From assembly GCF_003202755.1 (NCBI RefSeq), contig NZ_QGLK01000005.1, positions 62,001 through 126,000 of the forward strand: DNA of 64,000 bases, read 5' to 3'. The notes under the pieces are model-generated. The model ran no database searches. It was not told where the DNA came from and was given only the letters and a program-made list of their open reading frames with translations. This document shows, one piece after another, positions 1-64,000 of the stretch. The translations under genes and the position numbers were made by a program. Source of the DNA: Bifidobacterium asteroides. GTDB taxonomy: Bacteria > Actinomycetota > Actinomycetes > Actinomycetales > Bifidobacteriaceae. How positions within the stretch are numbered: the stretch's first letter is position 1; every line of letters starts with the position of its first letter.

Positions 1-436
1 TGTTGTCAGCCGGCTCGATGCTGGTCTTGGGCAGGGTCACCTCCAGGGTGCCGTTGGCATAGTGGGCATGAATGTCCTCCTGGCGGACCTTGTCACCTAC
101 ATAGAAGCTGCGGGAGCAGGACCCGGTGTAGCGCTCACGCCGAATCCACCGGCCCTGGTCATCCTTGTCGCCCTGGTCACTGTTCTTCTGGGCGGAGACA
201 ATCAGGTAGCCATCCTCCAGACGCAGACCGATGTCCTTCTTGTCGAAGCCGGGCATGTCGATGGAGAGCTGGTACTGTCCATCCTTCTCACGTACATCCG
301 TGTTCATCAGGGGGCTGTTCAGCGCGTTCTTGGCGCCCTGACCCTGCCGACGCCCGTCACGCCAGTTGTTGAAGAAGGGATCATCGAAGAAGTCGCCGAA
401 GATCGAATTGTTCATCAATGCGGGAAACATAGCCAT
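1..436 (-). CDS. hsp20: Hsp20 family small heat shock protein (C-terminus outside window)
   Basis: ATP-independent holdase chaperone of the alpha-crystallin family, which binds unfolding proteins in the cytoplasm. The reading frame starts MAMFPALMNNSIFGDFFDDP, a typical aromatic-rich N-terminal arm. An alpha-crystallin domain follows from about residue 45 (DVREKDGQYQLSIDMPGFDK), ending in the family signature NGTLEVTLPK near residue 137. The last few residues lie beyond the left edge of the window. The start ATG is preceded by an AGGAG-like site about ten bases upstream. A HAIR inverted repeat lies about 150 bp upstream, so control by the repressor HspR is likely. gdhA diverges from it. Confidence 0.93.
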   Translation of the reverse strand, partial: MAMFPALMNNSIFGDFFDDPFFNNWRDGRRQGQGAKNALNSPLMNTDVREKDGQYQLSIDMPGFDKKDIGLRLEDGYLIVSAQKNSDQGDKDDQGRWIRRERYTGSCSRSFYVGDKVRQEDIHAHYANGTLEVTLPKTSIEPADN

Positions 437-821
437 AATCGCATCTCCTGATTCTGTAAGTCAATAGTTTTCGCAGACCGGAATCTCAGGCGGACATCCT
501 GACCTGTCCTCCCGGGCTCCCTGCCCTTCACTTTGTCCAAACCGCGGGCTGGGGGTTCCATGCCCGATGTTCACCCAAGGAATAAAAAGTTGAGTCATAG
601 AGACTCAACTTTCGCTAGCAGCCTTGATTGCTCATCCTTGCTCTCTCATTCTTCGGGCCTTGAACGACCACATGTCAGACATTACGGGCCAAAATTCTTG
701 TGACGTAACTTTGAGGCATTTACCATAGGATAAGATTCCGCCAGCCCCCGTAGGCTCTTGAGGGCGGACCCAATCGTGTGTGGACCGGACGGACCGGCCA
801 TTCCTAGTCAAAGGAGCTCAG
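437..821. other. Divergent intergenic region hsp20/gdhA
   Basis: This 385-base stretch separates the divergent hsp20 and gdhA genes and holds no convincing gene. It contains the HAIR repeat described separately. An AAGGAG ribosome binding site at 811-816 sits five bases before the gdhA ATG. A TTGTGA hexamer at about 699 could be a -35 box for gdhA, but the matching -10 box is weak, so no promoter is called. Confidence 0.6.
589..609. promoter_or_regulatory. HAIR operator (HspR binding site)
   Basis: The sequence is GTTGAGT, seven bases, ACTCAAC. It matches the HspR-associated inverted repeat CTTGAGT-N7-ACTCAAG except for the outermost pair, and the perfect arms extend to ten bases (AAAGTTGAGT/ACTCAACTTT, 586-612). 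HspR is the MerR-like repressor of heat-shock genes in actinobacteria. The site lies upstream of both hsp20 and gdhA. Hsp20 is the expected target. Confidence 0.88.
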
Positions 822-2168
822 ATGCTCACCAACGAATACATCAAGCGCGTCTACCAGCAGGTTGAGAAGCGCGACGGCGACCAGCCGGAATTCCTGCAGG
901 CTGTGCGTGAAGTTTTCTCCAGCCTGGAGCCCGTGGTGGAGCGGCATCCCGAGTATGAGGCCAACGGCGTTCTGGAGCGCCTGGTCGAGCCCGAGCGTGC
1001 GGTCAAGTTCCGCGTGGCCTGGACCGATGACCAGGGCCATGTCCAGGTCAACCGCGGCTACCGGATCCAATTCAATTCGGCCATCGGCCCATACAAGGGC
1101 GGCCTGCGCTTCCACCCGACCGTGACCGAGTCGGTCATCAAGTTCCTGGGCTTCGAACAGATTCTGAAGAATTCGCTGACCGGGCTGCCCATGGGCGGCG
1201 CCAAGGGCGGATCCGACTTCGACCCCAAGGGCCGTTCGGATGCCGAGGTCATGCGTTTCTGCCAGGCCTTCATGACCGAGCTGCAGCGCCACATCGGGCA
1301 ATTCACCGATGTGCCGGCCGGCGACATCAACGTGGGATCGCGCGAGATCGGCTACCTGTTCGGCCAGTACAAGAGAATACGCGACGAGTACTCGGGCGTG
1401 CTGACCGGCAAGGACCTGACCTTCGGCGGCTCCCTGGCCAGGACCGAGGCCACGGGATACGGCCTGTGCTACTACACCCAGGAAGCCCTGCAGACGCTGC
1501 GCAAGGATTCCTTCCAGGGCAAGACCGTCGTCATCTCCGGTTCGGGCAACGTGGCCATCTTCGCCACCGAAAAGGCCCAGCAGTTGGGCGCCAAGGTGGT
1601 GACGGCATCCGATTCCAACGGATACGTCTACGATCCCAACGGGATCGACCTCGAGGTCGTCAAGGACATCAAGCTGGGTCACCGCGGCCGAATTCGCGAG
1701 TATGCGGACCGCGTGGACTCCGCTGAGTACCACGAGGGCTGCAAGGGCGTTTGGACTGTGCCCTGCGACATCGCCCTGCCCAGCGCCACACAGAACGAGA
1801 TCGACGAAGAATCCGCAAAGACCCTGGTCGCCAATGGATGCACCGTGGTCTGCGAGGGCGCCAACATGCCATCCACCCCGGAAGCCATCCAGGTCTATCA
1901 GGATAACAAGGTGCTCTACGGGCCTGCCAAGGCCGCCAATGCCGGCGGCGTGGCAGTCTCCGGTCTGGAGATGAGCCAGAACTCGCTGCGCCTGCAGTGG
2001 ACCTTCGACGAGGTGGACCAGCGGCTCAAGGACATTATGACTGGAATCTTCCAAAAGTCCTACCAGGCTTCCAAGGAATATGGTCATGAGGGCGACCTGA
2101 TGCTGGGCGCCAATGTGGCCGGCTTCACCAAGGTGGCCGATGCCATGGTGGCCCAGGGCATCCTCTGA
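822..2168 (+). CDS. gdhA: NADP-specific glutamate dehydrogenase
   Basis: Catalyses reductive amination of 2-oxoglutarate with ammonia to glutamate, the main route of ammonia assimilation when ammonia is plentiful. The 448-residue product matches the hexameric bacterial GdhA length (about 447). It carries the substrate motif PMGGAKGGSDFDPKG with the catalytic lysine, PAGDINVGSREIGYLFGQYK, and a Rossmann segment VVISGSGNVAIF. The ATG at 822 is chosen over an in-frame ATG 42 bases upstream because a clean AAGGAG lies five bases before it and the family starts there. The gene is monocistronic, with a strong hairpin just after the stop. Confidence 0.97.
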   Translation: MLTNEYIKRVYQQVEKRDGDQPEFLQAVREVFSSLEPVVERHPEYEANGVLERLVEPERAVKFRVAWTDDQGHVQVNRGYRIQFNSAIGPYKGGLRFHPTVTESVIKFLGFEQILKNSLTGLPMGGAKGGSDFDPKGRSDAEVMRFCQAFMTELQRHIGQFTDVPAGDINVGSREIGYLFGQYKRIRDEYSGVLTGKDLTFGGSLARTEATGYGLCYYTQEALQTLRKDSFQGKTVVISGSGNVAIFATEKAQQLGAKVVTASDSNGYVYDPNGIDLEVVKDIKLGHRGRIREYADRVDSAEYHEGCKGVWTVPCDIALPSATQNEIDEESAKTLVANGCTVVCEGANMPSTPEAIQVYQDNKVLYGPAKAANAGGVAVSGLEMSQNSLRLQWTFDEVDQRLKDIMTGIFQKSYQASKEYGHEGDLMLGANVAGFTKVADAMVAQGIL

Positions 2169-2183
2169 GATAGGCTCTAGATA

Positions 2184-2238
2184 GCGCAATAAGGGGTTCG
2201 ACCCGCTGAAATTGCAGGTCGGACCCCTCTTATTGTGC
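2184..2238. terminator. Bidirectional terminator between gdhA and the GH2 gene
   Basis: The arms GCGCAATAAGGGG and CCCCTCTTATTGTGC form a long stem between two convergent genes, so it can end both gdhA (plus) and the GH2 operon (minus). One base is bulged and one pair is a wobble. The A/T-rich outer stem provides a U-rich tail in both directions. Confidence 0.8.
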
Positions 2239-2256
2239 TTTAGCGGACAGCAGGAC

Positions 2257-4935
2257 TCAGGCGACCAGCTGGTCGATGACCTCGGGATCAATCCTCTGAC
2301 GCGGGTTGAAGTCCTTGGAGCCAAGATACCGATAGATGCTGGTCTGAAGGGCCCGAGCCTCCGGATATTCAGTCAGATTCTGCAGGCCCATGGAGGAGAG
2401 CAGAAGCCGGCCCTTACCGCAGCGGCATTCCAGCAGCTGTGTCATAGGTCGCAAGTAAGCGTAGCTGTCCATCTCAGTGATGATGGATTGGTAGCGATCA
2501 GGCAGGATGATGGCCCGCTGGGTGGCCATGGGCCACCACTGCCAGTCAGTATGCCAGTCGGTCGGAAAATCGGCAAAAACAGGGTGGTCGGCTTGAATGA
2601 ACTGCCCCATGGTGCCGCTCTGGTCCTTGAATGTCCCCACTGACCAGAAGTCCGTGGAGAAATGGGCCTGAACGGATCTGGGCAGGGACTTGGCCGTGGA
2701 GTCAGGACTCAGATAGACTGTGCCTCCCTGGTCCAGGACCCGACGCGCCTGTTGGTCAAACCTCCTGGCCTCGTACAGACCGCCTGGCCGTTCAGGCTTG
2801 CTGTCCCGGTAGACCCAGACCGGATAGACATTGGTCACGCCGTCGATCTCCAAACTCAGACGGCAGCGTTGGTTGCCTTCAACGCCGTCCAGAGGCAGTT
2901 CGAAGGCTCCAAGATCGGTCAGCTTGCCCACCGGACAGGCGACCTGACGGAAGACACGCTCCAGATCAACCCCCTGGCCCTGCAACCGCAGCCGAAGATC
3001 ACCCTGCAGCGTGCGTCGGCCGTAGTTGGCCACTTTGACCGTCCCTGAGAGCTTCTCCTGGCTGGTATAGGCATAGCGATCCATGACTGCCAGCGGCAAC
3101 TGGTCGGTAAAGAAGGACCGGAAGCGTTCAGGACGGGCGAAGGGAAACCGCTTGGGGTGCAGATGGGCATCCATCATGCCCACCAGAGCCGTGCCCTGTC
3201 CGGGAAAGTCCTGCAGACCCAGCAGCGAAAGTCCCGACATGGAGGGGGTCCGCAGCACGGACTCCACCTCCTCCCGGTAGCAGATCCGCGACAGTTCTCC
3301 TGTAGCGGCCACCCAGTCCAGCCAAGTGCTCTGATCCAGGCCCGATTCATGGACCCTGTCACGAATCATTGCGTAATTGTCAGGACGGGTGACCCCGGTG
3401 AATTCTTCAATCTCTCGGAAATCTGGCAGCACTTCATACTGGCCGACCTCGAAGCCATAGACCGGCACTGAGCACTCTTCGCGGACTGCCCGCACGGAGT
3501 CCTCGAAATTGTGGGCAGTGCCCGGATGAACCGCGTTGGTGGACCCGCGCATGTTTGCGAAGCAGCAGCGCAGGTCATGGCCCTTGTAGGACTCTGAGGT
3601 GTAGACCTCATTGCAGTTGTCACTGCCCAGCTGACCATAGTGGGGGTTGGAGGAATTGGCATAGAGCCGGGTGTCGTCAATGCTCCGGGCATCCTCGACC
3701 AGCTGAGCCATGCGCTGGTGGCCGGTCACATCCGCAGACAGCTCATTGCCCAGGGTGAGCATGACAAAGGAGGGGTGGTTGGCCAGGAAGAGCAGCGTCT
3801 GCTCCAGTTCGGTGCGATAGTAGCGGTAACTTTCATCCTCCTGGAAGGCGTGTTGGTGGTCCCAGTGGGAGAGCTCGGGCTGCATCATCATCCCCATCCG
3901 GTCCGCCGCGATGAAGGCTGCTTCGGGCGGGCAGTGTGAATGGAAGCGGACCATATTTACTCCGTATGACCGGTAGGCCTCCAAAATACGAATCCAAGAG
4001 CCCACGTCCATGGGCGGGAAGCCGGTCTGCGGAAATTCAGCGCAATTGGCCTCGCCCCGCAGGAAGAAGGCCCTGCCGTTCAGAGCCAGTCTCCCCTGCT
4101 CATCAGCTGCGAAGTCGCGGATGCCGAAGTCCGTACTTACCCGCGAGAGCACCCTGGATCCGTCTGGCGCCAGAAGTTCAACTGTTATGCCGTGCAGACA
4201 GCCCTGGTATTCGTCCCAACGATCCGCATGGACATCAAGCGGCAGATCGGGCCAGGTCAGTGTTCGCCGCCCAGATTCCAGGTCTACAGCGACCTCCAGA
4301 GGCTGGGCCAGCGCATCGGAAGAGATCCGCAAGCGACCATGGAATCCTTGTCCCGAATCCACATCAGCTTCTACCGTCAGCGCATCGCCATGGGGATAGG
4401 CACGAACGCTATCTACAAAGGTGTCCTCCTCCACACGCAGGCTAATGTTTCCCAGAAGCCCGTTCCAGTTGGTCTGGGTGTGGTCAGTGGCGGTCGAGGA
4501 ATCCACGATGGCGTCATGAGGCATACCCTGGTAGGCGTTATCGGAATCCACTTGCAGCAGGTCATCGCCCGTTAGCAGTCCGGTCAGCTCGAAGACATGC
4601 GGCGTATTCAAGGTCTGAGGATGATAGGGCTCAACCAGGCGTTCTCCCACCCTGACCTCCAGGCGGCGAGCGCGCTCCACCTCGAAGAAGACCCTCCGCC
4701 CCGGCTGTGGAGACCATCTAATCTGTCGGGACAGCCTGACCGTCCCCTCAAAGGTGTGCCGCCTGGTCAGCCGAGAGCCGATGGGGCCGGTCTTGCCGCT
4801 GCCATAGTCAGCAGACAGCTCCTGATCATCGTGTCCGAGTCCGTTGGTGTCCAGCGTGCCCGGCAACAGGACGGTTCCCTGCAGCTCAGATGGGGACTGA
4901 ACCTGCCAGGCTCCAGTCAATGCAACCTTGATCAT
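2257..4935 (-). CDS. Glycoside hydrolase family 2 protein
   Basis: Probable cytoplasmic exo-glycosidase of the GH2 beta-galactosidase/beta-glucuronidase/beta-mannosidase group, 892 residues with no signal peptide. The N-terminal jelly-roll sugar-binding domain covers about residues 1-170, an immunoglobulin-like domain 170-275, and the TIM barrel about 280-580 (FFLRGEANCAEFPQ, YGVNMVRFHSHCPPEAAF). The acid/base glutamate is E398 in MLTLGNELS. The nucleophile is probably E496 in PVYGFEVGQYEV. The substrate cannot be told from the sequence. It overlaps the upstream DUF5107-TPR gene by four bases (ATGA), so the two are translationally coupled and probably act on the same glycan. The family assignment is firm; the sugar specificity is open. 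Confidence 0.9.
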   Translation of the reverse strand: MIKVALTGAWQVQSPSELQGTVLLPGTLDTNGLGHDDQELSADYGSGKTGPIGSRLTRRHTFEGTVRLSRQIRWSPQPGRRVFFEVERARRLEVRVGERLVEPYHPQTLNTPHVFELTGLLTGDDLLQVDSDNAYQGMPHDAIVDSSTATDHTQTNWNGLLGNISLRVEEDTFVDSVRAYPHGDALTVEADVDSGQGFHGRLRISSDALAQPLEVAVDLESGRRTLTWPDLPLDVHADRWDEYQGCLHGITVELLAPDGSRVLSRVSTDFGIRDFAADEQGRLALNGRAFFLRGEANCAEFPQTGFPPMDVGSWIRILEAYRSYGVNMVRFHSHCPPEAAFIAADRMGMMMQPELSHWDHQHAFQEDESYRYYRTELEQTLLFLANHPSFVMLTLGNELSADVTGHQRMAQLVEDARSIDDTRLYANSSNPHYGQLGSDNCNEVYTSESYKGHDLRCCFANMRGSTNAVHPGTAHNFEDSVRAVREECSVPVYGFEVGQYEVLPDFREIEEFTGVTRPDNYAMIRDRVHESGLDQSTWLDWVAATGELSRICYREEVESVLRTPSMSGLSLLGLQDFPGQGTALVGMMDAHLHPKRFPFARPERFRSFFTDQLPLAVMDRYAYTSQEKLSGTVKVANYGRRTLQGDLRLRLQGQGVDLERVFRQVACPVGKLTDLGAFELPLDGVEGNQRCRLSLEIDGVTNVYPVWVYRDSKPERPGGLYEARRFDQQARRVLDQGGTVYLSPDSTAKSLPRSVQAHFSTDFWSVGTFKDQSGTMGQFIQADHPVFADFPTDWHTDWQWWPMATQRAIILPDRYQSIITEMDSYAYLRPMTQLLECRCGKGRLLLSSMGLQNLTEYPEARALQTSIYRYLGSKDFNPRQRIDPEVIDQLVA

Positions 4936-7900
4936 GCTTTCCTCCCGGTGAGAATTGCCCTGTGGTCCAATTCATCAGTGAACAACCCGGCCTGAATATG
5001 GCCGGCATCCAGTTCCAGCACCTGCTTCAGGCACTCCCGAGCCTGGTCGATCTGCCCTATGCCGATGCGTGCCAGTGCCATCAGGTAGAGGCAATGAACC
5101 CGGTTCATACGGGTATAGTCCGCATCAAAAGTCAGGAAGTCGGGAAGGGAGACTGCGAAGTAGTCCTTCTCCACATGATCGTCCAAATGCTGCTCGCCAA
5201 AGTCCAGCAGCCGGTAGTAGCAGGCGTTGGCCGGACCCTGCTCGCCAAGAGCCTGGTGGGCCAGCCCCTGGAAAAGGACCATCTCAGCAGGCTGGTCGTT
5301 GTAATAGAGCGACTCCCCCACCTGCCCGGAGCCCAGGCAGGCCAGACGGAACTCCTGATCCGCAGCTTCCTTGTCACCTGCTGCTCGTCTGGCCAGCCCC
5401 AGATAGTAGTGAAGATCGTTGTCCTTCTGGCCTTCCAGTTTGCCTTCGCCCAGGTTCTCCGGATAGGTCATGGCTCGCTCCAGCAGGTCCGCAGCACGGT
5501 CCCAGTCCTGGGCCGCCATGGCATCCTTGGCCATTAGCTTCAGCGAGATTCGGTATTGGGCGGTGATTTTGCCCTCGCCGCCCTCCCAAGGATGGAAGCG
5601 CCGACTGCTCATGAGCTGATAGGCCCGTTCGTAGCTACCGGTCTGGTTGAGCAGACTTAGGTATTCGATATAGAGATCGTCCCTGCGGGCCACAACCTCC
5701 GGATGCTTTTCAAATTCCGTCAGTCGACGGGCAAAGCTCCAGCCCATCAGCCTATGAAGCTGATCCCGCTCCAGAAAGACCCGGGCATCTTCAGAATCCA
5801 ACCGCCAGGCGGTCTCGATTTCCTGGTCGGCGGCCTGCCAATCGTGTCGCTTGTTGCCGTAGGCAATGGCCAAGTTGCGGTGAACAGTGGCGAAGTCGGG
5901 GTCCAGTTGCCGGGAATGCTCCCAAAGCTTGATGGCCCGGTCCGTCAGAGACTTGTCGTAGTAGAGGCATCCCAGATAATATGCAGCCTTGGGACCATCG
6001 ACCGTGTCCATGGCCATCCGCAGCGGGGCGATATCATCCAGGGAATTGGGGAAGCAGTAGTCCGAAGGCGCCGCCTCAGCTGCCTGAAAGGCTTCAAGGG
6101 CCTGATCTTTCCGACCCAGCAGGTGCAGGTACCAGCCTTGGTAATAACGGACCATGGGCTGATGCTGATCGGCCTGGCCCAGCAGTTGCAGCGCCTCCTC
6201 ATAGGCGCCGAATGCCGCGTAGCCACGGGCCGCTCGCAGGAGGTTGAGGTAATCCCCGCGCATCAGTCTGGATAGTTCGTCCGGATCACCGCCTGCCAAG
6301 ACGCGCTCGTATCCGGATACGAAGTCGAACCGATCCAGGGCCAGGTTTTCGCGGACCACTTGGTCCGCCTGATCCTGCCTGCCCAGCCGACGCAGCAGAT
6401 AGGCCTTGAGCCCGCGAGCCCGAATATTGTCGGTGTTGCGGGTCAAAGAGCGCTGGACGAAGTCCAATGCCTGCTCCAACTGGCCGCGACATGCAGCGAT
6501 GCAGGACAGGCAGAAGAAGGCCCCTTCCTTTTGGGCATCATCCCAGGTGGCCTTGTAAAAGGCATCATAGGCCTCATCCGTTCGTCCTTGATAGTTCAAA
6601 GCGAGACCCAGATTGTAATGGGCCTCGGAATCATAAGGCTGGCTGTTGCGCCAGGTCAGCCGCTTGATGGCGGCGCGGAAGTGCTGCTCGGCTCCGGCGA
6701 AGTCGCCGCGTCGAAGCAGAAGTCGACCATAGGCGTTGTTGATGCGCGCATCACCGGGGTCACGCTTAAGCCCCTCCAGGTAGTAAGGATCAGGCCGGTA
6801 GGTGGCATGGCGGTACTGTTCCAGGTGCAGTCCGGTCAGCAGCAGCTCCTCGTTGGTGGCGATACGCTCCGGCTGATCGGCGGCCTGCGCCGGCTCGGGA
6901 ATCTTGCCTCCGGCGGGTGGCTGCGGACGATAGCTGACCAGGAGCCGTCCTTGAGCGTCCTCCACTCGAGCTGTCAATGCAGTGGCCGGACGATTGCCTG
7001 TCTCGAATTCGGCCCTGACTTGATTGTCGGGTCCAAGTGTGCCCTGCCACTGGTAAAGGACGGATCCGTCATCGGCAGCGACCTGGACGCGCGCATCCTT
7101 TTGAACCCGTGTGGCATAGACGGTGACTCGCCCTTGCCCGGCCTTCAGCCCCTGGGCCTCAATCCCCTCATGCTCGCCAGCGGCTCCGAAGGTCAGCTCG
7201 GGGCCAACTTCCAGGTTGAGGGCCGCATCCACGCTGGCGTTCTTGACCAGCCCAACCTGTTTGTAGGGCATGAAGTACTGGGTGAAGGCCTTGCCCTCGT
7301 AGGGCTTGAGCCAGGTGAAGTCAGGCTGGTTGTCGGTGAAGACCCCGGTCATCAGCTCCACGTAGGGGCCGTCGGCATCGGTCAGATTGCGATCCCAGGC
7401 GTGGCCGAAGTCCCCGCAGCCCCAGGTCCACTGCTTCTTGCCCGGGGAGATGTGATGGTCAGCCACATGCAGAATGCCCGCTTGCCGGGAAAAATCGTAG
7501 CCGCCGACGAAGTCATAGTCCGAATGGGCAGCCATATAGGAAGTGGGCACCGGCACGTTCTTGTAGCGGCTGATATCCACTCCCTGGGAATAGTCGTGCT
7601 TGTAGTAGGTTCCCGTGGCGATGGGATAGCGGGAGACGTCGCGCTTGCCGTGGTCCATGACTGCGGTGACATCGGGCGGCATGACGGTCCTGGTGTGCTC
7701 GTTGACCGCCACGGCCGGGTTGGCCCACCAGAGGAAGGATTGAGGCAGGGGCGTGCCGTTGTAGAGCCGGGCCGAGATTTCGATGACGCTGACCCCGGGA
7801 TGCAGGGCGATGGTGGTGGTGACCTGGGTGCCGTATATGCGGTCGGTATCATGGCAGACCACCGCCTTGCCACCGTCCGGCAGATCCTTCAGCGTACAGT

Positions 7901-8297
7901 CCACCGGAAGGAAGGTACTGGGCCGGTGGTGCTGCGGCCAGTTGAACTCGATGCCCCCGGAGATCCAAGGGCCGGTCAGGCCTACCAGAGCAGGCTTGAT
8001 GACCCGGTTGCGGTAGACGAAGTCATAGTCGTTGGTCTTGTCCCGAGCATACTGAATGCGTCCGCCCAGCTCAGGCAAGACGGTCACCTCCAGGTATTCA
8101 TTCTCCAGGATGACCGCCTTGTAGTCCTGATCCTTGCATTCATCCGAGATGGTCTCGATGACCGGGTAAGGATAGACCCGTCCCGAAGAGCCCTGATAGA
8201 CTCGATTTTCGATAAATTGCGGATTCTTGTCCGGTTTTCCGATCCCGTAGGTTGGAATAGTAAGCTCTGTGACTTTCACTGTGACGCCCATGGTCAT
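4932..8297 (-). CDS. DUF5107 domain protein with C-terminal TPR repeats
   Basis: Large cytoplasmic protein of 1121 residues without a signal peptide or membrane segments. Residues about 40-370 resemble DUF5107, a beta-rich domain that I recall as related to galactose-mutarotase-like sugar-binding folds (motifs LPELGGRIQYARDK, GGIEFNWPQHHRPSTF, FLWWANPAV). A linker beta domain follows. From about residue 490 to the end come many tetratricopeptide units (for example INNAYGRLLLRRGDFAGAEQ and YYLGCLYYDKSLTDRAIKLW). It is the first gene of an operon with the GH2 enzyme. A role in glycan recognition or processing is inferred from this linkage only. Two in-frame ATGs six bases apart follow an AAGGGG; either could be the start. 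Confidence 0.85.
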   Translation of the reverse strand: MTMGVTVKVTELTIPTYGIGKPDKNPQFIENRVYQGSSGRVYPYPVIETISDECKDQDYKAVILENEYLEVTVLPELGGRIQYARDKTNDYDFVYRNRVIKPALVGLTGPWISGGIEFNWPQHHRPSTFLPVDCTLKDLPDGGKAVVCHDTDRIYGTQVTTTIALHPGVSVIEISARLYNGTPLPQSFLWWANPAVAVNEHTRTVMPPDVTAVMDHGKRDVSRYPIATGTYYKHDYSQGVDISRYKNVPVPTSYMAAHSDYDFVGGYDFSRQAGILHVADHHISPGKKQWTWGCGDFGHAWDRNLTDADGPYVELMTGVFTDNQPDFTWLKPYEGKAFTQYFMPYKQVGLVKNASVDAALNLEVGPELTFGAAGEHEGIEAQGLKAGQGRVTVYATRVQKDARVQVAADDGSVLYQWQGTLGPDNQVRAEFETGNRPATALTARVEDAQGRLLVSYRPQPPAGGKIPEPAQAADQPERIATNEELLLTGLHLEQYRHATYRPDPYYLEGLKRDPGDARINNAYGRLLLRRGDFAGAEQHFRAAIKRLTWRNSQPYDSEAHYNLGLALNYQGRTDEAYDAFYKATWDDAQKEGAFFCLSCIAACRGQLEQALDFVQRSLTRNTDNIRARGLKAYLLRRLGRQDQADQVVRENLALDRFDFVSGYERVLAGGDPDELSRLMRGDYLNLLRAARGYAAFGAYEEALQLLGQADQHQPMVRYYQGWYLHLLGRKDQALEAFQAAEAAPSDYCFPNSLDDIAPLRMAMDTVDGPKAAYYLGCLYYDKSLTDRAIKLWEHSRQLDPDFATVHRNLAIAYGNKRHDWQAADQEIETAWRLDSEDARVFLERDQLHRLMGWSFARRLTEFEKHPEVVARRDDLYIEYLSLLNQTGSYERAYQLMSSRRFHPWEGGEGKITAQYRISLKLMAKDAMAAQDWDRAADLLERAMTYPENLGEGKLEGQKDNDLHYYLGLARRAAGDKEAADQEFRLACLGSGQVGESLYYNDQPAEMVLFQGLAHQALGEQGPANACYYRLLDFGEQHLDDHVEKDYFAVSLPDFLTFDADYTRMNRVHCLYLMALARIGIGQIDQARECLKQVLELDAGHIQAGLFTDELDHRAILTGRKA

Positions 8298-8314
8298 CAG
8301 CCCCTTGTCTGCTC

Positions 8315-8336
8315 AGCAAAACTGTATATATTTGCT
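8315..8336. promoter_or_regulatory. Inverted repeat upstream of the DUF5107-GH2 operon
   Basis: AGCAAA and TTTGCT arms are separated by ten A/T-rich bases. The repeat lies 18-39 bases before the DUF5107 start codon, next to TATATA, which could be a -10 box on the minus strand (weak TTCCGA -35, spacing 18). It is a candidate operator; the bound regulator is unknown. The wider 8298-8474 stretch is clearly more A/T-rich than the surroundings, as expected for a promoter region. Confidence 0.4.
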
Positions 8337-8474
8337 CTCAGTCTATAGTCGGAATCGGCCCTCGGAACTGCATAAATTGTTTGAAAATATTAAAAAATTG
8401 CTACTAAACAGTATGGCTGACCAGCACTTGTTGAACTCGGGACGATTGCAGAAAATGGCCGAATGCATATACAT

Positions 8475-8509
8475 GTAGGGGATCGGCCCATCACGGACCG
8501 ACCCCCTAC
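8475..8509 (-). terminator. Probable terminator of the ABC exporter operon
   Basis: A 12-base stem (GTAGGGG-TCGG type arms, one wobble when read on the minus strand) lies about 50 bases past the end of the exporter operon. The downstream tail is only moderately U-rich. Confidence 0.6.
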
Positions 8510-8560
8510 ACTGGCGTTCGCTTAATGCCTGATCATGCCTTTCTGCAATCCTGGAGAGCC

Positions 8561-10573
8561 CTACTCCAGTTCCAAGGCTCCGGTGTAGAGCTGGTAGTAC
8601 TCGCCGTGCCTGGCTATCAGCTCATCGTGATTGCCGCGCTCGATAATTCGTCCGTGGTCCAAGACCATGATCACATCGGAGTTGCGGACCGTGGAGAGCC
8701 TATGGGCGATGACAAAGACCGTCCGGCCACGCATCAATGCATCCATGCCCTGCTGGACCACCTCCTCGGTCCTGGTATCGATTGAGGAAGTAGCTTCGTC
8801 CAGGATCATAGCCGGGGGATCCGCCACAGCCGCCCTGGCAATGGAGATCAGCTGGCGCTGACCCTGGGACAGTCCGCTTCCATCCCCCTCAAGAACGGTC
8901 TGGTAACCCTGTGGAAGCATGCGGATGAAGCTGTCGGCGTTGGTCATCCTGGCAGCTTCGATGCACTCCTGGTCCGTGGCATCCAAGCGCCCGTAGCGGA
9001 TGTTGTCAAGGACGGTGCCGGTGAAGAGGTTGACATCCTGAAGGACGATGCCCAGGGAGCGGCGGAGGTCAGGCTTACGGATGTTCCTCACATCGATCCC
9101 GTCATAGAGAATCTGCCCCTGCTGGATGTCGTAGAAGCGGTTGATCAGGTTGGTGATCGTGGTCTTGCCAGCACCAGTGGCGCCAACCAGAGCAACCTTC
9201 TGCCCGGGCTTGGCGAACCAGGTGATGTCGTGCAGGACAGGCTTGCTCGGGTCATAGCCGAAACTGACGTCGGTGAATCGCACATCCCCTTGGAGGAGGG
9301 TGTATCGCCCATCAGGAGAGGTGATTGCCTGATCCTTGGCCTTCAGGGCCACATCTCGGGCGTCGCCGGGAAGCTTCATGGCGGCCTCCAGCGAGCGCCT
9401 GCCATCGTCATCGGCCTCGCGCTTCCAGGCCCAGTGCCCTGTTTCGTGGTCGACGGGGGTCATGGTCCGGCCGTCCGAAGCCAGTTCGACGCTGACCAAT
9501 CTGACCGTACCCTGGTCTGATTCAACAGGTTGGTCCATCAGGTCGAAGATCCGCGAGGCGCCGGCCAGGGCCATCATGACCATGTTGAACTGCATGGAGA
9601 CCTGGCCGATGGGGTTGATGAAGGAGCGGGAGAGGGTCAGGAGGGAGACGATGGTTCCCAGGGTCAACGGCCCTGCCCCTGTCAGTCCTACATTGCCCAT
9701 GCCCGCGATGCCTGCCAGCCCGCCGACGATGGCCAGTATGACATAGAGCAGGTAGCCCATGTTGCCCACGACCGGCATGGTGACGTTGCCGTAGGTGTTG
9801 GCCTGGGCCGAGGCGTGGAAGAGCTCCTCGTTCCTCTCCTCGAAGACCTTGGCAGTAGCATCCTCGTGGTTGAAGACCTTGATGACCTTCTGTCCGTTGA
9901 CAGCCTCTTCAACGAAGGCGTTCACCTGGCCCAGATAACGCTGCTGATGAACGAAGTAACGGCCGCTTCGGGTAACCAGAACCCGGACCACCACAATCAG
10001 GACCGCCGCGAAGACCAGGGTCAGGACGGTGAAGGGAATGGAAAGCCAGAGCATGGAGATCAGGGCTGCCAGGGCGGACAGCACCGAGGAGACCATCTGC
10101 GGGAAGGACTGGGAGATGGCCTGGCGGAGGGTATCCGTATCGTTGGTGTAGCGGCTCATGGTGTCGCCGTGCTCATGGGTGTCGAAGAAGCCGATGGGCA
10201 GCTCCTGCTGGTGGGCGAACATCTGGTCGCGGATGGTTTTCAATGTGCCCTGCTCCACCTTGACAATCAGCCAGTTCCAGAACCAGGAGCAGAAAGTCCC
10301 CACTGCATAGAGGCAGCCCATCAGGATCAGGGTCCTCATCAGCGGTCCCCAGTCAGGGTTGGCGGCCCCGACCAGCGGCAGGATGTAGTGGTCGATCAGT
10401 GGCTGAAGGAAGAAGGCCGATGCGGCTTGGGCCCCGGCGCTGATGATGATGCAGACTACGATCACCGCCAGCTGCCAGCGGTAAGCCAGCAAGTAGCTAA
10501 AGATGCGACGGGTCGTCCCCGGCGCGGCCTTGTCCAAGCGAGGCTTGCGGTCCTTGAATGATCCGTCACTCAT
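8561..10573 (-). CDS. ABC exporter, fused membrane and ATPase domains (catalytically complete half)
   Basis: Half-transporter of 670 residues. Six predicted membrane helices occupy about residues 25-335 and a nucleotide-binding domain about 428-665. Walker A is GATGAGKT (464-471), the ABC signature LSQGQ (568-572), and Walker B MILDEATSSID with the catalytic glutamate E593. An extra linker of about 75 polar residues (352-427) separates the two parts. It overlaps the next upstream exporter gene by eight bases, and the two should form one heterodimeric exporter of the TM287/288 or LmrCD type. The substrate is unknown; drugs, lipids or peptides are all possible. Confidence 0.92.
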   Translation of the reverse strand: MSDGSFKDRKPRLDKAAPGTTRRIFSYLLAYRWQLAVIVVCIIISAGAQAASAFFLQPLIDHYILPLVGAANPDWGPLMRTLILMGCLYAVGTFCSWFWNWLIVKVEQGTLKTIRDQMFAHQQELPIGFFDTHEHGDTMSRYTNDTDTLRQAISQSFPQMVSSVLSALAALISMLWLSIPFTVLTLVFAAVLIVVVRVLVTRSGRYFVHQQRYLGQVNAFVEEAVNGQKVIKVFNHEDATAKVFEERNEELFHASAQANTYGNVTMPVVGNMGYLLYVILAIVGGLAGIAGMGNVGLTGAGPLTLGTIVSLLTLSRSFINPIGQVSMQFNMVMMALAGASRIFDLMDQPVESDQGTVRLVSVELASDGRTMTPVDHETGHWAWKREADDDGRRSLEAAMKLPGDARDVALKAKDQAITSPDGRYTLLQGDVRFTDVSFGYDPSKPVLHDITWFAKPGQKVALVGATGAGKTTITNLINRFYDIQQGQILYDGIDVRNIRKPDLRRSLGIVLQDVNLFTGTVLDNIRYGRLDATDQECIEAARMTNADSFIRMLPQGYQTVLEGDGSGLSQGQRQLISIARAAVADPPAMILDEATSSIDTRTEEVVQQGMDALMRGRTVFVIAHRLSTVRNSDVIMVLDHGRIIERGNHDELIARHGEYYQLYTGALELE

Positions 10574-12440
10574 GGTCCTTGTCCTCCTCGCTTTGGTTCC
10601 TGGTCTGTGATTCGTAGATGGATCGGTACTCCTGACATGTTCGCAGGAGCTCCTGGTGGGTGCCCTTGTCGAGAATCCTGCCCTCTTCCAGGACCACGAT
10701 CATGTCAGCGTCCTCCACAGAGGCCAGACGCTGGGAGATGATGATCTTGGTGGTGTCGGGAATCTCCTGGCTGAAGGCCCGGCGGATCAGCTGGTCGGTC
10801 TTGGTGTCCACGGCGCTGGTTGAGTCATCCAGAATCAGGATGTCAGGTTTCTTCAGAAGGGCCCGTGCTATGCACAAACGCTGTCGCTGGCCGCCAGAGA
10901 GGTTGGTGCCGCCCTCGTCCAGGTAGGTCTGATACCCATCGGGAAACTCCCGCACGAAACTGTCAGCCTGGGCCAAAGTGCAGGCGCGCACCAGCTCTTC
11001 GTCCGAAGCATCAGGATTGCCCCAGCGCAGGTTCTCGGCGATGGTCCCGGTGAAGAGGACATTCTTCTGAAGCACCATGGCCACCTGGTCGCGCAGGACG
11101 GTCAGGTCGTACTGGCGCACATCCACCCCGCCCACCTGGAGGGACCCCTCGGTCACGTCGTAGAGACGGGGTATGAGCTGGACCAGGCTGGATTTGGAGG
11201 AGCCGGTCCCGCCCACGATGCCCAGGGTCGAGCCCGAGGGAACGTCCAGATTGATATGGCTCAGAACGGGACGTTCGGACCGATCCGAGTAGCGGAAGGT
11301 CACATCCTGGAAGCTTATGGAGCCATCGGCCACCTTCATAACCGGCTTGGCGGGATCGTGCACGGTGCTGACTTCGTCCAGCACCTGGCAAATGCGCTCC
11401 GCCGAGGCCTGGGAGATGACGACCATGACCACGATCATGGAGACCATGTTCATGGCCATCATGATTTGGATGGCATAGGTGACCAAGGCAGTCAAATCGC
11501 CCGTAGTCAGCCCCAAGGCTGCATTGTTCCCGGATGCCACGATCTGGGAGGCGCCCATCCAGGATATGACCAGCAGAGAGGCGTAGATACAGAAATTCAA
11601 CAGCGCCGGGTTCAGGCTCATGATCCTCTCGGCCTTGCAGAAGGCCCGGTAGATGGCCAAAGAAATGCCGTTGAATTTGCGCTCCTCGTAGTCCTCCCGG
11701 TTGTAGGATTTGACCACTCTGATGCCCTGAAGGTTCTCGTCCACCACGTTGTTGAGGTGGTCGTAGGTGTGGAAGACCCGCTCGAAGATGGGGTGCACCA
11801 GCAGGGACAGACCGATCAGCCCGAAGCCCAGGATGGGGATGGCGATCAGGAAGACCAGGGATATGGGCCTGGAGATCTTATAAGAAAAGAGCCAGGCCAC
11901 GATGACCATGATCGGCGCCCTGACCCCGACCCTGATGACCATCTGATAAGCGTTCTGCAAATTGGTCACGTCGGTGGTCAGCCTGGTGATGATGGATCCG
12001 GTTGAGAAGCGGTCGATGTTGGTAAAGCTGAAGGACTGCACCTTGGCGAAGAGGTCGCTGCGGACATTCTTGGCCAGGCCGGAAGAGGCAATGGCCGCGT
12101 ACCGCCCGGACATGAACCCAGAGAACAGGGAGACTGCCGAGCAGGCCAGCAATATCAGCCCGAACTTGAAAATGGCCGGCATGGACCTCCCCGAAACCCC
12201 CTGGTCAATCAGGGAGGCCATGATGGTCGGAATCACAATCTCAAGGACGCTCTCAAGAAACACGAAGGCCGGAGCCAGAAAACTGGCCTTCCGGTATTCG
12301 AGCAGCGAGCGCAGAATGGTTCGGATGGTGTGCTTCGGACGTGTTGGTTCCTTTTTATCCGATCTGACCACTAATGCCGTAGACCCCTTCAAGTGGACCT
12401 CTTCTGTTTCCGTATTGGTTTCTATGTCTTTTGCGGCCAA
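10566..12440 (-). CDS. ABC exporter, fused membrane and ATPase domains (degenerate half)
   Basis: Partner half-transporter of 624 residues. Six membrane helices lie at about residues 50-345 and the nucleotide-binding domain from about 375. Walker A reads GGTGSSKS (410-417), with Ser where Gly is usual. The signature is LSGGQ. Walker B ends LILDDSTSAVD, with Asp539 in place of the catalytic Glu, so this subunit contributes the degenerate ATP site, as in TM287-type heterodimers. A TTG at the given end is the only start before an in-frame stop, but it has no clear ribosome binding site. An internal GTG at about residue 24, preceded by AAGGGG, is an alternative. Confidence 0.9.
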   Translation of the reverse strand: MAAKDIETNTETEEVHLKGSTALVVRSDKKEPTRPKHTIRTILRSLLEYRKASFLAPAFVFLESVLEIVIPTIMASLIDQGVSGRSMPAIFKFGLILLACSAVSLFSGFMSGRYAAIASSGLAKNVRSDLFAKVQSFSFTNIDRFSTGSIITRLTTDVTNLQNAYQMVIRVGVRAPIMVIVAWLFSYKISRPISLVFLIAIPILGFGLIGLSLLVHPIFERVFHTYDHLNNVVDENLQGIRVVKSYNREDYEERKFNGISLAIYRAFCKAERIMSLNPALLNFCIYASLLVISWMGASQIVASGNNAALGLTTGDLTALVTYAIQIMMAMNMVSMIVVMVVISQASAERICQVLDEVSTVHDPAKPVMKVADGSISFQDVTFRYSDRSERPVLSHINLDVPSGSTLGIVGGTGSSKSSLVQLIPRLYDVTEGSLQVGGVDVRQYDLTVLRDQVAMVLQKNVLFTGTIAENLRWGNPDASDEELVRACTLAQADSFVREFPDGYQTYLDEGGTNLSGGQRQRLCIARALLKKPDILILDDSTSAVDTKTDQLIRRAFSQEIPDTTKIIISQRLASVEDADMIVVLEEGRILDKGTHQELLRTCQEYRSIYESQTRNQSEEDKDHE

Positions 12441-12500
12441 TCACCGACACGCATTACCCCTCGCAAGAGAGCATGGATGCACCTAGGCTATCATCCTGTC

Positions 12501-12515
12501 CGCCAGTGCTTGGCG
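12501..12515. promoter_or_regulatory. Small inverted repeat upstream of the ABC exporter operon
   Basis: CGCCA, five bases, TGGCG, lying about 60 bases before the first exporter gene. Exporter operons often have a local repressor site, so this is a candidate operator, but no regulator gene is adjacent and the arms are short. Confidence 0.25.
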
Positions 12516-12545
12516 AACGCGCGGAAATTTCCGCCCTCCACAAAA

Positions 12546-12581
12546 AGAAGCTGTCACGCCCTTTGCGGTCATGCAGCTTCT
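12546..12581 (-). terminator. Rho-independent terminator of adk
   Basis: AGAAGCTG/CAGCTTCT arms enclose a 20-base loop. On the minus strand the stem is followed directly by TTTTTG. It lies about 110 bases beyond the adk stop and separates adk from the exporter operon. Confidence 0.8.
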
Positions 12582-12691
12582 ATGCTTTAGTTAGTCCTAC
12601 AAGCGGTTCTGAACAAGGCATTCTTGGTCTTGCTCATTATCTCAGCAGTTGATTGAAACGGCGACAAGTCTCTCGCCTGACAGGCTATGAA

Positions 12692-13264
12692 TTAGCGCTT
12701 GTCCAGCTGCGCGATAATCTCCTTGGAAATCTGGTCGACCTCACCCTGGCCGTCCACTTCGACCAGAAGGCCACGGGACTTATAGGTATTCAGCAGAGGG
12801 GCAGTCTCCTTGGCATAGATATCCAAACGCTTGGCGATGGCCTCAGGGGTATCGTCTGCTCGCCCCTCTTCCTTGGCCCGCTTGGCGATGCGCTGCATGA
12901 GCACGTCATGGTCGGCGTCCAAGGCCACCACGGCAGTCAGCGGAGTGCCCAGCTCTTTGAGCATCTTGTCCAGCGCCTCGACCTGGGAAGCCGAACGTGG
13001 GTAGCCGTCCAAAATCCAGCCCTGGGCGGCATCGTCAATGCCGAGACGGTCTTTGACGATCTTATTGGTCAGCTCATCTGGAACCAGCTCACCCTTGTCG
13101 GTGTAGGCCTTGGCCTGCTTGCCCAGCTCGGTTCCGTTCTTCAGATTGTAGCGGAAAATGTCGCCGGTGGAGATGGCCGGAATCCCGTAATGCTTGCTGA
13201 GCAAAGCCGCTTGCGTGCCCTTGCCAACACCTTGAGGTCCCATGATCAACAGTCGCTGTGCCAT
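12692..13264 (-). CDS. adk: Adenylate kinase
   Basis: Interconverts ATP and AMP with two ADP in the cytoplasm. The 190-residue protein has the P-loop LIMGPQGVGKGTQA (about 7-20), the AMP-binding STGDIFR, and the DGYPRSASQ motif. The LID is of the short type: there is no CxxC zinc insertion between the KRAKEEGRADDTPE and RLDIY segments. It lies next to secY, as in most bacteria, but a terminator between the two suggests its own promoter. Confidence 0.97.
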   Translation of the reverse strand: MAQRLLIMGPQGVGKGTQAALLSKHYGIPAISTGDIFRYNLKNGTELGKQAKAYTDKGELVPDELTNKIVKDRLGIDDAAQGWILDGYPRSASQVEALDKMLKELGTPLTAVVALDADHDVLMQRIAKRAKEEGRADDTPEAIAKRLDIYAKETAPLLNTYKSRGLLVEVDGQGEVDQISKEIIAQLDKR

Positions 13265-13430
13265 TCCCTATCCTTTGCTCGATGTTCGATATTCTTGACT
13301 CTCCGGTCCCGGCCGGTTTTAGCTATCTTTGCCGCGCAGAACCCTCATTTACGTATGCTAGCGGTTACCCGACCCAATACAGGTTCCACTCACTAAACCC
13401 ATGCAAACTGTCTTCCAGACACAAAAAGAA

Positions 13431-13463
13431 TCCGGCCCCTTGCCACCAAGGGCCAGGGCCGGA
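13431..13463 (-). terminator. Terminator of secY and the ribosomal protein operon
   Basis: TCCGGCCC/GGGCCGGA stem with inner G/C pairs, followed on the minus strand by TTCTTTTTG. It lies about 50 bases past the secY stop and splits secY from adk. Confidence 0.85.
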
Positions 13464-13510
13464 CCTTCACTATTTTAGTCTGACACCACTTGTAGATGCC
13501 TAAATTAGGG

Positions 13511-14839
13511 TCAGCCTTCCTTGTGGTCACCCTCCAGCAGGAAGCCTGTGTATTGGAACTGCTCGGTCTGAGCCCTTGCCTGACGCAGAGTGTCCAAGCC
13601 GACGCCGGCGATAATCAGGATGGTGGTGCCGCCGAAGGGCAACTTGGAATTAATCTTCAGCAACATAATTAGCACTGTGGGTATCAGTGCCACGAAAAGC
13701 AGATAGATGGCGCCGACTGTATTCAGCCGATTCATCACGTATGACAGGTACCGGCTGGTGGCCCGTCCGGCCCTGATGCCGGGGATGAAACCGCCGTACT
13801 CCTTCATGTTGTCGGCCGTCTCATCGGGGTTGAAGGTGATGGAAGTGTAGAAGAAGCAGAAGAAGACGATCATGACCGAGTAGAGCACGATGTACCACAC
13901 TGAGGTGGTGTTGGCCATGTTGGCATCGATCCACTTGACCCAGCTCTGTTCAGGCTTGCCGAACTGGGCGATGAGGGTTGGAATAGCCAGAATGGAGGAG
14001 GCGAAGATGGGGGGAATCACGCCTGACATATTGATCTTGAGCGGCAGATAAGTTGAGGATCCGCCGTACATCTTGCGGCCGATCATCCGGCGTGTGTACT
14101 GGACGGGTATCCGGCGCTGAGCCAGCTCAACATAGTCCACAAGTATCAGAATGACCACCAAGACAGTCACAACGATGCCAAACTTGACCCAGTCGCCGTT
14201 CTTGCCGTTGGTGCCCCAGCCGATATTCCAGAGCTGAGGCAGGAAGCCAGAGCAGATGGAGATGAAAATCAGGACGGACATGCCATTGCCAATGCCCTTG
14301 TCGGTAATCAGCTCGGCCATCCACATGATCAGGCCCGTGCCGCCGGTCATGATCAGGACCATGACCACCAGGTTCCAGACCGAACTGTCAGGAATGACCT
14401 GCTGCTGGCATGCCCCGTTGAAGAGCGCACCGTTGCGGGCCGTGACCAGAATAGTCGTGGACTGCAGCACCGCGAGGCCAATGGTCAGATACCTGGTGTA
14501 CTCGGTCAGCTTAGCCTCGCCAGACTGGCCCTCCTTATGCAGGGCCTCAAAGCGCGGAATGACCACACGCAGCAGCTGCACCACGATGGATGCGGTGATG
14601 TAGGGCATGATACCTAGTGCGAAGATGGACAGCTGCAGCAGAGCCCCGCCCGAGAACAAGTTGACCAGGCCGATGAAGTCCTCATTGCCGGCTGTGGTGA
14701 TGCACTTCTGCACGGCAGGATAATCCACACCTGGAGTAGGTATGAATGACCCGATGCGATAGATGATGATGATACCAAGAACAAAGAGGATTTTCTTCCT
14801 CAACTCCTTGGTCTTGAAGGCCTGGATTAACGTCCTCAC
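13511..14839 (-). CDS. secY: Preprotein translocase subunit SecY
   Basis: Channel-forming subunit of the SecYEG translocon in the cytoplasmic membrane. The 442-residue protein has ten predicted membrane helices, the N-terminal segment IIYRIGSFIPTPGVDY typical of SecY, the plug region after it (LVNLFSGGALLQLSIFALGIMPYI), and the cytoplasmic loop with VPVQYTRRMIGR-type residues. It follows rplO, but a strong hairpin lies in the 185-base gap, so part of its transcription may be independent. Confidence 0.98.
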   Translation of the reverse strand: MRTLIQAFKTKELRKKILFVLGIIIIYRIGSFIPTPGVDYPAVQKCITTAGNEDFIGLVNLFSGGALLQLSIFALGIMPYITASIVVQLLRVVIPRFEALHKEGQSGEAKLTEYTRYLTIGLAVLQSTTILVTARNGALFNGACQQQVIPDSSVWNLVVMVLIMTGGTGLIMWMAELITDKGIGNGMSVLIFISICSGFLPQLWNIGWGTNGKNGDWVKFGIVVTVLVVILILVDYVELAQRRIPVQYTRRMIGRKMYGGSSTYLPLKINMSGVIPPIFASSILAIPTLIAQFGKPEQSWVKWIDANMANTTSVWYIVLYSVMIVFFCFFYTSITFNPDETADNMKEYGGFIPGIRAGRATSRYLSYVMNRLNTVGAIYLLFVALIPTVLIMLLKINSKLPFGGTTILIIAGVGLDTLRQARAQTEQFQYTGFLLEGDHKEG

Positions 14840-14954
14840 CTAAGTTCCCTCCCTACGCGCCCGCGCGTTGGTCCCGGTGCATCGCACCTTCTTGCTCCGA
14901 CCAGCTTAACCGATGGCTCCGTCAAATCACGACGGCAACCTGGCCGGAAACGAA

Positions 14955-14992
14955 TTCCGGCCCTCGCCCGCTTGGAGCGGGGAGGGCCGGAA
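14955..14992 (-). terminator. Strong hairpin between rplO and secY (terminator or attenuator)
   Basis: TTCCGGCCCTC and GAGGGCCGGAA arms are extended by inner GC pairs around a short loop. The stem is very stable, but the minus-strand tail has few U residues. It may partially terminate or process the spc transcript before secY. Confidence 0.55.
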
Positions 14993-15024
14993 TCATCTGC
15001 CTTGCGGTCTGTCCCCTATGAGTG

Positions 15025-15489
15025 TCAGTCCTCAGAGACGGTCCCGCCTGCGGCTTCTATCTTGCTTTTGGCCGAGGTCGAGGCCTTTACACCCTTGAGG
15101 GTGAAAGCAGCCTTGACATCGCCATCACCCAAGACCTTGACGGGGTGGCCCTTACGGACCGCTCCCTTGTTGACTAGATCTTCGACAGTGACCTCGCCGC
15201 CATTGGGGAAGAGCCCTTCCAGAGCACCCAGGTTGACCACCTGGTACTCCTTCTTGAAGGGGCTCCTGAACCCACGCAGCTTGGGCAACCGCATGTACAG
15301 GGGCAGCTGGCCGCCTTCAAAGCCCGGACGGACCTGGTAGCGTGCCTTGGTGCCCTTGGTGCCACGACCGGAGGTCTTGCCCTTGGACCCCTCGCCACGA
15401 CCCACACGGATGCGGTCGCGCTTGGCACCCGGAGCAGGACGCAGGTCATGCATCTGCAGGATGGTAGGCTCTTGCTTCTCGCTGGCCAT
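15025..15489 (-). CDS. rplO: 50S ribosomal protein L15
   Basis: 154 residues. The Gly/Arg-rich N-terminal tail is present ([21 protein letters not shown]), as is [19 protein letters not shown], the L15 signature region. It binds 23S rRNA in late large-subunit assembly. It starts two bases after the rpmD stop, inside the spc operon. Confidence 0.97.
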
Positions 15490-15491
15490 AA

Positions 15492-15680
15492 TCAGTCTGC
15501 CTCCTCTACGTTCACCAGGTGGCGGACCTTGTCGGCCATCCCCCGGTAGACGGGGGTGTCCTCACGCAGGACTGACTGGCCGATCTTGTGAAGGCCCAGA
15601 GACCTGACGTTCTCCTTCTGGCGGTCCGTGGCATGAGCCACGCCCTTGACCAGTGTGATCTTGATCTGATTGGTCATCAC
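15492..15680 (-). CDS. rpmD: 50S ribosomal protein L30
   Basis: 62 residues with the short L30 fold ([27 protein letters not shown] is split here by its family motif [10 protein letters not shown]). Its start overlaps the rpsE stop by four bases (ATGA), giving translational coupling. Confidence 0.96.
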
Positions 15681-16438
15681 TCACCTGCCTTCGACTGCTC
15701 GTCAGCCTTGGCCTTAGCCTCTTCGCGCTCCTTGCGCTCGTCGGCGATGCCGGCGGCACGTGCACGCAGGAGGGAGTCAGGGGCGACCTCCTCCAGGGGC
15801 AGACCGCGACGTGCGGCGATCTCCTCGGGCTCCTCCAGCTGCTTCAAAGCAGCCACAGTGGCACGCACCATGTTGACGGCGGTTGCCGACCCCATGGACT
15901 TACTCAGAATGTCGGTGATGCCGGCGCACTCCAGGACTGCGCGGACCGGACCACCGGCGATGACGCCGGTGCCTGGTGCGGCAGGCCGTAGAAGAACAGT
16001 GCCGGCCGCATCGTGGCCAATCACCGGGTGGGTGACGGTGCCGCGGATGCGGGGAACAGTGAACATGTGCTTCTTGGCGTCCAGCTGACCCTTGGAGATA
16101 GCTGCGGGGACCTCACGGGACTTGCCGTAGCCAACACCCACGGTGCCCTTGCCGTCGCCTACGACCACCAGAGCCGCGAAGCTGAAGGTTCGGCCGCCCT
16201 TGTGAACCTTGGACACTCGGTTGATGGTCACGACCCTATCAAGCATGTCGTCACGCTCGTCGCGGTCGCGACGGCCACGACGGCCATCCCTGCGGCCGTC
16301 ACGGGAGCCGCCACGACGACCGCCGCGGCGATCATCGTTCCGGTCGTTCCGGTCCCTTCTGCCACCCTGGCTGGACTGAGCGTTTGTGGAATCTTCAGTC
16401 ACCTGGGTTGTTTCCTTTGTCGTTTCGTTGTCGCTCAC
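15677..16438 (-). CDS. rpsE: 30S ribosomal protein S5 with RGG-rich N-terminal tail
   Basis: Small-subunit protein involved in decoding fidelity. The conserved S5 body starts at about residue 65 ([20 protein letters not shown]) and includes [15 protein letters not shown]. Before it lies a tail of about 60 residues built of Arg, Asp and Gly ([20 protein letters not shown]). The total of 253 residues is well above the roughly 165 of E. coli, but tails of this kind are usual in bifidobacteria. It overlaps rplR by four bases. Confidence 0.97.
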
Positions 16439-16806
16439 AGTGCCAAACCTCCCTCACGGGCGCCTTCCGCAACCGCTGCGACCCTTCCGTGGTACTTGTT
16501 GCCACCACGGTCGAAGACCACGGTGGTGATGCCGGCCTTCTTGGCCTTGGCCGCAATCTGCTCGCCCACCTTATGGGCGGCCTCGGTCTTGGTGCCCTTA
16601 AAGGAGCCGTAGTCCGAAGCCATGGTCGACTCGCTGACCAGAGTGACGCCCCTGGTGTCGTCGACGATCTGGGCGATCATGTTGCGGTTGGTCCGTGTGA
16701 CCACCAGACGGGGACGCTCTGCCGTGCCGGAGACGTGCTTGCGCAGACGGGCATGGCGGCGCAGACGGGCGATCTTCTTGCCTTTGCCTTGTATCGAGAC
16801 CGTCAT
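16435..16806 (-). CDS. rplR: 50S ribosomal protein L18
   Basis: 123 residues binding 5S rRNA. The start [20 protein letters not shown] is taken because it directly follows the rplF stop and matches the family N-terminus. The motif [20 protein letters not shown] is typical. A much longer in-frame extension upstream only covers rplF and is not used. Confidence 0.96.
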
Positions 16807-16807
16807 A

Positions 16808-17347
16808 TCACTTACCAGCCTTTCCAGCCTTGCGCAGGATGTGCTCGTCGGCGTACTTGATGCCCTTGCCCTTGTAAGGCTCGGGAGCACGCAGGGCGCG
16901 GATGTTGGCCGCAGCCTGGCCGACAGCCTGCTTGTCGATGCCGGAGACGACCACCTCGTTGGCGTTCGGCGTCTCGAAGGTGATGCCCTCCGGGGGGTCG
17001 ACAGTGATGGTATGCGAGTAGCCCAGCGAGAACTCCAGGGACTTACCCTTGGCGACCACGCGGTAACCGGTGCCGACGATCTGCAGGTGCTTGCTGTAGC
17101 CCTTGGAGACGCCCTCGACCATGGATGCCACAATGGAGCGGCTCAGGCCATGCTTGGCCTTGGTTGTGCGGTCCTCGTCGGCAGGGGTCATGATAATCTC
17201 ATTGCCCTCGACTTTGCCGGTGATGCCCTCGGGCAGCGTGTACCCGTCTGAGCCCTTGGGACCCTTGGCGGTGAATTCCTGGCCCTTGAAGGCCACCTCC
17301 ACACCTGCCGGAACGGCGATGGGGAGCTTACCAATATGCGATGCCAT
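16808..17347 (-). CDS. rplF: 50S ribosomal protein L6
   Basis: 179 residues, two repeated alpha/beta domains. The start [18 protein letters not shown] matches the family and is preceded by GGAGAG; an upstream ATG nine codons earlier is rejected. The C-terminal signature [22 protein letters not shown] is present. Confidence 0.97.
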
Positions 17348-17363
17348 GTTCAGCTCTCCTCTC

Positions 17364-17762
17364 TCACCATACATAGGCGACGATTTCGCCGCCGATGCCC
17401 CTATCGAGGCATTCCTTCTGTGTCATCAGTCCCGAGCTGGTCGAGATGATGGCGATTCCCAGCCCGCCCAGGGGCATGGGCAGGGAATCCGACTTGGCAT
17501 AGCGGCGCAGACCGGGCTTGGAGACACGCTTGATTCCCTGAATGGACTGGCGTCCATCGGGACCGTACTTGAGCGTGATCTCCAGATCCTGCCCGACGCG
17601 CGCCTCCTTGGCGCGGTAATCGGCGATAAAGCCTTCGCGCTTGAGAATCTGCGCGATGTTCGCCTTGAACTTGGAGTACGGCATGTCGACTGTTTCATGC
17701 TTGGCCGCACTCGCATTACGCAGACGTGTCAGCATGTCTGCGATGGGATCTGTCATTGTCAT
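17364..17762 (-). CDS. rpsH: 30S ribosomal protein S8
   Basis: 132 residues, starting [20 protein letters not shown] and ending with the signature [20 protein letters not shown]. It binds the central domain of 16S rRNA and in many bacteria represses its own spc operon. Confidence 0.97.
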
Positions 17763-17842
17763 GTGGGCTTATGCCCTTCCTCGCCGTGGTTTCCGCCGCC
17801 GGGCAGCAATCTGCCGCGACCGCGGACCTTCAGCGTCGATCT

Positions 17843-18028
17843 TTACCAACTGGACTTCGTCACACCCGGCAGCTCGCCGCGATGAGCCTTCTCACGAAGG
17901 CAGATGCGGCACAGGCCGAACTTGCGATAGACGGAATGAGGACGACCGCAGACCTGGCAGCGCGTGTAGCCACGCACCTTGAACTTCGGCTTGCGTGCCG
18001 CCTTGTTTCTCAGAGCGGTTTTTGCCAT
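17843..18028 (-). CDS. rpsZ: 30S ribosomal protein S14, type Z (zinc form)
   Basis: 61 residues with the zinc-binding C24-x2-C27 and C40-x2-C43 pairs ([17 protein letters not shown]). The short zinc form is the one normally placed in the spc operon of Gram-positives. It starts one base after the rplE stop. Confidence 0.97.
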
Positions 18029-18029
18029 A

Positions 18030-18602
18030 TCAGTTCTCCTTGAAGGGGAAGCCCAGCTGCTTGAGCAGCGCCCGGGCCTCCTGATCGTTCTTGGTGGAGG
18101 TCACCACTGTGATATCCATACCACGCTGGTGATCGATCTGATCAGGATCGATCTCGTGGAACATGGACTGCTCCGTGAGACCGAAGTTGTAGTTGCCCTG
18201 GCCGTCAAACTGACGGTCGCTGATGCCGCGGAAGTCGCGGATGCGGGGCAGAGCCAGGGTCAGCAGTCGATCCAGGAACTCCCACATGCGCACGCCACGC
18301 AGAGTGGCGAAAGCGCCGATGGCCTGTCCCTCACGCAGGTGGAACTGCGCCACGGACTTCTTGGCCTTGGTGATCTTGGGCTTCTGGCCGGTGATGGCCG
18401 TCAGGTCCTTGACCGCGCCCTCGATCAGCTTGGAGTCTCGTGCCGCGGCACCCACTCCCATGGAGACCACGACCTTTTCGATCCTAGGCACCTGCATGGG
18501 GTTGGAGAACTTGAACTCCTTCTCCAGCTCGGGCACGATGCCCTCGCGGTACTGCTGCAGCAAACGAGGGACTGCCGGTGCTTCAACGGTGGTATCGCTC
18601 AT
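18030..18602 (-). CDS. rplE: 50S ribosomal protein L5
   Basis: 190 residues contacting 5S rRNA and the P-site tRNA. Conserved motifs are [29 protein letters not shown] and [12 protein letters not shown] slightly long N-terminus ([20 protein letters not shown]) is normal for the group. It overlaps rplX by four bases. Confidence 0.97.
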
Positions 18603-18934
18603 GACAGCTCCTTGCCTGACTTCTTGGCGAAGCGGGTGCGCACGACCTTGACCTTGCCATCACGCGCCTCCTCCTTGATGTTCACGCCGATGCGGGTCGG
18701 CTTCTTGGTCTCCGGGTCGATGACCATCACGTTGGAGCGATGGATGGGCGCCTCGGTCGGGACGATGCCCGACTCCTGACCCCGCTGTGTGGCCCGCACA
18801 TGCTTCTTGACGATCTGAATACCCTCAACGATCAGGCGGTCGTTGGGCAGAATCCGCAGAACCTTGCCCTCCTTGCCGCGATCCTTGCCGCGGATGACCT
18901 TGACCTGGTCGCCTGTCTTGATCTTGGCTACCAC
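18599..18934 (-). CDS. rplX: 50S ribosomal protein L24
   Basis: 111 residues with the KOW motif at the start ([20 protein letters not shown]). An assembly initiator that binds the 5' end of 23S rRNA. It begins one base after rplN ends. Confidence 0.97.
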
Positions 18935-18935
18935 T

Positions 18936-19304
18936 TCAGATCACCTCCGGTGCCAGGGACACGATCTTCATGAAGCGCTTGTCGCGCAGCTCACGACCGA
19001 CCGGTCCGAAGATACGAGTGCCGCGGGGCTCACGACCGGTGCCGAGGATGACCGCCGCGTTCTCGTCGAACTTGATGTAGGAGCCGTCGTGACGACGATG
19101 CTCCTTGACCGTACGGACGACGACCGCCTTGACGACCTCGCCCTTCTTGACCGACCCGCCGGGAATGGCATCCTTGACGGTGGCGACGATCACGTCGCCA
19201 ATGCCGGCATAGCGTCGCTTCGACCCGCCGAGCACGCGGATGGCCAGGATCTCCTTGGCACCCGTGTTGTCGGCGACCTGAAGCCGCGATTCCTGCTGAA
19301 TCAT
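18936..19304 (-). CDS. rplN: 50S ribosomal protein L14
   Basis: 122 residues, the standard length. Family motifs [20 protein letters not shown] and [20 protein letters not shown] are present. The gap of 78 bases to rpsQ marks the usual S10/spc boundary. Confidence 0.98.
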
Positions 19305-19382
19305 TGATTCTCCTTAGCCGCGCTGGTTCTCCGCAGACACCCCGCACCAGGCGGGATGAAATGCGGAGCCTGGCCGAACTTG

Positions 19383-19649
19383 TTACTTGGCGCGCTCGAC
19401 GATGGAGTCGAGACGCCAGCGCTTGGTCTTGCTCAGAGGACGGGTCTCCATGATACTCACGAAGTCGCCCACATGGGCCTCGTTCTTCTCATCATGGGCC
19501 TTGACCTTGCGGTTGCTGCGGACGACCTTGCCGTACAGGGGGTGGGTCGAACGCTGCTCCAGCTCAACGGTGATGGTCTTGTCCATCTTGTCGGACACGA
19601 CGTAGCCGCTGCGAACCTTGCGGAAGTTGCGCTCCTGCTTGTCAGCCAT
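19383..19649 (-). CDS. rpsQ: 30S ribosomal protein S17
   Basis: 88 residues, an OB-fold protein binding 16S rRNA near its 5' end. It has the motif [23 protein letters not shown] and the C-terminal segment [15 protein letters not shown]. It starts two bases after rpmC. Confidence 0.97.
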
Positions 19650-19651
19650 GC

Positions 19652-19915
19652 TTACTTCTCCTCAGCTTTGCTCTCGGCCTTTGCTTCGGCGGGCTCCTGG
19701 CTGATGCCCAGCTCGCGCTCACGCAGAACGGTGTACATCCTGGCGATGTCGTGCTTGACGGCCTTGAGGCGGGAGGTGTTCTCCAGCTGACCGGTGGCCG
19801 ACTGGAAGCGCAGGTTGAACAGCTCCTCCTTGGACTTCTTCAGGAAATCCTCGATCTCCGCATTGGTCTTTTCATTCAGATTCTTGATGGAATACTCGGC
19901 TGTTCCGACTGACAT
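19652..19915 (-). CDS. rpmC: 50S ribosomal protein L29
   Basis: 87 residues: the two-helix L29 core ([32 protein letters not shown]) plus a charged Glu/Lys tail. Its first base overlaps the last base of rplP. Confidence 0.96.
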
Positions 19916-20334
19916 CAGATGTCACCGCCTTCACGTGCAATAATCCGGCACTTCATGGGAAGCTTGTCAGTAGCGCGGCGAAGGGCCTCGCGGGCCACAT
20001 CCTCGCTCACGCCGCCGATCTCGAAGAGCACCCGGCCGGGACGGACATTGGCCACCCAGAACTCGGGCGCACCCTTGCCGGAACCCATTCGGGATCCCAG
20101 GGCGTGCTTGGTCAGGGGGCGATCCGGGAAGACCGTGATCCAGACGCGGCCGCCACGCTTGATGTACCGGGTCATGGCGATACGGGCCGCCTCAATCTGG
20201 CGGTTGGTCAGGTAAGCCGGAGCCAAGGCCTGTATGCCGTAATCGCCGAAAGCGATCTCGTTGCCGCCCTTGGACATGCCCGAACGACCCGGACGATGCT
20301 GCTTGCGGTATTTAGTCCTCTTTGGGATAAGCAC
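19915..20334 (-). CDS. rplP: 50S ribosomal protein L16
   Basis: 139 residues lining the A-site side of the large subunit. It starts [20 protein letters not shown] and has [19 protein letters not shown] and [18 protein letters not shown], all L16 signatures. Confidence 0.98.
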
Positions 20335-20337
20335 GGC

Positions 20338-21183
20338 TCACTCCTTTGCTTCGGTTGCGACGGGGGCCGAGGCGGTCTGCTCCTGAGCTGCCGCCGGCGG
20401 CGCGGCCACACCGCTGTTCTGCTTGGCTGCATCCTGCTCACGGCGGGTGCGTCCCTCGGAGGGACGGACGCCACGACGGGGACGACGATCGCCGCGCCGA
20501 CCGGGGCGGTTGTTCTGCTGAGCCTGCTGCTCCTCGAACTGACGCTCGGTCATATCGCCCTTGTAGATCCAGACCTTGACGCCGATGCGACCGTAGGTGG
20601 TTCTGGCCTCGAAGAAGCCGTAGTCGATCAGAGCGCGCAGAGTCTGCAGGGGCACACGGCCCTCGCGGTAGAACTCCGAACGGCTCATCTCGGCTCCGCC
20701 CAGACGACCTGACAGCTTGATTCTGATGCCCTTGGCGCCTGCGCGCATGGCATCCTGCTGAGCCTTGCGCATGGCCCGGCGGAAGGTGACGCGGTTGGTC
20801 AGCTGCTCGGCGATGCCCTGAGCCACCAGCTGGGCATCGATGGAGGCGTTCTTGACCTCGAAGATGTTCAGCTGGACCTGCTTGCCGGTGATCTTCTCCA
20901 GCTTGGCGCGCACGCGCTCGGCCTCTGCTCCACGACGACCAATGACGATGCCCGGCCGGGCGGTGTGGATGTCGACGCGCACACGGTCGCGGGTCCGCTC
21001 GATGACAATCTTGGAGACGCCTGCGCGCTCCAGGTCCTTGTTCATCTCCTTGCGGATCTTGTCATCCTCAAGCACGAAGTCGCTGTAACGCTCCCCCGCC
21101 TTGTTGGAGTCGGAGTACCACTTGCTGCGGTGCTCCTCGGTGATGCCGAGTCGGTACCCAAACGGGTTGATCTTCTGCCCCAT
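20338..21183 (-). CDS. rpsC: 30S ribosomal protein S3
   Basis: 281 residues. The KH domain lies at about residues 40-110 ([20 protein letters not shown]) and the S3 C-terminal domain follows ([20 protein letters not shown]). After residue 215 comes a basic and then Ala/Glu-rich tail, longer than in E. coli (233) but usual in this genus. The start shares one base with the rplV stop. Confidence 0.97.
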
Positions 21184-21542
21184 TATCGGGCTCCTTCCTT
21201 GTCGGCCACCACGACGGTGATGTGGCTGGTCCGCTTGTTGATGCGGGCCGCACGACCCTGGGCGCGGGCGCGGAACCGCTTCAGGGTGGTTCCCTCGTCC
21301 ACGTAGGTCTCACGAACCACCAGCTCATTCTCGCGGAAGGGCTGGTTGGCCTTGTCCGCCTTGACGCGCGCGTTGGCGATGGCGCTCTCCAGGCACTTGC
21401 GGACCGGAACGGCCGCATCCTGGGGGGCGAACTTCAGAATGGTCACGGCCTCGGTCGCCTGCTTGCCTCGGATGAGGTCGACGACGCGGCGAGCCTTGCG
21501 AGGCGTCACGCGAACGTGACGTGCAATTGCCTTAGCTTCCAT
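21183..21542 (-). CDS. rplV: 50S ribosomal protein L22
   Basis: 119 residues at the exit tunnel. It starts [20 protein letters not shown] and has [20 protein letters not shown] at the C-terminal hairpin. Confidence 0.97.
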
Positions 21543-21563
21543 GTGTCTCTACTCTCCCTCGCC

Positions 21564-21842
21564 TCAGCGGCGTGCTTTCTTGTCGTCCTTCACATGACCC
21601 CTGAAGGTCCTGGTGGGGGCGAACTCGCCGAGCTTGTGGCCGACCATGGCCTCGGTGACGAAGACCGGGACATGCTTGCGGCCATCGTGCACAGCGAAAG
21701 TGTGCCCGATGAAGTCCGGGGTGATCATGGAACGACGGGACCAGGTCTTGATGACGTTCTTGGTGCCCTTCTCGTTCTGCTCGTCGACTTTCTTCTGCAA
21801 GTGGGCGTCGACGAATGGGCCCTTCTTGATGCTACGAGTCAT
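21564..21842 (-). CDS. rpsS: 30S ribosomal protein S19
   Basis: 92 residues. The signature is [20 protein letters not shown] with [16 protein letters not shown]. It forms a complex with S13 at the head of the small subunit. Confidence 0.98.
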
Positions 21843-21857
21843 CTTTCCGACACTCCC

Positions 21858-22688
21858 TTACTTGCGGTTCTTACCATTTGGACGACGACGCACGATCATC
21901 TTGTTGGAGGCCTTCTTGGGCCTGCGGGTGCGGACCTCGCCCTTGCCCCAGGGAGACACTGGCGGCTTGCCGCCACGAGTGCGTCCGCCATGCGGGTGGT
22001 CGACCGGGTTCATGGATTCACCACGGGTGATGGGCCTGCGACCCATCCAGCGGGCACGTCCTGCCTTGCCGAGCTGGACGTTGGCGTGGTCGTTGTTGCC
22101 GACCTCGCCCACCGTTGCGCGGCAGCGTGAATCAACGTTGCGAATCTCGCCGGAGGGCATACGCAGCTGGGCGTAGGCCCCGTCCTTGGCCACCAGCTGG
22201 ACGGCAGCGCCTGCCGAGCGGGCGATCTTGGCGCCGCCCAGGGGCCGCAGCTCGATGGCGTGGACGATGGTGCCGGTGGGGATGTTGCGCAGGGGCAGGT
22301 TGTTGCCGGGCTTGATGTCGGCCTGGGGACCGGTCTCGATGACATCACCCTGCTTGATGCCCTGCGGGGCGATGATGTAGCGCTTCTCGCCATCTGCAAA
22401 GTGCAGAAGGGCGATGCGGGCCGAGCGGTTGGGATCGTATTCGATCTCAGCAACCTTGGCGGGCACGCCGTCCTTGTCCCAGCGACGGAAGTCGATGAGG
22501 CGGTACTGGCGCTTGTGTCCGCCGCCCCGATGGCGGCTGGTGACGCGACCATAGGAGTTGCGTCCGCCAGTCTTGCTCAGCTTGCGAACCAGCGACTTCT
22601 CAGGCTTGGAGCGCGTGATTTCGGCGAAGTCCGAAACCGAGGCGTTGCGACGGCCCGCGGTCGTCGGCTTGTATGTACGGATAGCCAT
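21858..22688 (-). CDS. rplB: 50S ribosomal protein L2
   Basis: 276 residues, needed for peptidyl transferase activity and subunit joining. The catalytic-loop region [20 protein letters not shown] carries the conserved His. It starts [15 protein letters not shown]. Confidence 0.98.
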
Positions 22689-22723
22689 AATCTAGTTCTT
22701 CCTTAACTTTTCTCGGCTAGCCT

Positions 22724-23026
22724 TCAGTTGTTGGTACCGAAGACATCGATCGACTGGCCCTCGGCCACCTTGACGATGGCACGCTTCTCAGCGGCGCGAC
22801 GACCCCAGCCCGTACGGGTCCGGGTCCGCTTGCCCTGCCGATTGAGGGTGTTGACCGATGTGACCTTCACGTTGAAGATCTGCTCGATGGCCTGCTTGAT
22901 GGCGACCTTGTTGGCATCAGGGTCAACCACGAATGTGTACTGGCCGCGGTCCGAGTTGGCGTAGCTCTTCTCGGAGACGACCGGGCGCAGAATGATGTCG
23001 TGTGCTGGCTTGTGAATAGCTGCCAT
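22724..23026 (-). CDS. rplW: 50S ribosomal protein L23
   Basis: 100 residues at the tunnel exit, docking trigger factor and SRP. The start [20 protein letters not shown] is five bases after the rplD stop. An upstream in-frame extension lies wholly inside rplD and is rejected. Confidence 0.96.
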
Positions 23027-23031
23027 GAAAA

Positions 23032-23706
23032 TCAGGCCTCCTTGACGGTCTCGGACTTGACGCCGCTCTTGACAGCCAGGAAGGCATCGAAGCCATCCTT
23101 GCTGAAGACGACATCCTCGGCCGTGACCACATCGTAGGTGTTGAGCTGATCGGCGAAGAGGACATGGACGGTGGGCAGGTTCCTCACGGAGAGCCACTCG
23201 TTGATGTTCTCACGGGACAGCACGACGGTGGTGAATCTGTTGTCGACAAGGGGCAGCAGGGCTGCCTTGGCTGCCTTGGTGGACGGAGTCTCGCCAATGC
23301 CGAAGTCGACCACGTGCACGCGCCCGGCATTGACCCGGTCGGACAGAACGTAGCGCAATGCTGCGGCCTTCATCTTCTTGGGGGTGCGCTGGGAGTAGTC
23401 GCGCGGCTGCGGGCCGTGGACAATGGCGCCACCGGTCCACTGGGGAGCACGGATGGAGCCCTGGCGAGCACGTCCGGTGCCCTTCTGCTTCCAGGGCTTG
23501 CGGCCGCCGCCGGAGACGGTTGAACGGGTCTTGACCGAATGCGTGCCCTGACGGGCTGCAGCCAGCTGGGCGACAACCACCTGGTGGATCAGCGGCACAT
23601 GCGAGCGGACATCCTCCTCGGCAATGCCGAAGATCTGCTCGGGTGCATCCACGGTCCCTGTGTTCTTGCCCTGGGCGTCGGTGATGTTCAGAGTCAAATT
23701 AGCCAT
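23032..23706 (-). CDS. rplD: 50S ribosomal protein L4
   Basis: 224 residues. It has the extended loop [20 protein letters not shown] that reaches into the exit tunnel. In many bacteria L4 is the autogenous repressor of the S10 operon; no L4 leader was identified here. Confidence 0.97.
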
Positions 23707-23710
23707 GGTT

Positions 23711-24364
23711 TCAGGCTCCCTTCACTGCCGAACGAACCAGGACGATGGCGCCGCGGGGCCCGGGCAGGGCACCCTTGATGGCGATGACGCCCTTCTCGGC
23801 ATCTGCGGAGACGATGGTCAGATTCTGGACGGTCGAGGTGTCGTGACCCATGCGGCCGGCCATCCGCTTGCCCTTGAGGATGCGGCTTGGCGTTGCGCAG
23901 GCGCCCACTGAGCCGGGACGACGCTCGTTCTTGTGCGAGCCGTGGGTGCGGCGGTAGGACTTGAAGCCCCAGCGCTTGATGGTGCCGGCAAAGCCCTTGC
24001 CCTTGGTGGTGCCGGTTACGTCGACCTCGCTGCCCTCGGGCAGCAGGTCCAGGCCCAGCTCCTGGCCGGGCTGATAGCTGTCGGCATCGGCGGTGCGGAC
24101 CTCGACCAGGTGGCGACGCGGGGTCACTCCGGCCTTGGCGAAGTGCCCAGCCAGCGGCTTGGTCACCTTGGTGGGGTCGATCTGCCCGTAGCCGATCTGG
24201 ATGGCCTGGTAGCCGTCCTTCTCCTGGTTCTTGACCGCGGTCACCACGTTGGTGGACACGTCCACCAGGGTCACCGGGACGAAGAAGCCGTTCTCGTCCC
24301 AGACCTGGGACATGCCCAGCTTGCGGCCCAGGAGAGCCTTGCGGTTCCTCTGCTCTTCAGCCAT
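23711..24364 (-). CDS. rplC: 50S ribosomal protein L3
   Basis: 217 residues. The start [20 protein letters not shown] is chosen over an in-frame ATG 11 codons upstream, because the latter would overlap rpsJ and departs from the family start. The signature [20 protein letters not shown] is present. Confidence 0.97.
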
Positions 24365-24380
24365 GCGGTTTCCTCCTCCC

Positions 24381-24689
24381 CTACAGCTTGATCTCAATGT
24401 TGACGTCCGCCGGCAGATCGATGTGCATCAGCGAATCCACAGCCTTGGGCGTGGGATCCACGATGTCGATCAGGCGCTTGTGGGTGCGCATCTCGAAGTG
24501 CTCGCGGGAGTCCTTGTACTTATGAGGAGAACGGATGACGACATACACGTTCTTCTCAGTCGGCAGCGGAACGGGGCCAACCACAGTTGCGCCCGCGTTC
24601 GTCACCGTCTCGACGATCTTCTTCGCCGATTGGTCGATGACCTCATGGTCATAGGACTTTAGCCTGATGCGGATTTTCTGTCCCGCCAT
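24381..24689 (-). CDS. rpsJ: 30S ribosomal protein S10
   Basis: 102 residues, also the NusE antitermination factor. It starts [20 protein letters not shown] and ends [21 protein letters not shown] without the usual changes. It is the first gene of the S10 operon. The 212-base region upstream to the adhE terminator must hold the promoter, but no clear -35/-10 pair stands out. Confidence 0.98.
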
Positions 24690-24901
24690 TGCCGTCCGCC
24701 CTTTCTAGCGATCTATGAACTGATTACCCAGTCTGTTTCGAGGGCACGGAACGACAGCCACAGGAGACATTCCTCCCGACAGGCCTCAGCCGGATCCATG
24801 CGCAGCCGTGGAGAATCCCGTGGGGATGGGACTCCTCGCTGCACCCGCTATTGTGATTGACAAAATGCGAGCCCAAAACAGGCAACTTTCTTATTAAAGC
24901 A

Positions 24902-24957
24902 CGAGGGTTCCCCTAGAAGAATCCGGGCGTGTCGCGCCGCTTCCAGAGGAACCCTCG
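24902..24957 (-). terminator. Terminator of adhE
   Basis: CGAGGGTTCCCCT and AGAGGAACCCTCG arms lie 18 bases past the adhE stop, with an inner G/C-rich helix. The minus-strand tail is CTTTAATAAG, moderately U-rich. It insulates adhE from the S10 operon. Confidence 0.75.
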
Positions 24958-24974
24958 GTTCAATTCTGGCCTCG

Positions 24975-27740
24975 TCAGACCCCTTGTGAGGCCTCCTGGA
25001 CCACATCCTTGCCCTGGCGGGCAACCCTCATCCGGTGGCCCTCCTCCTGGCTGACCCCATAGTAGGCGGCCACGGCGATGTCCTTCATGTCCTCAATCAG
25101 CGGAATGCGCGGGTTAGCCGGCGTGCACTGGTCCTCATAGGCTCGCATGCCGATCTGATCCAGGGACTGCCAGAAGAGGTCCTCGTCCACTCCGGCCGCC
25201 TGGAAGGAGTCATCCATGCCCAGGCGCTCGTCCCTGTAGGATTCCACAGCACGGGCCAAGAGCTCCACACCCTCCTCGGGAGTAGCGGATTCGATGCCCA
25301 GTACGTGCGCCATCTGCCGGTAGCGCTCCGGGGCCACATACTCGCTGTACTTGGGCCAGCTGGTCGGCTCGTCCGGGATCCGCCCGTTGTAGCGGATCAC
25401 ATAGGGCAGAAGGATGGCGTTGGCCCGCCCATGGGCCACATGGCAGAGTGCTCCGATGGTATGCGCCATGCCGTGGCACATGCCCAGGAAGGCCGAACCG
25501 AAAGCCATGCCTGCCATGGTCGCCGCATTGTGCATCTTCTCCTGCGCGCGTGTCTTGTCCTCACCGCCGGCAGTGCCCACGGCAGGCTCCAGGTTGTCCC
25601 AGATCAGCTTGGCGGCGTGCAGGGCCATGGCGTCGGTGTAGTCATTGGCATAGACCGAAACGAAGGCCTCCATGCAGTGGGTCAGAGCATCGAAGCCCGA
25701 GTCACAGGCCAGCCTCTTGGGCTGTGTACGGGCCAGAACCGGATCCACGATGGCCACGCTGGGGGTCAGGGCGTAGTCGGTGATGGGGTACTTGTATCCT
25801 GTCTTATGGTCGGTGATGACCGCAAATGGGGTGACCTCCGAACCCGTCCCCGAAGAGGTGGGAATGCAGACCAGCTTGGCCTTGGTGCCCAGGGGCGGAA
25901 TCTTGAAGGCCCGTTTGCGGATGTCGAAGAACTTCTCTCGAACATCGGCAAAGGAGATCTCCGGGTGCTCATAGAGCAGCCACATGATCTTGGCTGCGTC
26001 CATGGGGCTGCCGCCGCCCACGGCGATGATGGTGTCGGGGCCGAACTCATCGCGCATCATGGCCGCGCCGCGCTCCACCGTCTCGACGCTAGGCTCCGGC
26101 TCTACGTAGTCAATGATGCGGAAGGTGACCGGCTCGGACCGGGCGCGGAGCTGATCGATGATCTTGTCGACGATCCCCAGCTGCTCCATAACCTTATCGC
26201 ATACGATGACGGCCCGGCGGATGCCGAACATGTCACGCAGGTAGCGAACGGAGTTGGGCTCGAAGTAGGTTTTGGCCGGCACCTTGAACCACTGCATGTT
26301 GTTGTTCCTCCGCGCAATCCGCTTAACATTGATCAGATTGACCGCCTGGACGTTGCCCGAGACCGAATTGCCCCCGTAGGAGCCGCAACCCAGGGTCAGG
26401 GAGGGGGCAATGGCATTGTAGATGTCGCCGATGCCGCCCAGGGAGCTCGGCTGATTCCATACAATCCGGCAGGCGTGCATGCGCTGGCCATACTCGCGCA
26501 CCAGCCTTTCGTCATCGGTGTGGATCGCGGCCGTGTGCCCGGCACCGTAGCGCAGCATCTGCTCGCAGAAAGTGAAGCCCTCTTCCTTGTTGCTCGCCTT
26601 GAGCACAGCCTGAACCGGAGCCAGCTTCTCCAGGGTCAACGGTTCCATGGGCCCGACTTGGTCGCATTGGGCAGCCAGAATAGTCGCATCCTCGGGTATC
26701 TCGAAGCCGGCCTGACGAGCGATGAACTGGGGGGACTTGCCCGGAACCTCAGAGTTGAGCCTGGGAGCGGGCGCATCGGCACCGGCATGAGCACGCACGC
26801 CGAACATGTACTCCTCCAGCTTGACCTTCTCCTCAGGGCTGACGAAGTAAGCCTTGCGCCGCTTCATCTCCTCGATCACCCGGTCATACACATCCTGATG
26901 AGCGATGATGGCCTGCTCTGTAGCGCAGATCATGCCGTAGTCGAAATGCTTGGACAGGATCAGGTCGTTGACGGCCCGGGAAACGTTGACCCTGCGGTCC
27001 ACATATGCCGGTGCATTGCCGGCTCCTACGCCCAGGGCAGGCTTGCCCGAGGAGTAGGCGGCCTTGACCATGCCGGTGCCTCCTGTGGCCAGAATGGTGG
27101 CAACGCCGGGGTGCTGCATCAGGGCGCCGGTGGCTTCGACTGAGGGGTGCTCGATCCATTGGATGCAATCCTGTGGAGCACCTGCCTCGATGGCGGCATC
27201 ACGGACGATCCGGGCCGCCTCCACCGAACAGCGCTGGGCGTAGGGGTGGAATCCGAAGACGATGGGGCAGCGGGTCTTCAGGGCCAGCAGCGACTTGAAA
27301 ATGGCAGTCGAGGTGGGGTTGGTGACCGGAGTCACGCCGGCCACGACTCCCACCGGCTCGGCCACCTCGATGATGCCGTCCACATCGTTCTCGCTGATGA
27401 TGCCCACGGTGCGCTGCCTGGCCAGGTAGTTGGTCACGTGCTCGCAGGCGAAGATGTTCTTGGTGGCCTTGTCTTCCACCAGGCCGCGTCCTGTCTCCTC
27501 CACGGCCATCTGAGCCAGGGACAGATGCTTGTTCAGGGCCGCAATCGAGGCCTTGGCCACAATCCGATCCACTTGGCTCTGGTCGAGCTCCTCAAAGGCG
27601 CGTAAAGCCGCCTGCGCGCGGACGACCAGGGCATCCACCTCCATGCGGGCCAGCTCACTGCCGTCGGCCTGGCCGCCTTCCCTGCCAGCTGTCGGCTCCT
27701 TCACTTGATGGTCATGCTTATGCTTCTGCGTTCCAGCCAA
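24975..27740 (-). CDS. adhE: Bifunctional acetaldehyde-CoA/alcohol dehydrogenase
   Basis: Converts acetyl-CoA through acetaldehyde to ethanol, re-oxidising two NADH; in bifidobacteria it balances the fructose-6-phosphate phosphoketolase pathway. The N-terminal half is the CoA-acylating aldehyde dehydrogenase with the catalytic Cys in FDYGMICATEQAI. The C-terminal half is the iron-dependent alcohol dehydrogenase with GGGSPMDAAKIMW and metal-binding HGMAHTIGALCHVAHG. AdhE of this type forms spirosomes. The chosen start is a TTG nine bases after AGGAGG, which lies itself within an alternative reading from an ATG at 27758; the first 30 residues are variable and do not decide it. It is monocistronic. 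A Rex/CRP-like palindrome lies 100 bases upstream. Confidence 0.96.
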   Translation of the reverse strand: MAGTQKHKHDHQVKEPTAGREGGQADGSELARMEVDALVVRAQAALRAFEELDQSQVDRIVAKASIAALNKHLSLAQMAVEETGRGLVEDKATKNIFACEHVTNYLARQRTVGIISENDVDGIIEVAEPVGVVAGVTPVTNPTSTAIFKSLLALKTRCPIVFGFHPYAQRCSVEAARIVRDAAIEAGAPQDCIQWIEHPSVEATGALMQHPGVATILATGGTGMVKAAYSSGKPALGVGAGNAPAYVDRRVNVSRAVNDLILSKHFDYGMICATEQAIIAHQDVYDRVIEEMKRRKAYFVSPEEKVKLEEYMFGVRAHAGADAPAPRLNSEVPGKSPQFIARQAGFEIPEDATILAAQCDQVGPMEPLTLEKLAPVQAVLKASNKEEGFTFCEQMLRYGAGHTAAIHTDDERLVREYGQRMHACRIVWNQPSSLGGIGDIYNAIAPSLTLGCGSYGGNSVSGNVQAVNLINVKRIARRNNNMQWFKVPAKTYFEPNSVRYLRDMFGIRRAVIVCDKVMEQLGIVDKIIDQLRARSEPVTFRIIDYVEPEPSVETVERGAAMMRDEFGPDTIIAVGGGSPMDAAKIMWLLYEHPEISFADVREKFFDIRKRAFKIPPLGTKAKLVCIPTSSGTGSEVTPFAVITDHKTGYKYPITDYALTPSVAIVDPVLARTQPKRLACDSGFDALTHCMEAFVSVYANDYTDAMALHAAKLIWDNLEPAVGTAGGEDKTRAQEKMHNAATMAGMAFGSAFLGMCHGMAHTIGALCHVAHGRANAILLPYVIRYNGRIPDEPTSWPKYSEYVAPERYRQMAHVLGIESATPEEGVELLARAVESYRDERLGMDDSFQAAGVDEDLFWQSLDQIGMRAYEDQCTPANPRIPLIEDMKDIAVAAYYGVSQEEGHRMRVARQGKDVVQEASQGV

Positions 27741-27839
27741 GGTATTGGCCCTCCTCATGTTCCGCGGATGCCGATGAGGGCCGGCAGAAGGTCTCATACA
27801 GTCTCAGACCGTGGCGGTCCACGAAAGACATCCGTCATA

Positions 27840-27857
27840 ACGTGACGAAAGTCACAA
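27840..27857. promoter_or_regulatory. Rex- or CRP-like palindrome upstream of adhE
   Basis: Read on the minus strand the site is TTGTGA, six bases, TCACGT. This fits the Rex consensus TTGTGA-N6-TCACAA except for the last two bases. Rex senses the NADH/NAD ratio and commonly controls adhE. The same core also fits a CRP/GlxR-type site (TGTGA-N6-TCACA), so the regulator is not certain. It lies about 80-100 bases before the adhE start. Confidence 0.6.
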
Positions 27858-27893
27858 TATAGACCCAAGGGGGCACCATTGAGCCCCCGGATG

Positions 27894-27907
27894 AGCGAAC
27901 GTTCGCT
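27894..27907. promoter_or_regulatory. 14-base perfect palindrome upstream of adhE
   Basis: AGCGAACGTTCGCT is self-complementary and lies between the rpsI terminator and the Rex-like site, so it belongs to the adhE upstream region. Its form suits a TetR-family operator. It is not a LexA box, which needs four bases between CGAAC and GTTCG. Confidence 0.4.
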
Positions 27908-28020
27908 TGAAGCGTGTCGTGTGGGAATTCGTGGTTTTCCTGGTCATTTTCCGCACCCCAACGTGCGCTTTGTCGTTCGCTTGGAACTGGGCTGTCCAGG
28001 CACGGATCCAAGCATGAAAA

Positions 28021-28050
28021 ATCCCCAAGGTCCGTGAGAACCTCGGGGAT
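28021..28050 (-). terminator. Terminator of rplM-rpsI
   Basis: ATCCCC-AGGT/ACCT-GGGGAT stem ending 18 bases past the rpsI stop, followed on the minus strand by TTTTTC. A textbook rho-independent terminator. Confidence 0.9.
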
Positions 28051-28067
28051 GAAGGAAACCGCGAACG

Positions 28068-28559
28068 TCAGCGCTTGGAGAACTGCGGGGCGCGACGGGC
28101 CTTGTGCAGACCGGCCTTCTTGCGCTCCACCACGCGGGCGTCACGGGTCAGGAACCCGGCCTTCTTCAGGGCAGGACGGTTGGCGTCCCGATCGATGGCG
28201 TTCAGGGCGCGTGCGACGCCCAGACGGACTGCGCCGGCCTGGCCGGTCACACCGCCGCCCTCGACGCGCACAACCACGTCGAACTTGTTCTCGAGCTTGA
28301 GCAGCACGATAGGCGAGTTGACCTCGCGCTGGTGCAGCTTGCTGGGGAAGTACTCCTCCAGGGTGTGCCCGTTGATGCTCCACTTGCCGGAGCCCGGAAT
28401 CAGACGGACGCGGGCGACTGCCTCCTTGCGGCGGCCGGTGCCATAGCCCGGCTCGATGGCGGAGGTGCCGGTGCCTGCACCGGCATTGGTCTCGGAAGTG
28501 TAGGAAGCGCTGGTCTCCTCGGCCTCAAGAACCGCGGAGCTGTTGTTGTTGTCAGCCAT
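28068..28559 (-). CDS. rpsI: 30S ribosomal protein S9
   Basis: 163 residues. The conserved body begins at about residue 40 ([19 protein letters not shown]) and ends with the tRNA-contacting RAPQFSKR tail. The first 38 residues are an acidic, Ser/Thr-rich extension common in actinobacteria. It lies 20 bases after rplM in a two-gene operon. Confidence 0.97.
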
Positions 28560-28579
28560 GATGATTATCTCCTCTGGTC

Positions 28580-29029
28580 CTACTTGGCCTGCTGAGCGAC
28601 CTGATGGATCTTGTACTCAATGGGCTGCTGGGAGGTGTGAGGATGCTCCTCGCCTGCGAAGACCCGCAGCCTGGTCAGCTGGACCTTGGCCAGTTTGTTC
28701 TTGGGCAGCATGCCCTTGACCGCCGTCATGATGATGCGCTCGGGATTGTGCTCCATCAACTGCCCGTAGGAGTCGCGACGCAGACCGCCGGGACGGCCGG
28801 AGTGGGTGTAGAGCACCTTGTCGCTCTTGTTGCCCGTCAGCACCATCTTGGAGGCGTTGATGACAATGACGTTGTTGCCGGAGTCGGCGTAGGGCGCATA
28901 GGTGGGCTTGTTCTTGCCACGCAGCAGATCGGCCACCTGGGCTGCCAGACGCCCCAGCACCACACCGGAGGCGTCGACGATATACCAGTCATGTGTCAGA
29001 TCGGCTGGTTTCGGGGTGAAAGTCTTCAC
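28580..29029 (-). CDS. rplM: 50S ribosomal protein L13
   Basis: 149 residues, an early large-subunit assembly protein. It has [20 protein letters not shown] at the start and [20 protein letters not shown] in the middle. First gene of the rplM-rpsI operon; the 203-base upstream region must carry the promoter, but I saw no clear boxes. Confidence 0.98.
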
Positions 29030-29232
29030 GATTCAACCTTTTCCTTGCATTGTGTTTCGGGCTCTCCGCGCCGCATGCTGCCATGCTGGCCGAAAGCCGT
29101 GTATTCCGTGGGCTCCCTTAAAGTCCTAGACGGCGAGTGGGAAAAGCGCTTTGAGGACCCCTTAGGGAAACACAACAATCCATTATTGTAACGCCTGTAT
29201 GCCGTTCGTCAAAATTTGTGTCTGCTCCGGTT

Positions 29233-29865
29233 TCAGCGGGAGGCAGCCGCCCGTGCCACCTGACCATCCGGGTCCTTGCTCAGGGCATCAAGGGTCGCCT
29301 GTCCCGTGTTGGGATTCAGGGCCACGGCCCGGCGCACCATGGCGGCCAGCACATGGGGGGCATCCTGCTCCTCGCGAGTGCCCAAGGCTCCCAGGAAGTC
29401 TAGTGTCTCGGCATCGGTTCGTTCATCCTGGGCGCCTTCCAGACGCATCTTCCAGGAGGTCATAGGGTTGGTCAGCGCGGCAGCTCTGACTCCGGCGTCC
29501 TCGTCCTTGGTAAGCAAACCGGCCAGCCAGTTCTTATCGTCCTTGTTGGCGGCTACCGCCCGGCGGACCTCGGAGCTGGAATCCTGGGAGAGCTTGACCA
29601 GAATGTTAGGAAAGGGCATGGTCTGCGCCAGGTAGACCCTGTCCTCCACCGGTGTGTGTTCATTGCCAGCCACCGCCTCCAGCAATGCCGTGAAGCGGGA
29701 GAAGGCAGCCTGGTCTGACCTGTCGGGCAGTGGGCTGCGGGCGAATCCGTGCAGCTCAGCCGTATCCGTGGAGTGCCTGAGCCTTTCATAGAAAACGGTC
29801 AGGGCCTCGTGGGGCTTGCCGGCTGACGGAGGTTCGGTTTCCGGTTGGTCCTGAGGATTGGTCAT
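29233..29865 (-). CDS. Variant leucine-rich repeat (LRV-like) protein of unknown function
   Basis: 210 residues without a signal peptide or membrane segment. Residues about 95-210 hold helical repeats of roughly 24-26 residues with the pattern VRRAVAxNxDxxxWLxxLxxDxDxxVRxAALTNP. This fits the LRV/HEAT-like family, whose members bind proteins or occasionally carry iron-sulfur clusters. The N-terminal part (MTNPQDQPETEPPSAGKPHE) is polar and probably disordered. No Cys cluster is present. It is a single gene, divergent from the yigZ gene; its function is unknown. Confidence 0.75.
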   Translation of the reverse strand: MTNPQDQPETEPPSAGKPHEALTVFYERLRHSTDTAELHGFARSPLPDRSDQAAFSRFTALLEAVAGNEHTPVEDRVYLAQTMPFPNILVKLSQDSSSEVRRAVAANKDDKNWLAGLLTKDEDAGVRAAALTNPMTSWKMRLEGAQDERTDAETLDFLGALGTREEQDAPHVLAAMVRRAVALNPNTGQATLDALSKDPDGQVARAAASR

Positions 29866-29973
29866 GCGGCCAGCTTAGGTCGTCTCCTTGATATCAGACT
29901 CGGCCCGGAATCCCCTCTAGCATGGAGATAGCGCAGGAACCGAGGAGACGATAGGAATAGGAGGCAAGCCGAT

Positions 29974-30636
29974 TTGCTCACCATATTGGATACGCCGCAG
30001 AAACCAGCCACAGGCTCTCTGACCGACCGGAAGTCCGAGTTTATCGGCCAGGCCTGCCATGTGGAAGACCGAGATGCGGCCATGGCCTTCGTCCAAGAGG
30101 TCCGCTTACAGCACCCCAAAGCCCGGCACGTCTGCCACTGCGCGATCTGGGGACCTGAGGGCCGCACCAGCGAGCGCATGAGCGATGACGGAGAGCCCTC
30201 CGGAACGGCCGGCAAGCCCATACTTGAGGTCATGCGTCGGCAGGGACTGACCGATTGCGTCCTGACTGTGACCCGATACTTCGGGGGGATCCTTCTAGGG
30301 TCAGGAGGGTTGATCCGAGCCTATTCCTCAGCAGCCTCCCTAACACTCAAGGCGGCAAGATCGGCACGCGTGCTCCCGACGCAGCGCTTCACGATCACCG
30401 TGGACTACCCGGAATATGACTCCCTCCGCCGTCTGATCCGTACCACTGGGGGATACATGGAAAGCGAGGACTTCACTGACCGGGTGCGGCTGATCTACGA
30501 CCTTGAGCCCGCAGCGGTGCCAGCCTTTCATGGTCGGCTGGACGACCTTCTGCAGGGCCGTGTCCAGCCCAGTGCACTGGGCGAAGGCCACAGGCTGATT
30601 CCCCTGTCCGGGGACCAAGCTCCATCTACCACATGA
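29974..30636 (+). CDS. yigZ: YigZ/IMPACT family protein
   Basis: 220 residues. The N-terminal UPF0029/IMPACT domain (about 10-120) has the family motifs DRKSEFIGQAC, RHVCHCAIWG, SDDGEPSGTAGKPILEVM and TRYFGGILLGSGGLIRAYSS. A DUF1949 ferredoxin-like C-terminal domain follows. IMPACT proteins are linked to translation stress in eukaryotes; the bacterial role is unclear. The start is TTG, nine bases after AGGAGG; no ATG is available nearby. Confidence 0.92.
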   Translation: MLTILDTPQKPATGSLTDRKSEFIGQACHVEDRDAAMAFVQEVRLQHPKARHVCHCAIWGPEGRTSERMSDDGEPSGTAGKPILEVMRRQGLTDCVLTVTRYFGGILLGSGGLIRAYSSAASLTLKAARSARVLPTQRFTITVDYPEYDSLRRLIRTTGGYMESEDFTDRVRLIYDLEPAAVPAFHGRLDDLLQGRVQPSALGEGHRLIPLSGDQAPSTT

Positions 30637-30791
30637 TCGGCGGGACAGGCCACGCAGCCTTTGCCCAGCTTTGATCTGCACTGCCAGACAGGCTCATGTC
30701 ATGCACCATCGGTCCGCCACTTACAGATTTGAATCCGCCCTAGCTGCAGCACTGCAAAGGCCAAGGAAAATGGATACCAATGGCAATAAAT

Positions 30792-30830
30792 AAGGCCGGT
30801 GATCGTGCGAAATCAGCGATCACCGGCCTT
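30792..30830. terminator. Terminator downstream of tRNA-Ser
   Basis: A perfect 14-base stem (AAGGCCGGTGATCG with its complement) around an 11-base loop, five bases past the tRNA 3' end. The minus-strand tail is TATTTATT. It may also stop transcripts from yigZ on the plus strand. Confidence 0.85.
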
Positions 30831-30834
30831 CAGG

Positions 30835-30921
30835 CGGAGACGAGGAGATTCGAACTCCTGGACCGCTTGCGCAGTCAACACCTTAGCAGGGTGCCCCTTT
30901 CGGCCACTCAGGCACGTCTCC
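30835..30921 (-). tRNA. tRNA-Ser (anticodon GCT)
   Basis: 87 bases folding as a class II tRNA. The acceptor pairs GGAGACG with CGTCTCC. The anticodon loop reads CTGCTAA. A long variable arm is present (TTGACTGCGCAAGCGGTC) and the T-loop is GTTCGAATC. The discriminator is G and the terminal CCA is not fully encoded. It reads AGC and AGU codons. Confidence 0.96.
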
Positions 30922-31148
30922 ATGCTTGCTCCCGATCTGGGACCTTGATCCCAGGGTTTTCAAGAACAAAACAATAGAATACCATGATTGACTGACCTGA
31001 CTCGCCGGAGCGGCAGGATCGGATGGAATAGGGACAGGTTTGTCCATTTTTCATGGATAAAAACCAGAAAAGTGAATCTTTTCTAAGAATTTACATTCGA
31101 GAATAATTTATCGTATGTTCCTCCGGGGCTCCCTTCTATCATGGAGCC

Positions 31149-32420
31149 ATGAGTACCGCACCAAGGCTTGCAGCCGCCAAGAAGGACTGGGGACATGACG
31201 AGACCGGCTGCACGGTGCTGCATATTGACATGGATGCTTTCTACGCCTCTTGTGAAGTCGCTCGACACCCGCAATTGCAGGGAAGGCCGGTCATTATCGG
31301 CACCGGACAGCGTTCGGTGGTCTCCGCGGCCAGCTATGAGGCCAGAGCCTTCGGCATCAACTCGGCCATGCCTCTGGCACGTGCCAAGCGACTATGCCCT
31401 CAAGGGGTCTTCCTCCCGGTCGATATGACCTATTACCGGGGCATTTCACGACGGATATTTGATACGGTTTTCTCACAAATCACCGATCAGATCGAGCAGG
31501 TCTCCGTAGACGAGTGCTACATGGATGTGTCCGGGGCGCTCATGCGCTGGGGCATGCCCACAGCCATAGCCCGGTGGATTCGAGCCAGCGTGGCCCGCCA
31601 ATTCCACGTGACCTGCTCGGTGGGCATCGCCACCAACAAGCTGGTAGCCAAAATGGCTTCCACCAATGCCAAGCCTGACGGCATGCTGCTGATTCCCAAG
31701 GCCCGGCAGGCCGAGTTCGTCCAGCTGATGCCCCTGCGCGGGGTCCCCGGCATCGGACCGGCCCTGGAAAAGCGGCTCAACGCCTGGGCCATCAAGGATG
31801 TGGCCGACTTGGCCACCATGAGCGAACGGGATCTGACTCGGGCCACAGGTTCGACCGTTACAGCCCGGATGCTGGCACAGGCCTCCCACGGCCTGGACGA
31901 CGATCCGGTCAAACCACGAGCACCTGAGAAATCCCTGGGCGCGGAACGCACCTTCCTGCACGACACCACCAGCATGAAGCAGGTCTGCGACCTCCTGCGC
32001 GCCTGCAGCGACGAGGTGGCCACCGGACTGCGAGCGCATGACCTGATCGCCCGGACCATCACTGTCAAACTGCGCTTTGATGATCTGCGCTATATGACCA
32101 AGGCCCATACCCTGGAGACTCCGGTCAACTCAGCCAATCGCATCTATCCGCAGGCGGTCGGACTGCTCAAGGCCATGCTGGGGCTGCCAGAGGGCGTGCC
32201 CATGGACACCCCCCTGCCCCGGCTGATCCGCCTAGCCGGTGTCAGCGCATCCGGTCTGAGCCGGGTGGAAGATACCCCCATCCAGCCGTCCTTGGACGAC
32301 ATCATGCGCGAGAGCAAACGACACACCGGTAGTGAGTCCCAGCGCCTGGATCAGGCAGAGGCCACCATGGACTCCATCAGGAACCGCTACGGCAAGGGTT
32401 CAGTCAGCATGGGTCTTTAA
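31149..32420 (+). CDS. dinB: DNA polymerase IV (Y-family)
   Basis: Error-prone translesion polymerase of 423 residues. The catalytic motif HIDMDAFYASCE carries Asp27 and VSVDECYMD carries Asp121-Glu122. The helix-hairpin-helix segment is PLRGVPGIGPALEKRL, and the little-finger domain runs from about residue 255 (EKSLGAERTFLHD). No C-terminal beta-clamp box is obvious in the Ser/Arg-rich tail. No LexA box was seen upstream. It converges with dapC, and the two stop codons overlap. Confidence 0.95.
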   Translation: MSTAPRLAAAKKDWGHDETGCTVLHIDMDAFYASCEVARHPQLQGRPVIIGTGQRSVVSAASYEARAFGINSAMPLARAKRLCPQGVFLPVDMTYYRGISRRIFDTVFSQITDQIEQVSVDECYMDVSGALMRWGMPTAIARWIRASVARQFHVTCSVGIATNKLVAKMASTNAKPDGMLLIPKARQAEFVQLMPLRGVPGIGPALEKRLNAWAIKDVADLATMSERDLTRATGSTVTARMLAQASHGLDDDPVKPRAPEKSLGAERTFLHDTTSMKQVCDLLRACSDEVATGLRAHDLIARTITVKLRFDDLRYMTKAHTLETPVNSANRIYPQAVGLLKAMLGLPEGVPMDTPLPRLIRLAGVSASGLSRVEDTPIQPSLDDIMRESKRHTGSESQRLDQAEATMDSIRNRYGKGSVSMGL

Positions 32421-33571
32421 GCACCTGCACGCAACCGCTCCAGTGCCAGCTCCAGCTGGTCGTCAGATATGGTGGATGAGAATCGCAAACGGTGACCATC
32501 CCCGTAAAACTCCCCAGGACTGGCCAGTATCCCTATACGGGCCAGGTCAGTCATATCGGCCCAGCAATCGCCCGAACGGGCTTGCGCCCAAATATAAAGT
32601 CCACCCTGTGGCATGACGGCATCGTATCCGTAAGCTGTCAGAGTTTGAGCCAAGGCCTGCAGACGACGTGCGTAGATCTTGCGCTGGGCCATCACAGCTT
32701 CTCCGTCCTCCAGAGCGGCTCGCATGGCCCGCTGTATCGGACCGGGCACAATCAGTCCCACCTGCTTGCGGTAGGCAGTCATGGGCTTCACCAGATGAGC
32801 ATCGCCGGCCACGAGGGCTGCCCTGTACCCGGCCATGTTGGACTGTTTGCTCATCGAGTACAGGCAGAGTATCCCGCTGGCATCGCCGCCGCAGACTTTA
32901 GACTCCAAGATACAAGGTGAGGCCGGGATCGGCGCATTCTGCCCGACTTGAGTAGGTCCTGACCAATCCAGCATGGCATAGCACTCGTCGCTCAGGACCG
33001 TAGCCCCAATCGAACGAGCCGCCCGGACGATCTTAGCCAACGCCGTTCGGTCTATGACCTGACCACTGGGGTTGCCTGGCGAATTGATCCATACTGCTCG
33101 CACGCCAGGCAGATCCACCCATGAATCTGTATCAGCCGGATCATCAACGGTTGTCACCTGAGCCCCGGCCAGCTGGGTTCCGATGGCATAGGTGGGATAG
33201 GATACCGTCGGCTGTACCACCCGATCCCCCGGGCCCAGATGCAGGAGGGAGGCCATGAGTGCCACCGCCTCCTTGGACCCGACCGTAGGCACCAGGTCCG
33301 CGCCCAAGGCATCCAGATCGACACCGCGACGGCGACGGAACCAGCCGGCCACGGCCTGCCTCAGGAGATCATCACCGGCAGTTTTCGGATATCCTCGCGC
33401 CTGGTCATCATCCGCAGCCGCCGCCAGGGCATCCCTGACCGACCTGGGTACAGGATCCACCGGCGAACCGACCGAGAGGTCGACCAGACCGCCGGGGCAC
33501 TGCTCAGCACGCCGCCGGTAGGGGTCAATCCTTGACCAGTCGTAGGGGGATCGGAAAGAGTGAAAACCCAT
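32417..33571 (-). CDS. dapC: Succinyldiaminopimelate transaminase
   Basis: PLP enzyme of lysine and peptidoglycan precursor synthesis: converts N-succinyl-2-amino-6-ketopimelate with glutamate to the diaminopimelate derivative. 384 residues of fold type I. It has NSPGNPSG (about 163-170), DECYAMLDW and the PLP-binding Lys242 in SMSKQSNMAGYRAA. The start MGFHSFRSPYDWSRIDPYRR matches the actinobacterial family; longer in-frame readings run back through fdxA and are rejected. It lies 70 bases after fdxA, the arrangement known from many actinobacteria. Confidence 0.93.
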   Translation of the reverse strand: MGFHSFRSPYDWSRIDPYRRRAEQCPGGLVDLSVGSPVDPVPRSVRDALAAAADDDQARGYPKTAGDDLLRQAVAGWFRRRRGVDLDALGADLVPTVGSKEAVALMASLLHLGPGDRVVQPTVSYPTYAIGTQLAGAQVTTVDDPADTDSWVDLPGVRAVWINSPGNPSGQVIDRTALAKIVRAARSIGATVLSDECYAMLDWSGPTQVGQNAPIPASPCILESKVCGGDASGILCLYSMSKQSNMAGYRAALVAGDAHLVKPMTAYRKQVGLIVPGPIQRAMRAALEDGEAVMAQRKIYARRLQALAQTLTAYGYDAVMPQGGLYIWAQARSGDCWADMTDLARIGILASPGEFYGDGHRLRFSSTISDDQLELALERLRAGA

Positions 33572-33641
33572 GGCCCGCCTTTCTCTTATGAATAAGCCGC
33601 GGTGGGTTGGCTCCCATCCGCGGCTCGTCAGCCTTAATCGA

Positions 33642-33959
33642 CTACTTGTTGGGCGGCAGTGCTGCCACACCCTCCGGATCGTGATCGTAGGGGCCGACCG
33701 CAGCAGCGCCGCCGGCATCCCCCACCTGGGCGAAGAAATCAGTCGCCGCGTCCTTATACCAAGTCCACTCCTCGGGCAGGTCGTCCTCGTAGAAGATGGC
33801 CTCCACCGGGCAGACCGGCTCGCAGGCGCCACAGTCCACGCACTCGTTGGGGTTGATGTAGAGCGAACGGACGCCCTCGTAGATGCAGTCCACCGGGCAT
33901 TCGTCCACGCAGGCCTTGTCCTTGACGTCCACGCAAGGCTGAGCGATGACGTAGGTCAT
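33642..33959 (-). CDS. fdxA: Seven-iron ferredoxin
   Basis: 105 residues. The N-terminal cluster region has Cys9, Cys17, Cys21 and Cys25 ([19 protein letters not shown]), and [15 protein letters not shown] supplies the second cluster, giving one 3Fe-4S and one 4Fe-4S centre as in actinobacterial FdxA. A low-potential electron carrier; the redox partner is not known. The gene order fdxA-dapC is conserved in actinobacteria. Confidence 0.95.
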
Positions 33960-34016
33960 GGGTTACCTCCTGAGTATGCGAGTATTCACTCTACACTGCA
34001 GCGCCGACGCTCCAGG

Positions 34017-35540
34017 TCAGTCCAGACCGGCCTGGGTGGCCTCGGATATCTTCCCGCTGAGCTGATGCCGACCGAGCAGGGAGTGCCGGTAGGAATAGCA
34101 AAAGTAAATGGCCAGGCCTGCTGCCAACCAGACCACGAATCGAATCCAGGTCAGCACGGTCAGGTTGAGCATGAGCCAGAGGCAGGCCAGGGCGATCAGA
34201 ATGGGAACCCAAGGGTTGCCGGGCATCTTGAAGGACCGGGGCAGGTCCGGCCGGCGCTTGCGCATGATAGGCAGGGAGATCGCCACCAGCAGGAAGGCCG
34301 AGAGCGTGCCGATGTTGACCATGTCGGACAGGACGTCTATGGGGAAGCAGGAGGCCACCACGGCCACCACGATGCCGCCCAGGATCTGGATGCGGGCAGG
34401 CGTGCCATGCCGGCCAGTGCGGGACAGGGCACGGGGAAGAAGCCCGTCGCGGCTCATGGCGAAGACAATGCGGGTCAGCCCCAGCAGGAGCACCATGACC
34501 ACGGTGGTCAGCCCCACCACGATGCCGAAGGAGATGATCTTGGCAGCCCAGGGAGCGCCGACCATCTCGAAGCCGGTGGCCAGGGAGGGGTTCTTGGCCT
34601 TGGCCAGATCCTTGTAGGAGACCATGCCGGTGGTGACGATGGCTACAAGGATGTACAGGGTGATGACGATCAACATGCCCAGGCCGATTCCGCGGGGAAT
34701 GGTCTTGTGGGGCTCCTTGGCCTCCTCTGAGGTTGTGGCGACGATATCGAAGCCCACGAAGGCGAAGAAGACCAGGGCTGCGCCTGAGAGGATGCCGGGG
34801 ACACCGTAGATGGTGGGCTGCATGCCGGAAACCCACTGCCAGAGCGGCTGGCCCATGATTCCTGGCACGCTGGCTCCCGGAACGGCCGAAGCGGGCTCGG
34901 AAGGCGGGATGAAGGGCCGGTAGTTGTCCAACTTGACGTAGAAGAAGCCCACCACGATAACGAAGACCACGATGCCGATCTTGAGGACGGTCAAGGCCCC
35001 GTCGAACCGGGCAGAAAGTTTGGTGCCCAGGACCAGAAGAACCGTGAAGAGGGTGACGACCACCAGTGGGGCCAGGTCAACATCCATGCCTCCCACATGG
35101 AAGCTGGAGCTGAACGAGGTGCCCCCCATCAGATGGATGAAGTCATTCAGGTAGACGCCCCAGTACTTGGAGATGACCGAGGCGGCCATGAGCATTTCCA
35201 GAATCAGGTCCCAGCCGATGATCCAGGCCACCAGTTCGCCCATGGTGTTGTAGGTGAAGGTGTAGGCCGAGCCTGAAACCGGGATCATTGAGGCGAATTC
35301 CGCGTAACACATAACGGCTGCCGCGCAGACAATGCCTGCGATGACAAAGGAGATGATGACGGCCGGCCCTGCATGGAAGGCCGCCGCCTGGGCCCCCACC
35401 GAGAAGATGCCGGCACCCACGGCCACTGCGACTGCCATGATGGCCAGGTCCCAGGTGGTCAGCGTCCGCTTGAGCGACCTGCCCTCCTCCCCGGTCTCCG
35501 CCAGGGTCTGTTCAACCGATTTCTTCCTGAATAATTCCAT
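34017..35540 (-). CDS. APC superfamily amino acid permease
   Basis: 507 residues with about twelve membrane helices. The N-terminal motif MAVAVAVGAGIFSVGAQAA is the helix-1 substrate site of the APC fold. FFAFVGFDIVATTSEEAKEP is the helix-6 signature of the cationic amino acid transporter (CAT) branch. A proton-coupled importer of basic or other amino acids is likely; the substrate is not determined. It is monocistronic. The 264-base region upstream holds an imperfect CCCAT/ATGGG hairpin (about 35627-35651) and no other clear element. Confidence 0.9.
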   Translation of the reverse strand: MELFRKKSVEQTLAETGEEGRSLKRTLTTWDLAIMAVAVAVGAGIFSVGAQAAAFHAGPAVIISFVIAGIVCAAAVMCYAEFASMIPVSGSAYTFTYNTMGELVAWIIGWDLILEMLMAASVISKYWGVYLNDFIHLMGGTSFSSSFHVGGMDVDLAPLVVVTLFTVLLVLGTKLSARFDGALTVLKIGIVVFVIVVGFFYVKLDNYRPFIPPSEPASAVPGASVPGIMGQPLWQWVSGMQPTIYGVPGILSGAALVFFAFVGFDIVATTSEEAKEPHKTIPRGIGLGMLIVITLYILVAIVTTGMVSYKDLAKAKNPSLATGFEMVGAPWAAKIISFGIVVGLTTVVMVLLLGLTRIVFAMSRDGLLPRALSRTGRHGTPARIQILGGIVVAVVASCFPIDVLSDMVNIGTLSAFLLVAISLPIMRKRRPDLPRSFKMPGNPWVPILIALACLWLMLNLTVLTWIRFVVWLAAGLAIYFCYSYRHSLLGRHQLSGKISEATQAGLD

Positions 35541-35804
35541 CCTGCTCCCAATCGTGACTTATTGTGCCGCAAGCTCCTCCGGCCCATCACTATAGGAGAT
35601 GGGGATACACAAGTCCGGACTTTGCCCATTTCGGGATACTACCCGATGGGGAGCACGACCGGAACCGTCAAATCAAACAGGGATCGAATCCCCCCTGATG
35701 CAGAGCGCCCAGGCCTTTGCGGCCCTGGCGCCGCATTCTCGCTGAGCCGTCAGAGCTGTCGCACGAAGCGACTTTCTGGCCATGGGGGTCAGCCAGCCTG
35801 CACA

Positions 35805-37211
35805 TCAGCTCTTAAAAAGGGCCAGTGCGTTCTCATAGGAGACCGCGCGGACCAGAGGGGCAAGATACTCCTCGTCATCAGGAATGACGCCTTGGCTCGC
35901 CCAATCGCCCAGGAGCCCGCAGAGCACCCTGCGGAAGAGCTCGTGCCTGGGGAAGGACAGGAAGCTGCGGGAGTCCGTGGTCATTCCTACCGCATTGCCC
36001 AAGAGAGAGGTTTCTGCCAGAACCTCAAGCTGGCGGCGCATCCCGGTGATGGTGTCGTTGAACCACCAGGCGTTGCCCAGTTGAAGCTGGCCCCGATCAT
36101 CGCCGCCGAAGCAGCCCAGGTCAGTGGCTATGGCCATGTAGTCGTTGGGATTGAGGGAATAGACGATGGTTCTGGGCAGGATGTTCGAGCTTTGCGCCTG
36201 GTCAAGAAGGGCCGCAAGGGGGGCGGCCACCGAACCGTCCGCCAGGGCATCGTAACCCGTGTCCGCTCCCAACCGCTGGAAGGCTGTCGAATTGTTGTCG
36301 CGACTGGCATGGAGGTGGAGCTGCATGGTCCAGCCCTTATCCTTGTAGATCCGCATGAGCTCAAGGAGGAGACCTGCACGGTATTGGGCCTGCTCCTGCC
36401 TGCCAAGGCCCAGTCCGGCCCTGGCCTTGCTGAAGATGGCATCCAGCTGCTCGGCAGTCGCCGGAGCGAACTCCACCACATCGACAGCATGGTCGGAGAG
36501 TCTGGAACCATGCTGATGGAAGTAATCCACACGATTGCGCAGAGCTTCGACCAGATCGCTGAAGTCATTGATCGGCTTGCCGCAGACCGACTCCATTGTG
36601 CCGATCCACCCGCCATACCCCTTGGCTGTCGGATTCAGGGCCGCATCCGGGCGGAAGGCGGGGACCATCCTGAAGGGCTCCCCCTCCTTGGCGAACCGAT
36701 CGTGGTACTCCAGACTGTCCTCAGGAGAATCCGTGGTGCAGACCACTTTGACGTTCATGCGACGCAGAAGCGCTCTTCGCGAGAAGTCCGGGGTGGCCAG
36801 CAGCTCGTTGGTCTGATCAAAGATGGACCTGGCGGTCTTGGTGGTCAGGGGTTCGCAGATGCCGAAGTACCTCCGCAGTTCCATGTGGGTCCATAGATAG
36901 ACCGGGCTGCCCACAGCCTGTTCCATGGTCCGGGCGTAAGCCATGAATTTGTCCCAAGGGTCGCCGTCCCCGGTGATCAGCCGTTCCGGAACACCATTGG
37001 CCCTCTCCAGTCGCCACTTATAGTGGTCTCCATAATTGCGCCCATCTGTCAGCCAGGCATCGACGATATTATCGAAGTTGGGGTCCTCATAGATCTCCTT
37101 GGCGTGCAGATGGCAGTGATAATCCACCAGGGGAAGATTCTCAGCCACGTCATGGAACAACCCTCGAGACAACCGCGTCCCGAGAAGAAAATCGTCATCC
37201 AGGAAAGCCAC
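35805..37211 (-). CDS. uxaC: Glucuronate/galacturonate isomerase (uronate isomerase)
   Basis: First step of hexuronate catabolism: glucuronate to fructuronate and galacturonate to tagaturonate. 468 residues, an amidohydrolase-fold TIM barrel with the metal motif VDYHCHLHAKEIYEDP near the start and TTDSPEDSLEYH further on. The start is set at a GTG six bases after AAGGAG because this gives the family length (about 470) and N-terminus (xAFLDDDFLLG). In-frame ATGs upstream would add 12-37 unsupported residues. Transcribed in the same direction as the LacI gene upstream, with about 190 bases between. Confidence 0.95.
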   Translation of the reverse strand: MAFLDDDFLLGTRLSRGLFHDVAENLPLVDYHCHLHAKEIYEDPNFDNIVDAWLTDGRNYGDHYKWRLERANGVPERLITGDGDPWDKFMAYARTMEQAVGSPVYLWTHMELRRYFGICEPLTTKTARSIFDQTNELLATPDFSRRALLRRMNVKVVCTTDSPEDSLEYHDRFAKEGEPFRMVPAFRPDAALNPTAKGYGGWIGTMESVCGKPINDFSDLVEALRNRVDYFHQHGSRLSDHAVDVVEFAPATAEQLDAIFSKARAGLGLGRQEQAQYRAGLLLELMRIYKDKGWTMQLHLHASRDNNSTAFQRLGADTGYDALADGSVAAPLAALLDQAQSSNILPRTIVYSLNPNDYMAIATDLGCFGGDDRGQLQLGNAWWFNDTITGMRRQLEVLAETSLLGNAVGMTTDSRSFLSFPRHELFRRVLCGLLGDWASQGVIPDDEEYLAPLVRAVSYENALALFKS

Positions 37212-37392
37212 TACAAACTCCTTAGTCGAAAACAGCAAGTCCGGCATCCGAATTTCCGCGATGCCCAAATCCTCCTGTACAGACCAAGGGGCAGGTAAGG
37301 CAGTCAGACGATCGGAACTCACACATGCTCTTGATCAGCCTATGCGCACCCGAAAAGGCTCAGCATGATGTTGCCATGACTTGTCGGAAACC

Positions 37393-37406
37393 TTCCTGAT
37401 CAGGAA
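37393..37406. promoter_or_regulatory. 14-base palindrome between lacI and uxaC
   Basis: TTCCTGATCAGGAA is perfectly self-complementary and spans the end of the regulator gene, about 180 bases before uxaC. It could be an operator for the LacI protein or simply part of a weak terminator. I did not find a copy upstream of uxuB or uxaB, which argues against it being the regulon operator. Confidence 0.35.
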
Positions 37407-38431
37407 CCTGACTCAGCCTTGCCCGTACTCTGCCTGATGACCAGACGGGCCGGAACCGTCGGGGCTACAGACAGGGAGGCTCCGGAAAGACGCTGCATAA
37501 GGAGATCGGCAGCCCCATGTCCAAGGGCTGAAAGGGACATATGAATGGTGGTCAGAGGCGGACTGCTCACCATGGACATGATGTCGTTGTCGAACCCGAT
37601 GACCGAGACATCACGAGGGCACTGGCAACCCAGCCGTCGTAAGGCCACGATCAGACCGATCGCCATCAGATCGTTGTGGGCAATGACCGCTCCCGTAGGA
37701 TTTGCCAGATATTTCTCTGCAAAGGAATAGCCCCCGTAAAAGGTGGGAGCGCAAGGCAGCGAGCGCTTGACGCTCATCCCCTTGGCGTCGCACTCATTGA
37801 GGATGTGCCGCCACCGTATGCCACTTGACCAGGAGGCCGCCGGCCCGTCCAAATAAGTAAGACTCCGGCAACCCAATGAGTGCAGGTAGTCGACCGCCTG
37901 GCATGCCCCCTTGGACGAGTCGATGCTGATGCTGGAGACGCCCCGAACATCACGGTTGACGCTGACAAGAGGACGCAGCTGGGCGCACTTGCGGATCATG
38001 GCATCGGGCATCCTAGGGGAGACCAGGATGATCCCCGAGACCACGGGGGCGACCGCATCGACGATCCTGTGCTCCCGGGTAATGGACTCCCGGGTATCAA
38101 GAATCAGGGTTTCGAAATGGAAACGCTCGCATTCGTCCTGGATATTGCGGATGACCCCGGTGAAAAACTGATTACCCAGGTCGGGCACAATAACCGCCAC
38201 CAGTCCCCTGCCTTGGGAGTCTGACCTGCTGTCGACCATGTCGCTGTGATAGCCCAGCGAATCAGCGACCTTCTGAACCATCCGAGCGGTCGAAATGCTG
38301 ACCCGATCCGGGCGTGAAAAGGTGCGCGAGACCGTTGAAGGAGAGACGCCGGCCTGGCGGGCCACATCATATATGGTGGTGCGGCGGTTGCCCTTGGAGG
38401 AATCGCCGCCCGAATCTGCTTCGGTCTTCAT
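37400..38431 (-). CDS. LacI family transcriptional regulator of the hexuronate genes
   Basis: 343 residues. The N-terminal helix-turn-helix with hinge covers about residues 17-70 (TTIYDVARQAGVSPSTVSRTFSRP would be the recognition core, split at AGVSPSTVSRTFSR). A periplasmic-binding-protein-like effector domain follows (GLVAVIVPDLGNQFFTGVIR, YLDGPAASWSSG, VIGFDNDIMSMVSSPPLTTI). Its placement between uxaC and the divergent uxuBA suggests that it represses these genes and responds to a hexuronate intermediate. This is an inference from position. Confidence 0.9.
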   Translation of the reverse strand: MKTEADSGGDSSKGNRRTTIYDVARQAGVSPSTVSRTFSRPDRVSISTARMVQKVADSLGYHSDMVDSRSDSQGRGLVAVIVPDLGNQFFTGVIRNIQDECERFHFETLILDTRESITREHRIVDAVAPVVSGIILVSPRMPDAMIRKCAQLRPLVSVNRDVRGVSSISIDSSKGACQAVDYLHSLGCRSLTYLDGPAASWSSGIRWRHILNECDAKGMSVKRSLPCAPTFYGGYSFAEKYLANPTGAVIAHNDLMAIGLIVALRRLGCQCPRDVSVIGFDNDIMSMVSSPPLTTIHMSLSALGHGAADLLMQRLSGASLSVAPTVPARLVIRQSTGKAESGS

Positions 38432-38679
38432 CTAGCCGTATCAGCCTTCCCTCTGCAGCCCCATAGCGCATGAAACATACGCCAACAAAGCCAAGTACCT
38501 CTTAGCGTCCAAGTATAAGTAATTCCACAATGTCCATAGCAGCCGACAGCAGTCTGGTGAGAAACAAACGGCAACTCCGAAGGCAGGCAAGCTCCCACTT
38601 GAGTAGGTTCGAAAACAAGTGGGGCCAGTGCGTACGCCTGGTCTCCACGGAATGGCTCTTTTGATAAAGGAAGACACTG

Positions 38680-40322
38680 ATGCTTCACCTGAGCGACGAT
38701 ATACATAATCAGACTGCTGCCTGGCAGAAGGCCGGTGTCACCCTGCCAACCTACGACATCGAGGCCATGCGCCAGGCCACCAAGCGCTCGCCTACCTGGG
38801 TCCACTTCGGGGCAGGCAACCTCTTCAGGGCAGTTCACGCCCCCATTGCCCAAAAACTTCTGGATTCAGGCGCCACCGACCGAGGCATATCGGTGGTCGA
38901 ATCCTTCGACCCGGCCATCATCGACCAGGCCTACTCCCCCTTCGACGACCGCTATCTTCAGGTCATCCTGAAAGCGGACGGATCCGTGAAAACCTCGTTG
39001 GCCGCCTCGATCGCAGGTGCCTATCCGCTGGGCGAAGACCCGAAGCCCCTGCGTGATCTGAGGCTGGTCTTCCGCAATCCCAGCCTGCAGATGGTCACCA
39101 CAACCATCACCGAGAAAGGCTACGCCCTGGTCGACTCCCAAGGCCGGTCGCTGCCATGGATCGCCCCGGAATTCGAGGGCGGACCCGACAAGGCCAAGAG
39201 CGCCATCGCAGTCATCACGGCCCTCTTGCTGGAGCGCTACCGGGCCGGTGCCCTTCCCCTGGCCCTGGTCAGCACCGACAACTTCTCACGAAACGGGGAG
39301 CGGTTCGGTCAGGTCGTCAGGCGGATGACCGAAGAGTGGATAAAGAGAGGCCTGGCCGAAAAAGGCTTCGGCGACTACCTCAGAGACAAGAACAAAATCA
39401 CCTTCCCACTGACCATGATCGACAGAATCACTCCAACCCAGAAGCGGAAGTGGGTCGCCGACTCAAGGCTCTGGGCATCGCCGATGCGGAGCCCTTCCGT
39501 ACCAGGGGCGGAACCGCCATGGCCCCCTATGCCAACACCGAGGAAACCTGGTATTGGGTGGTCGAGGACGACTTCCCTGCAGGACGCCCGCCTCTGGAGA
39601 AGGCAGGAGTCTACATGGCCGACAAGGATACAGTCAACGCCGCCGACCAGATGAAGGTCACCACCTGCCTGAACCCCCTGCACACGGCCCTGGCCGTCTT
39701 CGGGATGCTCCTAGGGTATCCGACCATGTCGAAAACCATCGCCGACCCGGACCTCAAGGCCTTGGTCACCCGCCTGGGGTATGTGGAAGGACTGCCTGTG
39801 GTCGAGGACCCGGGCATCTTCTCCCCCAAGGAGTTCCTCCGCCAGGTCATCGAGATCAGGGTTCCCAATCCCGGCCTGCCCGATACACCGGCGCGTATCT
39901 GCGCCGACACCTCCCAGAAGATTCCGGTCAGATACGGAATCACCATCAGCAAGTACATCCGAGCCAAGGACCTTGACACCGCCGATCTGGAAGCCATCCC
40001 GCTGATCATCGCCGCCTGGCTGCGGCTGCTGATCGGTTCGGATGGAAACGGTACGGACGATGCCGGGCGGCGGGTCAAGCTCAGCCCAGACCCGCGCCTG
40101 GAGGAGCTTCAAAGGATTCTGGTCGACATCCCACTCAAGGGGTCAGTCAGGAAGGAGACTGTGGCGACGACGATCAAGTCCATCCTGGCCGATGCCTCCA
40201 TCTTCGGAACCGATCTGAACGCCACCCCACTGGCCGACAAAATCGAGACCTTCCTGGCAGCCATGTGCCAGGGCAGTGGTGCCGTCGCAAGCACCCTTCA
40301 CAAAGCTGCAAGCGCCTGGTGA
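38680..40322 (+). pseudogene. uxuB: Fructuronate reductase (mannitol dehydrogenase family), frameshifted
   Basis: Would reduce fructuronate to mannonate with NADH. The first part (to about residue 259) reads from ATG 38680 with AAAGGAAG upstream: PTWVHFGAGNLFRAVHAPIA, LALVSTDNFSRNGERF, KITFPLTMIDRITPT. After this the correct protein (PEAEVGRRLKALGIADAEPF onward) continues in another frame to 40322. The change falls at CCAACCCAGAAG: one base is missing, most simply a C from the run at 39437-39439. Restoring it gives ITPTPEAEV and a product of about 548 residues. It is either a real one-base deletion or a sequencing error in a homopolymer. The rest of the gene is intact. Confidence 0.85.
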
Positions 40323-40395
40323 CATGGGTATCTACTGACTGGACAAGACACACAATGACAGGATCCATCCGATCCGAACGTATGGAGAGAGCATC

Positions 40396-41502
40396 ATGCA
40401 CATGGGATTCCGCTGGTATGGCCAGGGCAACGACACCATCAGCCTGGATGATATTCGTCAGATTCCGGGGGTGGAGACCATTGTCTGGTCCCTGCACCAT
40501 AAACAGACCGGCGAGGTTTGGCAGCCGGAGGAAATCGAAGAGGCCATGGCCACAATCACCGGGTTGTCTGCCAGGGATCGGGCGGCAGGCATAACCAAGA
40601 CCTTCAATGCCGACGTGGTTGAGTCGGTCAACGTTCATGAGTCCGTCAAGACCGGTTCGACGGTCCTCGGAATCAGCCGGGACCAGGCCATTGACGCCTA
40701 CATCGAGACTATAGCCAACCTGGGCAAGGCCGGGGTCAAAGTCGTCGCCTACAACTTCATGCCGGTCTTCGACTGGCTGCGCACGGAGATGTTCCACCCC
40801 TGCCCAGACGGATCCACCGCCCTCTACTACAACCAGCACCAGGTGGACCGGCTCAGCCCACAGGGCATCATCGACGAAACCCTGAAGGGGGCCGGGTCCC
40901 TGACTGTGCCCGGCTGGGAACCTGAACTGATGGAGGCCTATCAGGGAATGGACCACGAGCAGATGTACGCCAACTTCAAGTACTTCCTGGATGCCGTGAT
41001 CCCCACCTGCGAGCGCTACGGGGTCAAGCTGGCCGTCCACCCCGACGACCCTGCCTTCGACCTGTTCGGCTGGCCGCGCGTGGTCTCCAGCAAGGAGGGG
41101 ATCCAACGAGTGCTGGACCTGAATCCCAGCCCCTGCAACGGACTGTGCCTGTGCCTGGGATCCTTCTCATCCAGACGGGGTAACGACGCTGTGGATGCAG
41201 TCAAAACCTTCATGGACAGGATCTACTTCAGCCACGTGCGCAACATCCGATTCACCGACGAGCAGGGCTCATTCTACGAGGTGGGTCACCGCGCCAGCGA
41301 GGGGAACGTGGACACCGTCGGCATCATGAAAGCCTACGCCGAGGCCGATTACCAGGGCTACATCCGCCCAGATCACGGACGGCATTTGTGGAGCGAGAAC
41401 ACGGAGGCCGGTAGACCGCGGCCAGGTTACGGTCTTTATGACCGCGCCATGGGCATCCAGTATCTGCTTGGAGTCTGGGACGCTTACCGCTACAACCGTT
41501 GA
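40396..41502 (+). CDS. uxuA: Mannonate dehydratase
   Basis: Dehydrates D-mannonate to 2-keto-3-deoxygluconate. 368 residues, a TIM barrel of the xylose-isomerase-like group. Metal-ligand regions are visible as KLAVHPDDPAFDLFG, GLCLCLGSFSSR, YFSHVRNIRF and YIRPDHGRHLW. It follows uxuB by 73 bases in the same operon and carries out the next step of the pathway. Confidence 0.95.
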   Translation: MHMGFRWYGQGNDTISLDDIRQIPGVETIVWSLHHKQTGEVWQPEEIEEAMATITGLSARDRAAGITKTFNADVVESVNVHESVKTGSTVLGISRDQAIDAYIETIANLGKAGVKVVAYNFMPVFDWLRTEMFHPCPDGSTALYYNQHQVDRLSPQGIIDETLKGAGSLTVPGWEPELMEAYQGMDHEQMYANFKYFLDAVIPTCERYGVKLAVHPDDPAFDLFGWPRVVSSKEGIQRVLDLNPSPCNGLCLCLGSFSSRRGNDAVDAVKTFMDRIYFSHVRNIRFTDEQGSFYEVGHRASEGNVDTVGIMKAYAEADYQGYIRPDHGRHLWSENTEAGRPRPGYGLYDRAMGIQYLLGVWDAYRYNR

Positions 41503-41662
41503 TGGGGCAAAATCCAGCAAGACCCCCCTTGTCATGCTGTTCGGCAAGGGAGCCTTTATTTCTCATTGCCGCCAATTTCGTAGCTCATTGCCTGTCTCAT
41601 TCCTCAAGACAAACCTAGCCTGAGGGCGAAGCAGAAGAAATTCCGAAGAATAAGGAAGTGCC

Positions 41663-41703
41663 TGATGCCGGTCGGGGTCAATCGCAAACCCGACCTGGCA
41701 TCA
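41663..41703. terminator. Terminator between uxuA and uxaB
   Basis: TGATGCC-GGTCGGGT and ACCCGACC-GGCATCA arms with a short loop, about 160 bases past uxuA. The convergent uxaB gene also ends 130 bases away. The wider 41503-41834 stretch (332 bases) holds no gene. It shows no other clear element. Confidence 0.75.
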
Positions 41704-41834
41704 GACACTTATTCGGTGTTCCCGCCAGAACCACGCCCTGTGGGAAGTTTCTTTCAACCTTGGAAAACCGACATATTGTAAACGCGAGAATCAAATTGCC
41801 TTGAAGCAACTGACCCCTCGTTTGCACTATTGGC

Positions 41835-43280
41835 TCATGCCAATCGGTCAATCAGGGGCTGGACACCCCGGTCGGCCAAATCGTCCAGGTTCTTCTGTAC
41901 AGCTTCCGTGAGTCCAGCAATCCTGGTCAGATCATGACCCCAAATGGAAGCATCAGCAAGAATCCGGTCGACAAAATCATCCTGACCGGCAGCCACGCGA
42001 AAGGCATCGACGACCTTTTGATCATCCTGAATCTTCACAGCATCAACGGCCTTGCCACCATAAATCCACAACAGGCAGGACAGCGCCAGGACGATCCGCT
42101 CCGGAAGCCCACACCCCTGCTCTACGTTGGCCGTAACCAGCGGGAGAAGGCGGGAGACGAATTTGGAGACCGAGTTCAGCCCTATGGAATCCAAGGAATG
42201 CTGGACAAAGGGGTTGTCGAACCGCTCACGAACCGCAGCAGCGAAGTTCTCCAGCTCCTCCTTGGGCAGGCTCTGGACGGGGATGATCTCCTCCTCCATC
42301 TCACGGGTGATGAATGAGCGCATGGTCTTATCGCCCATGACCTGTCCTACGGTCTCGAATCCAGCCAGCCGAGCCACCTGGGCCATGGTGGTATGAGGAC
42401 CATTGAGCAGATAGACCTTGCGCTCACGGTAGGGCTGTACAGCATCGCAGGTCACCAGGTCGATTCCGGCCTTCCGCGCGGGAAGCAGCTCATCAACCTT
42501 GCGCTGGGCGGTCTGGTCGCCGGCCACGACCCAGAGCAGGAAGGGCTCGGCCTTGACCATGTTCTGGTCCTCGTAGCCCAGCCTCCCCCAAAGCTCCTGG
42601 GCATCTTCGCACGGGTAGCCAGGGACTATCCGATCCACGAGGGTGGATACGAACGTGTTCTCCCGATCAAGCCAGTCGATGAAGTCCTTACCCCATCCGA
42701 ACCGTTCGGCGACCTTTATCAGGGCACGATACAGGGCCGGACCGTTGTCGGCGATAAGCTCGCAGGGCATAATCAGGAAGCCTGGCATGGACCTGTCGAA
42801 CCTACGCTTGAGCAGATGAGCCAACTTCGCCGGATACCCCGCTGGTGGCTGGTCCGTGACCTTATCCCCGTCGTTGACGGCAATGCCTGCCTCGGTCGTG
42901 TTGGAGACGATGATCTGCGTATCAGGATCATCCGCCAGAGCCAGAAACCCCTCCCAGTCCTGGTAAGGGTTGACTGTCTTGCCGATAGAGTCAATCAGCT
43001 CATGGCTGCGGACCGGCTGTCCGTCCTTGAGACCGTCCAAAATGACGGTGTAAAGCTCTTCCTGGTCCTCCAAGGCTTGGACCCTGCCGTTTTCCCGGGG
43101 TTGGACCACTGCTACGTTCCCCCCAAACACGCCCTTGTTGTTGAGCTGCTGGACTATCCACTCAACAAATCCTCTGAGGAAATTGCCCTCTCCGAACTGG
43201 ATGATTCTGATGGGCCGTCGAGCTGCCTCTGGATTGGTCAGCCCCAGATGCACGGCCACTGCTTCCTGCAGCCTCTCCAC
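41835..43280 (-). CDS. uxaB: Tagaturonate reductase (altronate oxidoreductase)
   Basis: Reduces tagaturonate to altronate with NADH. 481 residues, the length of E. coli UxaB. The Rossmann motif RPIRIIQFGEGNFLRGFVEW, VSNTTEAGIA and the active-site region PYRERKVYLLNGPHTTMAQV place it in the UxaB branch and not the UxuB branch of the mannitol dehydrogenase family. The start is a GTG a few bases after AAAGGAAG (VERLQEAVAVHLGL); a longer frame upstream has no ribosome binding site. Altronate dehydratase (uxaA) is not in this window. Confidence 0.92.
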   Translation of the reverse strand: MERLQEAVAVHLGLTNPEAARRPIRIIQFGEGNFLRGFVEWIVQQLNNKGVFGGNVAVVQPRENGRVQALEDQEELYTVILDGLKDGQPVRSHELIDSIGKTVNPYQDWEGFLALADDPDTQIIVSNTTEAGIAVNDGDKVTDQPPAGYPAKLAHLLKRRFDRSMPGFLIMPCELIADNGPALYRALIKVAERFGWGKDFIDWLDRENTFVSTLVDRIVPGYPCEDAQELWGRLGYEDQNMVKAEPFLLWVVAGDQTAQRKVDELLPARKAGIDLVTCDAVQPYRERKVYLLNGPHTTMAQVARLAGFETVGQVMGDKTMRSFITREMEEEIIPVQSLPKEELENFAAAVRERFDNPFVQHSLDSIGLNSVSKFVSRLLPLVTANVEQGCGLPERIVLALSCLLWIYGGKAVDAVKIQDDQKVVDAFRVAAGQDDFVDRILADASIWGHDLTRIAGLTEAVQKNLDDLADRGVQPLIDRLA

Positions 43281-43522
43281 GATGCTTCCTTTCCGTCCGT
43301 TTGCCTCCCGCCCGCCGACCGCTATGTCATGGGAACCGCCATGCCATTCCTTCCATGACCAGGACTGATGGATCCGACAGACCTGTCTCAACCCGCGACA
43401 AGGCGGTAACCGTCCGATTCGTCCTTTGCTGTTTTCATGCTATGTGATAGAGGGATGGCGGAGGAATATGTTGCCAGCTGTTGCTTGTCCCGGCATTGTT
43501 GATGTGTACTTTGTATAAAACA

Positions 43523-43554
43523 GACCCTCAGATCCTTGCCTCGATCTGAGGGTC
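43523..43554 (-). terminator. Terminator of murB
   Basis: Perfect 12-base stem GACCCTCAGATC/GATCTGAGGGTC with an eight-base loop, followed on the minus strand by TGTTTTATAC. It lies 25 bases past the murB stop. Confidence 0.88.
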
Positions 43555-43579
43555 GGGAGAAAGGAATCCTCGAGCAGGG

Positions 43580-44818
43580 CTACCAGGCCAAGTCGATACC
43601 CGGGGTGACAGGTTCGGGAATCAGGCGGATGCCGAAGGTGGAATCCACGCCTTTCTGTATGGCACGGGCCAAGGCCACCATGTCGTCGGAGCCGGCGCCT
43701 CCCCGGTTGGTCAAGGCCAGCGTGTGCACGTCGGACAGGGCTGCAGCCGACCCCTCCTCCAAGGAGAAGCCCTTGTGGAAGCCTGAATGATCAATCAGCC
43801 AGGCTGCTGAGGTCTTGACCAACGCCGAGTCTTCGACAGGATAGCGCGGGGCATCCACCGGCAGAGCATTCGCGGCCTCACGACTGATGATCGGATTGGT
43901 GAAGAAACTGCCGCAGCTATGGCGGTCAAGCAGCACCCGCTCGCCCCTGGGGCCATGAAGGTCACCCTGGACTGCCTCCAGAGCCTCTTCCAGGTCGGAG
44001 GTCCGACGACATGATCCCATCCAATCGGTCAGGTACCGGTAGGGATCCTCCAGCATCCCCTTGCCTGCCCTGACGGTCAGAACCGCCTGTCGGATCCGCT
44101 CCAGGGGAAGCGTTGCCCCGACCTGCACACCCAGGGCCTTGGCAAGCTGGGCCGAATCCACCCGAGCGGCGGACCCATGTCGCAGGACCAGGGTGACCGA
44201 AAGGACCACATAGCGGGGCGTGGGGAAGAACCGTGCGTCGGGCACAGCCGGCGCCTGGTACATGGTCTGCTTGAGCAGTGAGGTTCTGTATCCGAAATCC
44301 AGATCCGAGGCCCGCAGATAGGCGGTGACCTTGTTCTGGCGGTCCCATACCTCGACCGAGTCGACAAGGCATCCGACCTCCTGGCCGTAGGCGCCGATGT
44401 TCTGGACCACCGAGGCCCCGACAGTCCCTGGGATGCCGGATAGGCCCTCCAGCCCGATCAGGTGCATGCGCACGCAGTAGGAGACCAGATCATCCCAGTT
44501 GGTCCCAGCCGTGGCGTTGATATGGACGACGGGAACGCCGCCCTCAGGCGGGGCCACCTCGTCAGGCACGCTGATGTCCTGACGGGTATCACGCACAACC
44601 ACGCCGGGAAAGTCCTGGTCAGAGGCAAGCAGGTTGGATCCCCCACCGATCAGGCAGAGGGGCAGCCCCTTGGAATCCGCGCCCTCCACGGCCTCGATCA
44701 GCCCGACCCTGTCGTGTGGCTGAACAAAGGCTGCAATGTGTCCTCCCACACCCATGGTGGTGATATCAGCAAATGTCGGAATGGCGTCTCTGGAGGATAC
44801 ATCAGGCATGCAATTCAC
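43580..44818 (-). CDS. murB: UDP-N-acetylenolpyruvoylglucosamine reductase
   Basis: FAD enzyme of peptidoglycan synthesis that reduces UDP-GlcNAc-enolpyruvate to UDP-MurNAc. 412 residues. The FAD-binding half has LPLCLIGGGSNLLASDQDFP and LSGIPGTVGASVVQNIGAYG. The type I MurB features are DLDFGYRTSLLKQ and the catalytic serine in SCGSFFTNPIIS. The start is a GTG; an ATG three codons later is possible. It is monocistronic and unrelated to the flanking uronate genes. Confidence 0.95.
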   Translation of the reverse strand: MNCMPDVSSRDAIPTFADITTMGVGGHIAAFVQPHDRVGLIEAVEGADSKGLPLCLIGGGSNLLASDQDFPGVVVRDTRQDISVPDEVAPPEGGVPVVHINATAGTNWDDLVSYCVRMHLIGLEGLSGIPGTVGASVVQNIGAYGQEVGCLVDSVEVWDRQNKVTAYLRASDLDFGYRTSLLKQTMYQAPAVPDARFFPTPRYVVLSVTLVLRHGSAARVDSAQLAKALGVQVGATLPLERIRQAVLTVRAGKGMLEDPYRYLTDWMGSCRRTSDLEEALEAVQGDLHGPRGERVLLDRHSCGSFFTNPIISREAANALPVDAPRYPVEDSALVKTSAAWLIDHSGFHKGFSLEEGSAAALSDVHTLALTNRGGAGSDDMVALARAIQKGVDSTFGIRLIPEPVTPGIDLAW

Positions 44819-45203
44819 TGTATCATCGTCCCCTTATGAGGGCCTCTCCCGAGCAGAAGCCATGCCAGACCTGGAATGCTCCCTGTCGCCCTTGGCGATC
44901 ATCAATCGGCCATACTCAGATAGCGAAGCTAGGGCGTCCAGGCGGCCGCGAAGTCTGGTCTGCCCCACCCCTATCAGGTTTTCCTATAGCTTTTGCAAGA
45001 CCCGCGCAGGCCCAGGGGACGATTAGCGGCGATAGATATTACCTATATGCCAGATCGTTGACCGGGCTGCTTACTTGGGGTTTTATGTGACAAGAGCTTT
45101 GGAAAGGGGAATCCCCAAAGCCCTGTTCCGAACCAAGAGCACCGGAGATACCTGGACACCTGACCGGGCGTCCATAGGACACGCACCAGGAAACGAGCAT
45201 GCA
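44819..45203. other. Leader region upstream of the methyltransferase-Liv-MetY operon
   Basis: This 385-base gap carries no convincing gene, although an open frame with ATG at 45075 continues into the methyltransferase. An imperfect repeat TATCAGG-TTTT-CCTATA lies at about 44975-44991. A hairpin-prone stretch CTTTGG...CCAAAG lies at about 45099-45121. I looked for SAM riboswitch, cobalamin riboswitch and T-box features and saw none. An operator or attenuator for the operon probably lies here. Confidence 0.4.
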
Positions 45204-46268
45204 ATGACAGAAGACAGACGAACCCAGTTCCACCAGATAACCCATGACCAGGGGAAACAAGCCTGGCTGACCTCCGCCTGGCAGCACCACATCGGGCACG
45301 AGTACGGTGCCGAGAATTTTGCCGCAGCCACCTTGGACTTCGTTCGCAAGTGGGATTGGGACTGGGTCAAGATCAACCCGAGGGCCATCTACTATGCCGA
45401 GGTCTGGGACGCAGTCTACGACAGGGATCACTATGATTGGCTGATCCCGCGCACTGTCCGCACGGCCATCCAGGAGGCAGGGGACATCGCCCGCATCGAC
45501 TACCGCGATCCTGAAACCAACAGGGTCCTCCAAGAGCAGATCCAGGCCGCCAGGATCATCCGAGACGGCCTGGAGGACCGAGCAGTCATCGACACGGTCT
45601 TCTCCCCGCTCTCGGTCCTCCTTCAATTGGCCGATCTCCCCCTCTACCCCGAGGGGCAGGGCTCCGCGCAGGAGGAGGACAGGAATCTGAACAGGCAGAC
45701 GCTGATCTTCGCCCAGCCCGAGGCAGCCAAGTCAGCGCTGGACAACATCGCCCGGACCCTTGCCGACTACGCAACCCTGCTGGTCAGACCCAAGGAGCAA
45801 GGCGGGGCCGGCCTGGACGGCATCTTCTTCGCCGAAACGGGCCTGGCCAGCCATGGCTACTTCAACCAGGCGCAACTGGAGGAATGGGCCAAGCCCTATG
45901 ACCGGATCGTGCTCCGGGCGGTCAGACAGGCCAATCCGGAAGCCCTGGTCCTGGTGCATACCTGCCGGGAGGATGCGCATCCTGAAGAATTCACCGATCT
46001 GAATCCTGATTTTCTTCATTGGGATCAGTTCCGCCCAGGCAATCCTGAAATCAGCACCGACTTTCCTGCTGTACCCGTGGGCGGAGCCGACTTCGAACTC
46101 TTCAACCCAGGCGGCGACGTGGACCAGATCCGCAAGGAATTGGATCAGACCATCCAGGCCCGTCAAGGCCGTCCCTTCCTCCTGGCGCCCTCATGCACCA
46201 TCCCGACGCCCGCCGACGAGGAAGCCCTGCGCCTTCTGAGCGGAACCCGGGCCCCCAAGCAACTCTGA
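45204..46268 (+). CDS. URO-D superfamily zinc methyltransferase (MtaA/CmuA-like)
   Basis: 354 residues with the TIM-barrel fold of uroporphyrinogen decarboxylase. The C-terminal half has the zinc-site pattern of the methyltransferase branch (MtaA, CmuA, MT2 enzymes): His252-x-Cys254 in LVLVHTCRED and Cys331 in LLAPSCTIPTPADEEALRLL. True HemE lacks this Cys pattern, and no other haem gene is nearby. It heads an operon with a Liv-type importer and a MetY-like enzyme, so methyl transfer to or from a sulfur compound, perhaps to homocysteine, is the best guess. The ATG at 45204 is preceded by a GGAAACGAG site. An ATG 43 codons upstream would add an unrelated tail. Confidence 0.75.
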   Translation: MTEDRRTQFHQITHDQGKQAWLTSAWQHHIGHEYGAENFAAATLDFVRKWDWDWVKINPRAIYYAEVWDAVYDRDHYDWLIPRTVRTAIQEAGDIARIDYRDPETNRVLQEQIQAARIIRDGLEDRAVIDTVFSPLSVLLQLADLPLYPEGQGSAQEEDRNLNRQTLIFAQPEAAKSALDNIARTLADYATLLVRPKEQGGAGLDGIFFAETGLASHGYFNQAQLEEWAKPYDRIVLRAVRQANPEALVLVHTCREDAHPEEFTDLNPDFLHWDQFRPGNPEISTDFPAVPVGGADFELFNPGGDVDQIRKELDQTIQARQGRPFLLAPSCTIPTPADEEALRLLSGTRAPKQL

Positions 46269-46317
46269 AACCACAAACAACCCTCGACATCAACCGTCAA
46301 ACTCCAAGGGAGACATC

Positions 46318-47508
46318 ATGGTCATCACATCAAAGCAGCACCAGCCGCATCATGGCACCATCAGGGCAATGGTTGCCCTCATGATCACCATGGCCATGGC
46401 CGGAGCGCTGTCGGCCTGCGGATTGGGGGGCGACCAGGGCTCCTCCGCAGGATCGTCGGATCATGTGACCATCGCTGCCATTTACCCTAAGACCGGTCTC
46501 TACGCCGAGTACGGCAAGATGTTCCAGCAGGGCTTCGACCTGGCCAAGGACCAGGTCAACAAGAAGGGCGGAATACAGGGCAAGCGCCTGAACATCGACT
46601 ACTACGACACCCAATCAGACGCCAAACAGGATGCCGCCGTCGCCCCCAAGATCGCCTCCGACAAATCGGTCATCGCCGTTGTGGGAGACTACTCCTCGCC
46701 GGCCTCCTCAGCCGCATCGCCCATCTTCCAGCAGGCTGGACTGGTCCATTACGGCTTCAACAACTCCTCGCCGACTTTCACGAATTCAGGTGATCATGTA
46801 TGGACACCCCAGATCTCACAGAAGATCAACCAGGAAGTCAACGCTGAGGCAGTGTCCAAACGAGCCAAGAAGATCTCCGTCGTCTATCTGGAAAACGACT
46901 GGGGGAAGGAATCCTTCCAGTACTTCAAGGAGGCTGCGGAACGGCTCGGGGTGCAGATCGTCTACCAGTCCTCCTATCTGCCAGATTCCACGGACCTGAC
47001 TCCGATACTGATCCCAGCCAAGAATGCTGCCCCCGATGCCGTGGTGGACATCGGCTACGGACCGGATGGAGCGCTGGTCGCCAACACCCTGCGAGACAAG
47101 CTGGACTATAAGGGACCATTCTTCGGCGGTCAGGAGACCAAGGAGTTCCTCTCCCTGACCGGAGCGAACGCCCAAGGGGCCATCATTACCGGCGTCTTTT
47201 CTGCGACAGGCACCAAGGATGCGAAGGCCAAGGCTTTCGTCAAGAGCTTCGAGGACCGGTACCACACTGTTCCGGGCAACTTCGAAATCACTGCCTACCA
47301 GGCCATTATGGATCTGGCCTACGCGGGCGAGAAGACCAGCCCCACCAGGGAGGGCATCCAGGAGGCCCTAGGCAAGGTCAAGGACTTCCCGCTCTACCAA
47401 GGCCGGGGAGGGACCTTCCGGTTCAATACCAAGACCCGACGGGCGGACACGATCAAGCCCATCCTCCTCCAGGTGGATCAGGGCAAATTCAAACAGATCG
47501 AGGAGTGA
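46318..47508 (+). CDS. livK: Branched-chain-type ABC transporter substrate-binding lipoprotein
   Basis: 396 residues. The signal peptide ends in the lipobox LSAC with Cys34 as the lipidated residue (MITMAMAGALSACGLG). The mature part is a type I periplasmic-binding-protein fold (VTIAAIYPKTGLYAEYGKMF, VIAVVGDYSSPASSAASPIF). It captures the ligand outside the cell and delivers it to LivHM. The substrate could be a branched-chain amino acid, but the operon context favours a methylated or sulfur-containing amino acid. An AAGGGAG site precedes the ATG. Confidence 0.92.
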   Translation: MVITSKQHQPHHGTIRAMVALMITMAMAGALSACGLGGDQGSSAGSSDHVTIAAIYPKTGLYAEYGKMFQQGFDLAKDQVNKKGGIQGKRLNIDYYDTQSDAKQDAAVAPKIASDKSVIAVVGDYSSPASSAASPIFQQAGLVHYGFNNSSPTFTNSGDHVWTPQISQKINQEVNAEAVSKRAKKISVVYLENDWGKESFQYFKEAAERLGVQIVYQSSYLPDSTDLTPILIPAKNAAPDAVVDIGYGPDGALVANTLRDKLDYKGPFFGGQETKEFLSLTGANAQGAIITGVFSATGTKDAKAKAFVKSFEDRYHTVPGNFEITAYQAIMDLAYAGEKTSPTREGIQEALGKVKDFPLYQGRGGTFRFNTKTRRADTIKPILLQVDQGKFKQIEE

Positions 47509-47517
47509 GCAACGATC

Positions 47518-49338
47518 ATGGTCGAGACGCTCTTTTCCGGACTCATCCACGGCGGCGTTTACGCTCTGGCTGCCGTGGGGATGTCCCTGGTCTTCGGAGT
47601 GACCAATGTGGCCAATTTCGCACAAGGATCCCTGGTAGCGGTAGGCATGATGACGGCCTGGTGGGTAGGCTCCTCCCTAGGCTGGGGACTCGTTCCCACC
47701 ATACTGGCCGTCGTCCTGGTCACGGGTCTGGTCGGCCTGGTCACCAACCTCCTGGTCATCACTCCCCTGGAAGGCCGGCAGCCGATCGCCGCGCTCTTGG
47801 GCACTGTCGGCCTAGGGCAGGTGCTGGATAACGGGATGCAGCTGATCTTTGGCTCTCAGACCAGGGCCTTCCCCCAGCTGCTGCCCACCCACAACCTGCA
47901 TGCGTTGGGCATCAGCTTCGGCACCTCCGACCTGGTCATGGGTCTGGTCGCCCTGGCCAGCATGGTTGCGCTCTGGGCCTTCTTGACCTACGGCAGGACC
48001 GGACAGGCCATCAGGGCCACCTCGCAGGACTCCCAGGCCGCGTTGCAGATGGGGGTGCCGGTCACCTCCATTCGCACCATAGCTTTCGTCATCGGTTCGA
48101 TTCTGGCGGGCATCGCCGGAATTTTCATCGGCCTGTTCAAGACGAACATCAACCCCATGGACGGCAACGCCATCGGCATGACAGCCTTTGTGGCCGCCGC
48201 CATCGGCGGGCTGGGCTCCATCCCCGGAGCCATCATCGGGGGCCTGGTTCTAGGTTTGGCCGAAGCCGTCGGCGTAGGACTCTTCGGCGATGGCGTGCAC
48301 GACCTGATCACCTTCGGCACCCTCCTGTTGGTTCTGATTCTCAAGCCCTCGGGATTCCTGGGCCGCAAGGCAGACATGGGCAAGGAACCCATGACCGGAA
48401 CCCTACCGGAAGCCGCCAGACCCATCCGTCTGCCGCTTTGGGCCAACCTCGGCCTTGCAGCAGCCGCCCTGGCCACCCCCTTCATTTTCTCCGACCATCT
48501 GGCCGGCATCGGGACCCAGGTTGCCATATACGCCATTGCCGCAGTGGGCCTGACGCTGATCTCAGGATCAGCCGGTCAGACCATCCTGGGGTTGGCAGGA
48601 CCTGTGGCCGTGGGAGCCTACGCCTCGGCCCTGCTGACCATGCGTCTGCATTGGCCCTTCACCCTCTCCCTGCTGGGCGCGGCCGTCATCGCCGCCCTGG
48701 CCGCATCCCTGCTGACATTCCCGGTATGGAAGCTCAGTGGCCACTATGTGGCTATCGCCACCATAGGCGTGGGAGCAGTCATGGTCGCCATCATCCGCAT
48801 CTGGGAACCTCTGACCAGGGGCTCGCTAGGTCTGCAAGGCATTCCCCTGCCGACATTCCTGGGCAAGCCGCTCTACACCCAACAGATGCAGTACCTGCTG
48901 GATCTGGTCATTCTTCTTCTGGTCCTTGCAGTGACCTCCCGGATCCGGTCCTCACATCTGGGCCACGTCTTCGAGGCCATCGGCGAGGACGGACAAGCGG
49001 CCTGGTCCCTGGGGATCAGGACAGGGGCCTACAAGGCGCTGGCCTATGCCCTGGCATGCGGGTCGGCAGGTATCGCAGGAGCCCTGCTGGCACACCAGTA
49101 CACCTATATCGACCCGACCCTCTTCAATCCGACCATGTCGACCCTGATTCTGACCATCATCGTCCTGGGTGGCATGAAGTCCCCGACCGGAGCTGTGATC
49201 GGCTCCCTGATCCTGGTAGGGGCCCCTGAACTGCTGCGTATCCTGCCCGAGGTGAGAATCATGGCCTACGGACTCGTCCTGATCATCTTCATCATCTGCA
49301 GACCACAAGGCCTGTTCTCAACCAAAAGGAGGGCATGA
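47518..49338 (+). CDS. livHM: ABC transporter permease, LivH-LivM fusion
   Basis: 606 residues. Residues 1 to about 285 are a LivH-type permease (MVETLFSGLIHGGVYALAAV, AAIGGLGSIPGAIIGGLVLG). Residues about 305-606 are a LivM-type permease (AVGLTLISGSAGQTILGLAG, VFEAIGEDGQAAWSLGIRTG, GGMKSPTGAVIGSLILVGAP). Most bacteria encode these as separate proteins. It starts ten bases after the binding protein and overlaps the ATPase gene by four bases. Confidence 0.93.
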   Translation: MVETLFSGLIHGGVYALAAVGMSLVFGVTNVANFAQGSLVAVGMMTAWWVGSSLGWGLVPTILAVVLVTGLVGLVTNLLVITPLEGRQPIAALLGTVGLGQVLDNGMQLIFGSQTRAFPQLLPTHNLHALGISFGTSDLVMGLVALASMVALWAFLTYGRTGQAIRATSQDSQAALQMGVPVTSIRTIAFVIGSILAGIAGIFIGLFKTNINPMDGNAIGMTAFVAAAIGGLGSIPGAIIGGLVLGLAEAVGVGLFGDGVHDLITFGTLLLVLILKPSGFLGRKADMGKEPMTGTLPEAARPIRLPLWANLGLAAAALATPFIFSDHLAGIGTQVAIYAIAAVGLTLISGSAGQTILGLAGPVAVGAYASALLTMRLHWPFTLSLLGAAVIAALAASLLTFPVWKLSGHYVAIATIGVGAVMVAIIRIWEPLTRGSLGLQGIPLPTFLGKPLYTQQMQYLLDLVILLLVLAVTSRIRSSHLGHVFEAIGEDGQAAWSLGIRTGAYKALAYALACGSAGIAGALLAHQYTYIDPTLFNPTMSTLILTIIVLGGMKSPTGAVIGSLILVGAPELLRILPEVRIMAYGLVLIIFIICRPQGLFSTKRRA

Positions 49339-51116
49339 TGACAGGCAGTCAGCATAGTCCCGAACCCGCACGCGACAATCCCGATCAACCCCTGCTCAGC
49401 GTGCGCGATCTGAGCAAGAGCTTCCAGGGACTGCAGGCGGTGGCCGACGTCAACATGGATCTGGCATCCGGCCAGGTGATAGGCATTATCGGCCCCAACG
49501 GATCAGGAAAGTCCACGACCATCAACCTGATCTGCGGCTTTCTCAAGCCCGACTCGGGCCAGATCAGCCTGAGGGGACGCACCGTGACCGGCCTGCCCGC
49601 TACGGACATGGCCGAGCAGGGGGTGTCACGCACCTTCCAGAACGGTAGGGTCTTCCCGGCCATGAGCGTTGAGGAGAACGTGGCCGTGGGATTCCATAGG
49701 CGCCTGGAAGCCCGCAGGCCCTTTCGCCGTCTGGAGAGGTGGCCCATCCTGCGATGGATCCCCCTGCTGACGCAGACCTGGCTGACGCTGGTGCCCGGTC
49801 CCGCCTGCGGGAGGGAGGCGGTCGCCGAACGCAAGGCCGTCCAGTCCGAGATCGACAGATTCAGCGAGCGCCTGGAGGAGCATCGCACCCAGGCCGCCTA
49901 CACCCTGTCCTACGCCAACAGGCGCCGCACCGAAATCGCCAGAGCCCACGTCAGTTCCCCTGACATCCTGGTCTTGGACGAACCCACCGCAGGGATGAAC
50001 CAGTCGGAGACAGCCGAGGTACTGCAACAGCTCCTGGAGCTCAAGGCCCAAGGTCAGACCATGCTTCTGGTCGAGCACAAGATCGATCTGATCGAAGCGC
50101 TTTGCGACCAGGTCATCGCCATGGACGGCGGCCGGATCATCGCCTCCGGACTTCCCAGGCAGGTCAGTGCCGACCCCCGCGTCATCACCGCATACCTGGG
50201 CGACCGCAGACCCCGCAACAATGCCCCCATGAACGGGCAGGCGGATGTTCTGGCCCGGCAGAACGCCCTGGCTTCGGTCACCGCTGCGGAACCGATTGAT
50301 GGCCAGGATCCCGACAGCACAGGAACCAGGCTGAGAGCCAAGGCTGAGGCCTCTGATGATGATGAGGGGAAGCCGACCGCCGAGGGGGCACGAACATTGC
50401 TCTCCCTGGATGGCGTCGATGTGAGCTATGGCCCGGTCAAGGCCCTGGATCATGTCAGTCTTCGCATTCCTCAAGGCGGCATCGTCTCCCTCCTGGGCGG
50501 GAATGCTTCAGGCAAGTCCACAACCATGAAGACCATCCTGGGCCTGCTGGCTCCAAAGGAGGGGACCATCCGTTTGGATGGACAGGAAATCACCCACACC
50601 CCCACCAAGGATCGGGTCCGTTCCGGAATCGCCTCAGTTCCGGAGGCAAGAAGGGTCTTCGCGGCCATGAGCGTGGAGGAGAACCTGCGTATGGGCGCCT
50701 ACACCCAAAGGGAGCGCAATCAGATCGAGCAGGATCTGGATACCATATATGAGCGCTTCCCCCGCCTGGCCGAACGCCGCGGGCAGCAGGCCGGCACCCT
50801 TTCAGGAGGCGAGCAGCAGATGCTGGCCTTCGGCAGGGCCCTGATGAGCCATCCCCGGCTGATATGCATGGACGAGCCGACCATGGGCCTATCGCCCAAG
50901 CTGGTCGACCAGGTGCTTGAGCAGATCGCCTCCCTTCGCGACCAGCTGGGCATCTCCATCCTTTTGGTCGAGCAGCAGGCCGAGCTGGCCCTGTCCATCG
51001 CCGACTACGGGTACGTGCTGCAGAACGGCCTGATCCGTCTGGAGGGGCCTGCCCGACAGCTCTTGAATGATGAACGTGTCCGCCAGGCATACCTGGGCAA
51101 GGCAACCTCCCGATAG
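49335..51116 (+). CDS. livGF: ABC transporter ATP-binding protein, LivG-LivF fusion
   Basis: 593 residues with two nucleotide-binding domains. The first (about 15-295) is LivG-like: GPNGSGKSTT Walker A, VSRTFQNGRVFPAMSV Q-loop, a weakly conserved signature LSYANRRRTEIARA, and ILVLDEPTAGMN. A polar linker of about 60 residues follows. The second (about 355-593) is LivF-like: GGNASGKSTT, LSGGEQQMLAFGRALM and LICMDEPTMGLS. The pair energises LivHM. Its ATG overlaps the livHM stop. Confidence 0.93.
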   Translation: MMTGSQHSPEPARDNPDQPLLSVRDLSKSFQGLQAVADVNMDLASGQVIGIIGPNGSGKSTTINLICGFLKPDSGQISLRGRTVTGLPATDMAEQGVSRTFQNGRVFPAMSVEENVAVGFHRRLEARRPFRRLERWPILRWIPLLTQTWLTLVPGPACGREAVAERKAVQSEIDRFSERLEEHRTQAAYTLSYANRRRTEIARAHVSSPDILVLDEPTAGMNQSETAEVLQQLLELKAQGQTMLLVEHKIDLIEALCDQVIAMDGGRIIASGLPRQVSADPRVITAYLGDRRPRNNAPMNGQADVLARQNALASVTAAEPIDGQDPDSTGTRLRAKAEASDDDEGKPTAEGARTLLSLDGVDVSYGPVKALDHVSLRIPQGGIVSLLGGNASGKSTTMKTILGLLAPKEGTIRLDGQEITHTPTKDRVRSGIASVPEARRVFAAMSVEENLRMGAYTQRERNQIEQDLDTIYERFPRLAERRGQQAGTLSGGEQQMLAFGRALMSHPRLICMDEPTMGLSPKLVDQVLEQIASLRDQLGISILLVEQQAELALSIADYGYVLQNGLIRLEGPARQLLNDERVRQAYLGKATSR

Positions 51117-51228
51117 CGGGCGATAAGGAACACCTATGGGAGCAACCTTGCCTGAGACTCTGAAAGAAGATTCGATGGTGGGCTAGCAAGGGATTCCCGA
51201 CCGGACACAAGCAGAGGGGCACAACCGT

Positions 51229-52560
51229 ATGAGCAAAGGATTCGCAACAAGAGCCGTCCATGACGGCTATGACTGTCAAAGCCAGGGCGGGGGCGCAGCC
51301 AGCGTCCCCATCTACCAGTCGGCCGCCTTTGACATGGTCACCGCCGACCGGGGAGATGCCCTGGCCGCCGGCGAAATTCAAGGATTCTCATACTCCCGCC
51401 TGGCCAACCCCACGGTCAAGGTTCTGGAGGACCGCCTGGCCAGTCTGGAGGGGGGCAAGGGGGCTGTAGCCATGGCCTCGGGGATGGCAGCCGTGTCGTC
51501 AGCCCTCATGTGCGCAGCCGAAGGCGGCGGGAGACTAATTTCCCCGGTCGATCTTTATGGGACCTCGGTGGATGCCATGAAGACCTTCTTTCCCAACTTC
51601 GGCATCGAAACGGATTTTGTGGGCGACATCAACGACCTTGACGAGGTGGAATCCCTGATCCAGGACAACACCAGGGCCATCTTCGCCGAGTCCGTGGCCA
51701 ATCCGTCCACAGCCATAGCCGACATCCCCGACCTGGCCGACCTGGCCCATCGGCATGGGCTGGCCCTGATCATCGACAATACGGTGCCCACGCCGTATCT
51801 GCTCAACCCTATCGACTTCGGCGCCGACATCGTCGTCCACTCGACCACCAAGGGGATCAGTGGCCACGGCAATGCCCTGGGCGGGGTCATCGTGGATGCG
51901 GGGCGATTCGACTGGGGCAACGGCCGCTTTCCGCAAATGAGCCAGCCCGAACTGATCATCAGCGACGAACGACACGGGTCCATGGTCAGCTTTCTGGATG
52001 CCTTCGGCAAGATGGCCTTCCTCCACAGGGTCCATACCAAATACCTGCACACCTTCGGGGCCGTCATGAGCCCTTTCACCGCCTACCTGCAGCTGACCGG
52101 CCTTGAGACCCTGGCCCAGCGGGTCGCCACCGAGGTAAAGACGGCAGCAATCCTGGCCCGCCACCTGCTGACCATTCCCCAGGTGGAGCAGGTCAACTAC
52201 TCGGGCATTCCCGAGGGCCGGCGCCAGGGCGATGCGGACCAGCAGAACCGCCTGGCATCAACCCTGCTGCCCAAGGGCGTCGGCACGATCCTCTCCTTCA
52301 AGGTCCAGGGAGGCTACGGGCAGGTCAAGCGCATCGTGGACTCGGTGCGTCTCATGAGCTACATGCCCAACATCGGCGACTGCCGCACCCTGATTGTGGA
52401 CCCGGCCAGGATCACCCACAGGGAGGTTCCAGGCCTCTATCGCCTCAGTGCCGGTGTGGGCGACGACCTGATTCGGATCTCCGTAGGTCTGGAGAACCCG
52501 AATGACCTGGTCGCCGACCTGGATCAGGCCTTTGCAGCCGCCTACCCGAACACGCTCTAA
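51229..52560 (+). CDS. metY: O-acetylhomoserine sulfhydrylase-like PLP enzyme
   Basis: 443 residues of the Cys/Met-metabolism PLP family. Key features are SYSRLANPTVKVLEDRLASL, AMASGMAAVSSALM, IDNTVPTPYLLNPIDFGADI, and PLP-binding Lys208 in VVHSTTKGISGHG. The length and the long insert after the lysine (residues 215-260) fit O-acetylhomoserine aminocarboxypropyltransferase, which makes homocysteine from sulfide or methionine from methanethiol. A cystathionine- or methionine-lyase activity cannot be excluded. It is 112 bases after livGF in the same direction and links this operon to sulfur amino acids. Confidence 0.88.
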   Translation: MSKGFATRAVHDGYDCQSQGGGAASVPIYQSAAFDMVTADRGDALAAGEIQGFSYSRLANPTVKVLEDRLASLEGGKGAVAMASGMAAVSSALMCAAEGGGRLISPVDLYGTSVDAMKTFFPNFGIETDFVGDINDLDEVESLIQDNTRAIFAESVANPSTAIADIPDLADLAHRHGLALIIDNTVPTPYLLNPIDFGADIVVHSTTKGISGHGNALGGVIVDAGRFDWGNGRFPQMSQPELIISDERHGSMVSFLDAFGKMAFLHRVHTKYLHTFGAVMSPFTAYLQLTGLETLAQRVATEVKTAAILARHLLTIPQVEQVNYSGIPEGRRQGDADQQNRLASTLLPKGVGTILSFKVQGGYGQVKRIVDSVRLMSYMPNIGDCRTLIVDPARITHREVPGLYRLSAGVGDDLIRISVGLENPNDLVADLDQAFAAAYPNTL

Positions 52561-52668
52561 AAGCTGCGTCCTCTACATCACAAAACCCGTTCTGCTCCCA
52601 ACACATCCCGGATAATACGGAGCAGACATATATGCAGAGTTGCATAAAGAAGAGCCTCTTGTATAAAA

Positions 52669-52696
52669 AAGGACCCGACCAGGTGGTCGGGTCCTT
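52669..52696. terminator. Bidirectional terminator between metY and rpmG
   Basis: Perfect 12-base stem AAGGACCCGACC/GGTCGGGTCCTT with a four-base loop between convergent genes. On the minus strand it continues into TTTTTTATAC, so it is strongest for rpmG. Confidence 0.9.
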
Positions 52697-52720
52697 ATGA
52701 AGCCAAACGATAGGAAGAAC

Positions 52721-52888
52721 TCAGCGAGTCTCCCGGTGCAGGGTATGCTTGCCGCAACGGGGGCAGAACTTCTTGAGCTCCAGACGGTCAGGAGTGTTAC
52801 GACGGTTCTTGGTCGTAATGTAATTACGCTCCTTGCACACGGTGCACGCCAGCGTAATGCCAGGACGGATATCTGCGGCTTTTGCCAT
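52721..52888 (-). CDS. rpmG: 50S ribosomal protein L33 (zinc form)
   Basis: 55 residues starting [20 protein letters not shown] and ending [10 protein letters not shown]. The two CxxC pairs (CTVC, CPRC) mark the zinc-binding C+ form. It lies just downstream of tRNA-Met and tRNA-Thr, the usual actinobacterial setting. Confidence 0.96.
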
Positions 52889-52934
52889 GGTTCACCTCTA
52901 TAGTCGTTGCACGACCGACGTATGTCGGCCACAG

Positions 52935-53008
52935 TAGCGAGGAAGAGACTCGAACTCTTGACCTTACGATTATGAGTCGTACGCTCTAGCCAGCTGAGCT
53001 ACCCCGCC
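52935..53008 (-). tRNA. tRNA-Met (anticodon CAT)
   Basis: 74 bases, an elongator-type methionine tRNA: acceptor GGCGGGG pairs with CCTCGCT with two wobbles, the anticodon loop is CTCATAA, the T-loop GTTCGAGTC. The 3' CCA is not encoded. Confidence 0.94.
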
Positions 53009-53012
53009 AGAG

Positions 53013-53084
53013 AGCCTCGGGTGAGAATCGGACTCACGACCTCTTCCTTACCAAGGAAGTGCTCTGCCACTGAGCTACCGAGGC
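53013..53084 (-). tRNA. tRNA-Thr (anticodon GGT)
   Basis: 72 bases. Acceptor GCCTCGG/CCGAGGC is fully paired; the anticodon loop reads TTGGTAA. Four bases separate it from tRNA-Met. Confidence 0.95.
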
Positions 53085-53085
53085 G

Positions 53086-53167
53086 TGGCGGATAGAGGAT
53101 TCGAACCTCTGAAGCATTACGCGGCTGATTTACAGTCAGCTCCCTTTGACCGCTTGGGAAATCCGCC
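53086..53167 (-). tRNA. tRNA-Tyr (anticodon GTA)
   Basis: 82 bases, class II with a long variable arm (CCGCGTAATGC region). Acceptor GGCGGAT/ATCCGCC is fully paired; the anticodon loop reads CTGTAAA; the discriminator is A. First of the Tyr-Thr-Met-rpmG run. Confidence 0.95.
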
Positions 53168-53236
53168 ATGTCGCACTAGAACCGGAGCTCCGTACGGCAA
53201 CTTGCCTATAATGACATGTTTTTCCATTTTCCGCAA

Positions 53237-53275
53237 GTCCCGCTCCACGCCGTGTCTTCCGTGTCAGAGCGGGAC
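53237..53275 (-). terminator. Terminator of nrdF1
   Basis: GTCCCGCTC/GAGCGGGAC stem with further inner pairing, eight bases past the nrdF1 stop. The minus-strand tail (TTGCGGAAAATGG) is not strongly U-rich. Confidence 0.65.
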
Positions 53276-53282
53276 AGATGGG

Positions 53283-54338
<1,056 letters not shown>

Positions 54339-54449
54339 TCAGTCTACCGCATGGACGGACCCGACCTGTGGATGTGGATACCAAAGGGCCGGCGTCGCCA
54401 TCAAAGACGGCACCGACCATTGATTGCATATGTCTTAAGGACTGGTGCC

Positions 54450-56645
54450 TTAAAGCATGCAGCTGACGCAGCCCTCGACCTCGGTGCCCTCCAGCGCCTG
54501 CTGGCGGATCCTGATGTAGTAGAGGGTCTTGATCCCCTTGCGCCAGGCGTAGATCTGAGCCTTGTTCAGGTCACGGGTGGTGGCCGTGTCGGGGAAGAAG
54601 AGGGTCAACGAGAGCCCCTGGTCCACATGCTGGGTGGCCTCGGCGTAGGTGTCTACGATCTTCTTCCAGCCGATCTCGTAGGCGTCCTCGAAGTAGTCCA
54701 GGTTCGCGTTCGTCATGTAGGGGGCCGGGTAGTAGACGCGCCCGATCTTGCCCTCCTTGCGGATCTCGATCTTGGATGCGATCGGGTGGATGGAGCTGGT
54801 GGAGTGGTTGATGTAGGAGATGGACCCGGTCGGGGGTACGGCCTGGAGGTTCTGGTTGTAGATCCCGTCCTTGAGGATGGCCGCCTGGAGTTTCTTCCAG
54901 TCCTCAACCGTGGGAATGTGGACCTTGTACTGGTCGAAGAGGTCCTTGATCCGCTGGGTCCTGGGCTCCAGGGAGCGGCTGCCCTCAGTGTACTTGTCGA
55001 AGTAGTTCCCCTGGCCGGCCGGCTTGGCATAGTCTGACTTGGCGAAGGAGGCGAAGGCCTTCCCCCGCTCCACGGCCAGGGCATGTGAGGCCCTGTAGGC
55101 GTGGTAGGCCACGGTCATGAAGTACATGTCCGTGAAGTCCAGCCCCTCCTCGGACCCATAGTGGATGCCCTCGCGGGCCAGGAAGCCATGGAGGTTCATC
55201 TGGCCCAGGCCGATGGCATGGCCCTCGTCGTTGCCCCGCTTGATTGAGGGGACGGCCTCGATGTTGGTGTGGTCGGAGACGGAGGTCAGGGCCCGCACCG
55301 AGGTCTCGACCGTGTCGGCCAGGCCGCCGTCCATGGCCTTGGCGATGTTGAGGGATCCCAGGTTGCATGAGATGTCGCGGCCGATATGCTCATAGTTCAG
55401 GTTCTCGGAGTAGGTGCTGGGCTCCTGGACCTGCAGGATCTCCGAGCAGAGGTTGGACATGGTGATCCGGCCGTCGATGGGGTTGGCCTTGTTGACCGTG
55501 TCCTCGAAGAGGATGTAGGGGTAGCCGGACTCGAACTGGATCTCGGCCAGGGTCATGAAGAAGTCACGGGCATCGATGTACTTCTTGTGGATTCGCTTGT
55601 CCTTGACCATCTCCTCATAGCGCTCGGTGATGGAGATGTCGGCGAAGGGCTTGCCGTAGACCCGCTCCACGTCGTAGGGCGAGAAGAGGGCCATGGGCTC
55701 CTTGCGCTTGGCCAGCTCGAAGGTGATGTCGGGGATGACCACGCCCAGGGCCAGGGACTTGATGCGGATCTTCTCGTCCGCGTTCTCCCGCTTGGTATCC
55801 AGGAAGCGCATGATGTCAGGATGGTGGGCCGACAGGTAGACGGCACCGGCACCCTGGCGGGCACCCAGCTGATTGGCATAGGAGAAGGAGTCCTCCAGGA
55901 GCTTCATGACCGGAACCACGCCGCTGGACTGGTTCTCGATGTGCTTGATGGGTGCGCCCATCTCGCGCAGGTTGCTGAGCAGCAGGGCCACGCCGCCGCC
56001 CCTCTTGGACAGCTGCAGGGCGGCGTTGACGCCGCGGGAGATGGACTCCATGTTGTCCTCGATGCGCACCAGGAAGCAGGAGACCGGCTCGCCGCGCTGG
56101 GCCTTGCCCAGGTTCAGGAAGGTCGGGGTGGCGGGCTGGAAGCGGCCGGAGATGATCTCATCCGTGTACTTCATGGCTGCCTGCTCATCCCCGTCGGCCA
56201 GCTCCAGGGCCACGGCCACGCAGCGCTGGGGGAAGTCCTCCAGGTAGCGCTTGCCGTCGAAGGTCTTCAACGCATAGGAGGTATAGAACTTGAAGGCGCC
56301 CAGGAAGGTCTCGAACTCAAAGCCGCTCTCGGCCGCATGCTTGTAGATCCTGTCCAGGAACTCAGGAGTGTAGCTCTCGAAGACCTTCCGATCGTAGTAC
56401 TCGTGATCCAGGAGGTAGGCAATCCTCTCGGCCGTGGAGGGGAAAGTCATGGTGTTGGGCCGTACGTGCCGGTCCATGTACTGGCGTTCGGCCTCGCGGT
56501 CCTTGTCGAACTGAATCCTGCCGTCCTTGTCGTACAGGTTCAGCATGGCGTTCAGGGCATGGTAGTCGTGAGCCGGATCGAAGGTCTCCTCATCCTCGGA
56601 TGCGGTCCTATCCAGGGCCAGGGACGTGTCCTCGTTTGCTCCCAT
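54450..56645 (-). CDS. nrdE: Class Ib ribonucleotide reductase large subunit
   Basis: Catalytic alpha subunit converting ribonucleoside diphosphates to deoxyribonucleotides, 731 residues. The class Ib type lacks the N-terminal ATP cone. Visible features include the active-site Cys region [19 protein letters not shown], the catalytic NLCSEI, and the redox-active C-terminal CVSC of [10 protein letters not shown]. The start [14 protein letters not shown] is preceded by AAAGGA, so an ATG five codons upstream, which contains that site, is rejected. It is the only large subunit in the window and is placed between the two NrdI-NrdF sets. Confidence 0.96.
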
Positions 56646-56696
56646 CGGGTGTCCTTTCATGAGTATTGCAGTGATAGTGCGTGTAATGAAATAGGC

Positions 56697-57194
56697 TCAG
56701 GACTCGGGGTGGTTGCGGAAGAAATCCACAACCCCGCGGCGGACCTTCTCCTGGTCCTCCTTGGTGCCCATGAGCTCGAAATAGTAGAGGAAGGGCACAT
56801 TGCACTTGCGGGAGATGATGTCCCCCGCCATGCAGAAGGCCTCCCCGAAGTTGGTGTTGCCCGAGGCGATGACCCCGCGGATACCGGACCGGTTGGCCGG
56901 GTCGTTCAGGAAGCGCTTGATCTGCGGCATGACCGCCTTCTTAGCTGATCCGCCCCCATAGGTGGGGACGATCAGGATGTAGGGCTGCCGAATGTTGAGC
57001 GGCGGATCCTTGGGCCTCAGAGGGATGCGGAAGACGTCAATCCCCTCGTCATCCAAATGGCAGTTGGCGATGAACCGGGCGGTGTTGCGCGAGGCCGACG
57101 AGAAGTAGACCACGGCCCCCAGGTGCTGACCCTGGGCGGCGAACTCGGGAGCGCTGAGCTCCGAATCAATTCCGGCGGTCTGCTGTTGCTCCAT
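56697..57194 (-). CDS. nrdI: NrdI flavodoxin-like protein (first copy)
   Basis: FMN protein of 165 residues that supplies superoxide to activate NrdF. It has the phosphate-binding loop [33 protein letters not shown] and IASGNTNFGEAFC near the flavin, and FLYYFELMGTKEDQEKVR at the end. A perfect AGGAGG lies four bases before the ATG. It heads the nrdI-nrdE-nrdF1 operon, which has its own pair of NrdR boxes. Confidence 0.94.
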   Translation of the reverse strand: MEQQQTAGIDSELSAPEFAAQGQHLGAVVYFSSASRNTARFIANCHLDDEGIDVFRIPLRPKDPPLNIRQPYILIVPTYGGGSAKKAVMPQIKRFLNDPANRSGIRGVIASGNTNFGEAFCMAGDIISRKCNVPFLYYFELMGTKEDQEKVRRGVVDFFRNHPES

Positions 57195-57287
57195 GCTTCC
57201 TCCTGATCAGGCCATCCAAAGCCTGTCTTGACGGTGATGCCCGCCCTGAAGACGGACCAACCTGAACCCGCCCAGCGCGAGCCTGAA

Positions 57288-57334
57288 CTACTATATGTGC
57301 TATTGGTATTGAAAACGGTGAGCATATATAGGGT
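57288..57334. promoter_or_regulatory. Pair of degenerate NrdR boxes upstream of nrdI-nrdE-nrdF1
   Basis: Two A/T-rich elements with cores CTATATGT and CATATATAG start 31 bases apart. Against the NrdR box ACACWATATATWGTGT each matches about 10-11 of 16 positions. The spacing of about three helical turns is that of paired NrdR boxes. They lie about 95-145 bases before the nrdI start. Weaker than the pair at the second operon. Confidence 0.65.
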
Positions 57335-57369
57335 TTTCTGTGCCCAATATCACAGCGGATCCAACTCGC

Positions 57370-58434
57370 CTAGAAGTCCCAGTCGTCGTCGTCAGTGGAC
57401 TCGGAGTGTCCCATGACATAGGAGGAGCCCGAACCCGAGAAGAAATCGTGGTTCTCGTTGGCCGATGGCGACAGGGCCGCCAGGATCTCCGAACTGACAT
57501 CGGTCTGGTCGGCCGCGAACCGGGCCGGGTAGCCCAGGTTCATCAGCGCCTTGTTGGCATTGTAGCGAACGAAGGCGAAGACGTCCTCGACGAAGGGGAA
57601 GCCCTCATAAATCTGCCCCGAGTAGACCATCTCCAGGTCGTAGAGCTTGTCCAGCAAATCGTTGGTGAACTTTTCCAGCATGGCCTGGTCGGCCTGGGTC
57701 CTCTCCTCCAGACCCCGCTGATACTTGTAGCCCGAGTAATAGCCATGGATGGCCTTGTCACGCAGGATCAGACGGATCATGTCGGCCGTATTCATCAGCT
57801 TGGCATGGCTGGAGAAGTAAAGGGGCAGATAGAAGCCCGCATAGAGCATGAGCGAGGAGAGCATGGTGGAGGCCACCTTGCGCTTCAGGGGATCCTCGCT
57901 GACATACTCGTGCAGGACCGTGTGGACGCGCTCCTGGAGGACGTCGTTGGCCACAGCCCAGCGGTAGGCCTTGTCGATCTCCTCGCTGGAGCAGAGCGTG
58001 GAGAAGACCGAGGAGTAGGAGCGGGCATGGACCGACTGCATGAAGGCGATGTTGGTATAGATGGCCTGCTCCTGCTCGGTGCGGGCGTGATCGATCTGCA
58101 CCAGCTCACCGATGGTGGCCTGCGTGGTGTCCAGCATGGTCAGTCCGGTAAAGACGCGGACCGTGGTCTGGCGCTCATGATCGGTCAGGGTGTTCCAGGA
58201 TGGGATGTCGTTGGACAGGGGCACCTTCTCGGGCAGCCAGAAGTTGGAGACCAGTCGGTTCCAGACCTCCAGATCCTTCTCGTCGGTGATGTTGTTCCAG
58301 TTGACCGGGCGAATCCTGGCCTCGGGGGTGACCCGGTACTGGGGCGGAGTGATGGATTGGCGCATCATCTCGTCGTCGGCATAGACGCCGGCCTCTGACT
58401 TTGCGCTCTCTTTGGTGCTTTCCTGCTGGCTCAT
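57370..58434 (-). CDS. nrdF2: Class Ie ribonucleotide reductase small subunit (QSK variant, metal-free type)
   Basis: Beta subunit of 354 residues clearly homologous to NrdF1 but with three of the four ligand glutamates replaced: Gln133 in [12 protein letters not shown], Ser193 in [11 protein letters not shown] and Lys227 in [10 protein letters not shown]. Asp102, His136, His230 and the radical Tyr140 remain. This Q/S/K set is one of the two known signatures of class Ie R2, which binds no metal and carries a DOPA radical formed from the tyrosine with NrdI and oxygen. The docking tail DDDDWDF is identical to that of NrdF1. It overlaps its own nrdI by four bases. The assignment rests on alignment by eye of highly similar segments. 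Confidence 0.92.
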
Positions 58435-58919
58435 GACAAAACCGCCTTTCGTGAATCAGTCGACTGCTGCTGGAGCTGCACTCCCATTCCGACCAGAATG
58501 GCCCTGACCGCCTGTACATCCTCCGCGGTGCCCAGCAGCTCGAATCGATAGAGCTCAGGGACGCCGCACCGACGGGCTATCAGAGGGCCGGCCGCGCAAT
58601 AGGCGCTGCCAAAGTTCCGGTTGCCCGAGGTGACGACTCCGCGGATCAGTCCGCGGTTGACCGGATTGTTCAGGAAGTGGATCACCTGCTTGGGCACGGC
58701 CCCCTTGGCTGACCCGCCGCCATAGGTGGGCACCAGCAGAAGGTAAGGCGCATCCATAATGGGCATGGGCTGGCGCCGCTCGTACAGAGGGATGCGGATG
58801 GGCCCCTCCACGCCCAGCCGCTGCACAAAGCGGTGGGTGTTGTTGGAGACGCTGGAGAAGTACACCAGCTTGGAGGCACCATCGGGAGGATCGTGCCGAT
58901 CCACATCTGCTGAGGACAT
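58431..58919 (-). CDS. nrdI2: NrdI flavodoxin-like protein (second copy, paired with class Ie NrdF2)
   Basis: 162 residues, diverged from the first NrdI but with the same motifs: [53 protein letters not shown] and [17 protein letters not shown]. In class Ie systems NrdI is required to hydroxylate the radical tyrosine to DOPA. The start [12 protein letters not shown] follows AAGGAG at 11 bases and lies 23 bases downstream of the NrdR boxes; an in-frame ATG 20 codons upstream would place the boxes inside the gene and is rejected. Confidence 0.92.
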
Positions 58920-58941
58920 AGTGACTGTTGCTCCTTGGTAA

Positions 58942-58989
58942 ACACTATATATTGGATAGGCTTGGCCAGCCAACCACAATATATAGGTT
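58942..58989. promoter_or_regulatory. Pair of strong NrdR boxes upstream of nrdI2-nrdF2
   Basis: ACACTATATATTGGAT (58942-58957) and CCACAATATATAGGTT (58974-58989) each match the NrdR box ACACWATATATWGTGT at about 13-14 of 16 positions. They are 32 bases apart, or three helical turns, as expected for a nucleotide-dependent NrdR repressor. They lie just before the nrdI2 start and probably overlap its promoter. Confidence 0.88.
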
Positions 58990-59099
58990 TATCCAAGACG
59001 ACACAAGCTCACAGGAGCAAAACAGCCTTTGCTGTGACATTCCATACAAGGACGGAGACGGCAATTATTTGCATTTACGCTCGCGGCAGTATGCGGCCT

Positions 59100-60224
59100 T
59101 CAGTCAGCAATCGGATCCTGCGGTAAACCCTGCCGACGCAGATCAGCGCAAACTTCCAGGACCCGGTCGTTGGCTTCCCGCTCCCCCACAGTGATGCGGA
59201 TGCCCTCGCCAGGGAAGGTCCTGACCGACAAGCCTACGTCGCGGAAGAGCTGATCAGCCTGTGCGGCAGCCTGGCCCAGAGGCAGCCAGTAGTAGTTGGC
59301 CCGAGGTTCAGGGATCTTCCACCCCTGCTCCTGCAAACCAGCCAGGATCCTGGCCCGTTCCTGCTTGAGTGCCTGGACCCGTTCGGCCAGACGGTCCTGT
59401 GCGTCCAGGCTGGCCATTGCCGCCGTCTGAGCCACATCAGTGACGCCGAAGGGCAGGGCCACCTTGTTCATGCCGGCAATGATCGGCTCCGCTGCCACGG
59501 CGTATCCGATCCGCAGACCAGCCAGTCCATAGGCCTTGGAGAAGGTCCGGGCCACTATCACATTGGGATGCTCGCGCATAAGTGTCAATCCATCGGCTCG
59601 ATCAGGGTCGTCGTTGAACTGTATATACGCCTCATCAAAGAGCACCGGCAGGTCTGCTGGCAGGGCTTGCAGGAGCCGTTCGGCCTGATTGCGATCGACG
59701 TTGGTCGCAGTCGGATTGTTGGGATTGTTGACAATGACCAGTCTGGTGTGGTCATTGACCGCCGCAATCATGGCCTCGATGTCATGGCGCCCCTGCTTAT
59801 CCAGAGGCACAGGCACCCCGGTGGCGCCGGCCATGGTGATGATGATGGGATAGGCCTCGAAACTGCGCCAGGGATAGACCACCTGATCGCCGTGACCGGC
59901 CACCAGGTCAACCAGCTGGGTGATGACCTCAGTGGATCCGCATCCCAGCTGAATGCATGCTGGATCGACCCCGTGCAGCTTGGCCAGCCGCTCTACCAGA
60001 CGGGTGCCGTGCATGTCCGGATAGCGGTTCAAATGCCCCAAGGCTTGCTCTGAGACGGTCTGAAGCACACCAGGCAAGGGCGGATAGGGGTTCTCATTAC
60101 TGGAGATCTTGTAACTGGTTAACCCGGGAACGGCTGGTGCCGGGCTGCCCTGCCGGTATCCGGGAAGGGAATCAATGCTGGCGCGATGACGATAGTACAT
60201 GAGCACCATGCTAGTGGCCGCCAC
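59100..60224 (-). CDS. hisC2: Histidinol-phosphate/aromatic aminotransferase family protein
   Basis: 374-residue fold type I PLP aminotransferase. The motifs are ISSNENPYPPLPGV, RYPDMHGTRLVERLA, VIVNNPNNPTATNV, LFDEAYIQF and the PLP lysine K230 in ARTFSKAYGLAGLRIGYAV, with the arginine about ten residues later. The likely activity is histidinol-phosphate or phenylalanine/tyrosine transamination (the Pat/HisC2 group). No his operon is near, which favours the aromatic role. The GTG start has only a weak ribosome site; ATGs five and eight codons later are possible. Confidence 0.88.
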   Translation of the reverse strand: MAATSMVLMYYRHRASIDSLPGYRQGSPAPAVPGLTSYKISSNENPYPPLPGVLQTVSEQALGHLNRYPDMHGTRLVERLAKLHGVDPACIQLGCGSTEVITQLVDLVAGHGDQVVYPWRSFEAYPIIITMAGATGVPVPLDKQGRHDIEAMIAAVNDHTRLVIVNNPNNPTATNVDRNQAERLLQALPADLPVLFDEAYIQFNDDPDRADGLTLMREHPNVIVARTFSKAYGLAGLRIGYAVAAEPIIAGMNKVALPFGVTDVAQTAAMASLDAQDRLAERVQALKQERARILAGLQEQGWKIPEPRANYYWLPLGQAAAQADQLFRDVGLSVRTFPGEGIRITVGEREANDRVLEVCADLRRQGLPQDPIAD

Positions 60225-60270
60225 ATGTCCCTGCGGTGTCTGTTCCGCTGCACGGTCCTGACGAGATGCA

Positions 60271-60307
60271 AGTGGCCCCTGGTCCTTCTGCAGGACCAGG
60301 GGCCACT
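60271..60307. terminator. Terminator of groES
   Basis: Perfect 16-base stem AGTGGCCCCTGGTCCT and its complement around a five-base loop, 13 bases past the groES stop. The minus-strand tail is ACTTGCATC, so U-richness is limited, but the stem is very strong. Confidence 0.75.
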
Positions 60308-60320
60308 AATCACCGCCTTT

Positions 60321-60614
60321 TTACTTGAGGATGGCCAGAACGTCGCGCGCGGACACGATCAGGTAGTCCTCGCCGCCGTAGTTGACCTCGGTGCCGCCGT
60401 ACTTGGAGTACAGAACCTTGTCGCCAACCTTGACATCCATGGGGATGCGCTCGCCCTTGTCGTCACGACGGCCGGGGCCTGCCGCCAGCACCTCGCCCTG
60501 CTGGGGCTTCTCCTTGGCGGTATCAGGAATGACCAGCCCGGAAGCGGTCTTGGTCTCCGCCTCAGCCTGCTTGATGACGATCTTGTCTTCCAACGGTGTG
60601 AGTGAAATCGACAC
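60321..60614 (-). CDS. groES: GroES co-chaperonin
   Basis: 97-residue lid of the GroEL cage. The mobile loop is [20 protein letters not shown] and the C-terminal part has [20 protein letters not shown]. The start is a GTG six bases after GGAGG ([13 protein letters not shown]), which matches the family; upstream ATG codons are rejected. groEL is not adjacent, as in other bifidobacteria. A perfect CIRCE lies about 115 bases upstream, so HrcA repression is expected. Confidence 0.96.
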
Positions 60615-60730
60615 TGTGGACCTCCTACATCTTGTGAGAACAGCCAATGAACCCACGCCGGAACGTCGATGAGAGGCTGACGAACACTCACCACGCATTC
60701 CTTTGCGCTACAAGTCATAGTAGCGCGAAA

Positions 60731-60757
60731 TTAGCACTCTGCCAACTTGAGTGCTAA
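60731..60757. promoter_or_regulatory. CIRCE element (HrcA operator) of groES
   Basis: TTAGCACTC, nine bases, GAGTGCTAA is an exact match to the CIRCE consensus. It lies in the 178-base gap upstream of groES. Confidence 0.97.
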
Positions 60758-60792
60758 CGCTGGTGGTGAAAGATGGATTGTCGATTGGCCCC

Positions 60793-62274
60793 TCAGGACT
60801 TGGCTGACGGACGACGCCGGGCCAATATGGCCTCCACGCCGATGGATAGAGAGTTCTCGCTACGGTCAGGCGCTTCGACCTGGGCCTGCATCTCCCTCTC
60901 ATGGAAGTCGTCGGGCCGCCCATCGGCCTTCTTCTGAGCCTTCTTTTGATCGGGCTGCTTCTTTTCGGGGGGACGGGCCACGGAGACCTGTCGGGTTGAC
61001 TTGATCTCCAGGCTGTGGGGACCCTCATCTTCGTTGTTCTTGCCGTCCTTGTCCGCTTCCTCGCCGCGGGCCGATCCCAGGGAGAAGGAAATCAGATCTT
61101 GGCCTGCCGCCATGTCGAAAGCATCCAAGGCCGGAGAGGGATTGATGCGTTCGAGTTCGTTGGTGGCATCCTCCTGGGCCTTTGCCGAGGACGACGATGC
61201 CGCGGATTTGGAGTCCTGATCCGACGAGGCCTGGTGCTCTTTGCCGATAGACGCAGAAACCGATCCGGACTTGCCTGAATGGGCACCGGCGGATTGGGCA
61301 GGCATCGAGTGTGAAGAAGTCGGCCGGACTGCAGACTTCGAGGCAGCGGATTTGTCCATTGACGACTTGGGCGTAGCAGATTTGGAGGCAGCCTTTTGAG
61401 CCTTTGAAGATTTGGCAGCTGCTGGTTTGGAAGCCGCCGGTTGAGAAGCCGCTTGTTTGGCTGGGGTCTGTTCAGAGGTCTTCTTGGTGACGGGCTGCCT
61501 GTTCGAGGTATGTCCGGTCTGAGCAGCAGTCTTCTCGTTCGGCTTTACGGACCCGGCCGAACCCTTAGCCTTGCTGGTGCCGGCTGACGGCTTTGCTGGC
61601 TTGGTGGAATTGTGCTGCCTGGCCTTGAGTGCTGCCTGCTGATCAGCCTTGGCCTGAGCCAGCGTTTGACGAATCTCACCCTGGTCAAGCACATCCGTGG
61701 CAGTTTCCGTGCGGCCCTCATTCTTGGCCTGCACAGGCCTGCCGGAGGTCTTGCTCTTAGTCAGGCTGGCCGCCTGCTGACGACGCTGCCTAGCACGTCG
61801 CTGGGCCAAATTGCGCTCCCAAGTCCTAGCCTGGGCCGAAGCATGTGCGCCGGCGGCCAACACCACTATCACCAAGGCCAGAGGAATCAAAGTGAACCAT
61901 GGGCTGTAACCTACAAGGTAAGAGAGCCCAGCCACCAGCAGAGTGATGACCAACAGGGTAAGGACCAGGATGCGACGACGGCGTATGGCCGCGCGGCGCA
62001 ACTGTCTGATCTGCTTGATGCGCTGGGCCTGACTCAGCCGGTTGCCATCCTGCTGCCCTTGCTGCATGACCAACCCTTTCACCGTCCTCGACTGCCTGTC
62101 GCAGAACCTCATACCGTCTTCCCGACCCACCATGTGCAGGGAGGTGGAAAGCCTGTCCTGGCGATGCTCCGAGGCCCGCTTCATGCCCTTGACGGTGCGA
62201 AACGGCAGCCAACCCAGCACCAGAATCACTGCAATCACCAAAACCATGATGCTGCTGAGTGATTCATAAACCAT
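60793..62274 (-). CDS. SepX/GlpR-like membrane protein (candidate cell-division factor)
   Basis: 493 residues. A first membrane helix lies at about 5-23 (SIMVLVIAVILVLGWLPF), followed by a basic cytoplasmic segment FRTVKGMKRASEHRQDRLST. Two further helices lie at about 103-145 (LVLTLLVITLLVAGLSYLVG, WFTLIPLALVIVVLAAGAHA). The rest is a long, low-complexity tail rich in Ala, Lys and Ser (for example SKPAAAKSSKAQKAASKSAT) with a short conserved-looking end ENSLSIGVEAILARRR. Its topology and its neighbours rimJ, 5-formyltetrahydrofolate cyclo-ligase and fmdB match the locus of actinobacterial SepX (Streptomyces) and GlpR (Corynebacterium), which act with FtsZ. The identification is mainly by context. 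Confidence 0.6.
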   Translation of the reverse strand: MVYESLSSIMVLVIAVILVLGWLPFRTVKGMKRASEHRQDRLSTSLHMVGREDGMRFCDRQSRTVKGLVMQQGQQDGNRLSQAQRIKQIRQLRRAAIRRRRILVLTLLVITLLVAGLSYLVGYSPWFTLIPLALVIVVLAAGAHASAQARTWERNLAQRRARQRRQQAASLTKSKTSGRPVQAKNEGRTETATDVLDQGEIRQTLAQAKADQQAALKARQHNSTKPAKPSAGTSKAKGSAGSVKPNEKTAAQTGHTSNRQPVTKKTSEQTPAKQAASQPAASKPAAAKSSKAQKAASKSATPKSSMDKSAASKSAVRPTSSHSMPAQSAGAHSGKSGSVSASIGKEHQASSDQDSKSAASSSSAKAQEDATNELERINPSPALDAFDMAAGQDLISFSLGSARGEEADKDGKNNEDEGPHSLEIKSTRQVSVARPPEKKQPDQKKAQKKADGRPDDFHEREMQAQVEAPDRSENSLSIGVEAILARRRPSAKS

Positions 62275-62350
62275 AGGTACTACGTTAGTTGACGGTATGC
62301 CCCAAGCGGCAAGTCAAACCCAGCGTGTCGACCATGTCTGCCCCGGGGAT

Positions 62351-63004
62351 TCATAAACGGGCCAGCAGATCTGAATCGAATTGGTCGCTGATCCAGGCAA
62401 AGGTCAGGTGGTCCCGCCACTGTCCGTTTACATACATGTAGCTGCGACGCAGCCCCTCCGGCTCCATGCCCAGCTTTTGTACCACACGCAGGGACCGCTG
62501 GTTTTCAGGCAGAATCGCCACCTCCAGACGGTGCAGATGAGGCCCACTCCTATCCTTGAAGACCCAATTCGCCACCATGGCCAAGGCCAGGGGCGCGAAT
62601 CCGTGACCGATCCAATCCTGGTCAACCCAGTAGCCCGCTACTGCCGTGCACATGGACCCATAGCGGATGGCGCCTAGGGAAATCTGCCCTACGATGCTCT
62701 GATGAAACTCCATCAGGAAGACCGCCGAAGTGCCCTCCTGCCGGGCACGCTCCAGCTCCTGCATCCACTGGGCATAGGTCATGCCGGGTCCGTGGCGGGG
62801 ATCCCCAGATTCCCATGGAGCCAGCCAATCACGATTCCTCCATCGAACCGCATTCCATGCTGATTGATCACCCTCGCGGATGGGTCTCAGCAGGAAGTCC
62901 CCATGGCCTGGAGGCGGGGTCAGACGATCGGGCAGATTCAGGGCATGGCCCGAGCGGGCCCGGGAACCCTGCCAGACCTGACGGAAGGTATGCAGAACCG
63001 ACAT
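62351..63004 (-). CDS. rimJ: GNAT family acetyltransferase (RimJ/RimL type)
   Basis: 217 residues. The acetyl-CoA fold is recognisable from LRPIREGDQSAWNAVRWRNR, GQISLGAIRYGSMCTAVAGY, the pyrophosphate-binding region DWIGHGFAPLALAMVANWVF, and LPENQRSLRVVQKLGMEPEG. N-terminal acetylation of ribosomal protein S5 is the classical RimJ role; the substrate here is not known. It is transcribed toward the SepX/GlpR-like gene, 76 bases away. Confidence 0.9.
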   Translation of the reverse strand: MSVLHTFRQVWQGSRARSGHALNLPDRLTPPPGHGDFLLRPIREGDQSAWNAVRWRNRDWLAPWESGDPRHGPGMTYAQWMQELERARQEGTSAVFLMEFHQSIVGQISLGAIRYGSMCTAVAGYWVDQDWIGHGFAPLALAMVANWVFKDRSGPHLHRLEVAILPENQRSLRVVQKLGMEPEGLRRSYMYVNGQWRDHLTFAWISDQFDSDLLARL

Positions 63005-63083
63005 GATTCCATGTTCTCACCGAACGGCAGCTGAGGCAGACAGGCGTCCATCCGGGAGAGCCCCTACTGGTAGAACTGAGGAC

Positions 63084-63761
63084 ATGAACGAGCAGGCACG
63101 CATCGACATGGACAAGCAAGATCGGCGTGGCCGGTTGCTTGAAGACCGAAGGCACATCGATCGGACCCAATGCCTGGATGCGGGCCGCAAGCTGGCCTAT
63201 CTGCTGGCCGATCAGGTGCTACCCAGAGTCGAACGCTCCCGAAGCGACCAGAGCCTGACCGTGGCTGCTTTTGCCTCCATTCGGGGTGAGATAGCCATGG
63301 ACCCCAGTCTTGACCTTCTGCTGGGCCGGGGATACCAGGTGCTCATTCCCATGCTGGGCACGGGCACCCAAGTAGGCTGGGGATGCCTGCAATCAGAGCA
63401 TGATCTGGATGGCATGAAGCGGATTCCCGGCTGGCGGCCGGACGAACCCGATATGCCGGCACTGCCAGCGCAGGCTTTGCATCAGGCTGATCTGATCCTG
63501 GTGCCGGCACTGGCCATCGACCATGCCGGCATTCGTCTGGGTCGGGGCGGCGGCTGGTATGATCGGGCTTTGGCCTTGCGTGCTGAACAGACCCCAGTGG
63601 TAGGCATCTGCTGGCCCGGCGAATTCGTGGAAGCCCCTCTGCCCCACCTGGATCATGATCTTCCTGTGGATGCCGTCCTGACGCCCGAAGATTTCACGCC
63701 CACAGCCGCAGGTCTGTCACGAAGACCCAAGGCGGACCATAATGGTGATGAACAAGACTGA
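63084..63761 (+). CDS. 5-formyltetrahydrofolate cyclo-ligase
   Basis: 225 residues. Converts 5-formyl-THF to 5,10-methenyl-THF with ATP, returning the storage folate to use. Family motifs are AAFASIRGEIAMDPSLD, LILVPALAIDHAGIRLGRGGGWYDRAL (the ATP-binding GRGGGWYDR) and PVDAVLTPEDF. The ATG at 63084 is taken because GAGGAC precedes it; an earlier in-frame ATG overlaps rimJ. It is divergent from rimJ and followed by fmdB. Confidence 0.93.
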   Translation: MNEQARIDMDKQDRRGRLLEDRRHIDRTQCLDAGRKLAYLLADQVLPRVERSRSDQSLTVAAFASIRGEIAMDPSLDLLLGRGYQVLIPMLGTGTQVGWGCLQSEHDLDGMKRIPGWRPDEPDMPALPAQALHQADLILVPALAIDHAGIRLGRGGGWYDRALALRAEQTPVVGICWPGEFVEAPLPHLDHDLPVDAVLTPEDFTPTAAGLSRRPKADHNGDEQD

Positions 63762-63862
63762 CGAGAGGCCCGGTGCCGATTCTTCTGGTCGCAGTCACCA
63801 CTAGGATATTGGGTGTTGAACCAATCGTCGCGCGAACCGACCATCAGCGGAGGGAAAGAACG

Positions 63863-64000
63863 GTGCCCACCTATCATTATCGTTGCAAGAACTGCGGATA
63901 CGACTTTACCAAGGAGCAGTCTTTCAGCGACGAACCCATCACCATCTGCCCCAAGTGCGGGCAGCAGCAGGTCCGCAAGGTCTTCTCCGCAGTACCCATC
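63863..64000 (+). CDS. fmdB: FmdB family zinc ribbon protein (C-terminus outside window)
   Basis: The visible 46 residues start at a GTG after AGGGAAAG and read MPTYHYRCKNCGYDFTKEQS. They contain the two zinc-binding CxxC pairs (CKNC, CPKC) and the family segment VRKVFSAVPI. Small regulatory or putative nucleic-acid-binding protein; the right edge cuts the gene. It commonly follows the cyclo-ligase gene in actinobacteria. Confidence 0.9.
   Translation, partial: MPTYHYRCKNCGYDFTKEQSFSDEPITICPKCGQQQVRKVFSAVPI

Follow-up and report, generated by a model that had tools for sequence, protein, structure and literature searches.

Which kind of small subunit (R2) is encoded by the second nrdF gene of a Bifidobacterium asteroides ribonucleotide reductase (RNR) locus, and with which partners would it work? 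The window, that is, the whole stretch of 64,000 nucleotides that was analysed, comprises positions 62001-126000 of contig 5 of a 2.17-Mb genome that is 99.99% complete, from an organism which we take to belong to the bee-gut group. The minus-strand gene order was hisC-like, nrdI2, nrdF2, nrdI1, nrdE and nrdF1 (Table 1), with a 4-base overlap (ATGA) of the nrdI2 stop and the nrdF2 start and with gaps of 175 bases between nrdF2 and nrdI1, 36 between nrdI1 and nrdE, and 171 between nrdE and nrdF1. The genome encodes two NrdF proteins and one R1-type protein (PF02867 search), as well as one class III NrdD in one frame, one NrdR, and a single NrdH encoded on this contig at a distance of about 119 kb.

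Judged from sequence and from analogy with the Gardnerella vaginalis enzyme, NrdF2 is very probably a QSK-type class Ie R2, with Gardnerella-like metal-free DOPA chemistry, an NrdE in common with NrdF1, and an origin by entry of a QSK gene into a lineage with native nrd genes. The window provides a natural side-by-side system of one catalytic subunit, two radical sources and two NrdIs, complemented by sister strains without NrdI2 or NrdF2. It allows direct tests of whether a single NrdE can accept both radicals, whether NrdI is exchangeable between R2b and R2e, and whether a metal-free enzyme is beneficial under metal shortage. To the original prediction, a QSK-type subunit with a dedicated NrdI, our analysis adds the two-R2, one-R1 arrangement with predicted NrdR control, limits to the term 'dedicated', and a lead named NrdFx.

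Table 1 Coordinates of the nrd locus and other window features, of an nrdF2 relic in a sister genome, and of nrdFx loci.
Feature	Position	Strand	Description
nrdF2	57370..58434	-	probable class Ie (QSK) R2 small subunit, 354 aa; N-terminal extension, TDDDDWDF tail
nrdI2	58431..58919	-	flavoprotein activase; start ATG 58919; TIGR00333 E 3.1e-43 and PDB NrdI matches (query started 12 bases 5' of this ATG)
nrdI1	56697..57194	-	bifidobacterial NrdI; TIGR00333 E 2.1e-40, tree placement
nrdE	54450..56660	-	catalytic R1; TIGR04170 1159 bits; sole PF02867 match of the genome
nrdF1	53283..54278	-	class Ib R2, six metal ligands all present; TIGR04171
hisC-like	59100..60224	-	histidinol-phosphate transaminase-like, NF002878; directly upstream of the nrd cluster
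NrdR box 1	58974..58989	-	AACCTATATATTGTGG; unchanged across 13 aligned genomes, window included
NrdR box 2	58942..58957	-	ATCCAATATATAGTGT; one base differs in 1 of 13 aligned genomes
Possible degenerate NrdR box pair before nrdI1	57288..57334	-	11 mismatches, spacer 15; equalled in 20 of 200 simulated windows
593-aa protein	49335-51116	+	by eye, two ABC ATPase domains (two Walker A motifs), resembling a fused branched-chain amino acid transporter LivG-LivF
nrdF2 relic (G142)	L133:12505-12935		between hisC-like and nrdI1; whole active-site region (gene middle) missing
nrdFx	L161:3407-4705	-	divergent R2-like protein
nrdFx	L164:9865-10992	+	divergent R2-like protein
nrdFx	L165:2938-4227	-	divergent R2-like protein
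nrdFx	L173:11180-12505	+	divergent R2-like protein
nrdFx	L208-L211, L213-L216		divergent R2-like protein

Active site and class of NrdF2

NrdF2 matches PF00268, with an NrdF-like ferritin fold, and is 58% identical to NrdF1. In the alignment of the two, Gln133, Ser193 and Lys227 of NrdF2 stand opposite Glu110, Glu170 and Glu204 of NrdF1, and Asp102, His136, His230 and the radical tyrosine Tyr140 are retained, which confirmed the residues read in the original prediction. Class Ie R2s of the QSK type are recognized by this fold, by the Gln, Ser and Lys substitutions with the Asp, two His and radical Tyr kept, and by an nrdI in the same gene stretch, all of which were found for NrdF2. NCBIfam labels NrdF2 class 1b even so (NF010572, TIGR04171). 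Class Ib R2s such as M. tuberculosis NrdF2 (8J4X) and E. coli NrdF (3N37) share with it the fold, the NrdI partner and the R1 tail at 56-60% identity, but three of the six metal ligands that define them, all present in NrdF1, are missing from the NrdF2 of the window.

The class assignment was also borne out by an R2 tree of 124 NrdF rows, in which 68 QSK rows, including NrdF2, were separated from 56 class Ib rows by a branch with support of 100. The nearest solved relative was the G. vaginalis R2eQSK (PDB 8RAG, 8RAH; PMC11846895, cited throughout for the part of its text available to us), which is 78% identical to NrdF2 and has the same seven active-site residues, N-terminal extension, tail and fold. 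The VPK R2s of Mesoplasma florum (6GP2) and Aerococcus urinae (6EBO) are about 50% identical to NrdF2 and resemble it in the third-position Lys, the Tyr and Asp, and the NrdI partner, but have Val and Pro where NrdF2 has Gln and Ser; their genes are ordered nrdFIE in virtually all genomes (PMC11846895).

A VPK-type NrdF2 was rejected on these residues. A class Ib protein with misaligned ligands was likewise rejected, as both a structural alignment and an alignment to 8RAG without gaps placed Q, S and K, not glutamates, at the ligand positions. A sequencing or frame artefact was rejected on the agreement of all QSK copies in the genus (18/18).

Control, partners and retention of nrdI2-nrdF2

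The pair of NrdR boxes upstream of nrdI2 shows 5 mismatches in 32 positions against the NrdR consensus used here with a spacer of 16, and a pair with at most 9 mismatches occurred in none of 200 simulated windows (first-order Markov). NrdR binding has been reported at spacers of 14-17 (available text of PMC12051234); by this consensus, nrdI2-nrdF2 has the two boxes, the 14-17 bp spacer and the NrdR gene expected of an NrdR regulon. Better pairs than that before nrdI1 in the window, with 9 mismatches, were located upstream of nrdI1 in the sister genomes G138 and G142. A strict scan of the 64-kb window with a DtxR consensus and 3 mismatches allowed found no DtxR-like box, so the sequence does not link nrdF2 to metal starvation. 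Given the conserved, scored box pair and the absence of a DtxR-like site, NrdR control of nrdI2-nrdF2 is supported by the sequence and metal control is not, and the two genes probably form one transcription unit under this dATP-sensing repressor.

The likely use that we propose is a second aerobic, metal-independent radical source during Mn or Fe shortage. A switch in which such shortage turns nrdI2-nrdF2 on and nrdI1-nrdE-nrdF1 off is conceivable but doubtful: in Bifidobacterium breve, nrdE and nrdF fell 4- to 5-fold under iron limitation, whichever R2 type they represent (available text of PMC5449479), but the boxes found at the locus are of the NrdR type only.

Both R2s end in TDDDDWDF and have the tail tyrosine, and the single PF02867 match in this nearly complete genome leaves them one NrdE to work with; these features suggest that one NrdE probably serves both small subunits. 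Judging from gene content, NrdF2 would hand its radical to this NrdE, as would the metal-type NrdF1. Gardnerella has the order nrdHIEF, with QSK as its only class I R2 and an NrdI of the bifidobacterial clade, whereas in the window nrdI2-nrdF2 precedes a complete nrdI-nrdE-nrdF(Ib). The window also resembles genomes with an nrdIF(QSK) stretch and a separate nrdE stretch, where a QSK R2 with its NrdI borrows an NrdE that also has another R2, but differs in that the stretches are only 175 bases apart, giving the order nrdI-F-I-E-F. PMC11846895 counts 275 QSK genes among 266 species genomes of GTDB, and 104 nrdIF stretches, and infers that QSK R2s are able to share an R1 with another R2, which the two-R2 arrangement of the window fits. 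Mixed NrdF1/NrdF2 dimers, with two radical types in one R2 dimer, would be in keeping with the 58% identity, the neighbouring genes, the same tails and the single NrdE, yet we regard them as improbable, because the N-terminal extension that contacts the other monomer in 8RAG is present in NrdF2 but absent from NrdF1, and the Gardnerella protein crystallized as homodimers (PMC11846895).

That the NrdI is dedicated, as originally proposed, holds only in part. In its favour, nrdI2 overlaps nrdF2, and NrdI2 falls outside the bifidobacterial NrdI clade (37 rows, support 100/99) and joins the NrdI of other organisms' QSK loci (34 rows), although with support that is not strong (85/88). NrdI2 as a recent copy of NrdI1 was rejected on this clade and on an identity of 57% to NrdI1; among family genomes that lack NrdI2, the highest identity of any NrdI to it was 62%. 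NrdI2 may still have arisen by an older duplication, given the 85/88 support, a long-branch warning, and an AU test that did not reject NrdI2 and bifidobacterial NrdI as one clade (p 0.134), which also counts against 'dedicated'. So do the sister genomes G138 and G139, in which nrdF2 is at the same place with NrdR-type boxes directly 5' of it (scored for G138) and nrdI2 was not found, and the Gardnerella QSK protein, which forms DOPA with its NrdI (PMC11846895), a member of the bifidobacterial clade. NrdI2 was present at 88% identity or more in 13 of 189 family genomes.

Selection on the locus was estimated from pairs of up to 7 genomes, with pN/pS values of 0.148 for nrdI2, 0.055 for nrdF2 (21 pairs from 7 genomes for both), 0.068 for nrdI1 (L136 excluded), 0.030 for nrdE and 0.013 for nrdF1. 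By these values, nrdF2 is maintained by selection, less tightly than nrdF1, and a ratio about four times that of nrdF1, together with the relic in G142, indicates that nrdF2 is dispensable where NrdF1 is kept. It is very improbable that NrdF2 is a decaying or inactive paralogue retained by chance next to a working class Ib enzyme. Its faster change than NrdF1, the relic at the same site in G142, and the 9 of 27 genus genomes without a working QSK gene (G142 included) would agree with decay, but are opposed by the low pN/pS itself, by seven intact active-site residues in every one of the 18 genus copies, by NrdR boxes conserved in 13 genomes, and by a Gardnerella orthologue that is active and the only class I R2 of its host (PMC11846895).

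NrdF2 itself belongs to an already known kind of R2, since the metal-free state, DOPA and activity of the 78% identical Gardnerella protein have been published. The original prediction dated class Ie, with VPK and QSK variants, to 2018; the class was indeed known, but the QSK biochemistry comes from a 2025 paper, before which, in its available text, activity data concerned VPK proteins only (PMC11846895). In that paper, R2eQSK contained only trace Mn and Fe, with a lysine in metal site 1. Co-expression with NrdI led to DOPA formation, which increased further with NrdH and R1, and CDP reduction required DOPA-bearing protein and reduced NrdI. By analogy, NrdF2 would bind no Mn or Fe pair, with Lys227 occupying metal site 1, and reduced NrdI with O2 would yield an oxidant that converts Tyr140 to DOPA and then to the radical. 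The least probable alternative, that NrdF2 holds a single or different metal ion and an ordinary tyrosyl radical, could draw on the retained Asp102, His136 and His230 and on PDB titles that list the class Ie R2 of Aerococcus with Cu(I) bound, but is contradicted by the trace metal and the site 1 lysine of so close a relative (PMC11846895). That the organism could make deoxynucleotides independently of metal is an inference of the original prediction, and it also has class Ib NrdF1 and class III NrdD.

R2 replacement in the Bifidobacteriaceae

Relatives of the source organism show how a metal-dependent R2 may give way to the metal-free type. NrdF matches were found in 142 of 189 family genomes and were of QSK type by score (E under 1e-150) in 55, and the seven positions read DQHYSKH in all 51 of these in which they were read. 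Within the genus of the window, 18 of 27 genomes carried QSK, 15 at 90% identity or more and 3 at 77-78%; the nearest named loci, with NrdF2 98-100% identical, were those of the bee-gut species B. choladohabitans, B. mellis and B. apousia.

Thirty-five QSK rows of the Bifidobacteriaceae formed one clade, and one further row, that of G088, fell outside it. The 69-row NrdE tree united the 37 bifidobacterial NrdE in one clade, whether their loci were Ib-only, two-R2 or QSK-only, which supports entry of QSK into lineages that had a native NrdE. The NrdI of Gardnerella and B. thermophilum-type QSK loci, placed within the bifidobacterial clade, points the same way. The NrdI, NrdF and NrdE trees were built without L009-L013 and L083-L112, which repeat other loci, and with matches of 100, 250 and 600 residues or fewer, respectively, dropped.

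The varied presence of nrdF2, nrdI2 and class Ib genes across these genomes shows that the family has gained, lost and replaced genes around a single native NrdE lineage. The QSK gene would have entered a lineage that already possessed a native nrdI-nrdE-nrdF(Ib) operon, both being kept here and one or the other lost elsewhere in the family. In G140, G148 and G149 the QSK gene stands alone, and nrdI-nrdE-nrdF(Ib) is located separately. Three further genomes, G025 (L153/L160), G026 (L147/L168) and G102 (L146/L174), have nrdI-nrdE with a stand-alone QSK nrdF elsewhere; no nrdF was found behind their nrdI-nrdE and QSK was the only NrdF among the matches listed, so that it seems to be their only class I R2.

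Two neighbouring genes were recorded as well. A heavy-metal P-type ATPase (TIGR01525, TIGR01512) was located upstream of the stand-alone QSK nrdF in G149 (L120:4729-6720, plus strand) and G140 (L122:6113-8269, plus strand). In 15 of 20 nrdE-bearing loci from the genus or from named members of it, a hisC-like relative (60-96% identity) adjoined the cluster; none was found in the other five (L127, L130, L132, L134, L170).

NrdFx, a divergent R2-like protein of a sister clade

The less expected part of the analysis is NrdFx, detected among the matches listed for a sister clade in 12 genomes that also carry QSK (G038, G095-G098, G100, G101, G103-G107). NrdFx contains long low-complexity inserts and matches PF00268 (E 2.6e-43 to 6.9e-50 in the four tested). 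Its gene follows nrdE in G103, G038, G107 and G101, in the last with an intervening SDR-like gene (named by eye), and nrdI is no more than 5 kb from it in 7 of the 12 (these four, G105, G106 and G098) and 8-20 kb from it in the other 5 (G095, G096, G097, G100, G104). Class Ib NrdF, which would outrank the weakest match listed, was absent from the matches listed for the 12 genomes; including a thirteenth genome, G132, which belongs to the genus of the window, QSK was present in all 13 NrdFx genomes.

Residues were counted in 12 open copies, 11 from the sister clade and that of G132; the copy of G096 has an internal stop. At the class Ib positions, D79 was replaced by Glu in all 12, E204 by Ile or Leu in all 12 and H207 by Ser in all 12; H113 and Y117 were kept in 12, E110 in 11 and E170 in 8 (Gln in 4), and Y175 was Glu in 11 and Gln in 1. 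Past the last helix, no copy has a tail tyrosine and all 12 have DDDWDF; the tail tyrosine is kept by all class I RNRs characterised, according to the available text of PMC8463856.

For selection, 9 of the 13 genomes were used, a motif filter having dropped G096, G097, G104 and G106, of which the last three have open copies and were restored for the residue counts. The NrdFx core gave pN/pS of 0.13-0.26 (the 14 of 36 pairs with the lowest dN), and among these, ten sister-clade pairs gave dN/dS of 0.07-0.17, where the QSK genes gave 0.036-0.084 in the same pairs. By these values NrdFx changes faster than QSK and far slower than a free gene. An R2-like protein with altered ligands, no tail tyrosine and purifying selection may be new.

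In yeast, Rnr4 pairs with Rnr2. We suggest, as a speculative and on balance unlikely reading, that the arrival of R2eQSK in the Bifidobacteriaceae led to a staged takeover and that the native class Ib R2 became, in the clade that includes B. bohemicum, a non-catalytic NrdFx that partners R2eQSK. The stages would be both R2s on one NrdE, as in the window, QSK alone in the native operon, as in Gardnerella and B. thermophilum, and the NrdFx stage. Without the radical-path tyrosine of the tail, yet with the NrdE-docking tail retained, NrdFx would pair with R2eQSK as Rnr4 does with Rnr2; to our knowledge, no such helper R2 was known earlier in bacteria. The other reading is that a class Ib R2, once displaced, is decaying slowly while residual constraint still acts on it.

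Among 396 genomes drawn from the order, an NrdFx match at E 1e-48 or better was found only in G100 and G132. The G132 copy (L212 and L217) is near both contig ends, away from the nrd locus of that genome, on a fragment that also contains an SDR-like gene and an apparent part of nrdE; it resembles a transferred fragment on contig ends that overlap.
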